This document shows positions 1 to 64,000 of a stretch of 64,000 nt of DNA, in pieces. The notes under the pieces are model-generated. The model worked only from the letters and a program-made list of their open reading frames with translations, had not been told where the DNA came from and did no database searches. The translations under genes were made by a program, and so were the position numbers. The stretch comes from Anaerococcus degeneri (GTDB lineage: Bacteria > Bacillota > Clostridia > Tissierellales > Peptoniphilaceae), in NCBI RefSeq assembly GCF_017874475.1, contig NZ_JAGGLO010000004.1, forward strand, positions 1 through 64,000, written 5' to 3'. Every line of letters begins with the position of its first letter. The first letter of the stretch is position 1.

Positions 1-31
1 GGGTAAATGATTAAATATGTCTTCTTTTTTT

Positions 32-190
32 ACTAAAAAATCGTGCTGACAGAAGTTTCATTTACTTCTACCAACACGATTTATTATAGAACCTTTTTTC
101 AGGATTAAGGTTGATACACAAAATTGTTTACAGATCCGGGTCACCTTATTTAATTTGGTAGCTCTTTTTAATTGTATCATATTATAATTC
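32..190 (-). ncRNA. candidate small RNA or long 3' UTR downstream of kdpD
   Basis: Read on the minus strand, this stretch begins near a -10-like AT-rich box (TATAAT/TATGAT around 172-183). It contains a short hairpin with arms AACCTT and AAGGTT (about 91-113) and ends in a long terminator hairpin. No open reading frame of note is present. It could be an independently transcribed small RNA or simply the structured 3' UTR of the kdpED transcript. I do not recognise it as a known RNA family, and the promoter is weak evidence. Confidence 0.3.
33..82 (-). terminator. intrinsic terminator after the kdp regulatory genes
   Basis: Arms AAATCGTG (38-45) and CACGATTT (75-82) pair. Inner arms AGAAGT (51-56) and ACTTCT (64-69) are separated from them by a small internal loop. 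On the minus strand the hairpin is followed directly by a run of six T. It is the first terminator-like structure downstream of kdpD. Confidence 0.7.
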
Positions 191-228
191 TTTTATATTT
201 GTACAAAGTATAAAACATAGTTTATCGT

Positions 229-2154
229 TTATTGGCTAGCTTTCAAATCCATAGTAAATACAGATCCACTTGGTATATTATCCGTTACACTTATTTCGCC
301 ACCATGGGCCTTAACTATAATCCTACAAAGATATAAGCCTAGACCTATACTCCTCTTGCTATCGATGATTTTGTTATTAGCCGAATAGAATTTTTGGAAT
401 ATTCTTTTCTTATCGGTATCTTCAATTCCTTTTCCATTATCTGCCACTTGGATTATGACTTTGTTTGCATCTTGGTAGGCTCTTATATTGATACTTGACC
501 CTTCAAAAGTATATTTTATAGCATTATCTACAAGGTTTATGATGACTTGTATTATTAACCTCACATCCATATCAGCCATTAGGTAGTCATCATCTATATC
601 AACAGTTATATTGTGATTTTTTTTATCTCTGCTTACATGCTTTAGGGCCTCTTCTATGACTTCTTCAACCATTTGTGGCTCTATTTTTAGTTTGCTTTTA
701 CCTTCTTCAACTCTAGTTACTGAAAGTAAATTTTCTATAAGATTCAGTAGCCACTGTGAATCATCATAAATATCTCTATATAGCCCTAATTTCATTGTTT
801 CTGTTAAGTTTTCCGAATTATTAAGTAGTATATGAGAATTTCCATAAATAGTTGTTAGGGGCGTTCTTAAGTCATGGGAGATTGATCTTAAAAGATTTGT
901 TTTCAATTGCTCATCTTTTATTCTCAAATTAGCTTCGTTTTTATCTTTTAAAATTTTTTCTTTCTCTAAAGCCAAAGACATATCTCCAAGGATTGCTAGT
1001 AAAATTTTATTTTCTACGGAATCTAGCCTATCTTTACCCAAATGTATACCTATAACCCCATACACACTTGTATTAAATCTGATTGCATAATATAAGTACT
1101 TGGCATCTGGCAAATATTCTGTGCCAGCACCTGCACTTTTGTTTTTGGCAAATACCCACTTTACTATTTCTAATTCTTTGAGAAATTCTTTATCAGCATC
1201 CCTAAAATCATCCTTGAAAATTAGTGGATCCTGAATTTCCCCATCTACTATATCGTAATAAACTATATTTCTATTTAGTAGGTTTGATAATTGATTACAG
1301 CCTGTTTCTATGATTTCGTGTTTGGATATTTTAGTCTGTAAAAGTTGATTTGTTTCTAACAAAAGCTTTGTTATATATGTCATATTTGATGAGTTCTTTG
1401 CATTTTTTCTTATCTGGCTTGCTAGCTTACTTGTCAAAAATGATACTATTAATAAGACTAAAAAAGTAATAATATATTCAGGATTAGATACTGATAAACT
1501 TAAAGTTGGCTTAGTAAAACAATAATTAAAGGCTAATACGCATATTACAGATGAAATAAAACTCACTAATTCATCATAAGTTACAAGGGCAATAAAAAAT
1601 ACACCTAGTATATAGATCATTATTATATTTGCATCACTGTAGCCAAAATCATAAAATATATAACCTATTAGAGTGCTGATTGCTAGTATTATAAAAGCAA
1701 TTAACAAATCTTTTGATATATTTTTGTTTTCTTTAAATCCATAAGTTTTGACCTTATCATTTATTGGAACAGCGTAAATATCTATTCTGTCAGATTTTTT
1801 TACCACTTGATCATATATGCTGGTATTTAAAGATAATAGCTTAAAATCATTTCGTTTTTTTCCTATTACAATTTTTTTTACTTTATATAGTTTTGCAAAG
1901 TTTACTATTTGGCTTGCTATATCGTCATCATATATAATCTCAACCATGGCCCCCATGTTTTCCGCTAGACTTAAATTGTCTTGTAGGTAGTCATTGTCCT
2001 TTTTTTCCTGAAACTTATCTCTATCAGATACATATAGAGCAATTAGTTTAGCTTTTTCATTTTGAGCTATCTCATTGGCTTCTTTTATTACCTGACTATT
2101 AGATTGGGATTCAGATATACATACTAATATCAAATCTCTATCAACTAAATCCAT
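229..2154 (-). CDS. kdpD: KdpD-type sensor histidine kinase lacking the N-terminal KdpD domain
   Basis: Membrane sensor kinase of the potassium-responsive KdpDE pair; it should autophosphorylate on His and phosphorylate KdpE. Order of domains: universal-stress-protein-like domain (about 1-135), four membrane segments (about 149-245, DUF4118), GAF-like domain (265-395), HisKA with SISHDLRTPL (His427), HATPase with N-box near 540-544, DNGKG (573-577) and GLGL (604-607). At 641 residues it is about 250 shorter than classical KdpD because it begins at the USP domain. The P-loop KdpD domain is absent here but present in the divergent gene at 8109. The start overlaps the end of kdpE by 14 bases, so translation is probably coupled. 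Kinase function is clear; the role of the missing domain is inference. Confidence 0.93.
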   Translation of the reverse strand: MDLVDRDLILVCISESQSNSQVIKEANEIAQNEKAKLIALYVSDRDKFQEKKDNDYLQDNLSLAENMGAMVEIIYDDDIASQIVNFAKLYKVKKIVIGKKRNDFKLLSLNTSIYDQVVKKSDRIDIYAVPINDKVKTYGFKENKNISKDLLIAFIILAISTLIGYIFYDFGYSDANIIMIYILGVFFIALVTYDELVSFISSVICVLAFNYCFTKPTLSLSVSNPEYIITFLVLLIVSFLTSKLASQIRKNAKNSSNMTYITKLLLETNQLLQTKISKHEIIETGCNQLSNLLNRNIVYYDIVDGEIQDPLIFKDDFRDADKEFLKELEIVKWVFAKNKSAGAGTEYLPDAKYLYYAIRFNTSVYGVIGIHLGKDRLDSVENKILLAILGDMSLALEKEKILKDKNEANLRIKDEQLKTNLLRSISHDLRTPLTTIYGNSHILLNNSENLTETMKLGLYRDIYDDSQWLLNLIENLLSVTRVEEGKSKLKIEPQMVEEVIEEALKHVSRDKKNHNITVDIDDDYLMADMDVRLIIQVIINLVDNAIKYTFEGSSINIRAYQDANKVIIQVADNGKGIEDTDKKRIFQKFYSANNKIIDSKRSIGLGLYLCRIIVKAHGGEISVTDNIPSGSVFTMDLKASQ

Positions 2155-2875
2155 TTATTTCATCTTCCCCTGATTTATTGATTCTAATCATCTTGTAGCC
2201 AACTCCAACATGAGTTTGGATATACTTATCGTCAGTTAATTTTTCTATCTTTTTTCTAAGAGAGGTCATATACACTCTCAAAGAAGAGAGATCAGATGCT
2301 AGGTAATTGACCCAAATGTTTTTTAGGATGTACTGATGTGTGAGAACCTTGCCAACATTTTCTGCTAATAAACATAATAAACTATATTCTATTGGCATTA
2401 AATGTATTTCTTCACCTTTAATAAATACGCTTCTCGAAGGATAATCTATTCTTATATCTCCATTTTCAAATGAAATTTTGTCTTCAACACTATTATTTTC
2501 AACATAGTTTATTCTTCTTAAGGTTGACCTAACTCTTGCAAGAAGTTCATCAACATTAAATGGCTTGGTCAAAAAATCATCTGCCCCTGCGTCCAAGGCT
2601 TCTATTTTATCTTCATCATTGGTCCTAGCGCTAATTACTATAACTGGAGTAGTCGAAAAATCTCTGAATTTTTTTATTATTTCTATTCCATCAATGTCAG
2701 GCAATCCCAAGTCAATAAAAACTATGTCATATTTATTTGAAGTCATTAGCTGTAGAGCATTTTTACCATCAATCGCTAGGTCATATTCATAATCATTTAT
2801 CTGCAATGTTGTTGATATCAAGTTTCTCACAGCTCTGTCATCTTCTACAATTAATATTTTTATATTTTCATTCAT
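2141..2875 (-). CDS. kdpE: KdpE response regulator (OmpR/PhoB family)
   Basis: DNA-binding response regulator expected to activate the kdp operon when phosphorylated by KdpD. The receiver domain spans about residues 5-118: acidic pair E11/D12-D13, phospho-acceptor D55 in VFIDLGLPD, S82 and K104 (FLTKPF). A winged-helix Trans_reg_C domain follows (about 135-233) with the typical YKMI ending. The 244-residue length is normal. It sits 85 bases after kdpC, behind a small hairpin, and overlaps kdpD. Its likely target is the phased TTAAAAT array at 7988-8037 (inference). Confidence 0.95.
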   Translation of the reverse strand: MNENIKILIVEDDRAVRNLISTTLQINDYEYDLAIDGKNALQLMTSNKYDIVFIDLGLPDIDGIEIIKKFRDFSTTPVIVISARTNDEDKIEALDAGADDFLTKPFNVDELLARVRSTLRRINYVENNSVEDKISFENGDIRIDYPSRSVFIKGEEIHLMPIEYSLLCLLAENVGKVLTHQYILKNIWVNYLASDLSSLRVYMTSLRKKIEKLTDDKYIQTHVGVGYKMIRINKSGEDEINGFS

Positions 2876-2921
2876 ATATACTTACCTTCTTTATAGCAAA
2901 ATATTGGTCAAATCATTCTAA

Positions 2922-2946
2922 GCCTCAAGTTATGATTACCTGAGGC
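2922..2946 (-). terminator. hairpin between kdpC and kdpE
   Basis: Arms GCCTCA (2922-2927) and TGAGGC (2941-2946), with extra pairing inside, form a compact hairpin in the only sizeable gap of the operon. No clear T-run follows on the minus strand. It may be a weak terminator or processing site that lowers regulator expression relative to the pump genes. Confidence 0.4.
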
Positions 2947-2960
2947 CTTATATTACAATA

Positions 2961-3566
2961 TTATTTTTTCATTTCACTTACTAAGTCTATGTTTAGTTTC
3001 AATACATTTACAGTTTGTTCACCAAAGATTCCCAAAGCTTTTTCACTAGTATTTTGTTTTATCAGTTGTTCTAAGTTTTCTTTGGAGAGATTTGTATTTT
3101 TTGCTACTCTATCAACTTGTAATTGAGCTGCTTTGACAGAAATGTGTGGATCAAGACCTGAGCCTGATTGGCTTATGATGTCTTCAGGGATATCTTCTTT
3201 TGATACCGCAGGATTTTCTTTAATAAACTTATCTATATCTTCGTTAATTCTTTTCTTTAAGTTAGGGTTACTTACTGCTAAGTTTTTACTACCAGAAGCT
3301 AATCCATCATACTTGTCTCCATCTTCATAGACATTGTAGTTAACAGCTGATGGTCTCGAATGAAATAATTTTGGATCAGTAAAATCTTGACCTATTAATT
3401 CTGAGCCAACTACTTCATCTCCCATCTTTATTAAACTTCCATTAGCTTGTTTTGGAAAGATAATTTGTGCAAGTACCGTCATTAAAAGTGGATATATAAT
3501 ACCACAGACTATAAATGCAAATATTGTAACAAAAAAAACTTGTTTATATTTTTTAATAGTTCTCAT
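2961..3566 (-). CDS. kdpC: KdpC, K+-transporting ATPase subunit C
   Basis: Small single-pass subunit of the KdpFABC potassium pump, associated with KdpA/KdpB and thought to help nucleotide binding or complex assembly. One N-terminal membrane segment (about 13-35) is followed by the KdpC extracytoplasmic domain. Recognisable family motifs are FHSRPSA, SGSGLDPHIS and QVDRVA. At 201 residues it is near the usual length. A good AAGGAG site precedes the ATG. The gene follows kdpB by 9 bases and ends the structural part of the operon. Confidence 0.95.
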   Translation of the reverse strand: MRTIKKYKQVFFVTIFAFIVCGIIYPLLMTVLAQIIFPKQANGSLIKMGDEVVGSELIGQDFTDPKLFHSRPSAVNYNVYEDGDKYDGLASGSKNLAVSNPNLKKRINEDIDKFIKENPAVSKEDIPEDIISQSGSGLDPHISVKAAQLQVDRVAKNTNLSKENLEQLIKQNTSEKALGIFGEQTVNVLKLNIDLVSEMKK

Positions 3567-3575
3567 TATAACTCC

Positions 3576-5630
3576 TTAAATTCCTAACATTCCAAGTAAA
3601 GGAAATACTAATATATCTATTAGTTTTATACCAATAAAAGGACAAATTACACCACCAAGTCCGTAAATCAACATATTCTTTCCTAACATTTTTGAAGCTG
3701 ACATCGGTTCATATTTAACACCTTTCATTGCCAAAGGAATTAGACAAGGAATAATAATTGCATTAAATATTAGTGCTGAAATAATAGCACTTGATGGACT
3801 ATTCAATCCCATAATGTTCAATACTTTCATTTGAGGTATAGCAAGAGTAAATATAGCTGGTATTATAGCAAAATATTTGGCAATATCATTAGCAATAGAA
3901 AATGTTGTCAAAGAACCTCTTGTTATAAGTAGCTGTTTACCAATCTCTATAACTTCCAATATTTTGGTTGGATCTGAATCCAAATCAACCATGTTTGCTG
4001 CTTCTTTTGCTGAACTTGTACCACTGTTCATAGCAATACCAACATCAGCTTGAGCCAAGGCTGGAGCATCGTTGGTTCCATCTCCTGTCATGGCTACAAT
4101 TTTACCTAGGGTTTGTTCTTTCTTTATGGCTTCTATCTTATCCTCAGGTTTACATTCTGCTATATAGCCGTCAACACCAGCTTCTGCTGCAATTGTAGCT
4201 GCAGTAAGAGGGTTATCTCCAGTACACATTATGGTCTTTATCCCTATTTTTCTAAGTCTTTCAAACCTTTGTCTAAGTCCTGGCTTAACCGTATCTTTCA
4301 AATAGATAATTCCATAAATTACATTATCTACACAAACGACTAGTGGAGTACCCCCTAATTTTGAAATACTTTCTACTTTTGCTTGTAGGTCGCTTGGTAC
4401 ATCTCCACCTCTTTCAGTAATAAACTTTATTATCGCTTCCCCAGATCCCTTGCGTATCATGACACCGTTTTTTAAATCAATCCCACTCATCTTGTTTGCT
4501 GCAGTAAATTCTACAAAAGACGCATCTTCGTAATCTGCTGGATTAACTTTAGAACCCAATTTTTTTGCAAGTTCAACTGTAGATTTACCTTCAGGGGTGT
4601 CATCTTTTAGTGATGATATCATGGCATATTCTATTAAATCTGATTTGTCGATTCCATCGACATTTATAAAATCACTAGCTAACCTATTTCCAAAGGTTAT
4701 TGTTCCCGTTTTGTCTAGAATCATTGTATCAACATCACCACAAGCTTCTACGGCCTTGCCTGACATTGCTATGACATTGAATCTAGTAACCCTATCCATA
4801 CCAGCTATACCGATTGCGCTAAGTAATGCACCAATTGTAGTAGGGATTAGGCAAACCATTAAAGCTATCAATGTAGAAACTGAAATTTTTACATTAGAAT
4901 AGTTAGCTATTGGATATAGGGTTATGATAACTATCAAAAATATAATAGTTAAGGAAACCAACAAGGTATTTAGAGCAATCTCATTTGGTGTTTTTTGTCT
5001 AGAGGCTCCTTCTACAAGAGATATCATCTTATCCAAAAATGATTCACCAGGATCTGAGCTTATACGAACTTTAATCCAGTCTGATACAACAAGTGTACCT
5101 CCCGTCACTGAAGAAAAATCTCCTCCACTTTCTTTAGTTACTGGTGCGGATTCACCAGTGATTGCAGATTCATCAATACTTGCTATACCTTCAATTATTT
5201 CACCGTCATTAGGGATTATTTCGCCTACTTTTACTAAAACTACGTCTCCTTTTTTTAGGTCATTACTAGAGATTTCAATTTCTTTTCCAGCATCTAAAAT
5301 TTTTCTAGCCTTAGTATCCTTTTTTGTTTTTTTCAATGTCTCTGCTTGTGCCTTTCCCCTACCTTCAGCTACGGATTCGGCGAAATTTGCAAATAGTAAA
5401 GTTATAAACAAAATAATGGAAACAAGCATACTGTATTTACTTGCATTGTCGCTTCCATCATTTATCAAATTTGGTAAAAAAGCAAGTAATAGACAAATTA
5501 TAAATCCAATTTCTACTACAAACATTACAGGGTTTTTTATCATATACTTAGGATTTAATTTTAAGAATGCCCCTCTAATAGAAGTCTTCATTATATCTTT
5601 ACTTACAAATTTTGTTTTCTTATTAACCAT
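3576..5630 (-). CDS. kdpB: KdpB, K+-transporting P-type ATPase catalytic subunit
   Basis: Catalytic subunit of KdpFABC: it hydrolyses ATP through an aspartyl-phosphate intermediate to drive K+ uptake across the membrane. Visible are the actuator motif TGES, the phosphorylation motif DKTGT (Asp near residue 306 with the start used here), [12 protein letters not shown] and several membrane segments at both ends. An in-frame ATG at 5654 exists inside the end of kdpA. I chose ATG 5630 because AGGAGG lies four bases upstream of it, giving 684 residues, close to the family length. The gap to kdpA is 8 bases. Confidence 0.96.
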
Positions 5631-5638
5631 ATTTCCTC

Positions 5639-7381
5639 CTATAGTACCAACCATTCTGCTATTGGTCCTAAAGCTAGTACTGGCAAAAATGTTAGTGCTG
5701 CAAATATATAAACAATTATTACTAAAATAATTGAAAAAGTTAAGTTATTAGTTTTTAATGTTCCAGCAGTTTCATTGATATCTATTTTTTTAGAAAGATT
5801 TCCTGCTATTGCTAGCTGGATAATAATAGCTAAATATCTTCCAAAAAACATTACTAATCCACAAGTTATATTCCAAAAGATTGTATTGTCAGCCAAACCT
5901 TCAAAACCAGAGCCATTATTCGCTGCTGATGAAGAATATTCGTATAGTATTTGACTTAGTCCGTGGAATCCTGGATTAGTAATACCCTCAAGTCCAGGAT
6001 TTATACTAACTGCTAGTGCAGAAAAACCTAGAATCAAAAGTGGGTGAATGATAATTGATAAAGCTGCAAGTTTCATCTCATTACCTTCAATTTTTTTACC
6101 TAGATATTCCGGTGTCTTACCAATCATAAGACCGCATATAAATACTGCTAAGATAGCATAGATTAACATATTCATAAGTCCTACACCTGCTCCACCAAAT
6201 ACAACATTTAACATCATGTGAAGCAAAGGAACTAGGCCACCCAAAGGTGTAAGTGTATCATGCATATTGTTAACAGTTCCAGTAGTAAATGACGTTGTAA
6301 CTGTTGTAAATAATGAAGATTGGGCAATGCCAAAACGCATCTCTTTTCCTTCCATATTTCCCATATTGTGAGATATTCCAGAAAGACTTGCCCCGTTTAC
6401 ACCATTAAGCTCATTATGATAGCAAATACCCAAGCCTATTACAAATAATATGGACATGGCAATAAATATTGACTGGCCTTCTTTGCCCAGCCAAACTTTC
6501 TTAGCCATAGCTTTATCTGTGTGCTCTGGTATTTGTTTATTTTCACTTGCTGATTTTTTAATAAACTTATCATGTGCCATCTTTCCAAAAATGAAAACAC
6601 ATGATCCTGGCAATAACATCATAGAAATTAATTCTATAATATTTGAAATAATATTAGGGTTTTCAAAAGGAGTTGATGAGTTGGCTCCAAAAAATCCTCC
6701 ACCATTAGTACCCAAATGTTTAATTGCTTCCAATGCTGCGACTGGACCAGCACCAAGTTCTTGGTTTTTGCCCTCAATAGTTTTAATTAAGATATTAGAA
6801 TTAAAGTTTTGGATAACTCCTTGAGACACCAATAATAATCCAACAATAATAGATGCTGGTAATAAAAATCTTGTTATGATTTTTATAAAATCTACAAAGA
6901 AGTTTCCCATCTTCTCTCCAAGTATTCCTCTTATCATTGCTACGCAAGCTGCATATCCACTAGCTGCTGAAGTGAACATCATCATAATAATCACAAACAT
7001 TTGAGAAAAATATGACAAGCCTGATTCACCAGCATAGTGTTGCAAGTTAGTATTAGTCATAAAAGAAATAATTGTATTAAAAGCTAAAGTTTCCTCCATA
7101 GAGCCTATTTTATTTGGATTAAATATCCCTATAGATTGAATTCTAAGAACTAGATATGAAAGTAGAACCAAACACGCATTTAAAAGAATCAATGACAATG
7201 CATATTCTTTCCAGTCCATATCACTTTTTTCAATCTTTAAAATTTTAAAAATTCCTGAATCCACTTTATCAAATAAAGGATCAGCAAATGTTTTTTTATT
7301 GTTAGTCATTTTATATAAGTAATTTCCACATGGAAATATAATGACTAAGAATATTAGTAATGTTAATAATATTTGTAACAT
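5639..7381 (-). CDS. kdpA: KdpA, K+-transporting ATPase subunit A
   Basis: Channel-like potassium-binding subunit of the Kdp pump, related to the SKT superfamily. It has about ten membrane segments, and the pore-loop signature [12 protein letters not shown] (about 228-239) lies in one of the selectivity-filter repeats. The 580 residues are slightly longer than the common 555-570 because of a linker after [11 protein letters not shown]. The start has an AGGAG site. It follows the TPR gene by 25 bases and precedes kdpB by 8. Confidence 0.96.
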
Positions 7382-7406
7382 AATCTCTCCTACTTACACA
7401 ATTTTC

Positions 7407-7724
7407 TTACGAAAATATATATTTTTTATTTGTGCCATATATTGCTAAATTTCCCAAATTTTTACTAGCAGGTTCATAGCAAGGGTCTAATGCCCAAGCA
7501 GCCCTGAAGTGTTTCATAGCCAATTCATGGTTTCCTCTTATTTCCATCAAAATACCTAACAAATTGTGAGGGACTGGACTATGTGGATATTCTTTCATTT
7601 TATCTTTTACCAATTCTAAACATTCGTTAAGATTTCCCAAATCAATTTTTAATTTTATTAAGGAACAAAAATCATTCAAACAATTATTAAAATCACATTT
7701 AGTTAAATTCATAATTTCCTTCAT
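7407..7724 (-). CDS. small TPR-repeat protein inside the kdp operon
   Basis: A 105-residue soluble protein with no signal peptide or membrane segment. The middle part (about 33-90) shows tetratricopeptide-type helices: NECLELVKDKMKEYP, then PVPHNLLGILMEIRGN and AMKHFRAAWALDPCYEPA. The C terminus is short. TPRs usually mediate protein contacts; the partner here is unknown, but its place between kdpF and kdpA suggests a role in pump assembly or regulation (inference). ATG 7724 has GGGAG upstream; ATG 7712, preceded by AAGGA, is also possible. Confidence 0.8.
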   Translation of the reverse strand: MKEIMNLTKCDFNNCLNDFCSLIKLKIDLGNLNECLELVKDKMKEYPHSPVPHNLLGILMEIRGNHELAMKHFRAAWALDPCYEPASKNLGNLAIYGTNKKYIFS

Positions 7725-7745
7725 ACTTATCTCCCAAAACTATAT

Positions 7746-7823
7746 TTAAAATTTCTCAGGGTTAATCAGTGCATAAAACAAATAGCATAAAACCCCTAAA
7801 ATAACAATTAATAATAGTAACAT
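7746..7823 (-). CDS. kdpF: KdpF, small stabilising subunit of the K+ pump
   Basis: A 25-codon gene, short enough to be missed by most gene finders. The peptide is one hydrophobic helix ending in YALINPEKF, which matches the characteristic C terminus of KdpF (YALINAEAF in E. coli, from memory). GGAGG lies seven bases before the ATG. KdpF is a lipid-like single-helix subunit that stabilises KdpABC. Its position just upstream of the TPR gene and kdpA agrees with the normal FABC order. Confidence 0.88.
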   Translation of the reverse strand: MLLLLIVILGVLCYLFYALINPEKF

Positions 7824-7840
7824 ATAAACCTCCACAATAA

Positions 7841-7936
7841 TTAATTACTTGTAATTTTTTTATCTATCCAATTGACAAATAATTTTAATATTAAAAATGA
7901 AATGATAATTATAGCTATCATAATAAGGTCTAACAT
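7841..7936 (-). CDS. 31-residue membrane peptide leading the kdp operon
   Basis: First open frame of the operon, with AGGAG in a good position before the ATG. It encodes one hydrophobic helix (MLDLIMIAIIII start, then SFLILKLF) followed by a short charged tail, WIDKKITSN. I recall that clostridial kdp operons can carry extra small hydrophobic ORFs ahead of kdpA, and this fits that pattern, but I assign no function. It could be a leader peptide or a pump accessory subunit. Confidence 0.65.
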   Translation of the reverse strand: MLDLIMIAIIIISFLILKLFVNWIDKKITSN

Positions 7937-7969
7937 TAATCACTCCTCCTATTCTCTAACTATATGTGT

Positions 7970-7998
7970 AATATACCAACTTTTACCTTAAAATAGTT
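7970..7998 (-). promoter_or_regulatory. probable kdp operon promoter with weak -35
   Basis: On the minus strand TATATT (7970-7975) is a good -10 box about 35 bases before the first gene. No consensus -35 is found at the expected place (7993-7998). That position instead overlaps the first TTAAAAT motif. This is what an activator-dependent promoter would look like. Confidence 0.5.
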
Positions 7999-8037
7999 TT
8001 AAAATATACACCATAGACATTAAAATTGTATTAAAAT
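7988..8037. promoter_or_regulatory. phased TTAAAAT array, candidate KdpE binding sites
   Basis: TTAAAAT occurs on the plus strand at 7988, 7999, 8020 and 8031. The spacings are 11, 21 and 11 bases, that is, on the same face of the helix. OmpR-family regulators bind direct half-sites about 10-11 bases apart, so two KdpE dimers would fit. The array lies between the divergent kdp operon and the KdpD-like gene and could control both. The motif is seen; the binding protein is inferred. Confidence 0.55.
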
Positions 8038-8046
8038 TCACTGATT

Positions 8047-8076
8047 TTGCCTTTTTTTTAATATATATAGTAAAAT
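8047..8076 (+). promoter_or_regulatory. candidate promoter for the divergent KdpD-like gene
   Basis: TTGCCT (8047-8052) and TAAAAT (8071-8076) are separated by 18 bases, and the gene starts at 8109 after an AAGAAGGA ribosome site. The region is very AT-rich, so other -10 choices exist. Confidence 0.4.
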
Positions 8077-8108
8077 AAAATCAGAAATAAATAAAGAAGG
8101 ATAATTTT

Positions 8109-10034
8109 ATGGAAAAAAAAGGTGAATTGACAATCTTCTTCGGATACTGTGCAGGTGTCGGCAAGACATACAATATGCTAGAAGTTGCCCACGAAAAGTA
8201 CCTAGAAGGCATAGATGTGGTTGTTGGTTATGTAGAACTTCATGATAGAAAAGATACTCTAGCATTAATGAATGGTCTAGATATAATAGACTATAAAAAA
8301 ATAAACTATAAAGATCATATTTTTAATGAACTGGATATAGATAAGGCCCTAGATAGAAAACCTGACATCATATTAGTAGATGAGCTTGCCCATACCAATG
8401 CACCAGGCAGTAGACATAAAAAAAGATACCAAGATGTAGAGGAATTACTTAGAGCAGGCATTGATGTATACACAACATTAAATGTCCAACACCTAGAGAG
8501 CCTTCATGATATAGTAGAATCAATTACTAATATAAAAGTCAATGAACGTATACCTGATTATGTTTTTGATAATGCTGACCATATAAAAATAATAGATATT
8601 GAAGTAGAACAATTAATTGAAAGATTAAAGGAAGGAAAAATATATAATTATTCCCAGTCTAAAAAAGCCCTAGATAATTTTTTTACTATAGATAATCTTA
8701 TCTCGCTTAGGGAAATAGCTTTAAGAAGATATGCTGATAAAATAAATTTATATACTGACGAAAAAAATAAACCATTTTTAAAAGAACATATACTAGTGTG
8801 TCTTGGCCCATCACCTACTAACCAAAAAGTAATCAGAACTGCTTATAGGATGGCTAACTCTTTCCATGCAGAGTTTAGTGCCCTATATGTAGAAACATCT
8901 GAAAGCAAAAATTTTTCTAATACAGAAAAAAATAACTTACAAAAAAATATAGACTTGGCTAAACATCTAAAAGCTAATATCGTTTCTTCTTATGGTGATG
9001 ATATATCATTTCAAATTAGCCAATATGCAAAACTTAGTGGAGTATCAAAGCTTGTCTTGGGAAGATCCTCACAGAAAATATCATTTTTTAATAAAACAAC
9101 TATAATTGATGAGATTACTAAGGATGCTCCAAATCTTGATATATTCATAATCCCTGATGCTAACAGTGAGTATAAGAAAAAAAATATAAGGCTAGATGAA
9201 TTTGTGCATTTTGATAGAGAAGATCTGATAGTAACTTTGCTCATACTGTTAGCTACAACTGTACTATCTTATGCCTTATTTATTTTTGATTTTAATACAA
9301 CTAACATAGTTTTGCTTTATACTCTATCATCCTGCATAGTTGGATACACAACAAAACACCCTATATACAATATGCTTGCTCTCTTGCTAAATATACTTAT
9401 TATAGATTTTATATTTATACCACCCTATTATTCTTTGAAGATTTACTCAAAAGAGTATCTGATGATATTTATAATAATGATCATAGTTTCTTTTTTCATT
9501 AGCCTAATGCAAAATAGACTAAAAAAGGAAAATATACTAACAACTCAGCAGTCACACAGCTTAGAGGTTCTGCTTAAAACAAGCCAGAGATTGCAGCTAA
9601 GCAAAAACTATGATGAAGTAATGTATGAAACCTGCTATCAACTACATAAGCTCCTAAACAAGGTAATAATATTTTATCCTGTTTTCAAAAGCTCGCTTTT
9701 GTCGCCAATAATTTATAACCCAAAAAACGTCGCAAATATGAAAGAAATATATTTGCAAGACTCCGAGAAAACTGTAGCAAAATGGGTATTTTTAAATAAT
9801 GATAGTGCTGGTGCAGGCACAAATACTCTAACTAATGCTAATGGCTTATATTTTGCCATTAGAAAAAATAGTGCAGTCTATGGCGTTGTCGGCATAGATA
9901 TGTCAGATAAAAGTATCGGTAGTCAATTGTCAGTAAATGATAAATCTCTGCTTATAGCCATGCTAAACGAGATCGCTCTGGCAATTGATTCATTGGAAAA
10001 TAATTCTTGCTATATAAACCTTAATAAAATTTAA
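8109..10034 (+). CDS. KdpD N-terminal sensor protein without kinase domains
   Basis: A 641-residue protein with the N-terminal KdpD domain (about 1-210): Walker A GYCAGVGKT (12-20) and Walker B-like DIILVDELAHTN (about 86-97), followed by APGSRHKKRYQDVEELL. Then come a USP-like domain (225-352), four DUF4118 membrane segments (about 375-470) and a GAF-like domain (490-620). The protein ends where HisKA would begin; no H-box or ATP-binding kinase domain follows, and the downstream DNA does not continue the frame. It therefore cannot signal alone. It probably senses and modulates the kinase encoded at 229-2154, which lacks exactly this N-terminal domain (inference). Confidence 0.88.
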   Translation: MEKKGELTIFFGYCAGVGKTYNMLEVAHEKYLEGIDVVVGYVELHDRKDTLALMNGLDIIDYKKINYKDHIFNELDIDKALDRKPDIILVDELAHTNAPGSRHKKRYQDVEELLRAGIDVYTTLNVQHLESLHDIVESITNIKVNERIPDYVFDNADHIKIIDIEVEQLIERLKEGKIYNYSQSKKALDNFFTIDNLISLREIALRRYADKINLYTDEKNKPFLKEHILVCLGPSPTNQKVIRTAYRMANSFHAEFSALYVETSESKNFSNTEKNNLQKNIDLAKHLKANIVSSYGDDISFQISQYAKLSGVSKLVLGRSSQKISFFNKTTIIDEITKDAPNLDIFIIPDANSEYKKKNIRLDEFVHFDREDLIVTLLILLATTVLSYALFIFDFNTTNIVLLYTLSSCIVGYTTKHPIYNMLALLLNILIIDFIFIPPYYSLKIYSKEYLMIFIIMIIVSFFISLMQNRLKKENILTTQQSHSLEVLLKTSQRLQLSKNYDEVMYETCYQLHKLLNKVIIFYPVFKSSLLSPIIYNPKNVANMKEIYLQDSEKTVAKWVFLNNDSAGAGTNTLTNANGLYFAIRKNSAVYGVVGIDMSDKSIGSQLSVNDKSLLIAMLNEIALAIDSLENNSCYINLNKI

Positions 10035-10158
10035 TATTATAACTTCATAATTTTTCTATTGAATACTTTGCTATATTATGGGTGTATTTTTATGTCCGAA
10101 CTAATGAACAAATAATAAAGTATTAAGATCATTTCATAATCAATATATAAATGGGCAA

Positions 10159-10191
10159 ATCAAAACTACCGGCTCAGCTGGTAGTTTTGAT
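10159..10191. repeat. 12-bp inverted repeat, terminator- or REP-like hairpin
   Basis: Perfect arms ATCAAAACTACC (10159-10170) and GGTAGTTTTGAT (10180-10191) surround nine bases. It lies between the KdpD-like gene and the next gene. There is no strong T-run on either strand, so it is either a weak bidirectional terminator or a dispersed REP-type hairpin. Confidence 0.5.
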
Positions 10192-10214
10192 TATAATATA
10201 AAAAGGGGTATGCA

Positions 10215-10559
10215 ATGGTTATTTTAAAGAAGATTTCATTTTCAAATGAGGAAGTTGTTTATGAGTATTACCCGGAAGGGAAAACTGAATTTCTGGGTGT
10301 AATCGTCGCAGATTTAAAAGAAAGAAAAGTTTTCCTTAAAGAAAGCTCGAAAAAGGATTTCTATAGAGAAATAATTGGATCAGAACTTAATGATACGAGG
10401 TATAGTATTAATAAGATGCGAGTTGAAAATGGCGAAGAGCCGTATACTGAAGAATTGTACATTTGTAATCCTGATAAAGATTATGGTGGTTATGTATATG
10501 CAGAAAAAGCTCTATCTAAACTTGAAGAATTTCTTGAAACTAATAATTACAAAGATTAA
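10215..10559 (+). CDS. hypothetical 114-residue acidic protein
   Basis: I do not recognise this protein. It is soluble, without signal peptide or membrane segment, and alternates beta-strand-like and helical stretches, ending in a charged helix (EKALSKLEEFLETNN). An AAAGGGG ribosome site lies about seven bases before the ATG. It stands alone between a hairpin and the PH-like membrane-protein gene. The coding pattern is convincing, but nothing in it names a function. Confidence 0.65.
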   Translation: MVILKKISFSNEEVVYEYYPEGKTEFLGVIVADLKERKVFLKESSKKDFYREIIGSELNDTRYSINKMRVENGEEPYTEELYICNPDKDYGGYVYAEKALSKLEEFLETNNYKD

Positions 10560-10681
10560 TGTATAGTTGCTTAGTATTAGCAAAAATTATGTTACTAAAT
10601 TTTTATAGATTTTTAAAATTTTAATTCAAAAGAATGTAAAGAAAAATCTATAGATATGAGTGGAGATTCAGCCATTCAAAT

Positions 10682-10742
10682 ATTTTATCACAAGTATATT
10701 TGTGATAAAATACTAGACAAGAATACTTTATCTTAATATAGA
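10682..10742 (+). promoter_or_regulatory. operator-like palindrome next to a promoter
   Basis: Perfect 12-bp arms ATTTTATCACAA (10682-10693) and TTGTGATAAAAT (10700-10711) lie immediately before a plausible promoter, TAGACA (10714-10719) and TATAGA (10737-10742) with 17 bases between them. The next gene starts at 10762, so the palindrome is well placed for a regulator. Which one is unknown. Confidence 0.5.
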
Positions 10743-10761
10743 GAAAGCAATGGAGGAAATT

Positions 10762-11364
10762 ATGATTGAAAAAATTATTGACGACAATGAAAATATATTG
10801 TGGCGAGGAAAGCCCAATGCTTTTCTTTATATTGTAGGCAAGCCAAGCATTTATTTAATTGCATTAATTTGGGGGATTTTTGACTTCTTTTTTATATCTA
10901 TTTTTTTTAGAGAATTTAGCTTTATGAATGGATTTTTTATAATTTTCTTTATAATTCATCTTTTTCCTGTTTGGTTTGCAATTTTAATGCCCATCTATAG
11001 GGTTTTAAATTATGGAACAATTGAATATGCAATTACAGATAAGAGAGTTTACATCAGCCAAGGCATTTTTGGAAGAGATGTAAATAATTATGAGCACAGA
11101 GAGCTTACAAATTTGAAAGTAGATGTAAATTTTATGGAAAACATCAAGGGACTTGGCACAATTATCCTAGTTTATAATGGCGAAGGTGGTAATTCATCTT
11201 ACAGCTTTAAGACTGACGCAGATAAATTTATTTCCATAAAAGATCCCTACGATGTCTACAAACTTCTTAAAAAAGTATCTCTCGATGTTGCAACAGATCA
11301 AGCCTATCCAAACGCCTATAGACCAAAAGAGAATGAAGGCTACAACACAAAATATAAAAGATAA
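10762..11364 (+). CDS. membrane protein with bacterial PH-like domain
   Basis: About 200 residues. After ENILWRGKPNAF come two membrane helices (about 25-75), then a bacterial pleckstrin-homology-like domain (IEYAITDKRVYISQGIFGRDV, about 90-180) of the YdbS/bPH_2 type. These proteins sit in the inner membrane; most are of unknown function. An in-frame ATG at 10750 exists, but GGAGGA lies between it and ATG 10762, so the later start is better. Palindrome and promoter lie directly upstream. Confidence 0.78.
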   Translation: MIEKIIDDNENILWRGKPNAFLYIVGKPSIYLIALIWGIFDFFFISIFFREFSFMNGFFIIFFIIHLFPVWFAILMPIYRVLNYGTIEYAITDKRVYISQGIFGRDVNNYEHRELTNLKVDVNFMENIKGLGTIILVYNGEGGNSSYSFKTDADKFISIKDPYDVYKLLKKVSLDVATDQAYPNAYRPKENEGYNTKYKR

Positions 11365-11512
11365 ATAAAAGGCAACAAAATGGTCACTGAGAAAATTTTC
11401 ATGTCAGAATTTTTATCGGTGACTTCTGATTAATGAGGGAAATTTCTGTAATATTTTATTTTAATAGAGCCTTCTTTGCCTTATTTTTTAATAAATAAGA
11501 ATAAATAATAAG

Positions 11513-11608
11513 TTATAAGAAAGAGTTGACAGGTGATGCATATCCTATGTTACCTTCTAAATATTCTTTTACTATTTTTAGTTTGAATTCTAAATTGTAT
11601 TTTGACAT
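11513..11608 (-). pseudogene. IS3-family transposase OrfA, N-terminal fragment
   Basis: Reading minus from ATG 11608, a 31-residue frame begins MSKYNLEFKLKIVKEYLEG and continues NIGYAS before a stop. This is the helix-turn-helix start of IS3-type OrfA proteins. The rest of OrfA and all of OrfB are absent. The fragment begins right beside the GACCGCAG hairpin of the terminal repeat, so it is a relic of an insertion in or next to an older element. Confidence 0.55.
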
Positions 11609-11925
11609 TAAAAGACCGCAGCTTTTAACTACGGTCTAATTTTTTGTCCAAATGTAAACCACTTGGAACTATTATTCAATTTATTCTTTTTTACAAATGT
11701 TCCCATTTTAATCCCAGTTACAGTTTTTCATCTTCTGTAACCGTTGATTTTACAAAGTTTTTAATTTTTTTGCGATCATTCCCATTCTTCTTTTCCAAAC
11801 GTCCGATATATACCAAACAATTCAAAATACTATATTCTATTTTTTAGAGTACCACTAAATTCACCTAATTATAAGACGTTTTCAAATTTTTAGTCCCGTC
11901 CCAGTCCCAGTACCAGAGGAAAAAC
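11597..11925. repeat. guaA-type att junction, copy 1 (distal end of the 12.8 kb element)
   Basis: This 317-base gene-free stretch has two parts. The left part (about 11610-11775) starts with a GACCGCAG/CTACGGTC hairpin and is roughly 93 percent identical by eye to 24477-24635; its first 85 bases also match 25967-26050. Then comes a core, TTTTGCGA followed two bases on by ATTCCCATTC, matching the last codons of guaA plus the bases behind them (26122-26141). The right part (about 11795-11925) resembles 24650-24770 and ends in short AGTCCC repeats that could be integrase arm sites. It is a junction between two integrated elements. Confidence 0.72.
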
Positions 11926-11926
11926 C

Positions 11927-12610
11927 TTAAAATAAAACTTCTTTATTCAAACCTGTATCACTCCAAGAAAGTTTATATGCATTTTTATTAGGGTTAGATT
12001 TAATAACGTACATCTTATAATTATCCCAAACAACTGCCACTTGATTTTCTATTGCAATCGCATTTGTTAGCTGTCCAGAATAGAAATCATCAAAACCTAC
12101 TCTTTCAGGCTCATCATAATGAGGACAATGTAAATAAGGTATGATTCCTAGGCCTTTAACCCATATAGGTTTTGGCTTTTCAATACCTTCTATAAACTCA
12201 CTATCACTATGGCCTGCAATAAACCAGCATATAGAGCCCGCACTTAAGCCGGAGAGCACTTTGCCGCTTTTATAAGCCTTAATTAGTGCCTTATCTAAAC
12301 CGTATTCTTCCCAAACTTTCATCATGTACTGGGTATTGCCACCACCAACATAGATTATATCTGCATTTTCTATCTTTTGATTGACCTCATCCTTGTCTAC
12401 TTCTACATTAGATAAATACAAGGTGTCAGTTTTGCATCCTAGCCCAGCATATAATTTATCAATAATTTTTACATATGCTGGGGCATCTTTACTTGCTGTC
12501 GGAATGAATAGAAAATTTGGATTTTCTTTTTTTGATGACTCTACAATAAATTTATCTATCTCGTAAGTTTCATTTAAGGCTACTTCCCCGCCTCCAATAG
12601 CTATAATCAT
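11927..12610 (-). CDS. pepE: peptidase E (S51 family dipeptidase)
   Basis: A 227-residue cytosolic peptidase with a class I glutaminase-like fold; family members cleave Asp-X dipeptides. Visible motifs: IGGGE near the N terminus, YVGGGNT (about 88-94), nucleophile loop GLSAGS (Ser123) and a His in HCPHYDE. An in-frame extension to 12706 exists, but AGGAGG lies six bases before ATG 12610, which gives the usual length. It is the last gene of the element before the distal att end and is separated from the HNH gene by a copy of the 75-base repeat. A role in the element is not obvious. Confidence 0.88.
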   Translation of the reverse strand: MIIAIGGGEVALNETYEIDKFIVESSKKENPNFLFIPTASKDAPAYVKIIDKLYAGLGCKTDTLYLSNVEVDKDEVNQKIENADIIYVGGGNTQYMMKVWEEYGLDKALIKAYKSGKVLSGLSAGSICWFIAGHSDSEFIEGIEKPKPIWVKGLGIIPYLHCPHYDEPERVGFDDFYSGQLTNAIAIENQVAVVWDNYKMYVIKSNPNKNAYKLSWSDTGLNKEVLF

Positions 12611-12641
12611 AAATTTCCTCCTGTGTTTAAAATCTGTTTCT

Positions 12642-12712
12642 TTAGTAAAAGTCTTGAACTCCCTATATTTTACATAAATATTTGAAACTATTACTATTAG
12701 ATACACGAAACC
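12642..12712. repeat. cassette-flanking direct repeat, left copy
   Basis: About 70 bases, from TTTAGTAAAAGTCTTGAACT to ACACGAAACC, similar in the same orientation to 18473-18552. The two copies bracket the KilA-N-to-HNH gene cassette exactly: this one lies between the HNH stop and pepE. It may be a duplicated promoter/leader or a recombination scar. Confidence 0.6.
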
Positions 12713-12727
12713 TTATTCATGTATTAA

Positions 12728-13354
12728 CTATAATCCATTTCTTTTTCGTTGTAGAAGAACAATATATTGTAATATGCTTCTTATCCTGCTGTCATTGGAA
12801 TTCTTTTCATAAAATCCATACATATTCATAAGCAAAAAATCTAATCTTCTAATTTCTTCACTTAATTTAAGTTTATTATAAAAACTGCAAATCACGCTGT
12901 CCGTTATGTATTCTTTTTCTATTCTAATATAATAATCCTCATCTCTGTAAAATAATTTTGTTATACTTCCATCGTCAACATTAAACATAGAAGAATATTC
13001 TTCACTCCATTTAAAATCCCTTTTTGCCAGATTGCATTTTCTACACGATAAAACCAAATTATTTATCTCACCAGCTTTTATAGAATCACCATTAAATGAT
13101 GCCTCGCAAATAAAGTGATCTATTTCGAATAGTTCAGAACTTATTACATCTGTTGTGATACCGCAATAAGCACATTTATTACTATATATTAACCTAAATT
13201 TTTTATTATATTCACTACCTTTTTTATTTATTTGATTATATATAATTTTAACTCTAGGATGTTCCTTTTGTATTCTCTTCCCTAAAGAATTTTTTTCAGA
13301 CACAATATCATTTTTTAAATTATAATATTTTGTATTTCTATAATCATTGTTCAT
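12728..13354 (-). CDS. HNH endonuclease, likely effector of the cassette
   Basis: A 208-residue nuclease with a zinc-stabilised HNH fold: CAYC (Cys61, Cys64), EIDHF (Asp79-His80), an Asn in NNLVLSC (98-99) and CRKCNLAKRDF (Cys104, Cys107). The C-terminal part is helical and charged. It should cleave or nick DNA with a metal ion. The start overlaps the end of the receiver gene by 11 bases, which indicates coupled translation. It is the last gene of a five-gene run, the usual place for an effector. Whether it acts on unmodified DNA (restriction) or indiscriminately (abortive infection) cannot be read from sequence. Confidence 0.83.
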   Translation of the reverse strand: MNNDYRNTKYYNLKNDIVSEKNSLGKRIQKEHPRVKIIYNQINKKGSEYNKKFRLIYSNKCAYCGITTDVISSELFEIDHFICEASFNGDSIKAGEINNLVLSCRKCNLAKRDFKWSEEYSSMFNVDDGSITKLFYRDEDYYIRIEKEYITDSVICSFYNKLKLSEEIRRLDFLLMNMYGFYEKNSNDSRIRSILQYIVLLQRKRNGL

Positions 13355-13940
13355 ATAGTTTTCTCATTTCTTCAAAAGCATTAATCAGATTATCTATATC
13401 AACCTTTGTTAAATTATCATAATCTAACACCCCATTTATTGAATTCTCCATTTTCTCAAATAAAAATTTTTCAACATATTTTTTAGATGAAATATTTTTC
13501 AGAATATTTCTATTTAAAATAATGTTTTCTGTGGCCTTCTCTATTACCCTGTCCCAATTCTCATTGAAAAATAAGTTTGGATCACAATGATAGGTACTAG
13601 AGTTGTATTTTTTTAATGTACTATACTCCATTTTTTCTTGATACTGCGTGATAACTATTATTTCTTTAAAAGGAAATATCTTTTTTATTATCAAGCCAAG
13701 CTCTTCTCCTGAAATTTTATTATCTAGTACAGTACCATTTTCAAAAAGCATTGAATCCAAAAATAATATATCAGATTTTTGAATTTCTTCACTGTTAAGT
13801 AAATTCTCATATGAATAATTGCTTTCAAATTTCAATTCCAAATATTCATAACGAGCCTTATCATTTGAGTATCCTTTTAAATATTTTGAAACAAACAAAT
13901 CTATTTTATCATCTACATAAAGCATAGTTATCAGTTGCAT
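13344..13940 (-). CDS. response-regulator-like receiver protein
   Basis: 198 residues. The N-terminal half has receiver-domain features: LYVDDK (acidic pair Asp10-Asp11), phospho-acceptor Asp62 in DILFLDSMLFENG, and Thr98 in VITQYQ. The second half is helical, without a recognisable DNA-binding or enzymatic domain. The first ATG of the long frame (14012) lies inside the upstream gene. I use ATG 13940, which has GGAGGAG overlapping the end of that gene and one base between stop and start. It is the natural phospho-partner of the adjacent GHKL protein and may pass the signal to the HNH nuclease (inference). Confidence 0.72.
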   Translation of the reverse strand: MQLITMLYVDDKIDLFVSKYLKGYSNDKARYEYLELKFESNYSYENLLNSEEIQKSDILFLDSMLFENGTVLDNKISGEELGLIIKKIFPFKEIIVITQYQEKMEYSTLKKYNSSTYHCDPNLFFNENWDRVIEKATENIILNRNILKNISSKKYVEKFLFEKMENSINGVLDYDNLTKVDIDNLINAFEEMRKLYEQ

Positions 13941-13941
13941 G

Positions 13942-16080
13942 TTATAAAGTCTCCTCCATCTCAAAAATAAATTCAAATCCTTTTTCACCTGAAATATTAA
14001 TAATCTCTCCATTTTGAAAATTAATTGTATTATTAATTATCCACATCCCAAGCCCATGACCATTGGCTCTGCTTGTTTCATGTGGTTCTAAAATAATTCT
14101 TGGATTATTTAAATATTTTTCTGGCAATCCTTTTCCATTATCATAATAAGAAATTTTCAACTTATTGCAGTCTTTACTGATCATAATTTTTATTTTTAAT
14201 TCATTTGATTGACTGTTTTGTTGAACGCTATTTAATATTAAATTATCAAATATTGTATAGAATGTGTCTTTTGATATGTTAAATTCTAAAAAGTCATCCA
14301 CGCATATTTCTACATTTAACCAAGCATAGTCTCTTTCCCATTTTTTTATTATTTGACTCACAATTTCTTTGACATTCAATTTCATAGCAAAAAATTGTCC
14401 CTTTTCTACTTTTTCTAAAATCGCATCAATGAACCTAAGTATCTTTTTTACTGCAGCATGATTATTTTCCAATAAACCTGGTATGTCTTCAAATGCAAAT
14501 TTTCTATTTTCCGGATCATTAACTATGTCCCAAACTTTATATTTTTTTAAAGAATTTATTATGAAGTCATAAGAAGGTTCGATTTGATTTCTATCATTGT
14601 TTATCTCATGTGCTATTGATGTTGCTTTCATACCCGATGTTGCTAAAGCATTCAAAATTCTTACATCATATCTATACCTATTTTCAACATCCGCTTTTTC
14701 TTGTTTAAGTTTTTTACTATCCTGATTAAACAACTTAAGTTCTTTAATAAGTTTCACCTTATCGTTTTTATTTAAATTATTTATCATTTTAGGATTTCTT
14801 ACGATTTCATCTGATATTCTCTCAGTAAAGTTTTCTTCAACAATATTTTTTTTATTAATATTTCGTATTATTTTTTGTCTATAACGTTCAAATTCTTTGA
14901 TACCAATTAATATTATTTGAATGAATAATTGATAATATATATTTTCATCTAATCCTTGTCTATTCATAAGGTCTTGTAGTACTTTATTTTCTTCTTTATC
15001 TATTAATACGAACCCAGATATTTGATTTTCTCTTACTCGCCAAGCACCTGTTGGATGTGATGCAGCTGCTGGTGACTTCCTTGATCTTTTTCCTAATCCT
15101 AGCCAATCTTTCTCGCCTTCAAACGAAGATATGCTAAAAGCATTTCTATAAAGAACAACACCACTATCTAAAATTTCATCAGTTCTTAGGTATTTATATA
15201 GAAACTTTTCTTTATCATAATTTGTAGCATTTAAATTGAAAAATAAATTTGCCGAAAATCTTCCAAGTTTCTCTAGAACTGTAATTAATCCTTCTCCATA
15301 AACATCAAAAATTTCATTACCTTCCAATTCATCTATAATATTTATTTTTCTATTGTGTTGATTCAAATCCATTCCTTCACAATACTTTTTCGCATCAATA
15401 GAAAACTCGTCTGAAAATACTGATACCAATAACTCGCCTTTTATATACTCTAAATTAATAAACGACCTACAATTTTTTCCTGGCTCAGGATCTGGAAAAT
15501 GTAAATTCACAAATTCATTATAATCATTGGCTATAATTTGTATTCTCATAGCCGTATCATTATATGTTTTTTCAAGATATTTGTTTAATTTCTTAATCCT
15601 ATTCAGAGTCCACTTTTCCCTAAGATTATTTATTATAATACAGGTACCTTTATTCTCTATACTTGAATTTATCTCTAATGTAGATGTATTCCAATCCGTT
15701 GCCCAAATAACGCCGTCTTTATGTTCCTTTTTACTATATAACTGAATATTTTTACCTAATCTTGATAAAGCAAATCTACCTACACCTTTTGCTCCGGCTT
15801 GAACCCTAACTTTATTGTTTGAATCTATTAGGTCATATCCTTTATTGCTTTTTCCAATATGCATCCAGTGCTTTTTTATATCCTCTGAATCCATACCAAC
15901 TCCATCATCAGTTATTTTTAACGTATTTTTATCTATGAATTCAAGTTTAACAAGCAACGCTTTTGCATCATATGAGTTCTTAATCAATTCTAAAATTGCA
16001 GCCTCGTCTTTGGAAAAATTTTGTACTCCTAATAACTCCGCAATTGTACTATCTTCAATACTATACTTGAGATATTCCAT
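13942..16080 (-). CDS. two-module GHKL ATPase: MORC/Hsp90-like N-terminus plus histidine-kinase-like C-terminus
   Basis: 712 residues, no membrane segment. N-terminal ATPase: ELIKNSYDA (about 31-39), DDGVGM (58-63), GAKGVGRFA (96-104), followed by an S5-like middle region. A coiled linker (430-470) leads to a kinase-like module: SIAHEINN (His491), N-box NLILNSVQQN (613-622), DNGKGLP (647-653) and GHGLGM (674-679). Two ATP-binding GHKL folds in one chain are unusual. MORC/MutL-like GHKL ATPases are known in bacterial restriction loci, and the C-terminal half looks able to phosphorylate the receiver encoded next. AGGAGG before ATG 16080 supports the start. The role as sensor or switch of a defence system is inferred. 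Confidence 0.78.
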   Translation of the reverse strand: MEYLKYSIEDSTIAELLGVQNFSKDEAAILELIKNSYDAKALLVKLEFIDKNTLKITDDGVGMDSEDIKKHWMHIGKSNKGYDLIDSNNKVRVQAGAKGVGRFALSRLGKNIQLYSKKEHKDGVIWATDWNTSTLEINSSIENKGTCIIINNLREKWTLNRIKKLNKYLEKTYNDTAMRIQIIANDYNEFVNLHFPDPEPGKNCRSFINLEYIKGELLVSVFSDEFSIDAKKYCEGMDLNQHNRKINIIDELEGNEIFDVYGEGLITVLEKLGRFSANLFFNLNATNYDKEKFLYKYLRTDEILDSGVVLYRNAFSISSFEGEKDWLGLGKRSRKSPAAASHPTGAWRVRENQISGFVLIDKEENKVLQDLMNRQGLDENIYYQLFIQIILIGIKEFERYRQKIIRNINKKNIVEENFTERISDEIVRNPKMINNLNKNDKVKLIKELKLFNQDSKKLKQEKADVENRYRYDVRILNALATSGMKATSIAHEINNDRNQIEPSYDFIINSLKKYKVWDIVNDPENRKFAFEDIPGLLENNHAAVKKILRFIDAILEKVEKGQFFAMKLNVKEIVSQIIKKWERDYAWLNVEICVDDFLEFNISKDTFYTIFDNLILNSVQQNSQSNELKIKIMISKDCNKLKISYYDNGKGLPEKYLNNPRIILEPHETSRANGHGLGMWIINNTINFQNGEIINISGEKGFEFIFEMEETL

Positions 16081-16092
16081 GATCCCTCCTAT

Positions 16093-17535
16093 TTAAAAAT
16101 AAAAATCTTCGATATCTTTAGATGTAATTCTCAATGAACTTCCGCTTATATTTATTCCAATATTTTTAACATATTCAAAAAAATTTTCACTCTTTAAAAT
16201 TTTTTTTGCAAAATCTAAGTCATATTTTTGATTTTGATTTCTTAGAGAAATATACATACCAGCATACGGAATGCAATCTTCACCTAATTTATAAATACAA
16301 ACTTTGTCTGTTATAATAGTTGATATAAGCAATTTTTCACATTTAATCCCTGAAAGTGCTTGGGATCTCCCATACTCAAACCACTTTGCTTTTTTATCAG
16401 ATTTTCTTTCCATTAATTCTTCTTTGAATTGATTTAAATATGCAAAAGCGCATGGATATGATTCTTCAAATTCTTTTTCTTCATATCTCTCTATCTGATT
16501 ATTAACATATTTATATGGAAAAATAATTTTTTCAACCTTTCCATACCTCATAGTTCTCGGCGTTGCTGTTGGCATAATTATATCTTTTTCAATCAATAAA
16601 TTCCCAACCCTATAAAATTTTTCAACTTCTTCGTACATATTTTCATTAATTACATATGCTTTATTTAACAAAGTAGCTACCACATGAGAAACTTTAAAAA
16701 AATCACCAAAACGTTTCTCCCCAACATTAAATTTATGAGAAAAAATCCATTTGTTATTAATTTCTTTTTTACAGATACATAACCTACGATTACTACTCAT
16801 ATCTACATATTCAATTTTTTTGCTAATATGTCCTCTATCAACTATCAATATCGCCGATTTTACTAGTGCATTATCAAATATTTTTTCTTTTGTGTAATCT
16901 TTTATTCTAATAGTATTATCTATCATAAATTCTCTGAGGTTTTCACCAAAAACTGTTTTAAAAATGCTGCTAGGTATCAAATAGGACATTTTTCCTTTAT
17001 TTGATAAGGAGTTAATACTGTGCTCTATAAAAGCATAACAATAGTCAAACTTTCCTTGTCTGCAAGTACTATATTTTTCCTTAATAAACTCCCTTTCTTC
17101 CTTAGATAAATCACTATAAGTTATATATGGTGGATTACCTACAATAAAATCAAATTTTTTATTAACCTCACTTTTTAAATAATCTTTATTATAAATATTC
17201 CATTGCACATCATGTATATCATTTTCTTTCGCAACTAAATTCAAATTATAAATACACTTTTCAAATTGAACCTTATCAATCTCAAATCCAAAAACATTAT
17301 CTTGTAAACCTTCTTTTATTCTTTCTTTAGAATATTTTTGTTTTATTGCTTGTTCAATATATCTTTTAACTATTTCAACAAGTATATTACCATCGCCACA
17401 AGAGTTTTCTAATATAGTTTTATCTAATATATCCTCACAATATCCAACTGAGTCCAGTAACTCCTTAACATAATTTTCTGGGGTGAATATTTGACATTTA
17501 TCAGCTATATTTTTTATGTTTGTTTTTTTTTTCAT
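16093..17535 (-). CDS. N6-adenine DNA methyltransferase (Eco57I/TaqI type)
   Basis: 480-residue class I SAM-dependent DNA methylase. FTPENYVKELL precedes motif I, ENSCGDGN (about 43-50), and the catalytic motif IV is NPPY (134-137), typical of adenine-N6 methylases. The C-terminal part (about 270-480) looks like a target-recognition domain. An in-frame TTG at 17538 precedes ATG 17535; GGAG is best placed for the ATG. The stop of the KilA-N gene is four bases upstream. No classical restriction subunit is alongside; the GHKL-receiver-HNH genes take that place. Confidence 0.88.
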   Translation of the reverse strand: MKKKTNIKNIADKCQIFTPENYVKELLDSVGYCEDILDKTILENSCGDGNILVEIVKRYIEQAIKQKYSKERIKEGLQDNVFGFEIDKVQFEKCIYNLNLVAKENDIHDVQWNIYNKDYLKSEVNKKFDFIVGNPPYITYSDLSKEEREFIKEKYSTCRQGKFDYCYAFIEHSINSLSNKGKMSYLIPSSIFKTVFGENLREFMIDNTIRIKDYTKEKIFDNALVKSAILIVDRGHISKKIEYVDMSSNRRLCICKKEINNKWIFSHKFNVGEKRFGDFFKVSHVVATLLNKAYVINENMYEEVEKFYRVGNLLIEKDIIMPTATPRTMRYGKVEKIIFPYKYVNNQIERYEEKEFEESYPCAFAYLNQFKEELMERKSDKKAKWFEYGRSQALSGIKCEKLLISTIITDKVCIYKLGEDCIPYAGMYISLRNQNQKYDLDFAKKILKSENFFEYVKNIGINISGSSLRITSKDIEDFYF

Positions 17536-17539
17536 CAAA

Positions 17540-18376
17540 TCACTCCAGTTTATTAATTGATTCGCTATCTAGTCTCATTAAAGCAAAAATTTGTTTTCTA
17601 GCAAATTCTCTAAGCTCTATCATTCTTTCTTTTTGTTCTATTCCTTTGCTAATAAGAACGGCATTGTAGCTTTCCATATTTGCAAGCACCAATAACTCAT
17701 TTAAACTTGCATAGTCTCTCATATTTCCTTTTAAATTAGGATTTTCTTTTCTCCACTCTTTTGCTGTTTTATTAAACAGTGCTACATTCAGCATATCCGC
17801 CTCGCTTGCATATTTAAAAGATAATTGGTCATTAGTTAAATCTTTAAGCAAGTATTCTTTAATTGCATCTGTATGAATTTTATAATTAATCTTTGATATT
17901 TCTCTATGCAGATTCCAAGTTAATGATAATTTTGAGTTTTCATCTTCTTTTAGTCTTTTATAATCCTGAATAATATATAGCTTAAATTCTGGAGAAAGCC
18001 AAGACGCAAATTCCATCGCTATATCATAATGAGCATAAGTTCCACCATATCTACCAGATTTTGAGACTATTCCAATAGCTCCAGTAGATTCTATCCATTT
18101 ACTTGGTGTCATTGTAAATCTATTTAAACCTGCTTCATTTCTAAACGTGTCGAATTGCACACGGTTAAAATTTGGATTATTAAGTGCTTCCCATAAGCCT
18201 ATAAATTCAAGCGTATTTCTATTTCTCATCCAGTTTTGGATTACAAATCTTGGATCATCTGTGTTTTTATACTTTGCTATATCCGTTAAGCTTATATAAT
18301 CATTTTTAAAATCTTCAGTATAAACTTGAATTGAAAATCCCTTAGCAGAAATTTGCTCTTTATTTATTTTTGACAA
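17540..18376 (-). CDS. KilA-N domain protein
   Basis: 278 residues with an N-terminal KilA-N DNA-binding domain (about 10-140): DYISLTDIAKYKN, FVIQNWMRNRNTLEFIGLWE, GRYGGTYAHYDIAMEFASWLSPEFKLYI. A basic helical C-terminal part follows. KilA-N proteins are common in phages and islands, where some act as antirepressors or regulators. The start is TTG, preceded by AAGGAGG at proper distance. It is the first gene of the methylase/GHKL/receiver/HNH run and lies directly behind one of the flanking repeats, so it may regulate or target the cassette. Confidence 0.8.
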   Translation of the reverse strand: MSKINKEQISAKGFSIQVYTEDFKNDYISLTDIAKYKNTDDPRFVIQNWMRNRNTLEFIGLWEALNNPNFNRVQFDTFRNEAGLNRFTMTPSKWIESTGAIGIVSKSGRYGGTYAHYDIAMEFASWLSPEFKLYIIQDYKRLKEDENSKLSLTWNLHREISKINYKIHTDAIKEYLLKDLTNDQLSFKYASEADMLNVALFNKTAKEWRKENPNLKGNMRDYASLNELLVLANMESYNAVLISKGIEQKERMIELREFARKQIFALMRLDSESINKLE

Positions 18377-18472
18377 TTTACTCCCTCCTTACACTAGTGT
18401 ACTCCTTACAATAGTCATTATATAATCATTACTCTAAGCAGCACACCAACTATTAATTTTTCGAGTTTTAAA

Positions 18473-18552
18473 CTTTAGTAAAAATCTTGAACTACTTATA
18501 TTTATATAACTATATATCTCTATCGCTACTATGACACGAAACCCACAATGAA
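18473..18552. repeat. cassette-flanking direct repeat, right copy
   Basis: Partner of 12642-12712. TTTAGTAAAAATCTTGAACT and the closing ACACGAAACC are nearly identical in the two copies, while the middle is AT-rich and diverged. The copy sits in the 276-base gap before the KilA-N gene and may also carry that operon's promoter. The rest of the gap shows nothing I can name. Confidence 0.6.
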
Positions 18553-18652
18553 ATCTTATAGTATTATTAATGCTTTCAGACACTATCTTTTCGATCTATT
18601 CAGACTAATTGTTTATCACATTAACCGAAAAATTTATACTTTGGAAATTTAT

Positions 18653-19198
18653 TTAGATACTTTTTACCATTGTTATATTATTGTATCGTGTTCCATCCTT
18701 TAAAATAAATGCATCCGGTATTTCTCCCACTTTGACGAATCCTAGTTTCTCATAAAGAATCTGACCTCTTTTATTACCTGAAAAATAGTCCAGTTCAATT
18801 TGGGTAAGCCCCCATTCATTAGCATAGTCTTCAAGACAAAGGAGCATCTTCTTTCCTATTCCTAAGTTCCAAAATTCTTTCAGAACTGTAACAGCGACAT
18901 TTCCTCGGTGACGCATTTTCATTTTTTTTGATCTTGAAATCTGAGCACTTGCAATCAATCTTCCATCAATCTCTGCTATAATCATAAGAATATCTTCAGA
19001 TTCATTAAAACCTTTTATCATCTTCTCTTCCTGTTCAACAGTCAGAGTTATTTCTTCTGGATAAGAGTATAAAAAGTTAGATTCTCCCATAACGGTTTTC
19101 AAATATTCAACAGTTTCTGCAGCGTCTTTTACTTGAATTTCTCTAATTTGGCAAATCCTACCATCTTTTATTTCAAAACTTACTGGTGTGTATTTCAT
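18653..19198 (-). CDS. GNAT-family N-acetyltransferase
   Basis: 181-residue acetyltransferase that would move an acetyl group from acetyl-CoA to an amine. GNAT features: the beta-strand [21 protein letters not shown] (acetyl-CoA loop with the final G-I-G-K-K), [10 protein letters not shown]-like helix, then [21 protein letters not shown], typical of the RimI/ribosomal-protein or aminoglycoside-like branch. The substrate is unknown. It stands alone on the element, upstream of the defence-like cassette. Confidence 0.85.
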
Positions 19199-19274
19199 AT
19201 TTATCCCTCACTTAATTTTTATTGTAATATTTTCCTCTTTCTAAATTGTTTTACAAATTTACTGTAAAAATCAT

Positions 19275-19458
19275 TCAATCCTTATTTTTGTTTTTTGTTT
19301 CTACTAATATAACTAATCTATCATTTTCAAATCTTATATCTAAGTATTGATGGTTTGTATCTGTGTCTCCTTTTTCTAATCTTTAATTTTTTTGCAACTG
19401 TTTTAAGTGTTTGAACATAACTAAACTCTCCTGATTCAGAGTTACCAATCTGATACAT
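19275..19458 (-). pseudogene. remnant of a restriction-modification protein N-terminus (HSDR_N-like)
   Basis: Minus-strand translation gives MYQIGNSESGEFSYVQTLK then TVAKKL. After a frameshift it continues EKGDTDTNHQYLDIRFEND and RLVILVETKNKNKD before a stop. The LDIRF...VETK pattern resembles the PD-(D/E)xK-like N-terminal domain of Eco57I/type I-like methylase proteins. Only about 60 codons remain, with one frameshift. It suggests that an earlier restriction-modification gene was lost here. The rest of 19199-19497 shows nothing further. Confidence 0.55.
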
Positions 19459-19497
19459 GTTACCTATTTTTTATTATTTCGTATCTATTCATTTTAC

Positions 19498-19713
19498 TTA
19501 CCTCACATACTCCATAATATCTTCAACTCCACATTCAAGCACACAACATATCTTTGCAATAGTTTCTAAGTCAATTCTTTTAACTTTGTTATTACAATAA
19601 GAATTAAGTTGCGTTCTTTGAAGATTTGCTTCTTTTTCCAATTTGTTTTTGCTTATATTTTTTTCTTCTAAAACCTGGTCTATTTTAAAAATAATTTTCC
19701 CAAAGTTTTGCAT
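19498..19713 (-). CDS. small XRE-family DNA-binding regulator
   Basis: 71 residues, essentially one Cro/CI helix-turn-helix (about 10-65): LEEKNISKNKLEKEANLQ, RTQLNSYCNNK, IDLETIAKICCVLECGVEDIM. Likely a transcriptional repressor of element genes. The start has a GGGAGAG-type ribosome site. It lies between mobC and the methylase remnant. Confidence 0.83.
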   Translation of the reverse strand: MQNFGKIIFKIDQVLEEKNISKNKLEKEANLQRTQLNSYCNNKVKRIDLETIAKICCVLECGVEDIMEYVR

Positions 19714-19831
19714 AAATTTCTCTCCCTTGTAATTTTAAAAATCGGCATTTCAATTAATTATATTATATCATATTTTTAAAACTTCTTACAGGTCTAAGAT
19801 GTTTAAAGGAAGTTATTCTATTTATTTCTGT

Positions 19832-20158
19832 TTAATAATAGGAATGTATATCCCAAATTTCTTTTGATAATTTTTCTATTTTTTCTCTCATATAGTCAAT
19901 ATCTTTCTTATAAATAACACCAGTTGTATTAGTAGCTTTTGCAATCTGGTTTATGTTATTTGTTGCATTTGAAAGCAGCCATTGGAGATCTCTAAATGGT
20001 TCTAAGTCTACAATATAAATTTCTTTTTCCAACACACATTTCCTAAGAAAGTGGGACATAGTTTTGCAATTAGCAAGTTTCATTTTCTTTTCAAAAATTT
20101 CTTTTTCTTCATCTGTTAAATATATTTTTAGTTGATTTTTTCTTGTTCTATTATCCAT
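19832..20158 (-). CDS. MobC-like mobilisation accessory protein
   Basis: 108 residues: a ribbon-helix-helix-like N terminus (RKNQLKIYLTDEEKEIFEKK) and the MobC signature LLSNATNNINQIAKATN. MobC proteins bind oriT and help the relaxase open DNA for conjugal mobilisation. The long frame reaches 20221, but AAAGGAG lies before ATG 20158. Normally a relaxase gene follows; here an XRE gene does, so the mobilisation module is incomplete. The upstream gap has oriT-like palindromes. Confidence 0.78.
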   Translation of the reverse strand: MDNRTRKNQLKIYLTDEEKEIFEKKMKLANCKTMSHFLRKCVLEKEIYIVDLEPFRDLQWLLSNATNNINQIAKATNTTGVIYKKDIDYMREKIEKLSKEIWDIHSYY

Positions 20159-20221
20159 ATATTTCTCCTTTGCATTTATCTTTTGGAGTCTTAGGGTTCT
20201 CCCTAACAAGGTAAAAATCAT

Positions 20222-20536
20222 AAAATTAGATAGCCTTATAAGCTATTGATTTTTTGATTTTTTCGTAAGTGGGTACTCACTTACTGTGCTTGCTACTAGT
20301 AACAAGTCTTTAATCTAATTCCCCGTAATTTTTCAAATAGGAATTAATAAGTGTAACTGTAACTTACAAAATAAAAACTTCCAAAATTAGGCGAGCTTGT
20401 TTCAAGAGTCTGTGACAACCCCTTATTATCAAGCCATTAATTTATGTAATCCTAATTTAAGAAGATTTATAACGATGGGTTACAGGTTACAAAGTTACAT
20501 TTGTATCTTTACTTGATTTGCAGTATCTATTTCTAA
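20222..20536. other. candidate oriT / replication origin region
   Basis: The 378-base gap between mobC and the virE-type gene has no ORF but several repeats. AAGTGGGTACTCACTT (about 20266-20281) is a near-palindrome. CTTGCTACTAGTAACAAG (about 20297-20314) is a near-perfect 18-base palindrome. GTAAC-type short repeats occur in inverted arrangement around 20352-20370 and 20481-20503 (GGTTAC three times). Palindromes before mobC suggest oriT. Iteron-like GTTAC repeats near a replication protein suggest an origin. Both are inference. Confidence 0.4.
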
Positions 20537-21946
20537 TTAATTTTCTTTTTTCCATTCTTCTGGCAATAAATTCTTGTCAACTTCTATAAAGTCAGTTTCA
20601 TTTTCTTCTTTCTTTTCATAATATAGTTTTACTGGAATTGAGACTCCACTTGGTGATATTCTCTTGGTCTTTGATGACCTAACTGGAATCCACTCTTGAA
20701 AATAATTATCCATAATCTCTGAAAAAGATTTTGACTTTATTTGGTAGCCTTGCATGGTTAGTTCTTTGAAACAAGTTATATTTGGATCTGCACTTTTTGG
20801 CTTATATTCTTCTAAGAAATACCTAATGTCTTCCACATCTGGGTTTAGATATTTGAACTTTTCTTGTTCCTTATACAAGTCTTTTAAGAGATTTTTTGGT
20901 ATAGTCCATACGTGTGTTTTGTTTTTAAAGATTTCATATCCCAATGCTAAAGCCTGATTAAAATCTTCTCTTATGCATGACATATATTCTTTATCCGAAA
21001 ATTTTTCCTTGTTACTTTTATCTGGATATATAGTCCATTCTCTTTGATTCGGGTTACATTCAACAGGTAAATATCTTCTTTCTCCAGTATGGTCATTAAG
21101 AAAAGTTCTTTCGTTTAATGTCCCTATAAAGATACAAGTTCTAGGCACATCTGTTGCATATTTCTCGTAGGGTATTCTTATCCTATCGCTTAATTTTGAT
21201 AAAAAAGATTTAGCTTCATTAGCCGATTTTGCATTTCTTAAAGCAACGAATTCTTCGATTTCAACGACAGTTTTACCCATAAGGTTCATGACGGCATCCT
21301 TGCCTTGAATGTTTTCAATTGTGCAAAACCAATCATCTGTTATGGACAAGTATCTTGCAAAAGTCGATTTGCCTATACCTTGTCCACCAACTAAAACAAT
21401 CATCTCATCAAACTTAGAACCTGGATTAAAAATTCTTTTTATCATACCCAATATCATATGTTCCATTATCCAATTGTTAAGCTCTGTATCATCCGCTCCC
21501 AAATACCTTGGTAAAAGTTTTCTAATGGCATTTTTATCTCCATTCCATTTTAAATTTTGAAGGTATTGCTTTGGCGGACTCACTTCATATTGATGAGCTA
21601 CAAAACGAATAGCTTCCCACATTTTGTTGGCGTTATAATTAATTCCAAAATGTTTTTCTATCTCTAAGCCTAGTCTATTATTTAAAGAGTCATCCCAAAG
21701 TCGTATTTGATTATCCTTTATATTTCTTTCTCCAATAATTTTCCCTTGGAATTTTATTTCATTAGTAAATTTATCAAAGAATATTTGTCCTTCAATGATT
21801 TTTTGGTTTTGGCAATATTTGGGGTTTAAAATAGCAGTTACAATATTACCAGTAATTTGTCTAACTGTCCCCTTATCCGTGGTTTGTAAGTCTAAAAAGG
21901 CGTAAGTCTGATCTATTTCTGGGAATTTTAATTTAATATCTGTCAT
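20537..21946 (-). CDS. VirE/VapE-family P-loop ATPase (element replication protein)
   Basis: 469 residues with the virulence-associated-E domain: NLKWNGD, LPRYLGADD, Walker A VGGQGIGKST (about 186-195), GKTVVEIEEF Walker B region and FIGTLNERTFLNDHTGERRYLPV, typical of phage and satellite primase-helicases. It should unwind DNA during element replication. The N-terminal primase-polymerase domain of longer relatives is missing. A long frame starts at 21976, but AGGAG lies eight bases before ATG 21946. It is followed by the repeat-rich candidate origin. Confidence 0.85.
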   Translation of the reverse strand: MTDIKLKFPEIDQTYAFLDLQTTDKGTVRQITGNIVTAILNPKYCQNQKIIEGQIFFDKFTNEIKFQGKIIGERNIKDNQIRLWDDSLNNRLGLEIEKHFGINYNANKMWEAIRFVAHQYEVSPPKQYLQNLKWNGDKNAIRKLLPRYLGADDTELNNWIMEHMILGMIKRIFNPGSKFDEMIVLVGGQGIGKSTFARYLSITDDWFCTIENIQGKDAVMNLMGKTVVEIEEFVALRNAKSANEAKSFLSKLSDRIRIPYEKYATDVPRTCIFIGTLNERTFLNDHTGERRYLPVECNPNQREWTIYPDKSNKEKFSDKEYMSCIREDFNQALALGYEIFKNKTHVWTIPKNLLKDLYKEQEKFKYLNPDVEDIRYFLEEYKPKSADPNITCFKELTMQGYQIKSKSFSEIMDNYFQEWIPVRSSKTKRISPSGVSIPVKLYYEKKEENETDFIEVDKNLLPEEWKKEN

Positions 21947-22037
21947 AAGCCTTACTCCTCTTCTTTTTACAACCATCTAATCTCTTTATTGTTTTATATT
22001 TATTCTCCATTTTATCCTCCTGTCTGGTATAAATAAG

Positions 22038-22085
22038 ACTCCTGTGGTAAAATGAACTTGTCTAGAGAACACTTCTCACAGGAGT
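22038..22085. repeat. inverted repeat between virE-type and MobC-like genes
   Basis: Perfect nine-base arms ACTCCTGTG (22038-22046) and CACAGGAGT (22077-22085) enclose a 30-base loop, directly behind the MobC-like gene end. It could be an RNA hairpin controlling virE expression or a DNA site for a relaxosome protein. There is no T-run for a terminator. Confidence 0.45.
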
Positions 22086-22093
22086 GTATGCCT

Positions 22094-22465
22094 TTACTCT
22101 TTGTAGTAGGGGCTTTTTTCTTTTTTGATTTCTTCATATATTTCTAAAATATAGATTAAAATATCAGCTTCATCGTCATTGAGTTTGCCGAACTTCTTAA
22201 TAACTTTTGCTAATTGAAATATTTCCTTGGCTATATTATCAGAAAGTCTGTAATCACTTACTATCTTAACTTCGTGATTTAATAGCATTTGTAGAAAATA
22301 ATCTTGCTTTTTAAGTCCACTTATTTCAATCTTTTTATTTATTAGATCATATTCTTCTTCAGATACTCTAAAGTTTAAAATGCGATTTCTTTTTCTATTT
22401 TTCTCTTTATTTCTCGTTTTTTTAGAAATTTCATCTAATGAATGTCTTCTAAACATCTTTATCAT
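22094..22465 (-). CDS. small MobC/ribbon-helix-helix-like protein
   Basis: 123 residues, very basic at the N terminus (KKTRNKEKNRKRNRI), then NFRVSEEEYDLINKKIEISG and LKKQDYFLQMLLNHEV, as in plasmid relaxosome and RHH proteins, and an acidic helical tail. It probably binds DNA. It overlaps the integrase end by 17 bases, so the two are in one operon. A second MobC-like gene is encoded at 19832. No relaxase gene is near. Confidence 0.6.
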   Translation of the reverse strand: MIKMFRRHSLDEISKKTRNKEKNRKRNRILNFRVSEEEYDLINKKIEISGLKKQDYFLQMLLNHEVKIVSDYRLSDNIAKEIFQLAKVIKKFGKLNDDEADILIYILEIYEEIKKEKSPYYKE

Positions 22466-23591
22466 CCTCTTCTAATAAATCTTTCCAGTCATTTGCCTTA
22501 TTACTTCTTACTTGAGTTAAAAACAGAGCCATTTCTTTTTGCTTGCTAGGGAAGAGATGAGCATACCTATAGGTGATGTCAATCGATTCATGTCCAACCC
22601 TATCAGCTATTGCAGTTGCAGAAAATCCAAGTTCAATCAAGAGAGAAACGTGAGAATGCCTTAAATCATGTATTCTAATTCTTTTTACTTGAGATTTCTT
22701 AGATCCCCTATCCATTTCATGGTGGAGGTAGCTCTTAGAGAAATTAAATATTAAGTCTTTTGGTTTTAACTTATAAAAACTATCTATATATTCTTTGATC
22801 TCATCAGTTAAAAATTCAGGCATAACTATTGTCCTGATACTTTTTTTAGTCTTAGGAGCAGTTATTACATTTTTCCCATCAATCCTTTACAAAGATTCAT
22901 CAATTTTTAATGTATGCCTTTCAAAATCAAATTTCTCTTTTGTTAAGGCTAATAATTCTCCCATCCTAAGACCACACCAGTATAAAAGTTCAAAGGCATA
23001 GAATGATTCAGGTTTATCTTTAATGGCTTCTATAAATCTTTCATATTCATCTTGAGTCCAAAATAGCATTTCATCAGCTTCTTTTTCTCCCATAAATCCA
23101 ACATCACGAGCAACATTAGTTTTTAAATTGTAGTACCTACAGGCATGATTTAAGATGCTAGATAACTGAGAATGAATAGTTCTCAAATAAGTAGGAGAAT
23201 ATTTTTTTCCATTATTATCCTTAATCTTCATAAGCTCATTTTGCCATTGAATGATGGTTACATTATTAATCTCATTAAGCATTAAATCACCAATATAGGG
23301 AAGTATTTTTTGATTTACAATTGCTTCTTTTGTCCTCCAAGTATTTTCTCTTATTCTTGGTTTTCTATCCCTCTTGTAAAGTTCAAAAAAATCCCTAAAG
23401 CTCATCTCAATTGATTCAGAATGTTGATTTAAAAATTCTTTTTCCCATTTTAATGCTTCTTTTTTTGTTAAAAATCCACGTTTTTTCTTAGTTAATTTTT
23501 CTCCTCTCCAGTTGGTGTAATTAAATTTACAAAACCAAGTCTTGTTCCCGCTTTCATCTCTAAATGCTGGCAATTTAAACCTCCTTTGCAT
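22449..23591 (-). pseudogene. int: tyrosine integrase interrupted by an in-frame stop
   Basis: Site-specific recombinase that would integrate and excise the element at guaA. The N-terminal AP2-like arm-binding region and SAM-like core-binding domain are intact. Catalytic Arg is in YWCGLRMGELLAL. The later part has HDLRHSH, GHE and TYRYAH (Tyr nucleophile). Between them, after DESL, a TAA (22887-22889) stands in the same frame. The sequence beyond it, RIDGKNVITAPKTKKSIRT, continues the family without a shift. A single CAA-to-TAA change would explain it. The product is a 234-residue N-terminal piece with only the first catalytic residue, so it is likely inactive unless the stop is read through. 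Confidence 0.88.
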
Positions 23592-23769
23592 TTGTTGGTT
23601 TATAGCAATACTTTTCCATAAAGTATTCTCTATTTACCTTTCCTCTTTGCACACGATAACCTAATTTAAGTAGATCTTGATTCATATCGTTTATTATCTG
23701 ATATGCTGTTGTCCTACTTACATCAAGAAATTCTTGTACATCTTTTGCATTCATAAAAATACCTTTCAT
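23575..23769 (-). CDS. xis: excisionase-like HTH protein
   Basis: 64 residues: NAKDVQEFLDVSRTTAYQIIN is a MerR/Xis-type winged helix-turn-helix, followed by a basic hairpin (GYRVQRGKVNREYFMEKY). Such proteins bend DNA for excision or act as regulators of the integrase operon. AGGAGG lies six bases before the ATG, and its end overlaps the integrase start. It is the first gene of the leftward operon, opposite the CI-like repressor. Confidence 0.78.
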   Translation of the reverse strand: MKGIFMNAKDVQEFLDVSRTTAYQIINDMNQDLLKLGYRVQRGKVNREYFMEKYCYKPTNAKEV

Positions 23770-23844
23770 AATGTCCTCCTTTTATAGTTTGTAAGGTTCT
23801 ACATCCACAAAAGGGCGAGCATTAATTTTTATATCTTACATTAT

Positions 23845-23900
23845 CCGTTCATTATTGAACGGTATGTATATATAATAACAGTTCATATTTGTTCTGCCAA
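23845..23900 (-). promoter_or_regulatory. leftward xis-int promoter with operator
   Basis: TTGGCA (reverse of 23895-23900) and TATTAT (reverse of 23872-23877) with a 17-base spacer form a strong minus-strand promoter. Just downstream, at the expected start of transcription, lies a perfect palindrome: CCGTTCA (23845-23851) and TGAACGG (23856-23862). GAAC half-sites recur in the spacer. This is where the divergent CI-like repressor would bind. Confidence 0.65.
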
Positions 23901-23967
23901 GTTTTTTCTATTTATTTTTTTCTAAAATATTCAGTTCTTTGCTGATATTTGTAACAGAACAGTTTTG

Positions 23968-23996
23968 TTGAGCTTTTGTTCGTTTTGTGATAAAAT
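23968..23996 (+). promoter_or_regulatory. rightward promoter of the CI-like repressor
   Basis: TTGAGC (23968-23973) and TAAAAT (23991-23996) are 17 bases apart, and the repressor start follows at 24031 behind a GGAGGAG site. TTGTTC half-sites in the spacer resemble those near the leftward promoter, which would allow autoregulation. Confidence 0.6.
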
Positions 23997-24030
23997 ATTT
24001 ATAGTTATTGTGAAATATGGAGGAGTAAGT

Positions 24031-24462
24031 TTGATTTCTGGAGAAAAATTAAAAAAGTTAAGACTTATGCGAAACTTAACTCAAAAAGAACTCGCTATTA
24101 AGTCTGGTTTGACAGATGCTGCCGTAAGAAATTATGAACTTGGAAATAGATCTCCAAGTAAAGAACAATTACAAAAAATATCTGAAGCACTTGATTGTGA
24201 TATATCAGCATTAATTAATCATGAACCTAATTCTATTTTTGAAATAATGCATATAATTTTTGATTATGAAAAAGACATGAAGTTTAGACCTTCAGCAGAA
24301 GATGGAGAGATCACTGGACTTTTATCAAATGATGTAGATTTCAATAATTTTCTTATAGAATGGAATGAGATGAGAAAAAAGCGTTACAACGATGAAATAA
24401 CAGACGAAGAATTTGAAGATTGGAAGCTATCTTACCCTAAAAAATCAAGATTTTTAAAATAA
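24031..24462 (+). CDS. CI-like XRE repressor of the element
   Basis: 143 residues with an N-terminal helix-turn-helix (GEKLKKLRLMRNLTQKELA, KSGLTDAAVRNYELGNRSP, about 4-60) and a short acidic C-terminal region (WNEMRKKRYNDEITDEEF). It probably keeps the xis-int operon silent. The frame is open to 23965, but the upstream part has no homologous look. GGAGGAG stands before TTG 24031, so TTG is the likely start. No metalloprotease or RecA-cleavage domain is visible. It is the only rightward gene of the element and lies at its guaA-proximal edge. Confidence 0.83.
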   Translation: MISGEKLKKLRLMRNLTQKELAIKSGLTDAAVRNYELGNRSPSKEQLQKISEALDCDISALINHEPNSIFEIMHIIFDYEKDMKFRPSAEDGEITGLLSNDVDFNNFLIEWNEMRKKRYNDEITDEEFEDWKLSYPKKSRFLK

Positions 24463-24770
24463 AATATGTACGCAAAAAGACCGCAGCTTGAAACTACGGT
24501 CTAATTTTTGTCCAAATGTAAACCTCTTGGAACTATTATTCAATTTATTCTTTTTAACAAATGTTCCCATTTTAATCCCAGTTACAGTTTTTAATCTTCT
24601 GTAACCATTGATTTTACAAGTTTTTTTAGTTTTTTTGCTACTTCTTTTAAAATGTACTATACAACTAAAACCGTTCAAAATACAAGGTTCTTTTTTATAA
24701 TTTCGTTAATCCGTATAAATATAATACGTTTTAAAATTTTTAGTCCTGTCCTTGTCCCAAAGCCTTAATC
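24463..24770. repeat. att junction, copy 2, between two guaA-linked elements
   Basis: Gene-free. The first part (about 24463-24635) begins AAAATATGTACGCAAAAAGA, has the GACCGCAG hairpin and matches copy 1 (11610-11775) at roughly 93 percent by eye. The following TTTTTTTGC and CTTCTTTT match copy 1, but the ATTCCCATT core is missing, as if a dozen bases were deleted. The right part (24650-24770, with TTCAAAATAC and ACGTTTTAAAATTTTTAGTC) resembles 11805-11895. The first part is the inner end of the 12.8 kb element; the right part is the outer end of the small remnant element. Confidence 0.7.
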
Positions 24771-24843
24771 TCAATCTATTTTCTAACCGTATTTGATACA
24801 ATTAAACAATTTATCTTGACCCTGAAACTCTTTACATTTGGGC

Positions 24844-24880
24844 ATAAAAAAAGCACCTACTAAAGATAAGTAGATGCTTA
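24844..24880 (-). terminator. terminator of the MerR gene
   Basis: Arms around AGCACCTACT (24852-24861) and AGTAGATGCT (24869-24878) pair with one mismatch. On the minus strand seven T follow. It lies within ten bases of the gene end. Confidence 0.85.
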
Positions 24881-24887
24881 GCTATGA

Positions 24888-25739
24888 TTATTGATATTTA
24901 TTATTTAGATACTTTTCATTTGCCTTTAACAACTTTTTATAGTAATTATCATAGCTTTTGCTAAATTTTCTAATAAGTGGAATTGCTATTTCATAATATT
25001 GATTTTCCTTCATAAAGTTTTTAAGCTTATCCTGGATCTGTTTCATCATGCTATTTTGATACTCTTCACTATTTTTATAGGTTTCATATTGAGAAATTAC
25101 ATCCTCATTATCTTTCATCCACTTTTCAAAACTCTCTATAGCGTCGAGTTTAGCCTGATTCACATCTCTTAAGGTTTTCATATCAAAGGATGAGCTAATA
25201 TTCTCAATATATTTTTTCTCTTCTTCAGTTAATTCAAAAGTAGGAAGCCTATCAAGATAAGCTATATATTTGTAAAAGGAATCCTTACCATCATCTTCTA
25301 ATGGTTCATTCAAAAATGGTTGATAGGCAGCAAATAACATTTGTCCAAAATATCCCGGAAAAGCAATTTCTAGTTTTTCATAGATATTTTCTTCCACCTC
25401 AAGTAGCGAAACTTTCTCATTGATTAGTCCATTACTTTCACCTTTAACAATCATTTCTAGTATTTTTTTTCTTTTTTCATCAAGGTCCAATTGATGTTGT
25501 TTTTCCCTTAAAACAGAAGACAGACTATCTCCACCTGACGATATACACTGATAAATATCTGAGATACTCATTCCCAATTTTCTAAATATAGATACCTTTT
25601 TTAGAATCTCTAAATCCTTTATACTATAGTCTCTATAACCATTCTCAGATTTCTGAGGATTGATAAGTCCTTTATCCTCATAATACTCTATTGCCTTCCT
25701 AGTTAGACCCGTTTCTTTTTGAATTTCACTTCTTAACAT
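24888..25739 (-). CDS. MerR-family transcriptional regulator
   Basis: 283 residues. N-terminal winged helix (MLRSEIQKETGLTRKAIEYY, then EDKGLINPQKSENGYRDYS, about 1-70), a long dimerising helix, and a large acidic helical C-terminal domain (about 115-283) of the size seen in ligand-binding MerR proteins. There is no Cys cluster for metal sensing. The frame is open to 25793, but AGGAGG stands before ATG 25739. The upstream promoter has the stretched spacer typical of MerR control, so autoregulation is likely. No target gene is adjacent, so it may have been stranded by deletion. Confidence 0.88.
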   Translation of the reverse strand: MLRSEIQKETGLTRKAIEYYEDKGLINPQKSENGYRDYSIKDLEILKKVSIFRKLGMSISDIYQCISSGGDSLSSVLREKQHQLDLDEKRKKILEMIVKGESNGLINEKVSLLEVEENIYEKLEIAFPGYFGQMLFAAYQPFLNEPLEDDGKDSFYKYIAYLDRLPTFELTEEEKKYIENISSSFDMKTLRDVNQAKLDAIESFEKWMKDNEDVISQYETYKNSEEYQNSMMKQIQDKLKNFMKENQYYEIAIPLIRKFSKSYDNYYKKLLKANEKYLNNKYQ

Positions 25740-25762
25740 GGTTATATACCTCCTTTGATTAA

Positions 25763-25793
25763 AGGATAACACGGTCCCCAACGGACAGGTCAA
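25763..25793 (-). promoter_or_regulatory. MerR-type promoter with 19-bp spacer
   Basis: On the minus strand TTGACC (25788-25793) and TATCCT (25763-25768) are 19 bases apart, two more than optimal. The spacer holds a dyad, GTCC and GGAC. This is the classical architecture that MerR-family proteins activate by twisting the DNA. It drives the MerR gene itself. Confidence 0.8.
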
Positions 25794-25954
25794 GCCCTAT
25801 ACACTATATAAAATTCCACTTATCTATAAACCAAAACATTTCCTCAATATTTTTGAGAAGTGCTTACTTTCTATTCGTTAAGCCTTATTCAAATCGCCAC
25901 TCAAACCGACATTTTATTGTCGCATTATTTATTTGTTTGCTAAGTTATATAAAA

Positions 25955-26141
25955 TATGTATACAAAAAGACCGCAGCTTAAAACTACGGTCTTATTTTTT
26001 GTCCAAATGTAAACCACTTGGAACTATTATTTAGTTTATTCTTTTTAGCTTCCAGTACCATTTGAGTACCAGTAACCATTTTTCATTCTCTTTATAGCTT
26101 GTAATTAAGCCATTTTAGAAAATTTTGCGACTATTCCCATT
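25955..26141. repeat. att junction, copy 3, at the guaA 3' end
   Basis: Begins AAAATATGTATACAAAAAGA with the GACCGCAG hairpin. About 85 bases match copies 1 and 2, then the sequence diverges and carries AGTACC repeats (about 26055-26078). It ends at TTTTGCGA and ATTCCCATTC, the latter being the last guaA codons (reading EWE). The 391-base gap between the MerR gene and guaA is otherwise empty. Confidence 0.72.
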
Positions 26142-27663
26142 CAATTGTCCCTGGTGGTTTGCTGGTTATGTCGTAGACTATCCTGCCTACTCCTGCTACT
26201 TCGTTTATCATTCTGTTTGATAGTTTTTGTAGTAGGTCGTATGGGAGGTTGGCGGCTTCTACTGTCATGGCGTCGGTGGATGTGACGGCTCTGATGGCTA
26301 CTACGTTGTCGTAGCTTCTGGCGTCGCCTTTTACTCCTACAGTTTTAATTGGGGTCCAGACTGTGAAGTATTGCCAAATGTCTTCATTTAGGCCAAAGTT
26401 TTTGACTTCTTCTCTTAGGATGGCGTCAGTTTCTCTGACTATTCTTAGTTTGTCTTCGGTGATGTCGCCCATGACTCTGATGCCGAGGCCTGGTCCTGGG
26501 AATGGTTGGCGCCATACCATGTCGTGTGGGATGCCTATTGCTTCGCCAACTTTTCTTACTTCATCTTTAAAGAGCATTCTTAATGGTTCTACAAGGCCTT
26601 TGAAGTCCATGTCTTCTGGTAGGCCGCCTACGTTGTGGTGGCTTTTGATGACACTTGCCTTGTCTTTGCCAGATTCTATTACGTCTGGGTAGATGGTGCC
26701 TTGGACTAGGTATGAAGCTCCGCCGATTTTGTGGGCTTCTTCTTCGAAGACTTCGACAAAGTGATTGCCGATGATTTTTCTCTTTGTTTCTGGATCTGAT
26801 ACGCCTTTTAGGAGATCTAGGAATTCTTTTGATTTGTCTACCATTTTGACGTTAAGGCCAAGATTTTTGTAGGTTTCCATTACAGATTTGGCTTCGTCTT
26901 TTCTAAGTAGACCATGGTCTACAAAGATACATTGGAGATTATCTCCTATGGCCTTTGAGACGATTGTTGCTGCAACTGAGCTATCTACACCGCCTGATAG
27001 GCCGCAAATCATTTTTTCGCCAGCGTATTTTTCTTTGATTTCTGCTATGATTTCTGTAGCAAAATCTGCCATTTTCCAAGTTTTTTCTGCCTGGCAAATG
27101 TTTAGGACAAAGTTTTCTAGAATTTCCCTGCCGTATTCAGAGTGGACTACTTCTGGGTGGAATTGAACTGAGTAAATATTTTTGTCAGTATTTTCCATGG
27201 CTGCCACTTCTGTGTTGGCTGTTTTTGCAATTGGCTTAAAGCCGTCTGCAATATTTTTAACCCTGTCTTTGTGGTTCATCCAGATTATTGATTTTTCTGG
27301 TAGGTTTTTAAATAGGTCTGACTTATTATCTACGATTAATTCTGTCTTACCATATTCTGCAAGCTTTGGAGTTTCAACACTTCCACCATATAATTGGTTT
27401 ATAAATTGATGTCCGTAGCAGATGCCTAAAACTGGTACGCCTAGGTCAAAGATTTTCTCATCTGTCCTTAGGCTGTCGTCGTTATTTACAGATTGAGGAC
27501 CGCCTGTTAGGATGATGCCTGCAAGATTATTTAGGTCAAGGTCATTTAGGTCGGTGTCACAGTCATGGATTTCCGCAAATACACCCATTTCCCTGACACG
27601 TCTTACGATTAATTGGTCGGTTTGACCGCCAAAATTTAATACTAGGATTTTTTCTTTTGCCAT
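26131..27663 (-). CDS. guaA: GMP synthase (glutamine-hydrolysing)
   Basis: Converts XMP, ATP and glutamine to GMP in purine synthesis. The N-terminal class I glutaminase domain has LGICYGHQF (Cys near 82) and FHPEVVHS. The ATP-pyrophosphatase domain has GLSGGVDSSV, and the C-terminal dimerisation domain ends KPPGTIEWE. The length of 510 is normal. Last gene of the long housekeeping operon, 17 bases after ppsR. Its 3' end is a known integration hotspot and here carries att-like sequence; the coding end remains intact. Confidence 0.97.
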   Translation of the reverse strand: MAKEKILVLNFGGQTDQLIVRRVREMGVFAEIHDCDTDLNDLDLNNLAGIILTGGPQSVNNDDSLRTDEKIFDLGVPVLGICYGHQFINQLYGGSVETPKLAEYGKTELIVDNKSDLFKNLPEKSIIWMNHKDRVKNIADGFKPIAKTANTEVAAMENTDKNIYSVQFHPEVVHSEYGREILENFVLNICQAEKTWKMADFATEIIAEIKEKYAGEKMICGLSGGVDSSVAATIVSKAIGDNLQCIFVDHGLLRKDEAKSVMETYKNLGLNVKMVDKSKEFLDLLKGVSDPETKRKIIGNHFVEVFEEEAHKIGGASYLVQGTIYPDVIESGKDKASVIKSHHNVGGLPEDMDFKGLVEPLRMLFKDEVRKVGEAIGIPHDMVWRQPFPGPGLGIRVMGDITEDKLRIVRETDAILREEVKNFGLNEDIWQYFTVWTPIKTVGVKGDARSYDNVVAIRAVTSTDAMTVEAANLPYDLLQKLSNRMINEVAGVGRIVYDITSKPPGTIEWE

Positions 27664-27680
27664 ATTTTCCTTTCCTTGTC

Positions 27681-28514
27681 TTAGCTCTTTTCTTCCCTTT
27701 CTTCTGGGAATTTTTCGAAGTAATATTCGACAATTTCTGTCGCTGTCTGCTCGATTGTATTTTCTGTTACATCAATTACCTTGCAGTCAAGGTCTTTGAA
27801 GACTTCCTTGGCATAGGCGAGTTCTTCCCTGATTCTCTCCTTGTCAAAATACTTGCTTTCTCCAACAATGCCCATGGTTTTGGTCCTCTCAGCCCTGATG
27901 TTGGATAGTTTATCAGGGTCAATTACAAGGCCAATTACCCTGTCGGGATCAACCTCAAAGAGTTCTTGAGGTAGCTTGGATTCTGGAACTAGGGGTAGGT
28001 TTGCTACCTTGAAATTTTTGGTGGCAAGTATCATGGTTGTAGGTGTCTTTGATGTTCTAGATACGCCTACAAGGACAATATCCGATTCCAAAAATCCCCT
28101 CGGATCCTTGCCGTCATCGTATTTGATGGCAAATTCAATGGCATCAATCATCTTGAAATATCCACTAGAAAGGGTCCTTGTAAGGCCAGCTTCTCTAATG
28201 GCTTTTTTGCCAGTTAATTTTTCGAACTTGTTGATTCCATAGGAAAGAATATCGAGCACAGTTAGGTCTTTTTCTTTGGCCTTCTCTCTGACATGGAGGG
28301 CTAGGTCCTTATTAGCGACTGTTATTACAATCACAGAATCCTTATCTAGTTCGTCCATAATTTGGTCGATTTCAGCTTTGGTTTTTATATCTGGTTTTCT
28401 TATTATCTTTGTTTCTAGGTCTGGAAATTGGCTAGTAACAGATTTCATATAATTGATTGCAGTTTCTCCTGTCGAATCACTTATAATTACAACCGTCAAA
28501 CAATCGTCCATCAA
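27681..28514 (-). CDS. ppsR: pyruvate phosphate dikinase regulatory protein (DUF299)
   Basis: 277 residues of the bifunctional kinase/pyrophosphorylase family, which inactivates PPDK (or PEP synthase) using ADP and reactivates it with phosphate. Motifs: VVIISDSTGETA at the N terminus and the P-loop GVSRTSKTPT (about 154-163), followed by LPLVPESKLP. There is no dikinase gene in the window. It sits between glyS and guaA with gaps of 6 and 17 bases. ppsR is used as a family name; Gram-positive genomes often call it yqfL. Confidence 0.92.
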   Translation of the reverse strand: MMDDCLTVVIISDSTGETAINYMKSVTSQFPDLETKIIRKPDIKTKAEIDQIMDELDKDSVIVITVANKDLALHVREKAKEKDLTVLDILSYGINKFEKLTGKKAIREAGLTRTLSSGYFKMIDAIEFAIKYDDGKDPRGFLESDIVLVGVSRTSKTPTTMILATKNFKVANLPLVPESKLPQELFEVDPDRVIGLVIDPDKLSNIRAERTKTMGIVGESKYFDKERIREELAYAKEVFKDLDCKVIDVTENTIEQTATEIVEYYFEKFPEEREEKS

Positions 28515-28520
28515 TTTCTC

Positions 28521-30584
28521 CTATCTTACTATTTCAGAAATATCAAATACTAAATCCATTCTCCTTTTTAGGGAATTTAGCATGGCTAGTCTGTTGTTTT
28601 TAACTTCCTCATTGTCTACGTTAATCATTGTATTGTCTAGGTAGTCATTGCCTACAAGGTTAGTTTTTTGGATACTTTCTAGCTCTTTTTTGTAGTCAAG
28701 GCTGCTAGCAAGTCCTAGGTCTTTAAGACTTGAAATTTCCTCAAAGAACTTTCTTTCAAGGTCTGTTTCAAGAAGGTCTTGTCTTATTTCTGTCACTTCG
28801 CTATCTTTTGCGAGATTATTTATCCTAATTAGGTAAGAAAGTGAATCGTCATTTTCTCCTATAAATTCACTTACAGCCTTAACTTTTTCGTTCATTTTTA
28901 AAATATTTGTAAAATCTGTGTTTATTACTGAGTTTACTATATCATACCTATATCCATCATCTAGAAGCTTGTTTTTGAGCCTATCTTTGATGAAGGTTAG
29001 GGTTTCGTCCATTGTTTTGTCATAGTCAAAGGCTAGGGCGTTGGTTTCTGTGTAAACTAAGAGGGCCTCTGCTATTAGTTTTTTGATGTCTACATCAATG
29101 CCATTTTCTAGGATAATGTTGATTATACCTAGGGCTGCCCTTCTTAGACCGAATGGGTCACGGCTTCCTGTGACGTAATTTTCTATGGCGTAAAGACCAA
29201 CTATGGAGTCCATCTTATCTGCTATGGCAAGGAGGATTCCTGCTATAGATTTTGGAATCTCTGAGTTTTGGTTCTTTGGTAGGTATTGTTCCTTGATGGC
29301 TGTGGCAACTCTTTGGTTTTCACCAGATTTTAGGGCATAGATTGCACCCATAGTTCCCTGAAGTTCAGTAAACTCTACTACCATCCTTGTAACAAGGTCT
29401 GCCTTTGAAAGGTAGGCTGCTCTTTTTGCATCTTCTGCTATATCGTCACCTAGGTTTAATTCTTTTTGGTAGCGGCCTACAAGGTCTACAAGCCTCTTAG
29501 TTTTTTGGCCCATATTGCCAAGTCCTTCGAAAAATACAAGACTATCAAGATCTTTTACATAGGATTCAATCTTATTTTCAATATCTAGGTTATAGAAGAA
29601 TTTCGCATCTTCTAGCCTTGCAACTAAAACTTTCTTGTTGCCTTCAATTACATTTTGACTTTCATAATCATCCCCATTTCTAACTATGCAGAAATATGGG
29701 AGGAGCTTTTTCTTATCGTCAAGGATAGGAAAATACCTTTGGTGGTCCTTCATTGGAGTTGTGATTACTTCCCTAGGAAGTTCTAGGTAGGAGTGATCAA
29801 TTTCGCCAACTAGGACTGTTGGATATTCAACTATATTTACTACCTCATCTAGGAGGTCTTCATCTTTCATATATTCTCCGCCAACCTGACTTGATAGGGA
29901 ATTTAGGCCCTTAAGGATTATATCTCTCCTATCTTTGCCCCTTAGGATGACGTAGTTTTCCTTTAATTTTCCTTCGTAATCTGAGATTTTTTCTATAAGA
30001 ATCTTATCAGAACCTAGGGTCCTGTGGCCTTTTGTGATATTGCCGACTTCAATGCCTTCTGCATCAAAAGATAAGATTTTATCATCAAGTAAGGAAACAA
30101 ACCACCTAATTGGTCTGGCCCATCTGATTGATTTTCCGCCCCATCTCATTGACCTTGGGAAGGAAATTGACTTTACTAGTTCATAGACATTTTCTTTTAG
30201 GAGGTCTTCTAGGGATTTAGATTCTTCCTTTTTTTCTACAAAGATATAGTCTTCGCCTTTTTGTTCTTTGATAATCACATCTTCAAGACCCGCCTTTTGG
30301 CCTTTTAAAAATCCTAATAAAGCTTTAGATGGGTTACCGTCTACATCATAGGCGATTTTTACACTTGGTCCTCTCACAGAAACGACTTCTGCTTGGGCTT
30401 TTTCTGCTACATTTTTTAGAAGAACCATAAATCTTCTTGGTGTAGATTCGATTTCGATTTCTTCATAGGATAATTTATTTTCAGATAAAAGTTTTTCAAA
30501 CTTTTCCCTTAGTTGGGCCTTGGTGGATTTGACATAGTCTGAAGGTATTTCTTCCACACCAATTTCTAATAGATAATTATGCAT
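28521..30584 (-). CDS. glyS: glycyl-tRNA synthetase beta subunit
   Basis: 687 residues, the tRNA-binding subunit of the bacterial alpha2beta2 glycyl-tRNA synthetase. Family motifs: [13 protein letters not shown] at the start, [30 protein letters not shown], and [12 protein letters not shown]. The C-terminal part is the anticodon-binding-like domain (DALR-like). It overlaps glyQ by eight bases, which suits stoichiometric production. No T-box is present because the gene is internal to the operon. Confidence 0.97.
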
Positions 30585-31458
30585 GCTTTTCCTTTCTTAA
30601 GAGAGGGAAGCCAAGTTCTTCTCTTTTTTCGATGTATTTTTGGGCAACAAGACTTGATATATCTCTAACTCTCTTGATATAGTGGTTTCTTTCTGAAACA
30701 GAAATCGCACCTTTGGCATCGAGGGTGTTAAAGGTATGGCTGGTTTTTAAAACATTATCGTAGGCTGGATAAATTAAGCCTAGTTCGATTAGCCTTGTCG
30801 CTTCTTTTTCGTAAATATTAAATAGGGTTTCTAGGGTTTCGTTGTCTGCGTCCTCGAAAGAATATTTTGAATTTTCATATTCTGGAAGTTTGAAAACATC
30901 ACCGTAAGTTAGGTTTTCTGACCATTTGATGTCATAGACATTGTCCACATCTTGGAGGTACATACAAATTCTTTCAAGACCGATGGTTATCTCTCCACTT
31001 TCCAAAGCGCAGTTTATACCGCCTACTTGTTGGAAATATGTAAATTGGGTGATTTCCATCCCGTCAAGCCATACTTCCCAACCAAGTCCCCAAGCGCCTA
31101 GGGTAGGGCTTTCCCAGTTGTCTTCAACAAACCTAATATCGTGTTTTTTTGAATCTATGCCGATAGCTTCAAGGCATTTTAAATATAAGTCTTGGATATT
31201 AGATGGGGTTGGTTTTAATAAAATTTGCATCTGGTGGTGTTGGTAAAGCCTGTTTGGGTTTTCTCCATATCTGCCATCTGCAGGTCTTCTGGATGGCTCA
31301 ACATAGCAAACCTTCCATGGTTCAGGACCTAGGGCCCTTAAAAATGTGTGAGGGTTCATTGTTCCTGCACCCTTTTCGATGTCGTATGGAATCATGACTG
31401 AACATCCCTGTTCTTTCCAATACTCCTCTAGTTTTAGTATTAAATCTTCAAAGTACAT
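30577..31458 (-). CDS. glyQ: glycyl-tRNA synthetase alpha subunit
   Basis: 293 residues; catalytic class II subunit forming glycyl-adenylate. It shows the conserved [37 protein letters not shown] and [19 protein letters not shown] runs. It starts 11 bases inside recO and overlaps glyS, so it is fully embedded in the operon. Confidence 0.97.
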
Positions 31459-32224
31459 TTACATTCCTTTCGAGTGCCTTTTTGACCCATTCCAAGGACG
31501 GATAGGTCCCTAAATCTAGGTTCTCTAGGCAATAGTCTATTATTATTTTGCCGATTTTCGGATAAGATTCTACCAAATTTATATCTTCAAGGTCTTCTGA
31601 TCTGGTATATAAAAGTTTGTTAAAATATACAAATTCTTCATAGGTCATAAAGACCTTGTCAAAGACTTGGTCTTTACACTCATCACAAATAACTGATGAT
31701 TCTGATGGGGAAAAATACAAATATTTGCCCCTTATATTTTTACCGCAAATCCCACAAGTTTTAAAGTTTGGTTTAAAACCTGAAAAGGAAATATATTTGA
31801 GAAAAAATCCCAAAAATATATTTACATAGTTTTTACGGGCCTTCTCAAAGGCATCAAAACTATTTGTAAGGAGGGTAAAAACTGTGTCTACTTGGATATG
31901 GTCGATAGTCCTTAATAAAAGGTCGCAAATCGCTGACTTATATAGTATTATATCAAAGTTTTTGTTTGATTTGTAGTAGGGATTTAAAACAAGACCCTCC
32001 CTCAAACCATAAAAATCCTTGCCGGACCTATATAGGTCAAAGGATGCTAGGATAAACCTGTTTGTAAGAGCGAGGTTTTTAGAATTTTTCTTTAAAACCC
32101 CCTGGCAATTTATGGAAATTTTTCCCATGTCTTTTGTGAAAACTTCGATAATTTTGGAAGATTCTTTGTATTTAAATTCCCTGAGGACTATACCCCTTAT
32201 GTCCTTAAGGTCTGCCGTAGCCAA
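31448..32224 (-). CDS. recO: DNA repair protein RecO
   Basis: 258 residues; helps RecR load RecA on SSB-coated DNA in gap repair. N-terminal OB fold ([16 protein letters not shown]), helical middle and a zinc site: CGICGK and CDEC around residues 157-184. The start is TTG at 32224, 20 bases inside era, with no better ATG nearby. Part of the era-recO pair common in Bacillota. Confidence 0.93.
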
Positions 32225-33092
32225 ACCTATCCACCAACTTTTCCTTCTTGCGCCAATCTTTTTCGACCTTGACCCATAGCTGAAGATTGACCCTAGAAGC
32301 TAGGAAATCTTCTATCTCACGTCTAGCGTCGATGCCGATTTGTTTTATCATTTGGCCATTTTTACCAATTACAATTTGCTTGTGGGAATTTTTCTCAACA
32401 ATGATTGTCGCCCTGATGTCGATTAAATCCTTATCTTCTCTTTCTTTGAAATCGTCAATTCTCACTGCAAGGCCATGGGGAACTTCTTCTGACAAGAGTC
32501 TTAGAGCCTTTTCCCTGATTATTTCTGAGACTACAAACCTCTCGGTCTTGTCTGTAATCATATCCCTGTCATAGTAGGCTGGTCCCTCTTCTAGGTAGGA
32601 TTTTACCCCTTCTATGTAGGCATTGACATTGGTATCATCAAGAGCAGAAATAGGGATAATTTTATCAAAAAGTCCGACTTGATCGTAGAGTTCTTCGATT
32701 TCTTCGATTTCCTCTTCATTTAGAAGATCAATCTTATTTATAAGTAAGATTATCGGAACTCTAACATTTCTTAGTTCGTCAATTATCATCTGGTCAAGTT
32801 TGCCAATTTCCTTAGACTCGTCAACCACGTAGGTTACTAGGTCTGACTCGTTTAGGGAATCCTTAGAAAAGCTTAAGAGCCTTTCTTGGAGGACATTTCT
32901 TGGCTTTTGGATGCCAGGCGTATCTATAAAAATAAGCTGGCTGTCCTCGTCGTTGTATATTATATTTATCTTATCTCTGGTGGTTTGGGGCTTGTTTGAA
33001 ATGATGGAAATTTTCTCTTTTAAAATCTTTTCCATAAGAGTTGATTTTCCAACATTAGCCCTGCCAACTACCGATATAAATCCTGATTTCAT
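32205..33092 (-). CDS. era: GTPase Era
   Basis: 295 residues; membrane-associated GTPase needed for 16S rRNA 3' end maturation. G1 GRANVGKST (about 10-18), G2 PQTTRDKI, G3 DTPG, G4 NKID; C-terminal KH domain with VIGKNGQMIKQIG. Overlaps cdd by four bases and recO by twenty. Confidence 0.97.
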   Translation of the reverse strand: MKSGFISVVGRANVGKSTLMEKILKEKISIISNKPQTTRDKINIIYNDEDSQLIFIDTPGIQKPRNVLQERLLSFSKDSLNESDLVTYVVDESKEIGKLDQMIIDELRNVRVPIILLINKIDLLNEEEIEEIEELYDQVGLFDKIIPISALDDTNVNAYIEGVKSYLEEGPAYYDRDMITDKTERFVVSEIIREKALRLLSEEVPHGLAVRIDDFKEREDKDLIDIRATIIVEKNSHKQIVIGKNGQMIKQIGIDARREIEDFLASRVNLQLWVKVEKDWRKKEKLVDRFGYGRP

Positions 33093-33484
33093 TCTAAATC
33101 CTTTTTGCTAAAACTTTCTGGCAAGAGTTCGTCAATCCTATAAGTTTTGTAATTTTCAGGGTCCCTGGCTACAATTATCTTTGTGTCGCAATCCGCAAAC
33201 TCTCTTATAAATTGCCTGCAAACTCCACAAGGATAGGTATAGTCGGAATCGCCTGTTATTACTATGTAGTCAAAATCTCTTTCCCCCTCTGTAATGGCTG
33301 TAGAAAGAGCATTTCTTTCAGCACAAAGACTTGGAGAATAGGCCGCATTTTCTATATTTACACCCTCAAAGACCCTTCCAGATTTTGTCATTACGACACA
33401 AGCAACGTGGAAGTTCGAATAAGGGGCATAGGCCCTTTTTTTAATCTCTATGGCTTTTTTTATCAAACCTTTTATCTCTGTCAT
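33089..33484 (-). CDS. cdd: cytidine deaminase
   Basis: 131 residues; zinc enzyme turning cytidine or deoxycytidine into uridine forms. Zinc ligands and catalytic Glu in CAERNA (about 52-57) and PCGVCRQ (about 83-89). Normal tetrameric-type length. Four-base overlaps with both the preceding dgkA/PAP2 gene and era. Confidence 0.96.
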   Translation of the reverse strand: MTEIKGLIKKAIEIKKRAYAPYSNFHVACVVMTKSGRVFEGVNIENAAYSPSLCAERNALSTAITEGERDFDYIVITGDSDYTYPCGVCRQFIREFADCDTKIIVARDPENYKTYRIDELLPESFSKKDLE

Positions 33485-34287
33485 GAAAATATCCCAAATA
33501 TAGCCATGGCCATGGAGGTCCCAAGGATGGCTCCTCTAATAATTTCTCTGGCCGAATGGATGTCGGCTTCGTACCTGGATTCTGCAACTATGATGGCAAG
33601 GGCTACTAATAATAGTCTCACCAAGGGTTCATTTACTAGCAAAATGCCTATGGTCGATAGGCAAAAGGCAACTGAAGTGTGGCCTGAAACAAAACCGCCC
33701 TTAAAGGCTGTGCCACGGCCTTCATAGAAAACTCCCTTAAGAAAAATTGTTAAGATTATTACCAAGGAAATGGTAATTAAGGCTAAGTGTGAAGGTCGTC
33801 TGGCAATTTTTAGGATAACTGAATCGTAAAAATTTAAAAATTTGTCAAAAAATATCAAATAGCCAACAAAAACTGCATTTAGGGCTGCAATAAAGGTTGC
33901 AGCTGCAGATACGTCCTTGCCAGCCTTGGCGAGTTTTGAGAACTTACCCCCACTTGCCAAGTCTACAATCTCTTCTATGGCTGTGTTTAAAAGCTCGAGA
34001 GCCACTACAAAGGCAATTGAAAATACCAAAAACATCATTTCAACCCTGGAAAGGTTGAAAAACAAAGATGCAATTAGGACTAGGATTGATGCCAAAATAT
34101 GAAATTTCATATTTTTTTCGTGGTTTATGGCATAAACCAAACCCTCATAGGCATAGTCAAAGCCCTTGAGGAATTTTTGGCCGTGGGTTAATTTTAAGGG
34201 CTCAAAGTCCTCTCCATCTTTCTTTTGGAGTTCCTCGAGGATTTCCTTTTTTAAATTTTCTTTAAGGTCGTCATAGTTTTTATCCAT
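33481..34287 (-). CDS. dgkA: fused diacylglycerol/undecaprenol kinase and PAP2 phosphatase
   Basis: 268 residues. A cytosolic N-terminal tail (1-35) leads to a DgkA-type kinase with three helices (about 40-145; ALELLNTAIEEIVDLASG with the catalytic Glu). A PAP2 phosphatase domain follows (about 150-268; GRGTAFKGGFVSGHTSVAF and SRYEADIHSAREIIRG). Kinase and phosphatase act on opposite steps of lipid phosphate cycling, probably undecaprenol/undecaprenyl phosphate in Gram-positives. The fusion is known in Bacillota. Three bases after ybeY. Confidence 0.9.
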   Translation of the reverse strand: MDKNYDDLKENLKKEILEELQKKDGEDFEPLKLTHGQKFLKGFDYAYEGLVYAINHEKNMKFHILASILVLIASLFFNLSRVEMMFLVFSIAFVVALELLNTAIEEIVDLASGGKFSKLAKAGKDVSAAATFIAALNAVFVGYLIFFDKFLNFYDSVILKIARRPSHLALITISLVIILTIFLKGVFYEGRGTAFKGGFVSGHTSVAFCLSTIGILLVNEPLVRLLLVALAIIVAESRYEADIHSAREIIRGAILGTSMAMAIFGIFS

Positions 34288-34290
34288 TGA

Positions 34291-34749
34291 TTATTTAAAA
34301 ACTCCTAGGTTTTTCATAACCTCTTTTTCTTTTGATCTCATGACCTTTTTGTCGTCTTCTTCTATGTGGTCATAGCCAAGTAGGTGGAGGGTTGAATGAC
34401 AAATGAGATACATGATTTCCCTTTCTAGAGAATGGCCAAAATCTGCCGCTTGACCCTCCGCCACATCTAGGCAAATGACTATATCTCCAAGAAGGATTAG
34501 AGGATTTCCCTCCATATCAAAACCTTCTTCATCCAAGGGGAAAGATAAAACGTCTGTTTCCCTGTCCACATTTCTGTAGTCCTTGTTGAGCTTATGAATT
34601 GTTTGCCTATCAACAATAGAAAGGGAAACTTCAGCATTTTCGCTTATATTTTCCACCCTAAGGACTTCAGTTATGGTTTTTTCTGCCTTTTTCCTTATAA
34701 GGTCAAGGTCCAAATCTTCATTTGTGTCATTGGCTATCAGAAGATTCAT
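34291..34749 (-). CDS. ybeY: endoribonuclease YbeY
   Basis: 152 residues; metal-dependent RNase for 16S rRNA maturation and ribosome quality control. The zinc motif HSTLHLLGYDH (about 118-128) is complete, and DVLSFPL is conserved. It overlaps phoH by 23 bases, the usual neighbour. Confidence 0.96.
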   Translation of the reverse strand: MNLLIANDTNEDLDLDLIRKKAEKTITEVLRVENISENAEVSLSIVDRQTIHKLNKDYRNVDRETDVLSFPLDEEGFDMEGNPLILLGDIVICLDVAEGQAADFGHSLEREIMYLICHSTLHLLGYDHIEEDDKKVMRSKEKEVMKNLGVFK

Positions 34750-35725
34750 TTTCTTTCCTCTTTTTTTCTTCTTCTAATCTCAAATCGTTCTTTTCGTAAG
34801 CATCGATTATCCTTTGGACAAGTGGATGACGAACAACGTCAATTGAGCTAAAGTTTATAAATTCAATGCCTGGGACATTTTTTAAAATCTGAGCAGCCGA
34901 AACAAGGCCCGATTTTCTGCCGCGTGGCAAGTCGACCTGGGTCTTATCTCCTGTAATTATAGCCTTTGAGCCATAGCCCAAACGGGTTAAGAACATCTTC
35001 ATCTGTTCATAAGTTGTGTTTTGGGCCTCATCAAGAATTACAAAGGAATTATCAAGAGTCCTACCCCTCATATAGGCAAGGGGAGCAACTTCTATAATGC
35101 CCTTTTCAACTAGGGCCTGGTAGGTTTCAAAACCTAAAATTTCAAAAAGCCCATCGTAAAGAGGTCTTAAGTATGGGTCTACCTTATCTTGCAAATCTCC
35201 CGGCAAAAATCCTAGGCTCTCGCCTGCTTCTACAGCCGGACGGGTGAGGATAATCCTGTTTACTTCGTTGTTTTTGAAGGCACGGACAGCCATGGCTACA
35301 GCAAGATAGGTCTTACCAGTACCTGCAGGTCCAATTCCAAAAACCACATCATTTGCCAAAATCTTTTCTATATAGGTTTTTTGTCCCAAGGTCTTTGGCT
35401 TGATTGGCTTGCCTGCGGCTGTTGTGACGATTACTTGGTCAAGGATGGCTTTTATTACATCCTTGTTTTCCCTTTCTAGCATATCTGCATCGTATTTTAG
35501 TCTTTGAAAATCAAGTTTGTCATCTCTCTTAAGCTCGGATAACAGCTGGATAATTAGCTTTTTAGCAAGGTCAACATGGCCCTCATCGCCATTTATCTCT
35601 AGCCTATTGTCCTTAAGCTTGAGTTTGACATCAAACCTGTCTTCGATATATTTTCTATTTGAATCAAAATTGCCAAAGAGAGAAATAATTCTCTCTGGCG
35701 CTTCTATTTCTAAAAATTCTTTAAT
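34727..35725 (-). CDS. phoH: PhoH-family ATPase, apparent AUU start
   Basis: Cytosolic P-loop ATPase, often linked to YbeY and RNA metabolism. Walker A GPAGTGKTYLA, Walker B FVILDEAQN. The first ATG (35482) would begin in the middle of the protein. The same frame runs back to 35734 and translates into the typical N-terminal domain (KEFLEIEAPERIISLFGNFD, then DRFDVKLKLKDNRLEINGDE), without ATG, GTG or TTG at its head. An ATT at 35725 has AGGAG six bases before it. Starting there gives 332 residues, the normal length. The preceding gene stops 9 bases upstream. Confidence 0.87.
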   Translation of the reverse strand: MKEFLEIEAPERIISLFGNFDSNRKYIEDRFDVKLKLKDNRLEINGDEGHVDLAKKLIIQLLSELKRDDKLDFQRLKYDADMLERENKDVIKAILDQVIVTTAAGKPIKPKTLGQKTYIEKILANDVVFGIGPAGTGKTYLAVAMAVRAFKNNEVNRIILTRPAVEAGESLGFLPGDLQDKVDPYLRPLYDGLFEILGFETYQALVEKGIIEVAPLAYMRGRTLDNSFVILDEAQNTTYEQMKMFLTRLGYGSKAIITGDKTQVDLPRGRKSGLVSAAQILKNVPGIEFINFSSIDVVRHPLVQRIIDAYEKNDLRLEEEKKRKENESSDSQ

Positions 35726-35734
35726 ATTTAACTC

Positions 35735-36283
35735 CTAGCGTCTTTTGGAAACTGGCGGACCAAGGATTTCTGCCATGATAATGGCATCCTTAAGCCTTTT
35801 TCTATTTTTATCTTTCGCCATTTTTTCCCTAATTTTGTCTGTTTTTTCTTTTTGCTCAGCGTCTCTTAGCCTCATTAAGGCCTGATTGTCCCCTTCCTCA
35901 GTCTTAGCCTTGATAGAGCCGTTCTTTCCATCATTAGATCGGATTGCTTCCAGGCTTTCTTTGGCTAAGATGTCAATCTCATTTCCTAGGGAAGTGGACT
36001 TTTTGAATTTATCTGCATGTTTTGTTCTTAAATCCGCCTTGAGCCTTCTTTGGGCTTCAAGGTCTGGCTTTTGTGGTTCAGAAATTTCGCCGAAGTTCCT
36101 GTCCATATTTTCTACCAGATCATTTAGGTAGCCTATTATGGATGGGTTCTTTCTTGCAGATTTTTTTGCCTTAAGAGGACTGGTGTCAATTTTTTTGTAA
36201 AAATCTCCCATTTCACTTTCCGTCTTGATTTCTTCAACCAAGTCGTCTAGAAATGATAAAAAAGATTTATTCTTATTTGACAT
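35735..36283 (-). CDS. hypothetical protein between floA and phoH
   Basis: 182 residues, highly charged and mostly helical, with no membrane segment. Two similar short motifs, [10 protein letters not shown] (about 11-20) and [10 protein letters not shown] (about 53-62), could be binding helices. A basic C terminus ends [13 protein letters not shown], a tail I associate with clostridial proteins encoded at this place. Function unknown. It overlaps floA by 11 bases, so it is in the same operon and might serve the flotillin or RNA-processing genes. Confidence 0.75.
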
Positions 36284-37217
36284 CTAAGTCAGCCTCATCG
36301 TTTGAGATTGACTGGCGCATTTTTGTGTCGGCTTTTATGTTTTGTAGGTTGTAATAATCCATAACTCCAAGATTTCCTTCTTTGAAGGCTTGGGCAATGG
36401 CAAGTGGAATCTCACTTTCTGCTTCCACAACCTTGGCCCTGTTTTCTTGTTCAAGGGCGATCGCTTGGGCACGTCTTTCTTCGGCCTTGGCTTGGGCTAT
36501 ATTCTTATCAGCCTCTGCCTGGTCTCTTTGAAGCTCAGCTCCTACGTTTCTTCCAACGTCCACATCTGCTATATCGATTGATAAAATCTCAAAGGCTGTA
36601 CCTGAGTCAAGTCCCTTGTTTAATACAGTTTGAGAAATATTATCTGGATTTTCTAGTACTTCTGCGTGGGTTTCTGAAGAACCAACTGTAGTTACAATAC
36701 CCTCGCCAACTCTGGCTATGATTGTCTCTTCGCCTGCACCACCGACAAGTCTTTCGATATTGGCCCTAACAGTGACTTTGGCAATTACCTTTACTTCTAT
36801 ACCATTTTTGGCAACTGCAGCTATGACTGGGGTGTTAATCACCTTTGGTGTTACAGAAACTTGGACAGCCTCAAATACATTACGACCAGCAAGGTCAATG
36901 GCTGCGGCTTCTTCAAAAGAAAGGTCAATTTTTGCCCTTTCTGCTGCTATAAGTGCGTCAACTACTTGGTTGATATTACCACCTGCAAGGTAGTGGCTTT
37001 CAAGGTCATTTGTTTCTATGTGGATACCTGCTTGGTGGGATTTGATCATGGCGTTTACAATTTTTGATGGAGATAATCTCCTAAATCTCATTGCCACAAG
37101 GCTTGCCATGGAGATTTTAACTCCTGAAAATCTCGCTGTAATCCAAAGTCCAACTGGTACCATTGTAAAAAATACTATGACTAATACAAAAATTAGTCCC
37201 ATAATTATAAATTCCAT
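36273..37217 (-). CDS. floA: flotillin-like protein FloA
   Basis: 314 residues; scaffold of membrane microdomains. One N-terminal membrane hairpin (about 4-25), a PHB/SPFH-like domain ([15 protein letters not shown] onward) and a helical region rich in Ala/Glu ([20 protein letters not shown]). It starts on the stop codon of nfeD (TAATG overlap). NfeD-FloA pairing is the usual arrangement. Confidence 0.95.
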
Positions 37218-37840
37218 TACATCTCCTTTACTATAATGTGGCCATCTTTAACATCTATAACAGAAATTACCCTAGATTTTTCGATAAATTCTGCTCTGGC
37301 CATAGCGTCATAAATTTCTCCGTCAATTTCAATCCTGCCCGAAGGCCTAAGGATTGTCTTGCTAATTCCAACACTGCCTATAAGCTTACTCAAATCCTTA
37401 GTCTTATAGGTTTTAATTTTGTTTTTCTCCTTCACATTTAGGACATAGGAATCAAACAAATTTGCCCTAAAGCCAAGCTTTACAAAAACTGTCATAGTTA
37501 TGACAACAGCAAGGCCTGTGGCGATAATTACAAAAAATCCAGTTTGGGGATCTGTGAATGAATCCATTACCGAATAAGTCGTAAGGGCAAGACCCGCCAC
37601 ACCGATTATTCCAAAGCTAGGAATAAAAAGCTCAAGGCTAAGAAGGGATATACCCACAATGAAGGTGATGACTGTGACATTGTCAGCTATATTATACTTG
37701 GCGTTGGCCAGGTAAAAATAGGCAAATAAAATCACAGAAAGTCCCGCAAAAATTAGCTTTTTTTGGGTAAATAAGAGACATATCAAAGATATGACTGCGA
37801 GAATAAAACTTGTCGCAATAAGTAGGTCATTTCCTAGCAT
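37217..37840 (-). CDS. NfeD-family membrane protein
   Basis: About 207 residues: four to five membrane helices (about 5-130), then a C-terminal OB-fold NfeD domain (about 145-207; [18 protein letters not shown]). This is the short NfeD1b form lacking the ClpP-like protease. It partners with FloA. An ATG at 37852 exists, but GGAG is better placed for ATG 37840. It seems to be the first gene of the long operon. Confidence 0.88.
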
Positions 37841-38066
37841 ATTTTTCTCCATTTCTTAAAAGCAAATCCTTATTTTTTGAAAATATTTATAAAAAATATT
37901 TACTAAATTTAAGGATTATAATATTAACTTCCTTAATAATTATTATCTAGTAAATGAGGTTAAAAATCAACATAAAGAGCCTAGTTCTTATTTATTAAAA
38001 CACTAAAATAATCGCAAGGCTCAGAAAAATATTTTTACAAAAAAGGAGCCTAGGCTCCTTTGATTT
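37841..38066. terminator. intergenic gap with terminator of the ABC-transporter operon
   Basis: Arms AAAGGAGCC (38042-38050) and GGCTCCTTT (38053-38061) form a strong hairpin followed by six T on the minus strand, ending the ABC operon. The remainder (37862-38030) is AT-rich and should hold the nfeD promoter; I could not pick one with confidence. Confidence 0.8.
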
Positions 38067-39266
38067 TTATTTTGTTTTCTTTTTCCTAGCGAAAAATGAA
38101 GATGCTTGATAATTTAAGATGTGTTTTTTATAAACCTTAGATGCGAGAATGTATGAAATATAAAGACTTCCTATTAAAATCATAATAGAAATCCCTCCGT
38201 CCATTATTCCTGCATTTCCCTTTATCAACCTCAAAGGCATAAAAAATACGGAAATATATGGAAGATAGGATGCAATTTTCACAAATAGATTTACAGGACG
38301 GTTCATAAAAATCATTGCTACCATAAAGGCTCCTACGATTGTAATCATCAAAGGACTGGCGACTTTTGACGCATCTTCTTGTTTGCTGGCAAGAGAGCCT
38401 AGCATAGCTGCTATTATCATATAGGCCAAAAGGGAAAGAATTATAAATACAAATATCTCTCCAATTACTATAAGACTTCTTTGGTCAAGGCTAATGTTTA
38501 TATTTATCATGTCCAAAAGGCCCTTGGATTTTGCCACGAAATAGGAAATTATTCCCAAAATTATATAGATTATCGAATGGACTATGATGGCTAATAAATT
38601 GCCCAAAATCTTCCCTGCAAAGTAATCCTTAGCAGATACTGACGAAAAGATAAATTCAATCATCTTTGAGCCTTTTTCTGTGGCTATGTCAACAACCAAG
38701 ACATTTGAGTACATGATTAGCATAAAGTACATGAACATCAAAAGGATGAAATAGGAAGCGTAGACCATAAGGCTCTTGCCCTTATCAATTTGGTTGATTT
38801 TTATATCTGCCTTAGTCGCAAAAATCCCAACTTGCTTTTCATTTAAGTCTGCATTTTTGATATTAAGAGCATTTTGAATCTCATTTGCGACTAGGGGCAA
38901 TTTTGAAATTGCCTTAGCGTCCATGGTTTTAGTCTTAATCACTAGGACAACTTGGCCATTTTCTTCAGAAATTTCTCCATAAGACTCGATTTTTTCTGCT
39001 TTTAAGGACTTCTCCGCCGTATCTTTTGAAACTAGTTTATATTCACTTTCCATCCCCTTAAAGAAAGGACTAATATTTTCATCTGCTACTATTTGGTATT
39101 TATTGCCGTCACTACCAAGTTTGGCCTGATCTGACTTTGCAAGGAAATAATTAATTCCTACAGGCACTAGCATGACAAGGATAGGGATAAATACCATGGC
39201 CCAAAAGGCAACAGATTTCATTTGTTTTTTGAAGGAGTCTAGAGCGACTATTAATTTTCTATTCAT
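38067..39266 (-). CDS. ABC-2 type export permease (NatB-like)
   Basis: About 399 residues: one membrane helix at the N terminus, an extracytoplasmic region (about 45-165), then five or six helices in the C-terminal half with EKGSKMIEFIFSSVSAKDYFAGKILG, the conserved ABC-2 loop. It pairs with the ATPase gene upstream and overlaps it; start ATG 39266 lies in the end of that gene behind a GGTGGAAG-type site. Substrate unknown; NatAB relatives export Na+, others export drugs or peptides. Confidence 0.88.
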   Translation of the reverse strand: MNRKLIVALDSFKKQMKSVAFWAMVFIPILVMLVPVGINYFLAKSDQAKLGSDGNKYQIVADENISPFFKGMESEYKLVSKDTAEKSLKAEKIESYGEISEENGQVVLVIKTKTMDAKAISKLPLVANEIQNALNIKNADLNEKQVGIFATKADIKINQIDKGKSLMVYASYFILLMFMYFMLIMYSNVLVVDIATEKGSKMIEFIFSSVSAKDYFAGKILGNLLAIIVHSIIYIILGIISYFVAKSKGLLDMININISLDQRSLIVIGEIFVFIILSLLAYMIIAAMLGSLASKQEDASKVASPLMITIVGAFMVAMIFMNRPVNLFVKIASYLPYISVFFMPLRLIKGNAGIMDGGISIMILIGSLYISYILASKVYKKHILNYQASSFFARKKKTK

Positions 39267-40143
39267 CTTCTTCCACCTTTCTTGCAAAGATTTCATTTAG
39301 GCTTGGTGGCTCCTGGCTAAACATTTCAAGGTAGCCGAGTTTTTCTGACAATCTAGCAAAAATTTCCCTGCCGTCTGCTTCATTTTCTAATCTGATAGTC
39401 CAAAGACTCCCCTCTCTTTTTAGGTCATACTCTCGGAAAATCTCTGATAAATTCGCTTCTGTCCTGACTTTTACAAGGTCTTTTTCATAAGAATTCCTAA
39501 TCTCGTCTGGAGAACCCTTTAAGACAATTTTTCCGTTTTTTAACATGATGAGCCTATCGCAAAGATATTCGACATTTTCCATGTTGTGGGAAGAGAAAAT
39601 TATAGTTGTGCCTTCTTCATTAATTTCCTTAATTATTCCCATCAATAAATTAGCATTATAAGGGTCAAGACCCGAAAAAGGTTCGTCTAATATTAGAAAT
39701 TCCGGCTTATAGATTAGGCTTGCTAAAAGCTGGACCTTCTGTTGATTGCCCTTAGAAAGGGATTTTATTTTATCATCTAAAGTCCCCTTGATTTCAAAAC
39801 GGTCAAAGTAGGCTTGTAAGGTCTTTTCATCTAGATTTGACATTTGGTTGAGCCTAGCGAAGAATTTCACCTCTTCTCTAATGGTTTTCTTTGGTGAAAG
39901 CGAGCGTTCTTCAGGGAGAAAGCCAATTTTTTCTAGAGGAATATTTGCCATTGGCTTTCCTTCGTAAAGAATTTCTCCATCAAAGTGATCGTAGAAATTC
40001 ATCATGGAACGAAAAAGGGTAGATTTGCCCGCTCCGTTTTGACCGATGACTCCGAAAAGTTCACCTTTTTCAACCTCAAAGCTCACATTATCAAGAGCCC
40101 TTAGGTCAGCAAAATTTTTAGATAAGTTTTTTATTTCAATCAT
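39259..40143 (-). CDS. ABC transporter ATP-binding protein (NatA-like)
   Basis: 294 residues. Walker A GQNGAGKST, signature SLSKGNQQKVQ, Walker B FLILDEPFSGLDP, H-loop SSHNMENV, then a DUF4162-like tail. Energises the ABC-2 permease that follows. GGAGAG stands before ATG 40143; the long frame to 40158 is less likely. It overlaps the DUF3169 gene end by eight bases. Confidence 0.94.
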   Translation of the reverse strand: MIEIKNLSKNFADLRALDNVSFEVEKGELFGVIGQNGAGKSTLFRSMMNFYDHFDGEILYEGKPMANIPLEKIGFLPEERSLSPKKTIREEVKFFARLNQMSNLDEKTLQAYFDRFEIKGTLDDKIKSLSKGNQQKVQLLASLIYKPEFLILDEPFSGLDPYNANLLMGIIKEINEEGTTIIFSSHNMENVEYLCDRLIMLKNGKIVLKGSPDEIRNSYEKDLVKVRTEANLSEIFREYDLKREGSLWTIRLENEADGREIFARLSEKLGYLEMFSQEPPSLNEIFARKVEEDE

Positions 40144-40861
40144 TTTTCTCTCCTGCAAATCCGTTTGTTAAAACCCCTACCAAACAAGGTACGAGGACAA
40201 TTAGAGCTATCACTGGGCTTATGTTTTCGTAGAGGGCTGAGCAAAATAGAATTATTATTATCACAAATTGGCAAATAAGCATTCTTTTAAAGGCCAAGTA
40301 GCCTTTTTTGTAGTATTTGACCTTATCTCTCTCGTCAGATTCGGCCATAAACTTGCTTTCAAAAAAGAAGTCAAAGACATCTGTCTTTCTTTCTGGTTCG
40401 ATTTTTCTGACAAGTTTATAAGTTAGATAAGTTAAAATTAAATTTATAGTTGTAAATACAAATATAATTACAAGTATAATTAAAGTGTTTTTTAAGGGAT
40501 CAGAACTTTTTTTCATCTCATTATAAATAATTATAATAAGAGACAAAAGAGTAAATAAACCCGCATCTCTCATTGCATTTGCATAATCTATATACTTTGT
40601 TTCAATAAAACCATCTTCCCTAAGACCTTTTTCAACTTCTTTTTTGGCTTTTATATAAAAATATAGGCCAAAAAGGGCGAATATACTACAAAGTCCTATA
40701 GTCAAAAATAAGATATTTTGGCTTAAAAATCTATTAAGACCTTCTACAAGTCCACCTACATTTAGTTTATTAAAAATAAAACTAGATCCAAAACCAACTA
40801 GCAATCCAAATCCAGCCATATAAAGTACATTAGTTAGGAATGTTTTCTTATTATTTTTCAT
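40136..40861 (-). CDS. DUF3169 membrane protein
   Basis: 241 residues with six membrane helices in three pairs (about 10-30, 45-65, 95-112, 125-145, 195-212, 217-235) and a charged cytoplasmic loop (KIEPERKTDVFDFFFESKF). This family is usually found between an XRE regulator and an ABC exporter, as here, but its biochemical role is unknown to me. The start is inside the XRE gene end (11-base overlap). Confidence 0.8.
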   Translation of the reverse strand: MKNNKKTFLTNVLYMAGFGLLVGFGSSFIFNKLNVGGLVEGLNRFLSQNILFLTIGLCSIFALFGLYFYIKAKKEVEKGLREDGFIETKYIDYANAMRDAGLFTLLSLIIIIYNEMKKSSDPLKNTLIILVIIFVFTTINLILTYLTYKLVRKIEPERKTDVFDFFFESKFMAESDERDKVKYYKKGYLAFKRMLICQFVIIIILFCSALYENISPVIALIVLVPCLVGVLTNGFAGEKND

Positions 40862-41063
40862 CACTATCCTCCAAGCTAAAAATCTCATTAATATCCACAC
40901 CTAGAACTTTGGATATTGTTAGGGCCACGGTCACAGATGGGTTATAATCTCCTCTTTCTATTAGGCTTATGGTTTGACGGCTGACTCCGACGAGTTTTCC
41001 AAGGTCTGCTTGATTTAAGCCACTCTTTTTTCTAAAGTCCGCCAAATTATTTCTTAGTTCCAT
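40851..41063 (-). CDS. XRE-family regulator of the ABC cassette
   Basis: 70 residues, a single helix-turn-helix (LADFRKKSGLNQADLGKLVG, SRQTISLIERGDYNPSV) with the short acidic tail typical of YozG/Cro-like regulators. AGGAGG precedes the ATG. Its own promoter carries two TGACAA/TTGTCA palindromes, so it probably represses itself and the exporter genes downstream. Confidence 0.9.
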   Translation of the reverse strand: MELRNNLADFRKKSGLNQADLGKLVGVSRQTISLIERGDYNPSVTVALTISKVLGVDINEIFSLEDSDEK

Positions 41064-41082
41064 CCGCCCTCCTTTCTCAAAT

Positions 41083-41136
41083 AATTGACAACTATTCTTG
41101 TCATCATTATATAATTGACAACTTTATTTGTCAATT
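41083..41136 (-). promoter_or_regulatory. consensus promoter overlapped by two operators
   Basis: Minus-strand TTGACA (41129-41134) and TATAAT (41106-41111) with a 17-base spacer are perfect consensus. A palindrome with arms AATTGACAA and TTGTCAATT (41113-41136) covers the -35 and spacer. A second, TGACAA and TTGTCA (41086-41103), lies 30 bases further, over the start of transcription. Such an arrangement suits tight repression by the XRE protein. The rest of the 41137-41346 gap is AT-rich, with no other clear signal. Confidence 0.78.
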
Positions 41137-41346
41137 ATTCTTTCAAAAAAATTTTTTCATAAGTTTTTAGAAATTTTTATGAAAATTCATTAGATAAGGA
41201 GATAAGAGCTTGATTTTAATATTCAATTAGAATTTATTAGGAGATATTTTGAATAAAATATGAATAAATAGAAAAAATTACATTATCTATGCATTTTTGG
41301 GATTTTCCTATATAATGTATGTAAGAATATATTTTAGGAGATGCTT

Positions 41347-42030
41347 ATGCTAGGTGTTGGCGTGAATGCTCTTGCGGTTTTTATCACGGGTATAATCGGA
41401 CTTAAACTTGCAAACTACATAGAACCTTGTTATAAGGATGCAATTATGAAATTTTTGCCCCTTACCATTATGGTTTTGGGCATAGAATCTGCCCTCAAAG
41501 GCGATGTGATAATTGTTCTTATTTCAATAATTTTGGGGGTTATTATTGGAGAGTATTTTGATCTGGAAGGAAAACTCAATAATTTTGCCAATACCCTCAA
41601 GGATAAATTTATAAAAAACGAAGATAATGATTTTGCGACAGGTTTTGTTTCAGGCACCCTTATTTTCTGCGTGGGATCTTTGGGAATCCTAGGCGCTATC
41701 GAAGCTGGTGTCAAGGGAGACAATTCAATTTTATACACAAAGGCCATAATCGACAGCCTTTCATCAATCTTTTTATCAACCACACTTGGAATCGGTGTTG
41801 CCTGCTCGGCTGGGGTAATCTTCCTCTACGAAGGCCTCATCGTTCTTCTTTCAAGCTTCCTAGCGCCAATCCTCACCCCAGAAATTTTGGCAAATATTTC
41901 TGGAGTTGGCGGAATTACAATTATAGCTGTGGGCCTTTCCATGCTAGATCTTGTAAAATTCAAGCTAGTAAATTCCCTACCTGCCATTGTAATTCCTGTT
42001 ATAATTGGTCTAATAATGAATTTGTTATAA
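41347..42030 (+). CDS. DUF554 integral membrane protein
   Basis: 227 residues, about seven membrane helices, with GSLGILGAIEAG and GVGVACSAGVIFLYEGLIVLL conserved in DUF554 (YdfK/YqgA). Function unknown; proposed to be a transporter-like protein. AGGAG abuts ATG 41341, so ATG 41347, six bases further, is the better start. It is the only plus-strand gene right of the accessory region. Confidence 0.85.
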   Translation: MLGVGVNALAVFITGIIGLKLANYIEPCYKDAIMKFLPLTIMVLGIESALKGDVIIVLISIILGVIIGEYFDLEGKLNNFANTLKDKFIKNEDNDFATGFVSGTLIFCVGSLGILGAIEAGVKGDNSILYTKAIIDSLSSIFLSTTLGIGVACSAGVIFLYEGLIVLLSSFLAPILTPEILANISGVGGITIIAVGLSMLDLVKFKLVNSLPAIVIPVIIGLIMNLL

Positions 42031-42060
42031 AAAAATCCTCCGACTTGGAGGATTTTTTAT
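42031..42060. terminator. bidirectional terminator between convergent genes
   Basis: AAATCCTCC and GGAGGATTT arms around GACT with A-run before and T-run after. It serves both the DUF554 gene and the GNAT gene arriving from the other side. Confidence 0.88.
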
Positions 42061-42918
42061 TTATAATTTATAATATAGATAGGTGTCAAGTTTTTCAAAA
42101 CCATTGGCAAGAGCTCTTTCCAGCTCTATTTTTTTATCAACTTCTACAAAGTATTTTATGGTAGAAATTTTTCCAAATTCATCAATAAGCGAATTTACCA
42201 TGGCATTTAAAAGTTCATTGCAAATCACAAATTTCTCTTCATTTTCATCTATAAAAAGTCCGAAGATTTCTCCCTTACAAGGATTTTCTCCGTAGACTTT
42301 TACAAGGAGACTTGCCACAATCTCTCCTTGATTTTCTTTTACAAAAACCCTAAACCTATCAAAGTCTCTCAAAAGATTTTTGCTGTTATAATACATATTT
42401 CCAGAAAATTTGTCGTGGAAAGCCTCATATTGTAGGAAATCTTCTTTGCTTAAGATTCTTATGCCTGCTGTATCCCCTAGCCTTTCTCTTAAGTTTTTTG
42501 CTTCTAAAACGTGTGAATGCTCGATAAGTTGGGCCTTATCTTTGAAATCTTCTTCTTCATTTAGCCAGCAAGTGTGGGATAGGCCGACATTTAGGCTGTA
42601 ATCCTTAAAGTCTTTTTTTATTTGAGAAATAAGATCTTCAAATACTTTTATATCCTTATTTTTAATAACAATAAGGGTTGTTTGAATATATTTTTCATCT
42701 TCATCCCAAAAATAAGTTGCAAGGCCTTCTAGATTGCCATTTTCCTCAATAACTAGACTTTCTGTCGCCATAAATTCTATTGAATATTCTAGCTCCCTAA
42801 AAATGTCATTTATTTTGTAAAAACGAGGATAGGAAAAATGAGTCTTATCACTTATAGCCAGGTCTAACAAAGGCCTAACTTTTGCCAAGTCAGGTCTTTG
42901 CAGAGGACGTATTTGCAT
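42061..42918 (-). CDS. GNAT-like acetyltransferase domain protein
   Basis: 285 residues. The N-terminal part (IRPLQRPDLAKVRPLLDLAI) and the C-terminal part (RVFVKENQGEIVASLLVKVY, EIFGLFIDENEEK) both resemble GNAT folds, so it may be a two-domain member. The acetyl-CoA loop is not crisp, so activity is uncertain. The start abuts the end of the glutamate dehydrogenase gene (one-base overlap), so the two are cotranscribed. Confidence 0.65.
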   Translation of the reverse strand: MQIRPLQRPDLAKVRPLLDLAISDKTHFSYPRFYKINDIFRELEYSIEFMATESLVIEENGNLEGLATYFWDEDEKYIQTTLIVIKNKDIKVFEDLISQIKKDFKDYSLNVGLSHTCWLNEEEDFKDKAQLIEHSHVLEAKNLRERLGDTAGIRILSKEDFLQYEAFHDKFSGNMYYNSKNLLRDFDRFRVFVKENQGEIVASLLVKVYGENPCKGEIFGLFIDENEEKFVICNELLNAMVNSLIDEFGKISTIKYFVEVDKKIELERALANGFEKLDTYLYYKL

Positions 42919-44186
42919 TAAATTCTGCCCCTTAATTTTAAGGCTTTTTCTATTCTTGAAAGGCTTAGGATGAAGGCTGCTTTTCTGTAATTTACCTTGT
43001 ACTTATCTGCAGTTTCAAATACTTCTTCGATTGCTTTTGTCATATCTTTTTCTTGTTTATTCCTTACTTCCTCTTCGTCCCAATAGGATCCTGTAATATT
43101 TTGAATCCATTCATAGTGGCTTACTAGGACCCCACCAGAATTTGCGAGTATGTCTGGAATTAACGAAATATTTTTCTCATTTAAAATCGCTTCTCCAGCT
43201 TCGGTCACAGGACCGTTTGCTGCTTCTACAACTAGCCTTGCCTTTACATTTTCTGCGTTTGTTTCATCAATAACATTTTCCATAGCAGCTGGAATTAATA
43301 TATCGCAGTCTAAGGCGAAAAATTCTTCATTAGAAATTTTCTTTGCATCAATATTTAGGGCAGAGCCAGTAGTTTCTCTTGCCTTTTCAAGAGTTTCTGG
43401 ATCAAGACCATTTGCATCGAAAACAGCAGATGAGCCGGATTCAGCATTTTTGTCTTTGGAGTTTAGGGCAATTAATTTGGCCCCGTCTTCTACTAGATAT
43501 TTTGCCGCAAAAGAACCAACATTTCCAAAACCTTGTAATGCAAATGTTGCTCCTTCAAGGCTCTTGCCAATTTTTTCGTAATATTTTTTGATTGTTAGAT
43601 ATACACCAAAACCAGTAGCTTCTGCTCTTCCAAGTGAGCCTCCCATATCTACTGACTTACCAGTGAAGGTTGCAATATCATGACGGCCACCATTTAGGGC
43701 GATGTATTCATCTGTGAAATATCCCATAATCTTCGCATTAGTATTTACATCTGGAGCGGGAACGTCGATTCTTGGTCCAATGTAGTTGTTTATTGCCCTT
43801 ACAAAGCCACGAGAAAGACCTTCAAGTTCCCTTTCTGAAAGCTTTTTAGGGTCAACTACTATTCCACCCTTGCCACCTCCAAGAGGAAGACCAAGGAGGG
43901 CTACCTTTAGGCTCATGAGGGTTGATAAGACTTTGACTTCTTCGTAGGTCACAGATTCGTCAAAACGGACTCCGCCCTTTGATGGACCAAGGGCTGATGA
44001 ATGGGCAGACCTGAAGGCCCTAAAGGTCTTGGTAGTGCCATCATCCATTTTAACTGGAATATTTGCCTCGATTATCCTTTCAGGTTCTTTTATAATATTG
44101 TAAAAAGATTCAGAAAAACCTGCTAGGTCTGATACTTCCTTTAATTTCTTTTGTAGATTTATAAATTGATCGTAAGCTTTTGTCAT
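42918..44186 (-). CDS. gdhA: glutamate dehydrogenase
   Basis: 422 residues; reversible oxidative deamination of glutamate to 2-oxoglutarate and ammonia with NAD(P). Substrate Lys in PLGGGKGGI, APDVNTN motif, Rossmann GFGNVGSFAA. The length suits the short hexameric form of catabolic anaerobes. ATG 44201 lacks a ribosome site, while GAAGG precedes ATG 44186. It may feed glutamate fermentation in this amino-acid-using anaerobe. Confidence 0.95.
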   Translation of the reverse strand: MTKAYDQFINLQKKLKEVSDLAGFSESFYNIIKEPERIIEANIPVKMDDGTTKTFRAFRSAHSSALGPSKGGVRFDESVTYEEVKVLSTLMSLKVALLGLPLGGGKGGIVVDPKKLSERELEGLSRGFVRAINNYIGPRIDVPAPDVNTNAKIMGYFTDEYIALNGGRHDIATFTGKSVDMGGSLGRAEATGFGVYLTIKKYYEKIGKSLEGATFALQGFGNVGSFAAKYLVEDGAKLIALNSKDKNAESGSSAVFDANGLDPETLEKARETTGSALNIDAKKISNEEFFALDCDILIPAAMENVIDETNAENVKARLVVEAANGPVTEAGEAILNEKNISLIPDILANSGGVLVSHYEWIQNITGSYWDEEEVRNKQEKDMTKAIEEVFETADKYKVNYRKAAFILSLSRIEKALKLRGRI

Positions 44187-44362
44187 AGTGCCTTCTTTCA
44201 TAATTTCGTATTAAACTTCTAAAGTATTATACACCTTTTTTCTCCACAGAAAACTAGTTTTTTATCAAATTTTATTGAAAAATATTCAACCATAAGAGAG
44301 AAATTCTTTCAAAATCGTTTGATTTTCCCAGCCGGAAGTAAGATTGAAATTTCATAGTTTCT

Positions 44363-44395
44363 TACAAAAAAACTGGTCCTAAGACCAGCTTTTTA
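44363..44395 (-). terminator. terminator after the giant activase gene
   Basis: CTGGTC (44373-44378) and GACCAG (44383-44388) arms with flanking A and T runs (seven T on the minus strand) sit directly behind the stop codon. Confidence 0.9.
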
Positions 44396-47300
44396 ATTTT
44401 CCCTTATCTTTTCCCTGGCTGCTGCCATCATGAGCTTGACCCTATTTACCTGGTTTACCTCGCTGGCACCTGGGTCGTAGTCGATTGCTACGATGTTTGC
44501 CTCTGGATAGATTTCTCTGATTTTTTTCATAACACCCTTGCCGGTAATGTGGTTTGGCAGGCAACCAAATGGCTGGATGCAGACAATATTTGGTGCACCC
44601 GCCTCGATTAGTTCAACCATTTCGCCAGCTAAAAGCCATCCTTCGCCGGCTTGATTACCAAGACTTGTGACTTCGCTTGCCAAATCTGAAATTCCATCAA
44701 TATATTTAGGCTCGTCAAAATGAATACTTTCCTTGAGGGCCTTTCTGATCGGCTTTCTGAAATTTTCTATAAGGACAATTCCCATGCGGGCAAGAGTCGC
44801 ATTTACAGGACTTTTGCCGTAGAAATCTCTTTTTAATTCTGCATTTTTAAAGCAATATAGGAAAAAGTCTGTAAGGTCAGGGACAATCACCTCAGCCCCT
44901 TCCGCCTCAAGAACATCTTGGAGGTGGTTGTTGGCTTCTGGGAGGAATTTCACCAAAATTTCCCCAACTATACCTGCTTTTGGAATTTCCTTGTAGCAAA
45001 CAGGAATCTCATCAAAATCCTTTACAATTTCCTTGATGGCCTTCCTATATTTTGGCCTGTCCATGGTCCTTATCTCTTCTGTAAGTCTTTCTATCCACGC
45101 TTCTTTGAGCCTGTTTGTGGCATCTTTTTCAATTTCATATGGCCTAGTTGCGTTGGCCACCCTATTTAAAAGGTCGCCTAATAAAATCGCCCTGAGCATT
45201 TTTTTCATCAGCGGAATATTTTTAAAACTTAGGAGGTCAAAGCCTGGGCTCTTTTCAATTCCTTGGGCAGATAGGGCGATTACTGGAATATTAGGATAGC
45301 CTGCATCCTTTAATCCCTTTCTAATATAGCCAACGTAATTAGATGCCCTGCAAGCTCCCCCTGTCTGGGTCATCAAAAGGGCTATCTTGTCTGTATCGTA
45401 GCGACCAGAATTAACTGCCTCTAGCATTTGGCCCACAACTGTAATTGAAGGATAGCAAGAGTCGTTGTTTACGTATTTGAGCCCTTCATTTATAACGTCC
45501 TTGTCGATTTTATTCAAAAACTCAATCTTATAAGGAGAATCTTTGAAGGCACCTTCCATAATCCTAAAATGTTCTCTGGCCATTTGTGGAGCAAGGATTG
45601 TATAACCTTCTTCACGCATTTCCTTAGTGAAATCCTTGAAATCATAGGCCTTATCTAGGGATTGGACTTCAAAGTCTATGCCTTCGAGTTTTTTCTGGTT
45701 TAGGGCCTCAAGGAGGGATCTTACCCTAATTTTAACCGCTCCAAGGTTTGAAATTTCGTCAATCTTTAAAAGGGTGTAAATTTTGCCAGCTGATTTAAGG
45801 ATGTCTTCAACTTGGTCAGTTGTCACCGCATCCAGACCGCAACCAAAAGAGTTTAGCTGAATAAGTTGGAGATTTTTATTTTCTGCCACATATTCACTGG
45901 CCCTATAAAGCCTTGCGTGGTAGGACCACTGGTCAAGGACCCTGAGTTTTTTGTTCAAATCATCAAGATTATAGGCGACTGCATCTTCGGAAAGAACTGG
46001 TATATCCATAGACTCGATTAGGTCTCCTATGCCGTGGTTGATTTCTGGATCAATGTGGTAAGGTCTACCGGCTAGGACTATAGCATTTAGACCTTTTTTA
46101 TTGACCAAATCTATTATTTCCTTGCCCTTTAGTTTTATTGCATCGTGGTAGTCTTGCTGGGCCTGCCAGGCCTTTTCCACAGCATTTTCGATATGATTTT
46201 TAGATAAAATATTTCCCTCAAACTCATAACCATCAAAAACTTCCACCATCCTCTTTTTAATAATATCTTGGCTTTCAAAAGAAATATAAGGGAAAAGATA
46301 TTTTATATCCTTTAGGCCATCAACATTATTTTCAATTACATCTGGATAACCAGACACAACCGGGCAATTCATGTGGTTTTTGGCCTTATCATACTGTTTG
46401 TATTCATAAAAAACTGCTGGATAGAATATCAAATCAGGATTTTTCCCAATTAGGTTTTCCATGTGTCCATGGGCGAGTTTGGCTGGATAGCAAGCAGTTT
46501 CAGACGAAATCGAACCTAGGCCCTTTTCGTAAATTTCCCTAGATGACTTGTCGGATAAAACTATGTCAAAGCCAAGGGAAGTGAAAAATTTATGCCAGAA
46601 TGGATAGTCTTCATAAATGTTTAAAACTCTTGGGATGCCAACTCTCCCCAACCTGGCCTTTGCGCCAAGTGTATCCCTATTAAATAATAGATCGTACTTA
46701 AATTTATACATATTAAGGTCATCCTTGGACTTATCAAGCTTGACCCCAGCACCCCTTTCGCATCTGTTGCCAGTTATGTATTTCCTACCGTCTGAGAAAA
46801 TATTAATTATTAGGGCACAGTTATTGGTACAACGGCCACATCTTGCTGATTTTTGCTCGTAGGAAAAATCTTCAAGGTCAGCAAGACCAGCAAGTTTAGA
46901 TGTGCCTGTAGACCTATCCTTGGCAATAAGAGCCATTCCCATAGCCCCCATAAGCCCTGCAATTTCGGGTCTTGTTACATCTCTTTCTGATAATTTCTCA
47001 AAGGCCCTGAGGATAGCATCTCCATAGAAAGTGCCGCCTTGGACTACTATATTTTGGCCAAGGGTCTTTGGGTCTCTAATTTTAATTACCTTCTGGATGG
47101 CATTTTTAATTACAGAATAACAAAGGCCGGCGGCTATATCTGCCACTTCTGCCCCTTCCTTTTGGGCCTGTTTGACCTTGGAATTCATAAAAACTGTGCA
47201 ACGGGAACCTAGGTCTGCTGGCTCTTTAGACTTGATGGCCTCAGCTTGGAATTCTTTGACATCCATAGAAACTGATGCGGCAAAGGTTGATAAAAATGAC

Positions 47301-48646
47301 CCACAGCCAGAAGAACAAGCCTCGTTTAGCTGGATAGAGTCAATGACTCCGTCTCTAATGTGCATGGCCTTCATGTCCTGGCCACCAATGTCTAGGATAA
47401 AGTCAACGTCGGGATTAAAAAATCTCGCCGCCCTGTAGTGGGCAATGGTCTCGACCTCCCCATTATCAACGTGGAGGGCATTTTTTATAAAATCTTCCCC
47501 GTAGCCACAAATCCCAGATGAAGCGATGTGGGCCTTGGGATTTTTCTTCTGGTAAGCATCTTTTAGCATGTCTATGCATACTTCTAGGGGATTACCCAGA
47601 TTCATCCTGTAATCATCAAGGAGAATTTCCATGTCTTTTGAAAGCCAAACCATCTTTGAAGTTGTAGATCCTGCGTCAAGCCCAACATAGATTGGTCCTT
47701 CATAGGTCGCAAGATCCCTGTATTTTACCTTAGAAGTCTTATGTCTTTTTTTGAATTCTTTGTATTCTTCTTCAGATTCAAAAAGCGGTTCAAGTCTCTT
47801 TGTGGCCTCTATTTCAATTTTTTCCCTAGTATCTAATTTTTCTATAAGGTCTGTAATTTTAACAAATTTTCCATCTTCGCTTGATAAAATCGCAGCACCC
47901 TTGGCCACGTAAACTTCGGCATCTTCTGGTGTATAAAACTTGTTAAACTCTTCGCCAAGAGTCTCTATAAAACGGTCTCTTAAGGCAGGAAGGAAGTGCA
48001 AGGGTCCACCCAAAAATGTGACATTTCCCTTGATTGGCCTACCGCAGGCGAGGTTTGAAATTGTTTGGTTGACAACTGACTGGAAGATCGAAATAGCAAT
48101 ATCTTCCCTGGTCGCCCCCTGGTTCATAAGAGCCTGGATGTCAGTTTTAGCAAAAACCCCACATCTTGAAGCGATTGGGTAAATTTTTTGGTAGGATTTT
48201 GCAAGGTCATGTAGTCCCAGAGCGTCAGTATCAAGAAGTGAAGCCATCTGGTCTATAAAAGCGCCTGTTCCACCTGCACAAATCGAATTCATCCTCTGCT
48301 CAACAGAACCAGAAAGATATGTAATTTTAGAATCCTCACCCCCAAGTTCAATTAAAACGTCAGTTTCCGGAATAAATTCCTTGATCGCCCTGGTTTCTGC
48401 TATAACTTCTTGGACAAAGTCAGTCTCAATTAGGTCGGCAAGAAACATTCCACCAGAACCTGTTACAGCCACAGTCACCCTGTCGTCCTTGAATTTTTCA
48501 CTAGCATCGGCCAGAACTTTTTTGACAGTCTCCCTCACATCCGACTTGTGACGAGTATATACAGAATATATTGTATTAAATGAGTCGTCAGTTATAACTA
48601 GCTTTACTGTTGTAGAACCAACGTCTAACCCCATGTGTAAATCCAT
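44393..48646 (-). CDS. giant acyl-CoA dehydratase activase-related protein (BcrAD/BadFG plus DUF2229)
   Basis: 1417 residues. It holds two ASKHA ATPase domains: the first begins MGLDVGSTTVKLVI with SICAGGTGAF and SRCGVF, the second near 322 with VGLDAGSTTSKMV and EACSSGCGSF. The Cys residues would hold a [4Fe-4S] cluster between subunits, as in HgdC. A Cys-rich link (CGRCTNNC) leads to a DUF2229/HgdB-like C-terminal half. These long fusions are common in Clostridia, but their substrate is mostly unproven. HgdC relatives drive ATP-dependent electron transfer to 2-hydroxyacyl-CoA dehydratases. No hgdAB genes are near. Confidence 0.9.
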   Translation of the reverse strand: MDLHMGLDVGSTTVKLVITDDSFNTIYSVYTRHKSDVRETVKKVLADASEKFKDDRVTVAVTGSGGMFLADLIETDFVQEVIAETRAIKEFIPETDVLIELGGEDSKITYLSGSVEQRMNSICAGGTGAFIDQMASLLDTDALGLHDLAKSYQKIYPIASRCGVFAKTDIQALMNQGATREDIAISIFQSVVNQTISNLACGRPIKGNVTFLGGPLHFLPALRDRFIETLGEEFNKFYTPEDAEVYVAKGAAILSSEDGKFVKITDLIEKLDTREKIEIEATKRLEPLFESEEEYKEFKKRHKTSKVKYRDLATYEGPIYVGLDAGSTTSKMVWLSKDMEILLDDYRMNLGNPLEVCIDMLKDAYQKKNPKAHIASSGICGYGEDFIKNALHVDNGEVETIAHYRAARFFNPDVDFILDIGGQDMKAMHIRDGVIDSIQLNEACSSGCGSFLSTFAASVSMDVKEFQAEAIKSKEPADLGSRCTVFMNSKVKQAQKEGAEVADIAAGLCYSVIKNAIQKVIKIRDPKTLGQNIVVQGGTFYGDAILRAFEKLSERDVTRPEIAGLMGAMGMALIAKDRSTGTSKLAGLADLEDFSYEQKSARCGRCTNNCALIINIFSDGRKYITGNRCERGAGVKLDKSKDDLNMYKFKYDLLFNRDTLGAKARLGRVGIPRVLNIYEDYPFWHKFFTSLGFDIVLSDKSSREIYEKGLGSISSETACYPAKLAHGHMENLIGKNPDLIFYPAVFYEYKQYDKAKNHMNCPVVSGYPDVIENNVDGLKDIKYLFPYISFESQDIIKKRMVEVFDGYEFEGNILSKNHIENAVEKAWQAQQDYHDAIKLKGKEIIDLVNKKGLNAIVLAGRPYHIDPEINHGIGDLIESMDIPVLSEDAVAYNLDDLNKKLRVLDQWSYHARLYRASEYVAENKNLQLIQLNSFGCGLDAVTTDQVEDILKSAGKIYTLLKIDEISNLGAVKIRVRSLLEALNQKKLEGIDFEVQSLDKAYDFKDFTKEMREEGYTILAPQMAREHFRIMEGAFKDSPYKIEFLNKIDKDVINEGLKYVNNDSCYPSITVVGQMLEAVNSGRYDTDKIALLMTQTGGACRASNYVGYIRKGLKDAGYPNIPVIALSAQGIEKSPGFDLLSFKNIPLMKKMLRAILLGDLLNRVANATRPYEIEKDATNRLKEAWIERLTEEIRTMDRPKYRKAIKEIVKDFDEIPVCYKEIPKAGIVGEILVKFLPEANNHLQDVLEAEGAEVIVPDLTDFFLYCFKNAELKRDFYGKSPVNATLARMGIVLIENFRKPIRKALKESIHFDEPKYIDGISDLASEVTSLGNQAGEGWLLAGEMVELIEAGAPNIVCIQPFGCLPNHITGKGVMKKIREIYPEANIVAIDYDPGASEVNQVNRVKLMMAAAREKIREN

Positions 48647-49024
48647 ATTCTCCCTCTTTATTCGAATAAATAATATTAATTATTTATATTTATTTAACAT
48701 CTTTAAATAATTTTTATATATCCACCCATTTTACTAGGGTAAATGTACTTATATTATACCATTGATTAAATAAAGTAAAGTCCATACATCATAGTTATAT
48801 AGCTAATTTCTAAATTGTAGGCAAATGTAAAATTAATTTTACAAAATAAAAATCTATTGTTTTTTAAAAATCTTTATTAGTTGTCATTCATACTATAATT
48901 TAATTTTTATACAATAGTTATCCTTTATAGATTAAGTAAAAGACCCAGTCATCTGACTAGATCTTTTGCATAAAGATTTGATTTTTTAATAATATCCTAA
49001 AACTCTCATATAAAAATTTACTTA
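48647..49024. promoter_or_regulatory. intergenic region: activase promoter and upstream terminator
   Basis: A minus-strand promoter with extended -10 TGGTATAAT (-10 at 48753-48758) and TTTACT 15 bases before it (48774-48779) points to the activase gene, about 105 bases away. A hairpin with arms AAAAGA and TCTTTT plus AGTCA/TGACT (48938-48967) terminates the neighbouring hydrolase gene. Nothing else is visible in this 378-base gap. Confidence 0.6.
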
Positions 49025-49795
49025 CTATAAGGCCTTACTAAAATCATCAAAAATTATTTTTGTTAATTCATCAAATTTTCCCCGGCTATATTCTGGGTGC
49101 CACTGAACTCCCATCATATAAGAATCGTAGTAGGGATTTTCTATGGCTTCAACTAGGCCATCATCACTTGTGGCTGTAGGAAGAAGTCCGTTTCCCAAAG
49201 CTCTTATGCCCTCGTGGTGCATGGAGTTTACTTCCCTAGAATTTTCCCCGCCCAATTTATGATAGAGCCTAGAAGATTCATTAAAGTTTACCCTATGATA
49301 AGTAAAACCATCAGACCCTTCTCTGTGAGAGATACTAATCCCAAATTGGCTTGGTAAGTCCTCGTAGAGACTTCCTCCGTAATAGATATTTATAAGTTGC
49401 ATACCCCTACAGATTCCCAGGATTGGCTTGTTTTCTGCTATAGCAAGGCCTAGAAGGTTTAGGTCAGACCTATCCTGGGCTGTAGAATACTCTTCTATGA
49501 GATCATAGGCATCTGATCCGTAAAGGCCTGGGTCAAAGTCGGCTCCTCCTGCAAATATGACCCCATCCACACTTTTTATAATATCTCTAGATGTATCTTC
49601 ATTTGTCTGAACTGCGGTTAATATCTGAAGGTCATAATTATAATTATTAGCAATTTCATAATAGGTAGACTCAATTGTCTCGCTAGTGCCAATCACCAGA
49701 ACTTTCTTCTTATTTGATTTTATAAAAATAAATATCGCTAAAATTATTAGACCAAGTATGATAAGATTTCTAATAAATCTAAAAAATTTCCTCAT
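49025..49795 (-). CDS. membrane-anchored class I glutamine amidotransferase-like hydrolase (C26)
   Basis: 256 residues. An N-terminal signal anchor (about 8-25, flanked by Arg/Lys) precedes a gamma-glutamyl hydrolase/PuuD-like domain: VDGVIFAGGADFDP, nucleophile loop LGICRGMQ (Cys near 129) and VQWHPEYS. PuuD relatives cleave gamma-glutamyl-GABA. An anchor is unusual for that family and suggests the enzyme acts at or outside the membrane, possibly on cell-wall gamma-glutamyl bonds (inference). AGGAGG supports the start. Confidence 0.82.
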   Translation of the reverse strand: MRKFFRFIRNLIILGLIILAIFIFIKSNKKKVLVIGTSETIESTYYEIANNYNYDLQILTAVQTNEDTSRDIIKSVDGVIFAGGADFDPGLYGSDAYDLIEEYSTAQDRSDLNLLGLAIAENKPILGICRGMQLINIYYGGSLYEDLPSQFGISISHREGSDGFTYHRVNFNESSRLYHKLGGENSREVNSMHHEGIRALGNGLLPTATSDDGLVEAIENPYYDSYMMGVQWHPEYSRGKFDELTKIIFDDFSKAL

Positions 49796-49859
49796 AAAAA
49801 GCCCTCCTTATTATAAGTATAACAAGAAAGGCTAAATGTTTCCCTACAATTTTTGTAAG

Positions 49860-50444
49860 CTATTTTATCCCACAAGCATCCTTGGCAAGCCTGTCGGCTA
49901 GGTCGTTGTATTTGTCATTTGAGTGGCCTTTGACTTTTACAAAGGCGATTTCTATTTGTTTTTTTCTATCATTTATAAAGGCCTTGTAGGACTGAGTGAG
50001 GTCGTTGTTGGCCTTCCAATCGCCTTCGGCCCAGGCTTGGATGCCTTGGTAGTCATGGTGGATGATTATTTTTTTATAGGCTTTTTCTATGGCAAGGTCT
50101 ATGGCAAGCTCACTCGCCTTTACTTCTCCTGCCACATTCCTGTGGGTGTAGTAGGAGTCGGTGTAGGCTTTTTTGAAATATTCTTCCTCGCCATCCTTGA
50201 TTAGGACTACACCTGCACCATAGGTTTTTTCTGGCAAGTTAAAAGACCCATCGACATAGGCGACAAGGGTGTCTGCGTCAAGTTCGATTTTCTTTTCAGC
50301 CCCTTCCATAAAAGCGACTGCCTCGTCCTTGGTTTTAAAAGACTTATAGATTGCACCTGAAAATCCCTTTACTTCCTTAAGACAAGAATCCCAGGATGTA
50401 TATATCCCAGGATTTCTGCCCTTTCTTACTGCGTAATATTTCAT
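49860..50444 (-). CDS. rnhA: ribonuclease H1 with N-terminal hybrid-binding domain
   Basis: 194 residues; degrades RNA in RNA-DNA hybrids. The N-terminal viroplasmin-like hybrid-binding domain (about 1-45, YYAVRKGRNPGIYTSWDSC) is followed by the RNase H fold: AYVDGSF with the first Asp, GEVKASELAI with Glu, HHDYQGI with the next Asp and DKYNDLADRLA with the last. All four catalytic acids are present. Four-base overlap with the amylase gene. Confidence 0.93.
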   Translation of the reverse strand: MKYYAVRKGRNPGIYTSWDSCLKEVKGFSGAIYKSFKTKDEAVAFMEGAEKKIELDADTLVAYVDGSFNLPEKTYGAGVVLIKDGEEEYFKKAYTDSYYTHRNVAGEVKASELAIDLAIEKAYKKIIIHHDYQGIQAWAEGDWKANNDLTQSYKAFINDRKKQIEIAFVKVKGHSNDKYNDLADRLAKDACGIK

Positions 50445-51901
50445 TTTTGGCCTAGGCTTTCCTTGTTTGCCCAGTAGGTTACCTGACCAGGTCCTACTGT
50501 AAAGACGCCGTTGCCGTTTTCATCTATGATAATATCCTCATTTTTTCCAGAAAGGTCAACATAAGTTGCTCCAGCTTCAGATTCGCCAACAAACATTTGT
50601 TTTTCCGCCATGTCCTTAATAGAAATTAAAACTGCTAGAGGTTTGTGGTCTTCGTCTCCTCTCCTTACCCAACCAATTACAGATGGGTGGTCGAAATAAT
50701 CATCCTCTTCTCCGTAGTTATATGCCTTTCTAACAGCCATCATCCTATCAAGCATATCTTTGAGTGGGTCTTTTTTAACAGGGCCAATAAGGCCGTAATA
50801 ATCGCCCGCAAAGATACATGGATAACCGTCTTTTCTAAATAAAATCAAAGCGTAAGCTATTTCTTTAAACCAGTCTTCTACCCAAGAATCGAGGGCTTGG
50901 CCTGGTTGGGAATCGTGATTATCGACAAAGGTTACAGCTTGGGCTGGGAATTCCTTGACAACTGTGCCGTCAAAGATTTTTCTCATGTCATATTCGCCCA
51001 TGGACTTGCTGGCCTCTGCCATGTGAAAATGAAGTGGCACGTCAAATAAATCTATCTTATAGTCTGAGTTTTGGAGGTAATTTTCGATAGCGCCTGTATT
51101 ATATTGCCAAAATTCTCCAAATAGATAGAACTTGTTTTCGCCCATATTATCGTATATATGTTTGGAAAGTTCGTAAATAAAGTCACCTGAAATGTGTTTT
51201 AGGGCATCGTACCTAAAGCCGTCGACCTTGGTTTCCTTAATAAACCAATCAACCCATTTAAAAACCTCTTGGCGGACTTCAGGGTGGTTGTGGTCTATGT
51301 CGCAATTCATTAGATAATCAAAATTGCCCTTTTCATTGGAAACGTCCTCGTCCCAATACTTGCCAACTCCCAAAATCCTATAAATGGCAGAAGTTTCGCT
51401 CTTAGCATCGTAGTCTATGCCTGTGAAATGGTAGTAGTGCCAAATCATGTCGGAATATTTGCCATTTCTGCCCTTAAAATCAAAACCTGTCCAGCCTTCG
51501 ATTTCTATCTCACCAGACACGTCTTGTTCTCTGTTGTTTTGATCAACCATAACGGCCTTAAAACTTTCCTTAAAATCAGCATTGCCCTTGTGGTTTAGGA
51601 CTATATCTGCGTAAGATTTTATCCCCGCTTCATGGAGGTCAGCTATGGCCTTGATAAGTTCTTCCTTGGTTCCGTACTTGGTCCTAATTGTGCCTTTTTG
51701 GTCAAATTCTCCCAAGTCCCATAGGTCATAGATTCCATAACCTACGTCATTGTCCCCTCCACCCTTACAGGCTGGTGGGAGCCAAAGGGCGTCAATGCCT
51801 GCTTTTTTTAAATCTTTAGCATCTCTTGAAAGTTTTTTATAAAAATCTCCAGACCCGTCTGTGTCCCATTCAAAAGATTGCATCATTACTTCATTGGCCA
51901 T
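50441..51901 (-). CDS. cytoplasmic alpha-amylase (GH13)
   Basis: 486 residues without signal peptide; hydrolyses alpha-1,4-glucans such as maltodextrin or glycogen. Conserved regions: ADIVLNH, GFRYDALKHI (nucleophile Asp), LFGEFW (acid Glu) and FVDNHDSQPG. The length matches the intracellular AmyS group. Two bases after deoC, so translated from the same message. Confidence 0.94.
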   Translation of the reverse strand: MANEVMMQSFEWDTDGSGDFYKKLSRDAKDLKKAGIDALWLPPACKGGGDNDVGYGIYDLWDLGEFDQKGTIRTKYGTKEELIKAIADLHEAGIKSYADIVLNHKGNADFKESFKAVMVDQNNREQDVSGEIEIEGWTGFDFKGRNGKYSDMIWHYYHFTGIDYDAKSETSAIYRILGVGKYWDEDVSNEKGNFDYLMNCDIDHNHPEVRQEVFKWVDWFIKETKVDGFRYDALKHISGDFIYELSKHIYDNMGENKFYLFGEFWQYNTGAIENYLQNSDYKIDLFDVPLHFHMAEASKSMGEYDMRKIFDGTVVKEFPAQAVTFVDNHDSQPGQALDSWVEDWFKEIAYALILFRKDGYPCIFAGDYYGLIGPVKKDPLKDMLDRMMAVRKAYNYGEEDDYFDHPSVIGWVRRGDEDHKPLAVLISIKDMAEKQMFVGESEAGATYVDLSGKNEDIIIDENGNGVFTVGPGQVTYWANKESLGQK

Positions 51902-51903
51902 AT

Positions 51904-52539
51904 TTACTCCTTACAAATATCAATTGACTTTGATGCACCAATCCTAGATGCACCTGCTTCAACCATTGCTAAGGCCTCTTCTCTGGTGTGGATACCACCG
52001 CTCGCCTTTACTTTTGCCTTATTACCAACAGTTTCTGCCATTAATTTCACATCTGCAACAGTTGCTCCACCTGTAGAAAAACCAGTCGATGTCTTTACAA
52101 AGTCAGCTCCAGCGGCTACAGATATTTGGCAAACCTTGATTTTTTCGTCATCTGTCAAAAGGCAAGTTTCTATAATTACCTTTAGGACATTTGAGCCTAT
52201 AGCCTCTTTAATCTCTCTGATTTCGTCTTCAACATAGGTATATTCACCGTCTTTAAGCCTGCCAACATTGATTACCATATCAATTTCACAAGCTCCGTCT
52301 TCTATGGCTTTTTTTGCCTCAAAGACTTTTGCTTCCTTGGCCATGGAACCTAGAGGGAAACCTACGACTGCGGCTATCCTTACGTCCTTGTTGTAATCTT
52401 TTATAAGTTTAACATTGGCTGAATTTACGCAAACAGAATAAAAATCGTACTTGACAGCTTCATCAACTAGGTTTTTAATATCTTTTATACTTGCATCAGC
52501 CTTCAAATTTGTGTGGTCTATATATTGGTTAAGTTTCAT
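51904..52539 (-). CDS. deoC: deoxyribose-phosphate aldolase
   Basis: 211 residues; splits deoxyribose 5-phosphate into acetaldehyde and glyceraldehyde 3-phosphate in nucleoside breakdown. Schiff-base Lys in [10 protein letters not shown], second Lys in [10 protein letters not shown]. Overlaps the phosphatase gene by four bases. Confidence 0.96.
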
Positions 52540-53648
52540 ATTTCTTCCTTCTTTTCATATTCTAATAGGGCAAGGGTAAAATCATCTGCCATGGCCTGCC
52601 AGTTGTAGGATGTGATTATATCATCAACAAAGGTCAAATCACGTGACTTGGAGAAAGTCTCCCTCAACCTTTCAAGACCAAATTCATTACCCTCTTCGTT
52701 TTTCGCCTCGATTGCTCCATCTGTGAAAAATAATATCTTATCACCTGAGGATAGGTTTAGGCTTTTTTCTATATATTCGTCAGGCTCGATTATATTTGAG
52801 ATCATCCTCCCATTAGCAAGGAGGTATTCTGCCTCGTTTTTCTCCTTAAAATAGATAAGTGGCGGACAATTGTGGCCAGCATTGGAAAATACCAGGCTAT
52901 CGTCCCTAAAGTCGAAAATCCCAAGCCAAGCTGTAAAATACTGGCTAGAATCAATCTGCAATTTAGTAAATTTATTCCTAAGATTTAAGAAAACCTGGCC
53001 TGGGGAAAAATCTGGGTGCTTATCAAAAATCGCACTCATAGTCACCTTCAAAAACATAGTCATAATCGAAGCCTTGACCCCATGGCCCATGACGTCCGCT
53101 ATATAAAAGGCAATCCTATTTTCATCGATTTTTATTAGGTCATAAAGGTCGCCAGAAACATCATCTGCGGGGTTATAAATCCCAGACAGGCTTAGCTTGC
53201 CATAGGTCCCATTTTTGGGGAGAATTGAAGACTGGATACGCCTTACAAAACGTATATCATCAAGCATGGCCTTATTGGCATTATAAAGGTCGATTTTGAG
53301 GATAGACTCACTTGTAATATCCCTGTAGACTTCGATAGTGCCTGTAAAGGTCTCGCCAAGATAAATTGGACTTGATTTGATCGAATAATACTTGCCATCT
53401 ATTAGCTTTTCCTCAATCATAGTCGCACTCTTTGACAAAGTATTAGAGTTTGAAATAATTAGGTCTATATTTTCATCAAGATAGGTTTTAAGTTTTGGAC
53501 TTTTCTTTAGGGCTTCTTTTAGGGCATCATTAATAAAGGTCACCTGACCAAAATCATCAATAATCCTCACCCAATCATCCATGGAATTAAGGATAAAAAA
53601 GTTGATATTCTCTTGTAAATCTCGGTTTTTATCAAAAGATTTCCTCAT
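52536..53648 (-). CDS. PAS domain plus SpoIIE-type serine phosphatase
   Basis: 370 residues, soluble. PAS domain (about 15-130: [20 protein letters not shown]), a helical linker, then a PP2C-like SpoIIE/RsbU phosphatase (about 165-365: [57 protein letters not shown]). The metal-binding Asp residues are in place. Such enzymes dephosphorylate anti-anti-sigma factors in partner-switching pathways; no such partner is in the window. First gene of the deoC-amylase-rnhA operon, with AAAGGGG before the ATG. Confidence 0.9.
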
Positions 53649-53804
53649 TGCGACCCCTTTACTGCCTTTATAGTAACTATATCTTTTTAATATAGTAATT
53701 CAATCGAAGTTTTTAGGCAAAATCCTCCAACGAAAGTAGACTTTTCCTCTAATTTTAAGGTCTTTACCTGTAAATAATTTATGAAAGTAAATTAAATTTA
53801 CCAA

Positions 53805-53855
53805 AATAAAAAGGCTAGGACTGGATTTAAGTCACCAGTACCTTAGCCTAATTTT
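53805..53855 (-). terminator. terminator of coiled-coil protein gene 1
   Basis: AGGCTAAGGTACTGG and CCAGTCCTAGCCT pair with small bulges, followed on the minus strand by five T. It lies just behind the stop codon. Confidence 0.8.
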
Positions 53856-53863
53856 AGGATTTA

Positions 53864-55960
53864 TTATAATTGAGCTAAAGATTTTTCTACAAGATCAATA
53901 TTCATTTTTAGCTCTTTTATAATATTAACAAAGTCTATTCTTTCTTGGTCGCTTAGGTCTCCTGTCTTGATAAGATTCTCTATGATATCTATGATTTTTT
54001 TAATCACCCTTATATCCATCTTCAATTTATCATAAGACTTCGTATCCATCTTCTTATCCCTAGAAAGTGTGAATTTTTCAACATATTTTTGGGCAGCAAC
54101 CATGAGTTTGTTATATTTATTTAACTGTATTTTTAACTCTGTACGAATATTTTTTTGACGAATTTGTTCGTCAATTTTTTCAAGAGTCATTTCAGAAAGA
54201 CCCTTCCAAACATCTTCAGATTCTTCTTCCTTTATAGGGTTTTCTAAGCTTGGTTTTTCTAGATTAGGAATTTCATGCTTATTTTGATTTCCAGGCTTAG
54301 AATTTTTGAGTTTTTGGATTTGGTCATTAATATCACTTATCTTTTTGTCTAAATCTTTTATTTTATTTTCAAGATTCTTTACTTTGGCCAATTCTTTAGA
54401 TTCTTCTATATCTTTGATTTCTTTTTTTAGTTTTTCAATTTCTTCACTATTTTCAGCAATCTTTTCTTTTGCTTTTTGGATATCTGAAGGACTTGTATTA
54501 TCAAGCTTATTTTTCTCTAAAGCTAGGGCATCATCTTTTTGGCTTAACTCATTAAGAATAGCGGCCTTCTTTGCTAGTTCAGCTTGTGCTTCATTCATTT
54601 TATTTTTTAATTCTTTTACTTTTTGATCGTAATTAGAATTCTTTTTATCCTCTATAAATTTTTTGAAATTCTTTGCTACCTCTAAGAAATTTTCACTTTG
54701 TTCGAATGCAGCCTGTTCATTTTTGTAGTCTAAAATTTTATTTTGAAGTTCTTCTGCGTTCTCTTTTTTAGCTTTTTGTATCAAATCTAGGGATTTTTCA
54801 GCCGCTTGTGATTTTTGTTCGTAGAAAGCTTTTTCTTCGCTTAAAGATGCTTCATTCTTCTTGACAAAGGAATCAGTTTTGTCTTTTAATCTCTTATCCA
54901 AAAATTCAGCAGCCGCCTTTAATCTTGCAATTTCATTTTTCCTCTCTTCTTCTTGTATTAATATGCCCTGATACTCAGCTTCTGCCTTTTCTTTATTTTC
55001 TTTCTCAATATTTAATGCATTTTTTGCTTTTTGTCTTTCTTTTTCTTTTTCCTCAACAAGTTTATTTAAGTCTGTTATCTTACCGGCATCATAATTTTTT
55101 TGCAATTCTATGGCTTGTTCGTGTTGTTCCCTGACTTTTAGTTTATCATCCCTATCTTGTTGGAAATTCTTTGTGCCTTCGCTAATGCCATTTATAGCAT
55201 TATTAATACCATTAGCTTCACCCTTGAGTTTTTCGATTTCTTTATCAATTGAGCCAATTTCTTGATCTATGCTTCTCTTAAAATCCTTATAATCTTGACT
55301 TTCTATTTTATCTTTGTTAGATTTTTCCTTTTCATAATTCTTAAAAACATCTTGGATTCCAGCTTTTTTGTTACCGAGTTCTTTTTGCTTATCAATATTT
55401 TCTTTTAATTGATTTTGAAAGTCACGTTCTTTATTTTTCTGTTCGCTAAGAAGTTTATTAGCTTCGTCATACTTCCTGTTTAGTTCTGCTGTCTTATCTT
55501 CTTTGACAAATTTTTCCTTATCAGCAGCCTGTTTTTCCGCCTCCTCATGGGCAGACTTTGCTTTATTGAAATTATCCTCAGCAGCCTCTTTATCTTTTTT
55601 CGCCTTTTCAATTTTTGGAGCCAAGGCCTCACGCTCTTCATCTATTTTCTTGATTTGCTTATCTTTTTCAAGAACTTTTTGATTTTCTTCTAGCTCTTTT
55701 TGCTTTGCTGTAAGCTGATTTTCTAAATTTTCCTTTTTAGCTTTTTTATCTGTTGCATCTTTATTTGCTTGTGCTAAATCTTTTTCTGCATTTTCCTTTT
55801 CATCTTGGGCTGCTTTTAGGTTTTCTTGGGCTTTGTCTAATTCAGACTTTGCTTTTTCATTAAGGTTTTGTGCTTCATCCGCTCTTGCAGTTTCCATTCC
55901 GCCGATAAAAGGCAGGACAGATGCCATCATTAGGCTTGTAATTATAATTTTTCTCTTCAT
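53864..55960 (-). CDS. secreted coiled-coil protein, paralog 1
   Basis: 698 residues. Signal peptide MKRKIIITSLMMASVLPF with likely cleavage after TARA (about 27), then about 530 residues of Lys/Glu/Ala-rich heptads (coiled coil). A C-terminal helical domain (about 590-698) ends NIDLVEKSLAQL. There is no LPXTG, SLH or LysM motif, so it is either secreted or held by the C-terminal domain. A similar gene lies at 56337-58325. M-protein-like or cell-wall spacer roles are possible; I do not recognise a named family. Expression is driven by a leader present in three copies. Confidence 0.8.
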   Translation of the reverse strand: MKRKIIITSLMMASVLPFIGGMETARADEAQNLNEKAKSELDKAQENLKAAQDEKENAEKDLAQANKDATDKKAKKENLENQLTAKQKELEENQKVLEKDKQIKKIDEEREALAPKIEKAKKDKEAAEDNFNKAKSAHEEAEKQAADKEKFVKEDKTAELNRKYDEANKLLSEQKNKERDFQNQLKENIDKQKELGNKKAGIQDVFKNYEKEKSNKDKIESQDYKDFKRSIDQEIGSIDKEIEKLKGEANGINNAINGISEGTKNFQQDRDDKLKVREQHEQAIELQKNYDAGKITDLNKLVEEKEKERQKAKNALNIEKENKEKAEAEYQGILIQEEERKNEIARLKAAAEFLDKRLKDKTDSFVKKNEASLSEEKAFYEQKSQAAEKSLDLIQKAKKENAEELQNKILDYKNEQAAFEQSENFLEVAKNFKKFIEDKKNSNYDQKVKELKNKMNEAQAELAKKAAILNELSQKDDALALEKNKLDNTSPSDIQKAKEKIAENSEEIEKLKKEIKDIEESKELAKVKNLENKIKDLDKKISDINDQIQKLKNSKPGNQNKHEIPNLEKPSLENPIKEEESEDVWKGLSEMTLEKIDEQIRQKNIRTELKIQLNKYNKLMVAAQKYVEKFTLSRDKKMDTKSYDKLKMDIRVIKKIIDIIENLIKTGDLSDQERIDFVNIIKELKMNIDLVEKSLAQL

Positions 55961-56336
55961 TTTTTATCTCCTAAAATTTTATATTTCTATAATAAAATAT
56001 TGCTTGTTAAAATTATGTTAAGGATGAAAAAAATTTTTTCTCCATTTTTATCTCCTAAAATTTTATATTCCTATAATAAAATATAGCTTGTTAAAATTGT
56101 GTTAAGGATGAAAGAATTTTTATCTCCTTATTCCTGTTTTTTTATACCCCCAATAAAAGAATTTGTCATATTAAATTTTAGTTAAGTTGATATTTTTTAA
56201 TCTCTCCTAAACTTGCTAAATAGATATTAGATAAAAAGTTTTCGCCTAAAGATCTCCAGGTAAAATAAATATTCCTAAAATCCTCAAAATAAAAAGACCA
56301 GGCCGTAAATTAGTTACAAGCCTTAGCCTTTAATTT
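55961..56336. repeat. tandem leader copies and relic of a lost third paralog
   Basis: Two copies of a 65-75-base leader stand in tandem: 55962-56031 in front of paralog 1 and 56044-56108 without a full gene. Both run from CATCCTTAACA through TTTTATTATAG to AGGAGATAAAAA (minus strand). The second copy is followed by ATGGAGAAAAAATTT and a stop after ten codons, then directly by copy one. A third related copy lies at 58327-58392. The rest (56109-56280) is AT-rich with no clear signal; 56290-56333 is a terminator for paralog 2. Confidence 0.75.
56290..56336 (-). terminator. terminator of coiled-coil protein gene 2
   Basis: An imperfect hairpin (GGCTAAGGCTTGTAA against TTACGGCCTGGTC) followed by five T on the minus strand sits at the end of the gene, similar in design to the terminator at 53805. 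Confidence 0.65.
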
Positions 56337-58325
56337 TTATAGAGACGCTTCCAGTTTTGCTAGATATTTTTCTACAAGTCCTATATTTACTTTTAATTTT
56401 TCTATCAATTTGACAAGCTTCGCCCTCTTATTAGCATCCATCTTGCCTGTTTTTGCATAATTTTCTGCAAGTGTTACGACTTCCTTGGCCCTATTTACAC
56501 TTCCCTTTAACCTTAAGTAGGAATTTTTTAGACGAGCTTTCTTGTCCATTTTCTCAAGGCTGAAGCTTGATAGGTCAATATCATAATCATCAGAAATATT
56601 ATCAAGACCCATATCGCCTATCCTATAGTCTGGCCTCATAGATTCATTCTTATTTCTAGCATTTTCTAGGATATTAATTTGCCTTTGGAGTTCTTTTATT
56701 TGTAGGTCTAAGGCTTTGATTTGGTAGTTGATAGCTCTAAGATTTTTCAATTTTTCAGATTCTTCTATATCTTTTATATTTTTCTTAATTTTTTCAATCT
56801 CAGCTTTTTTACTTTGAACCTTAGCTTTTGCGTCTTGTATCTGGCTATCAGTTAGAACTCCAAGATCATTTTTCATATTTAAGAGTGCTTGTTCTTCTTT
56901 TCCTATTGCTTCAAGCTTTGTTTTCTTCTTATCCAAATCATTTTGAGCTTGGGCAAGTTTTTCCTTGAGGGATTGTAAAATTATTTCTTTAGCCTTTCCA
57001 TTTTTCTTAGCTTTTACAAACTCTCTTAACTCTTTTATACTCGCCAAAGAATTTCTATATGTTTCGTATTCATCTTTCGCAGCCCCATACTCGGCTTCAA
57101 TTTTGTACTCCAATTCTCTTTTAAGTTTATCATTTGACTCTTTATTTTTATTTTTATCTTGAATTAATTTATTTTTTCTATCTTCGTGGCCTTGGGCTAT
57201 TTTACTTAACAATTCTTTATTTGCTTTAGCAAAGCCATCCTTGTCATCAGCAGCCTTATCATTTAACCACTTAGCTAGGGCAGATGATTTTTCCAAGTCT
57301 TTTTGCTTGTCAGCTTCTTTAGATTTTAAAGCCTCATATTTTTTTATAGCTCCTTCTATATCCTTGCTGATTTCATCAAATTGTTTTTTTGCATGTTCTA
57401 AATTCTTAGCCTTCTCTAGCTCCTTTTCAGCTAATTTTTCATCTGTAGTGTAATTATCTTCAAATTCTTTTGCTAGTTTTTCTTTTTTGTAGGCATTGCT
57501 CTCCTCGTCCCTACTAGCCTCACTTTTTTCTAGCCTATATTGATTTTCCGCTATTTCTTTTTTCTTTTTTTCTATTTGTTTTTCTATATTATTGTATTTA
57601 TCTTCTATATCTTTGACTTCAGCAAGGGACTTATCCTTAAATTCTAGATATTCTGGAGTATTTCTTATATTAATATTTGCTGGATTTGATTCAAATTCTT
57701 TGAAAAATTCTTCTATTCCCATCTTTTGACCATAAGCTTTGAAAAGTTCATTTTCTAGATTTTCCAACTCTTTTTCGAGTGCTTTTTTCTTCTTTTGGTC
57801 ATCTCCATGATGTTCTTCAGCAATATCATATTGATTATTTAAATCATTAACTCTTTGCTCGCTTGTTAAGTTCTTAGTTGAGCCTGGATTAGCTTTTTCA
57901 GTTTCATATGCTTGTTTTGCATTTTCATATGTTTGTTCAGCCGCGTCTAATTCATTATTTACTTCTATTTCTCTTTGCTTAAGTTCTTCAATTTTCTTAT
58001 TTAGTTCCTTTATTTCCTGATCTTTGGCAAGGATTTGTTCATCTGATTTAATATTTTCTTCTGCTTGTGCAATTTTATCAAGTTCCGCTTGTTTATCTGC
58101 TTCTTTTTGTTTTACTTCAGCATCATTTTTTGCTTGTTCTAATTCTTTTTCTAATTTTGCCTTATTTTCTTTAGCAGCCTCTAGTTTTTCCCTTGCTTGA
58201 TCTAGGTCTGACTTTGCTTTTACACTTTGGTTTTTTGCTTCTTCGGCTTTTGCAATTTTCATTCCACCAATAAATGGCAGGACCGATGTCATCACTAGGC
58301 TTGTAATTATAATTTTTTTCTTCAT
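56337..58325 (-). CDS. secreted coiled-coil protein, paralog 2
   Basis: 662 residues. The signal peptide MKKKIIITSLVMTSVLPF is nearly identical to paralog 1, with cleavage likely near AKA (about 27). A long Lys/Glu-rich coiled coil follows (about 35-550) and a C-terminal helical domain (about 590-662) ending NIGLVEKYLAKLEASL, alike in the last 25 residues. The central heptads have diverged, while both ends are conserved, which suggests that export and anchoring ends are under selection. AGGAGATAAAAA before the ATG is the shared leader. Confidence 0.8.
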   Translation of the reverse strand: MKKKIIITSLVMTSVLPFIGGMKIAKAEEAKNQSVKAKSDLDQAREKLEAAKENKAKLEKELEQAKNDAEVKQKEADKQAELDKIAQAEENIKSDEQILAKDQEIKELNKKIEELKQREIEVNNELDAAEQTYENAKQAYETEKANPGSTKNLTSEQRVNDLNNQYDIAEEHHGDDQKKKKALEKELENLENELFKAYGQKMGIEEFFKEFESNPANINIRNTPEYLEFKDKSLAEVKDIEDKYNNIEKQIEKKKKEIAENQYRLEKSEASRDEESNAYKKEKLAKEFEDNYTTDEKLAEKELEKAKNLEHAKKQFDEISKDIEGAIKKYEALKSKEADKQKDLEKSSALAKWLNDKAADDKDGFAKANKELLSKIAQGHEDRKNKLIQDKNKNKESNDKLKRELEYKIEAEYGAAKDEYETYRNSLASIKELREFVKAKKNGKAKEIILQSLKEKLAQAQNDLDKKKTKLEAIGKEEQALLNMKNDLGVLTDSQIQDAKAKVQSKKAEIEKIKKNIKDIEESEKLKNLRAINYQIKALDLQIKELQRQINILENARNKNESMRPDYRIGDMGLDNISDDYDIDLSSFSLEKMDKKARLKNSYLRLKGSVNRAKEVVTLAENYAKTGKMDANKRAKLVKLIEKLKVNIGLVEKYLAKLEASL

Positions 58326-58326
58326 T

Positions 58327-58392
58327 TTTTATCTCCTGAAATTTTATATTCCTATAATAAAATATTGCTTGTTAAATTTATGTAAAGAGGAT
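58327..58392 (-). promoter_or_regulatory. leader and probable promoter of paralog 2
   Basis: Third copy of the leader found at 55962 and 56044. A TTTACA box (minus strand, about 58378-58384) and a TATTTT box 16 bases later may be the promoter. Conservation of the whole stretch suggests shared control of the surface proteins. Confidence 0.5.
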
Positions 58393-58497
58393 GATTTTTT
58401 TAGCAACCCCTATAAGCATTGATATAAAGACATCTATAATAAATATACCTTAGCCTTATGGTGGTGCGAAAGTAAAATAAGCATAAAATTCCTAAAG

Positions 58498-58583
58498 AAA
58501 AAACACCCCAAAAGGGGTGTCCTTTATTTAAATTATAATCTAAATAAATCTATAAGCCCACAGCCGCGAATTTCGGGCTTTTA
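58498..58583 (-). terminator. double terminator after rplQ
   Basis: The first hairpin behind rplQ has arms AAGCCC and GGGCTT (about 58555-58581). The second has ACACCCC and GGGGTGT (58504-58521) with six T after it on the minus strand. Together they end the ribosomal superoperon. Confidence 0.85.
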
Positions 58584-58587
58584 TTTA

Positions 58588-58929
58588 TTAAACTAGTTCG
58601 ATGATTGCGCGTTCTGATCCGTCGCCTCTTCTTGGTCCTAGTTTTAGTACTCTTGTGTATCCACCGTTTCTGTCTTCGTATTCTGGTGCGATTTCAGAAA
58701 ATAGTTTTTGTACAAGTTTTGGCTCGTAAAGATAGCTTGCTGCTTGTCTTCTTGTGTGAAGTGTGTTTCTCTTACCTAGGGTTATCATTCTATCAGCCAT
58801 TTTTTGTGTTTCTTTAGCTCTTGTTAGGGTAGTTTCGATTCTACCGTGTTCAAGTAATGAACCCACTAGGTTTCTAAGCATAGCATCTCTATGGTCTGAT
58901 CTTCTACCAAGTTTTCTTTTGCCTGCCAT
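58588..58929 (-). CDS. rplQ: 50S ribosomal protein L17
   Basis: 113 residues, near the usual 112-130. [14 protein letters not shown] and the tail [12 protein letters not shown] are diagnostic. Last gene of the superoperon, eight bases after rpoA. Confidence 0.98.
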
Positions 58930-58937
58930 ATTTCCTC

Positions 58938-59888
58938 CTATTCATCTTTTAGGGAAAATCCAAGTTCATGGATTTTATCTATTACTTCAGTTATTGATTT
59001 TTTACCGAAATTTTTGATTGTCTTTAGTTCTGATTCTGGAACTGCTATTATTTCTGCCACAGTGTTGAAGCCTGCTCTTTTTAGACAGTTGAATGATCTT
59101 AATGATAGGTCTAGTTCTTCGATTGTTCTTTCTAGATCTTCGTTTATGTCTTCTTCAACTATTTCTTCTTCAACTTCGATTTCTTCTGGTGGGAATGTCT
59201 TTCCTGGTAGTTCCTTGAAGAAGGAGAAGTTGTCGATTAGGATTGATGAGCCTTCTGCTAGGGCTTCTTGTGGAGTTACTGTTCCATTTGTCCATACTTC
59301 TATAATTAGCTTATCAAAGTCTGTAGATTCTCCTACCCTGGTGTTTTCAACTGTGAAGTTTACTTTTTCTACTGGGGTGAAGGATGAATCGATAGCGATA
59401 GTTCCTATAGGATCTTTTTCATCTTTATTGTCTTCAGATATCCTATAACCATTTCCATTTGTTACATCCATAGCTATTAAAAGTTTGCTTTTATCGTTAA
59501 CTGTTGCTATATAATGCTCTGGATTGGCTATTTCAACTAAGGCATCTTCTTTTATATCTTTGGCTGTTACTATCTTTGGTCCTTCAATTTCTAGAAATAA
59601 GGTTACATCTTCGTCTGAATGTTTTTTCACATTTAGGCCTTTGATGTTTAGGATTATTTCTGGAACGTCTTCAACCACTCCATCAATTATAGAAAATTCA
59701 TGAAGTACTCCATCGATTAGTATTTTTGAGACGCTAGAACCAGGTAAGGATGATAAGAGCACCCTTCTCATGCTGTTTCCAATGGTTGTACCATATCCTC
59801 GCTCAAGTGGGTATAGGGCAAATTTACCGTAGTGGTCTTCTTCCCTTATATCCAATATCTCTATATTAGTTTCTATTTTATCGATCAT
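58938..59888 (-). CDS. rpoA: RNA polymerase alpha subunit
   Basis: 316 residues. N-terminal assembly domain ([20 protein letters not shown]), an acidic linker ([19 protein letters not shown]) and the C-terminal domain that binds UP elements and activators ([19 protein letters not shown]). Complete and in the standard place. Confidence 0.98.
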
Positions 59889-59920
59889 GGTAGCTCCTTA
59901 GTTCTAACTATTACTTAATC

Positions 59921-60514
59921 CTACTTAGAGTAGAACTCTACTATCATACGTTCTTCAACTGGAATGTCTATTTCTTCTCTTGTTGGGAACTTTACTACTT
60001 TTACTTTTAGATTTTCGATGTCGCTATCTAACCATTCAACTACACCAAATGATGCATTTACTTCTTTGATAGCTTTAAATAGTGTTTTTGTTCTAGATTT
60101 TTCTCTAACTTCGATTACATCACCTTCTTCAACTAAATAAGATGGGATGTCTACTTGCTTACCATTTACGAGTAGGTGGCCGTGTGTTACGATTTGTCTT
60201 GCTTCTCTTCTTGTTCTAGCAAGGCCTGATCTGAAGGCTATGTTGTCTAGTCTTCTTTCACAAAGGATTATAAGTTGTTCACCTGTTTGACCCTTCATTC
60301 TGCTTGCTTTGTCGTAGTAGCCTCTAAATTGTTTTTCGCTTACTCCGTAGATGAATTTAGCTTTTTGTTTTTCTCTTTGTTGCATACCATACTCAGATAG
60401 TTTGCTTCTTCTTTTTGGAAGAGCTCTATTTGAAGAACCTGTGTATCCTAGGTAGGCTGGAGAAATTCCTAAAGCTCTCGCTCTTTTGTATACTGGATCT
60501 TTGCTTACTGCCAT
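59921..60514 (-). CDS. rpsD: 30S ribosomal protein S4
   Basis: 197 residues; primary 16S rRNA binder. S4 RNA-binding domain with ARQIVTHGHLLVNGKQVDIPS. The N terminus lacks the four-Cys zinc site, so it is the zinc-free form. In this group rpsD stays in the superoperon next to rpoA. Confidence 0.98.
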   Translation of the reverse strand: MAVSKDPVYKRARALGISPAYLGYTGSSNRALPKRRSKLSEYGMQQREKQKAKFIYGVSEKQFRGYYDKASRMKGQTGEQLIILCERRLDNIAFRSGLARTRREARQIVTHGHLLVNGKQVDIPSYLVEEGDVIEVREKSRTKTLFKAIKEVNASFGVVEWLDSDIENLKVKVVKFPTREEIDIPVEERMIVEFYSK

Positions 60515-60527
60515 AATATCTCCTTAA

Positions 60528-60926
60528 TTAAACTCTTCTTCTCTTTGGTGGTCTACAACCGTTGTGTGGGATTGGTGTTACGTCTTTGATCATTGTAACT
60601 TCTAGTCCTGCTGCTTGTAGACTTCTGATTGCTGCTTCTCTTCCTGAACCTGGTCCTTTTACATAAACTTCTACAGTTTTTAGGCCTTGGTCGATTGCAA
60701 TTTTAGCTGCTGTTTCTGCTGCTTCACCTGCTGCGAATGGAGTAGATTTTCTACTTCCTCTAAAGCCTAGTTGTCCTGCGCTTGCCCAAGAGAGTGCGTT
60801 TCCTTGCATATCAGTAAGTGTTACCATTGTATTATTGAATGTTGATGAAATGTGAGCTTGGCCACGTTCAACATTCTTTTTAACTCTTCTTCTACCTTTG
60901 GTAGATTTTTTTCCTTTTGGAGCCAT
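60528..60926 (-). CDS. rpsK: 30S ribosomal protein S11
   Basis: 132 residues with the conserved GRESAIRS-like [14 protein letters not shown] and the C-terminal [18 protein letters not shown] run. Three bases after rpsM. Confidence 0.98.
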
Positions 60927-60929
60927 CTA

Positions 60930-61274
60930 TTAACCCTTTCTGCTTTTTCTTGTTCTTGCGTTGTTCTTTGTGTTTTGACCTCTTACTGGAAGACCGTTTT
61001 TATGTCTAAGTCCTCTATAAGAACCATTTTCTCTAAGTGCCTTGATGTTAAGACTTATTTCTCTTCTTAGGTCACCTTCGATTGTGTAGTGGTCTAGTTG
61101 TTCACGGATCTTACCAAGTTCTTCTTCTGTAAGGTCTTTCATCTTTGTATCAGGATTGATTCCTGCTTTTTCTAATATTTCGTTAGCAGTTGCTCTTCCT
61201 ACACCATAAATATATGTTAGTCCAATTTCTGCTCTTTTTTCTCTAGGTAAATCTATACCAGCTATTCTTGGCAT
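60930..61274 (-). CDS. rpsM: 30S ribosomal protein S13
   Basis: 114 residues. [13 protein letters not shown] at the N terminus, helix-two-turn-helix, and [16 protein letters not shown]. The C-terminal tail is basic ([11 protein letters not shown]). Nine bases after rpmJ. Confidence 0.98.
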
Positions 61275-61283
61275 TGAACCCTC

Positions 61284-61397
61284 CTAACCTTGTCTTTGTT
61301 TGTGTTTTGGATTTTCGCAGATTACCATAATTTTACCGTTTCTTTTGATAATCTTGCATTTATCACACATTTTTTTTACTGATGCTCTAACTTTCAT
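61284..61397 (-). CDS. rpmJ: 50S ribosomal protein L36
   Basis: A 37-codon gene starting [19 protein letters not shown] and ending [11 protein letters not shown]. All four zinc ligands (three Cys and one His) are present, so it is the zinc-binding form. GGAGC precedes the ATG. Confidence 0.96.
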
Positions 61398-61523
61398 GTT
61401 TGCTCCTAACTTAAGTTTATATCTTTTTTAGATCTAACTTTTAAAATTAAAAGTTAATGTCCTTTGCCTAATGGTAGTTATACTTATAAGGATTTTTCAA
61501 ATCCTTCACCCAAGATGATGGGA

Positions 61524-61742
61524 CTATTTTTGTCTCCAAGTTATTCTACCTTGGCTAAGATCGTAAGGAGATAGCTCTACAGTTACTGTATCTCCTTCTA
61601 ATATTCTAATGCTGTTCATACGAAGCTTGCCTGATATGTGAGCTTGTACTTCATGTCCGTTGTCTAGTCTTACCCTAAATATTGCGTTAGGCATTGCCTC
61701 GACAACTTCTCCTGTAACTTCTATAGCATCTTTTTTTGACAT
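61524..61742 (-). CDS. infA: translation initiation factor IF-1
   Basis: 72 residues, an OB fold with [32 protein letters not shown] and [20 protein letters not shown] precedes the ATG. The 126-base gap to rpmJ contains a small hairpin GGATTT/AAATCC (61489-61503) but no gene. Confidence 0.98.
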
Positions 61743-61866
61743 TGATAGAACCTCCTTTATAAATTTTCTAAAATGTCTATTGAACGCTTTTGTTTTATCA
61801 ACGACTTCGATCTAGAAATCTTTGTAAGATTCTATCACATCTAATTTTTTCTTAGCATAAATTAGT

Positions 61867-62517
61867 TTACTTTCCTAATTTATCGTTAAATTCGTTAAAA
61901 ACTTCTTCTGGAGTTTTAGCGCCATCTATTTTGATTAACTTTCCTGCCTTTTCATAATATTCTACGAGTGGGCTGGTGAAGTCATTATATACTGCAATAC
62001 GGTTTTTAACTGTTTGTTCATTATCATCATTTCTTTGGATGAGCTTTCCGCCACATTTATCGCAAATACCTTCTTTTTGAGGCTTATTGTTCATTATGTG
62101 GAAGGTTGATCCACAGTCTTCGCAGACCCTTCTGCCAGTAATTCTTTCAATTAGGATTTCATCATCTACATCAAAATAAACTACCTGGCTTATTTCAGTA
62201 TTTCTTTCTGCCATTCCCATATCTAGGGCCTTGGCTTGGTCTAGGTTTCTAGGGAATCCATCGAATAGTACTATTCTTTGATCCCTATCTTCCACTTTGT
62301 CAAAGGCATCCCATACAAGATCAATTGTTAATTCATCTGGTACAAGATCTCCTCTATCCATATAAGATTTTGCTTTCATTCCCAGTTCAGTTTTATTTGA
62401 GATATTGTATCTGAATATGTCACCTGTTGCTATCTGAACTGCGTTTAATCTGTCTATTATTTTACTTGATAGCGTACCCTTACCAGCTCCTGGTGGGCCT
62501 AACAATATTATATTCAT
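61867..62517 (-). CDS. adk: adenylate kinase
   Basis: 216 residues; AMP + ATP to two ADP. P-loop GPPGAGKGT, FDGFPRNLDQA and a zinc-binding LID with CEDC and CDKC, as in most Gram-positives. Three bases after secY; no map gene lies between adk and infA. Confidence 0.98.
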   Translation of the reverse strand: MNIILLGPPGAGKGTLSSKIIDRLNAVQIATGDIFRYNISNKTELGMKAKSYMDRGDLVPDELTIDLVWDAFDKVEDRDQRIVLFDGFPRNLDQAKALDMGMAERNTEISQVVYFDVDDEILIERITGRRVCEDCGSTFHIMNNKPQKEGICDKCGGKLIQRNDDNEQTVKNRIAVYNDFTSPLVEYYEKAGKLIKIDGAKTPEEVFNEFNDKLGK

Positions 62518-62520
62518 TTC

Positions 62521-63795
62521 TTACCTGTTTAAAAATCCTTTATATTGCTTCATAGTCATCATAGCTTCGATTTGTTTTACAGTTTCAATAATTACACCTA
62601 CAACGATGATTACTGATGATCCACCAAATGATATTTGTAATCCTAGGAGTCTGCTTGCTATAGCTGGTACTATTGTTAGTAGGGCTAAGCAAATTGAACC
62701 GATGAAGGTTATTCTTGTTGATACAGTTGCTAGGAAATCACTGGTTGGTTTACCAGGTCTAATTCCTGGAACGAAACCACCATTTTGTTGTAGTTGTTTT
62801 GCATATTCTACAGTGTTGAATTGGATTTGGTTATAAAAGTATGCGAATATTAGGATAAGTACAGTTTGTACTAATAGATATACCGCAAAACCAAATGTTG
62901 ACTTGTTGAAAAATGCAGTTAATCCGCTTTCTCCACCATTTCCGAAGAATAGGGATACAGTAGAAGGAATAGCAAGTACTGCTGATGCGAAGATGATTGG
63001 CATAACTCCGCCCATGTTTACCTTTACTGGAATATGGGTTGATTGGCCGCCGTACATCTTACGTCCTACTACTCTTTTTGCGTATTGGATTGGGATTTTT
63101 CTTTCACCTTCAGATATCATTACTACTGCTATTACTATTAGGACAACTAAAAGTGACATAATAGCTATAGCAAGAACGCTTGTAGTATTGTAGTGAAGGC
63201 CTTCTTGCCATCTAGATATGGTTCTTGGGAAGGATGCTATAATACCCATGAAGATTAGTAAACTTGTACCGTTACCAAGTCCCTTTTCTGTCATAGTTTC
63301 ACCCATCCATGTTACAAACATTGTTCCACCTATTAGGGTAACATTCATGGCTATCTTTTGGAAGCCTGTTGCACTTGATAGGGCTGCACCGTAAAGGCCG
63401 TTTGTAATGGCTACTGCCTGGAATATGGCAAGTACTATTGTCATATACCTGGTGTATTTTTGGATGGTTTTTCTTCCCTGTTCACCCTCACGGGTTAATT
63501 CTTCTAACCTAGGGATTACTACTGTTAACAACTGCATTACGATTGATGCTGTAATGTAAGGTTGAACTCCTAGGGCAAATATTGATAAGGTTGATAGTCC
63601 ACCACCTGTTAGCATATTTAGGTAGTCAACTAGGGTTCCTTCAATGTTTGAATATGCGTTTGCTAAGGCCTTTGTATCGATAAAAGGTATTGGAATGTTG
63701 TTTCCAAGCCTATATATTACAAGCATCAAGAGGGTAAATCGGAATTTCTTCCTGATTTCTTCTTCCCCTGCTGCTCTTTTAATTATATCTAACAT
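62521..63795 (-). CDS. secY: preprotein translocase SecY
   Basis: 424 residues with ten membrane helices forming the protein-conducting channel. GIMPIIFAS-like GVMPIIFASAVL and GLGNGTSLLIF are conserved; the C terminus ends KQIEAMMTMKQYKGFLNR. 15 bases after rplO. Confidence 0.98.
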   Translation of the reverse strand: MLDIIKRAAGEEEIRKKFRFTLLMLVIYRLGNNIPIPFIDTKALANAYSNIEGTLVDYLNMLTGGGLSTLSIFALGVQPYITASIVMQLLTVVIPRLEELTREGEQGRKTIQKYTRYMTIVLAIFQAVAITNGLYGAALSSATGFQKIAMNVTLIGGTMFVTWMGETMTEKGLGNGTSLLIFMGIIASFPRTISRWQEGLHYNTTSVLAIAIMSLLVVLIVIAVVMISEGERKIPIQYAKRVVGRKMYGGQSTHIPVKVNMGGVMPIIFASAVLAIPSTVSLFFGNGGESGLTAFFNKSTFGFAVYLLVQTVLILIFAYFYNQIQFNTVEYAKQLQQNGGFVPGIRPGKPTSDFLATVSTRITFIGSICLALLTIVPAIASRLLGLQISFGGSSVIIVVGVIIETVKQIEAMMTMKQYKGFLNR

Positions 63796-63810
63796 AGCTA
63801 CTTCTTTCTA

Positions 63811-64000
63811 TTAAGCTTTTTTAGATGGTTTTACCCACTTTTTCACTTCTATAGTTTCTACACTTCCACCTGCTTGCTCGATTTTTTCTACAGCAGATTT
63901 TGTGAATTTATGAGCTTTTATTGTTAGTTTCTTTTCTAGTTCGCCATCGCCTAGGATCTTAACTCCAGCTTTAGCTTTGTTTTTCTTTAATAGTTTTGTC
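63811..64000 (-). CDS. rplO: 50S ribosomal protein L15, C-terminal part
   Basis: The frame is open to the window edge and ends at the TAA 63811-63813. About 62 residues are visible: [20 protein letters not shown], then [19 protein letters not shown] and a basic tail, typical of the L15 C-terminal domain. The start lies outside the window. Confidence 0.93.

Follow-up and report, generated by a model that had tools for sequence, protein, structure and literature searches.

In Escherichia coli, KdpD is a one-chain tandem serine histidine kinase of five modules. Its KdpD domain, an atypical serine kinase (ASK), stops the pump by phosphorylating KdpB, and can phosphorylate KdpB on its own (PMC11018627). 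The same source describes a class of split KdpDs that carry the ASK and the histidine kinase (HK) on separate chains, most commonly a KdpD/Usp chain combined with a TM/GAF/DHpCA chain; in the split cases of Deinococcus radiodurans, Anabaena and Alicyclobacillus, the ASK is encoded downstream of the pump and the HK separately. It also reports KdpDs with a truncated DHpCA part from Campylobacterota and Archaea, and places KdpDs without HK domains mostly in species without KdpE. The kdp locus of D. radiodurans consists of two divergent units with kdpD-N in the pump operon and the kinase in the divergent unit (PMC5716572). PMC11018627 raises the question whether the serine and histidine kinases are controlled separately in KdpDs that have both K+-sensing and c-di-AMP sites.

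We analysed the kdp locus of Anaerococcus degeneri (genome assembly GCF_017874475.1, 99.87% complete, 31 contigs) in a window of 64,000 nucleotides, the whole stretch of DNA considered here. Each end of the locus is formed by an ORF of 641 aa, named the HK chain and the ASK chain, with kdpE, kdpC, kdpB, kdpA and a TPR-like ORF between them (Table 1). This layout of two complementary flanking proteins was correctly recognized in the first-pass annotation, as were their shared middle domains: Usp, DUF4118 and GAF are found in both chains with Pfam, phmmer and HMMs built here. The HK gene overlaps kdpE by 14 bases. The ASK gene lies on the other strand and diverges from the row of kdp genes. A relative of the TPR-like protein occupies the equivalent place in the [Clostridium] spiroforme cassette, and the hydrophobic ORF of 29 codons is, by its appearance only, presumably KdpF-like. 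An Rfam scan of the window at gathering thresholds returned three SpR18 matches only, and no c-di-AMP riboswitch was found.

Table 1. Coordinates of the genes, domains and candidate boxes of the A. degeneri kdp locus.
Feature	Position	Strand	Details
HK chain: KdpD-like histidine kinase without KdpD (serine kinase) domain	229..2154	-	641 aa; ends the kdp gene row
HisKA + HATPase_c of HK chain	238..903	-	PF00512 residues 418-485, PF02518 residues 530-639
GAF region of HK chain (approximate)	940..1374	-	HMM built here
DUF4118 (membrane region) of HK chain	1387..1704	-	PF13493, residues 151-256
Usp domain of HK chain	1792..2130	-	PF00582 residues 9-121; 7ji4 match (phmmer)
kdpE response regulator, 244 aa	2141..2875	-	Response_reg + Trans_reg_C; top NCBIfam match PRK10529 KdpE, under its cut-off
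kdpC	2961..3566	-	PF02669
kdpB	3576..5654	-	TIGR01497; TGES motif
kdpA	5639..7381	-	PF03814, TIGR00680
TPR-like protein, 105 aa, ahead of kdpA	7407..7724	-	
Hydrophobic ORF, 29 codons	7746..7835	-	
Hydrophobic ORF, 31 codons	7841..7936	-	
KdpE-type box 1 (candidate)	7988..8005	+	TTAAAAT-N4-TTAAAAT
KdpE-type box 2 (candidate)	8020..8037	+	TTAAAAT-N4-TTAAAAT; 32 bases from box 1
ASK chain: KdpD-Usp-TM-GAF, predicted membrane-anchored serine kinase for KdpB	8109..10034	+	641 aa
KdpD (atypical serine kinase) domain	8115..8744	+	PF02702 residues 3-212, E 9e-92
Usp domain of ASK chain (approximate)	8772..9173	+	phmmer to 7ji4; HMM built here; AlphaFold model
DUF4118 membrane region of ASK chain	9228..9533	+	DUF4118 residues 374-475
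GAF domain of ASK chain (approximate)	9549..9974	+	HMM built here; AlphaFold model

The ASK chain had been described as having no kinase. HisKA and HATPase are indeed absent from its Pfam search and the chain terminates about 19 residues past the GAF domain, without a DHp domain, but the serine kinase residues known from E. coli are present in its KdpD domain: the Walker A motif GYCAGVGKT, D91/E92 (E. coli D109/E110) and an arginine aligned to R190. E. coli W39 is replaced by a tyrosine (Y21), which is also found in 113 of 123 distinct KdpD-domain sequences. The substrate of such a kinase is encoded in the same genome, as KdpB has the TGES motif, whose target serine is residue 169 here and S162 in E. 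coli. From these motifs, the ASK chain is very probably a kinase after all, a serine kinase acting on KdpB. Pfam missed its Usp and the GAF of both chains; the Usp matches that of Staphylococcus aureus KdpD (7ji4) in phmmer, and the GAFs are recognized by the HMMs built here. The AlphaFold model of the ASK chain (mean pLDDT 79.8) has structural matches to 2r8r, to 7ji4 and to the GAF of E. coli KdpD (4y2f/4qpr), with TMt up to 0.95, 0.83 and 0.80, respectively.

The HK chain lacks PF02702 in a Pfam search and has the intact H, N and G boxes of a KdpD histidine kinase, with a KdpE-like regulator alongside; the segments SHDLRTPL, NLVDNAIKY, DNGKGI and GLGLY start at residues 426, 540, 572 and 604. 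Judged by match scores, each chain is only part of a KdpD, since the HK and ASK chains reach 312 and 431 bits against the full KdpD equivalog NF007793, below its cut-off of 1123. No full-length KdpD was found elsewhere in the genome, which gave one PF02702 and two DUF4118 matches. The HK chain keeps its own Usp, TM and GAF, and the split therefore separates outputs rather than input from output. The earlier view that the ASK chain is no kinase and only the input part of a heterodimer is not supported in that form.

The published c-di-AMP motif (A/G/C)xSxSx2N and the beta-2 Tyr/Phe are kept in the HK-chain Usp of seven genomes and of C. spiroforme, and this Usp evolves unusually fast. In the ASK-chain Usp, five of the seven genomes and C. 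spiroforme have Gly where S. aureus has S244, a residue that c-di-AMP binding requires there; genomes G023 and G034 have Ser. The ASK TM region is remote from those of full-length KdpDs (median identity 25% vs 49%), and every domain of both chains falls near the bottom of the range spanned by full-length KdpDs (rank 0-5 of 73); for these reasons K+ sensing by the ASK TM region may have been lost.

Compared with E. coli KdpD, the pair has the same five modules, the catalytic residues for both kinase activities, a KdpE and the TGES motif of KdpB (PMC11018627), distributed over two chains instead of one and with Usp-TM-GAF present twice. ASK and HK are on separate chains as in the split class; unlike that class, Usp, TM and GAF are kept on both. 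The gene order is also distinct from that of the split cases cited above, as here the ASK gene diverges from the pump genes, whose row is closed by the HK gene. Like D. radiodurans, A. degeneri has two divergent units at one kdp locus and a KdpD in two pieces, the pieces being placed in reverse (PMC5716572). The domain order of the ASK chain resembles that of the truncated KdpDs of Campylobacterota and Archaea, as far as these are described in PMC11018627; here, KdpE and a second, HK-bearing chain are present. The KdpD-Usp part matches NCBIfam NF038185 (KdpD-like non-kinase potassium sensor, 373 positions; E 4e-104), but the ASK chain, at 348.8 bits, falls short of the cut-off of 550 and has TM and GAF in addition.

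Among 130 genomes of the family, PF02702 is over the cut-off in 8, all of which have kdpA, and kdpA is over the cut-off in 9; the 641/641 pair is intact in 7. A related pair with the same gene order occurs in C. spiroforme, where the chains measure 635 and 649 aa, and the equal length of the two chains is thus not conserved. PF02702 matches of 18-25 bits in other family genomes, mostly in frames of ~450-480 aa, were set aside as unrelated P-loop proteins, probably SRP GTPases. A plasmid search gave 439 records, every one below 60% identity, and 13 of 15 rows among the matches listed are annotated "sensor histidine kinase KdpD". The ASK chain is clearly under purifying selection: between genomes G000 and G023, dN is 0.070 for Usp and 0.093 for TM, at dS of 1.80 and 1.58. 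Between the ASK chains of the window and of C. spiroforme, identity is 67% for Usp, 48% for TM and 51% for GAF, values that equal or exceed the medians (54, 47 and 41%) for full-length pairs with the same KdpD-domain identity.

Duplication followed by opposite losses had been suggested as the origin of the pair. The descent from a full-length KdpD is likely, as judged from the trees, since one or both chains group with full-length KdpDs in three tree sets. The KdpD-domain tree places the ASK chain with the full-length KdpDs L071, L088 and L109 (98/87) and the histidine-kinase-domain tree places the HK chain with the full-length L129 (100/95), with unsettled bootstraps in both; constraining either chain to L109 was not rejected (p 0.47 and 0.20). 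The trees disagree on whether one duplication gave rise to both chains: in the TM-GAF trees the two are sisters (SH-aLRT 92; second tree 91/82, not starred), whereas the Usp-TM-GAF tree sets them apart and the AU test rejects a single clade (p 0.020). The latter tree may have been misled by the fast-evolving HK-chain Usp. Gene conversion from the HK gene was also considered for the part of the G023 ASK gene in which Usp and TM diverge, and was rejected because this part is still 71-86% identical to the ASK DNA of the window.

The gap between the divergent units is conserved and contains two candidate KdpE-type boxes, each a direct repeat of an AT-rich half-site at a spacing of 11 bp, located upstream of kdp and comparable with the E. 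coli KdpE site of 6-bp repeats 5 bp apart (PMC3264566). For this pattern, picked after looking at the sequence, two perfect boxes were observed vs 0.01 expected, and none of 100 shuffles had two; with one mismatch permitted, three were observed vs 1.06 expected, a number reached in 10 of 100 shuffles. Because the two perfect boxes sit between the divergent units, the ASK gene and the pump operon may be co-regulated. Promoter-like sites in the gap (9 vs 6.3 in shuffles, sd 2.8) are not above chance, and a search of 7380-8200 for sites resembling an intrinsic terminator gave none. Genome-wide, a third box at C5:120679 may be a chance match, the reversed control also having one site; it lies near what we take, by appearance, to be genes for a DegV-like protein and a large surface protein.

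We think it reasonably probable that the two enzymes of KdpD reside here on different proteins, both of which have a sensing region of their own, the HK chain driving KdpE and the ASK chain braking KdpB. Among the alternatives, the two chains could join through TM/GAF into a heteromeric sensor, in which the ASK chain would feed nucleotide and c-di-AMP signals into the HK chain or serve it as a scaffold. The constraint on its TM and GAF, the co-occurrence of both chains in all seven genomes of the clade and in C. spiroforme, and the sister position in the TM-GAF trees, expected for paralogues of a homodimer, all agree with such an assembly. We nevertheless regard it as rather unlikely, as the HK chain has the complete Usp-TM-GAF-HK order itself, and kinase-less KdpD-Usp-TM-GAF proteins occur at loci L091, L117 and L189 where no HK gene was seen; this holds for the locus itself at L091 and L117, while G394, the genome with L189, encodes a full-length KdpD (L190) at another place. 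In addition, G091 of the same family has an ordinary split, a KdpD/Usp chain and a TM/GAF/DHpCA chain, which suggests that an ASK chain can manage without TM/GAF.

It is improbable that the main role of the ASK chain is that of a transcriptional scaffold or a sink for c-di-AMP rather than that of a pump kinase. In E. coli, kdp expression is constitutive with KdpD(1-395) alone (PMC2714519), and Usp is the best preserved of the ASK middle domains, but the serine kinase site is complete, its TGES target is present, and E. coli KdpB is a substrate of the short KdpD of Deinococcus geothermalis (PMC11018627). That the chain is a functionless, decaying remnant of a KdpD stripped of its kinase, as its diverged TM and lost DHp domain might suggest, is largely refuted by the strong purifying selection and is hardly credible for a chain that is intact in seven genomes and C. 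spiroforme, with its catalytic residues and a conserved gap with boxes.

In the two-kinase arrangement that we favour, low K+ would be perceived by the TM/GAF sensor of the HK chain and trigger autophosphorylation of the histidine in its SHDLRTPL box. The phosphate would pass to KdpE, which would bind both boxes at 7988-8037 and activate the pump operon and probably the divergent ASK gene too, so that the brake would be made alongside the pump, yet under the control of its own sensor. When K+ is restored or c-di-AMP is high, the KdpD domain of the ASK chain would use ATP to phosphorylate Ser169 of KdpB, and the pump would stop. We infer these activities and ligands, the control of the ASK gene by KdpE and the independence of the two chains; the domains, the intact catalytic motifs, the target motif, the boxes, the selection on the ASK chain and the co-occurrence are observed. 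A broader scenario, which we put forward tentatively, is that KdpD became two dedicated kinases with duplicated and then retuned sensors, the HK Usp drifting and the ASK membrane sensor having changed early and now being selected in its new form; a single bidirectional KdpE-box promoter would make the pump inhibitor a feed-forward brake with a signal of its own, c-di-AMP or K+.

PMC11018627 proposes that separate chains once fused into the full-length form; the pair described here suggests the opposite direction, that separate chains can also be secondary and derived from a full-length KdpD. In a one-chain KdpD the two outputs are hard to part, whereas here they are naturally parted, with a Usp-TM-GAF sensor on each; single deletions or purified chains could therefore assign input to output, which makes the pair useful as a natural separation-of-function system.

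Among the 130 Peptoniphilaceae genomes, the KdpD domain (PF02702) exceeded the cut-off in eight and kdpA in nine; the ninth kdpA genome (G003) gave no match when searched for PF02702. A pair of 641-residue KdpD-like chains in identical gene order is present in seven, six of the genus of the window (counted among them) and G110, from another genus. The eighth PF02702 genome, G091, carries an ordinary split, with a 398-aa KdpD-Usp chain and a chain composed of the DUF4118 membrane region (TM), GAF and histidine kinase (HK).

In the window, both reading frames proposed by the first-pass annotation were confirmed. The minus-strand row consists of two small hydrophobic ORFs, a TPR-like protein, kdpA, kdpB, kdpC, kdpE, and the HK chain; the ASK gene is divergent from it. 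The complementary layout of the two chains holds, but not the description of the plus-strand protein as having no kinase, since the KdpD domain itself carries serine kinase residues. According to PMC11018627, this domain acts in E. coli KdpD as an atypical serine kinase whose phosphorylation of KdpB Ser162 stops the pump. The plus-strand protein keeps the residues essential there, namely the Walker A motif GYCAGVGKT, the D91/E92 pair (D109/E110 in E. coli), and an arginine that aligns with R190. Position W39 holds Tyr, which is also the residue in 140 of 151 KdpD-domain records (113 of 123 distinct ones). Because these residues are present, together with TGES in KdpB (serine at residue 169), we name this protein the ASK chain, a predicted serine kinase; the minus-strand protein, with its H, N, and G boxes, is the predicted HK chain. 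An AlphaFold model of the ASK chain (mean pLDDT 79.8, pTM 0.40, built from 16 sequences) resembles solved structures of the KdpD N-domain (TMt 0.95), the KdpD USP (0.83), and the E. coli KdpD GAF (0.80). The 2.17-Mb genome (99.87% complete, in 31 contigs) holds one PF02702 and two DUF4118 matches, and therefore no full-length KdpD was found elsewhere in it.

Features of the kdp region and its surroundings in the window
Feature	Position	Strand	Description
HK chain	229-2154	-	Usp-DUF4118-GAF-HisKA-HATPase, 641 aa
TPR-like protein	7407-7724	-	
Box 1	7988-8005		TTAAAAT-N4-TTAAAAT
Box 2	8020-8037		TTAAAAT-N4-TTAAAAT
ASK chain	8109-10034	+	KdpD-Usp-DUF4118-GAF, 641 aa
SpR18_sRNA	11618-11748	-	Rfam RF02446
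Possible defence cassette	12731-16080	-	three genes
SpR18_sRNA	24483-24612	-	Rfam RF02446
SpR18_sRNA	25973-26105	-	Rfam RF02446

Relatives of the TPR-like protein lie near KdpD/KdpE-like pairs in other genomes (L194, L195, L116, L086, L087, and L097). The three strong SpR18_sRNA matches (111-149 bits), found although the host family contains Peptoniphilus and not Streptococcus, look like a dispersed element. The possible defence cassette encodes a 712-aa two-HATPase protein, a 222-aa protein that matched no Pfam family, and an HNH endonuclease whose PtuB-like matches are weak.

A wider contig scan ranked 553 relatives by their similarity to the ASK chain; the best 80 comprised 71 full-length proteins, two running off a contig end, one split over two ORFs, and six complete without a histidine kinase (L079, which is G110, L080, L091, L117, L143, and L151). 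L080, from [Clostridium] spiroforme An567, is a cassette of identical order with chains of 649 and 635 aa; L143 has a separate TM-GAF-HK protein and KdpE close by, and L151 a full-length KdpD. PF02702 was over the cut-off in 59 of the 398 sampled phylum genomes, barely so in three (G291, G529, and G610), and lay in an open frame of 640-700 aa only in G000 and G394. The first-pass annotation had suggested that the two chains could form one heterodimeric sensor, with input apart from kinase output; chains without the kinase at loci where no histidine kinase gene was seen speak, though not strongly, against this arrangement, which we consider unlikely. The two chains are probably two predicted kinases, the HK chain acting on KdpE and the ASK chain on KdpB.

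Two PF02702 domains share one frame of 753-806 aa in eight genomes (G603, G281, G352, G270, G313, G622, G465, and G568), with the order KdpD-Usp-KdpD-Usp in the four frames examined (L161, L172, L180, and L188); the first domain scores below the second, and perhaps one copy of this doubled short KdpD is worn. In G034, ORFs that we take to be transposase-like adjoin the ASK gene (L037, 6742-8192), and the cassette flanks vary between genomes; for these reasons the kdp cassette may be able to move as one unit.

The proposed origin by duplication and opposite losses is borne out in part: both chains likely derive from a full-length KdpD, and a single duplication is plausible only, as the trees conflict. 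All trees omit near-identical copies, and the later ones also omit L189 and L143. The TM-GAF trees make the chains sisters (SH-aLRT 92 in the first; 91/82, not starred, in the second); the first groups them with the full-length L109 (98), and in the second the branch separates them from all full-length rows, so that nesting is not supported there. The Usp-TM-GAF tree places the HK chain with L109 (99/99) and the ASK chain among other full-length KdpDs, and an AU test rejected a single clade at p 0.020 (when L109 was included, p was 0.0755), a result that is not decisive because the HK-chain Usp is fast-evolving. In trees whose bootstraps had not settled, the KdpD domain of the ASK chain joined full-length L071, L088, and L109 (98/87), and the HK domain of the HK chain joined full-length L129 (100/95).

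Median identities of the ASK chain to 73 core full-length KdpDs, drawn from the same 80 ASK-ranked relatives, are 61% for KdpD, 47% for Usp, 25% for TM, and 36% for GAF (full-length pairs: 71, 58, 49, and 45%); those of the HK chain are 31% for Usp, 37% for TM, 37% for GAF, and 53% for HK (58, 49, 45, and 60%). All domains rank 0-5 of 73 at the low end, the ASK TM and HK Usp lowest. Between the window and C. spiroforme, the ASK chains share 67% in Usp, 48% in TM, and 51% in GAF, the 97th, 51st, and 87th percentiles among 1,593 full-length pairs matched for KdpD identity. The HK chains share 37% in Usp, under all 1,007 matched pairs, and an ordinary 47% in both TM (25th percentile) and GAF (55th). 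From these comparisons, the HK-chain Usp appears to be drifting, and the ASK membrane region to have shifted early and now to be held; the ASK pattern does not look like decay. When G023 is compared with the other six genomes, ASK dN/dS is 0.058-0.077 (G000 versus G023: Usp dN 0.070 at dS 1.80, TM dN 0.093 at dS 1.58), and the HK chains differ too little from one another to allow a firm conclusion (dS at most 0.072, dN/dS 0.13-1.03). The G023 ASK gene (L035, 8324-10249) appears to be mosaic: its DNA identity to the window is 94-100% over bases 1-480 and the GAF part and 71-86% over bases 480-1440, and the strong synonymous divergence of this middle suggests recombination with an unsampled relative.

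The gap between the ASK gene and the kdp row contains two perfect KdpE-type boxes, of a pattern picked after viewing the gap alignment (0.01 expected in the window; two reached in 0 of 100 shuffles). With one mismatch, three sites compare with 1.06 expected, matched by 10 of 100 shuffles; genome-wide, exact sites number three, one outside the gap, against one in the reversed control. Each of the seven genomes has both boxes, and C. spiroforme has a looser TTAAAAY-N4-TTAAAA. They share an 11-bp period with the E. coli KdpE half-sites, which PMC3264566 gives as AT-rich direct repeats of 6 bp with 5 bp between them. A degenerate form, TTAARAT-N4-TTAARAT, was sought over as much as 700 bases before 58 other kdpA genes (those with <400 bases upstream excluded). 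Allowing up to one mismatch, 23 of these regions had it on the strand opposite kdpA, and none on the other strand or in reversed controls; two mismatches gave 38 and 2 (reversed controls, 13 and 0). For 554 other ORFs of the same loci, some in the shared gap, the upstream one-mismatch counts were 23 on one strand and 11 on the other. Because the degenerate form was picked after the data were seen, the strand bias is the fairer comparison here. We infer that the ASK gene may be regulated through the boxes.

The genome encodes a diadenylate cyclase domain. PMC8214093 gives a c-di-AMP motif (A/G/C)xSxSx2N with Y/F and reports that S244A abolishes binding; PMC4686210 reports weaker binding for S244A and Y271A. 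The HK-chain Usp keeps the motif in the seven genomes and C. spiroforme; the ASK Usp has Gly at the S244 position in C. spiroforme and five of the seven, the other two (G023 and G034) having Ser. Since Ser occupies this position in 90 of 93 distinct full-length Usp sequences (Gly in 3), and ten short KdpD-Usp proteins are mixed (Ser 5, Thr 3, Gln 1, Asn 1), Gly is, by sequence, unusual, yet in short ASK chains the residue at this position is not a reliable indicator.

Split KdpDs are already known (PMC11018627 and PMC5716572); unlike those described there, the present one has Usp, TM, and GAF on both chains, and its pump gene row includes HK rather than ASK. No account of this arrangement was found among the matches listed from open-licence PMC literature; the supplementary tables of PMC11018627 may include it. 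With the chains as two predicted kinases, low K+ would most likely activate the HK chain and KdpE, whereupon the pump would be made together with its brake; restored K+ or c-di-AMP would then most likely activate the ASK chain, leading to phosphorylation of KdpB.
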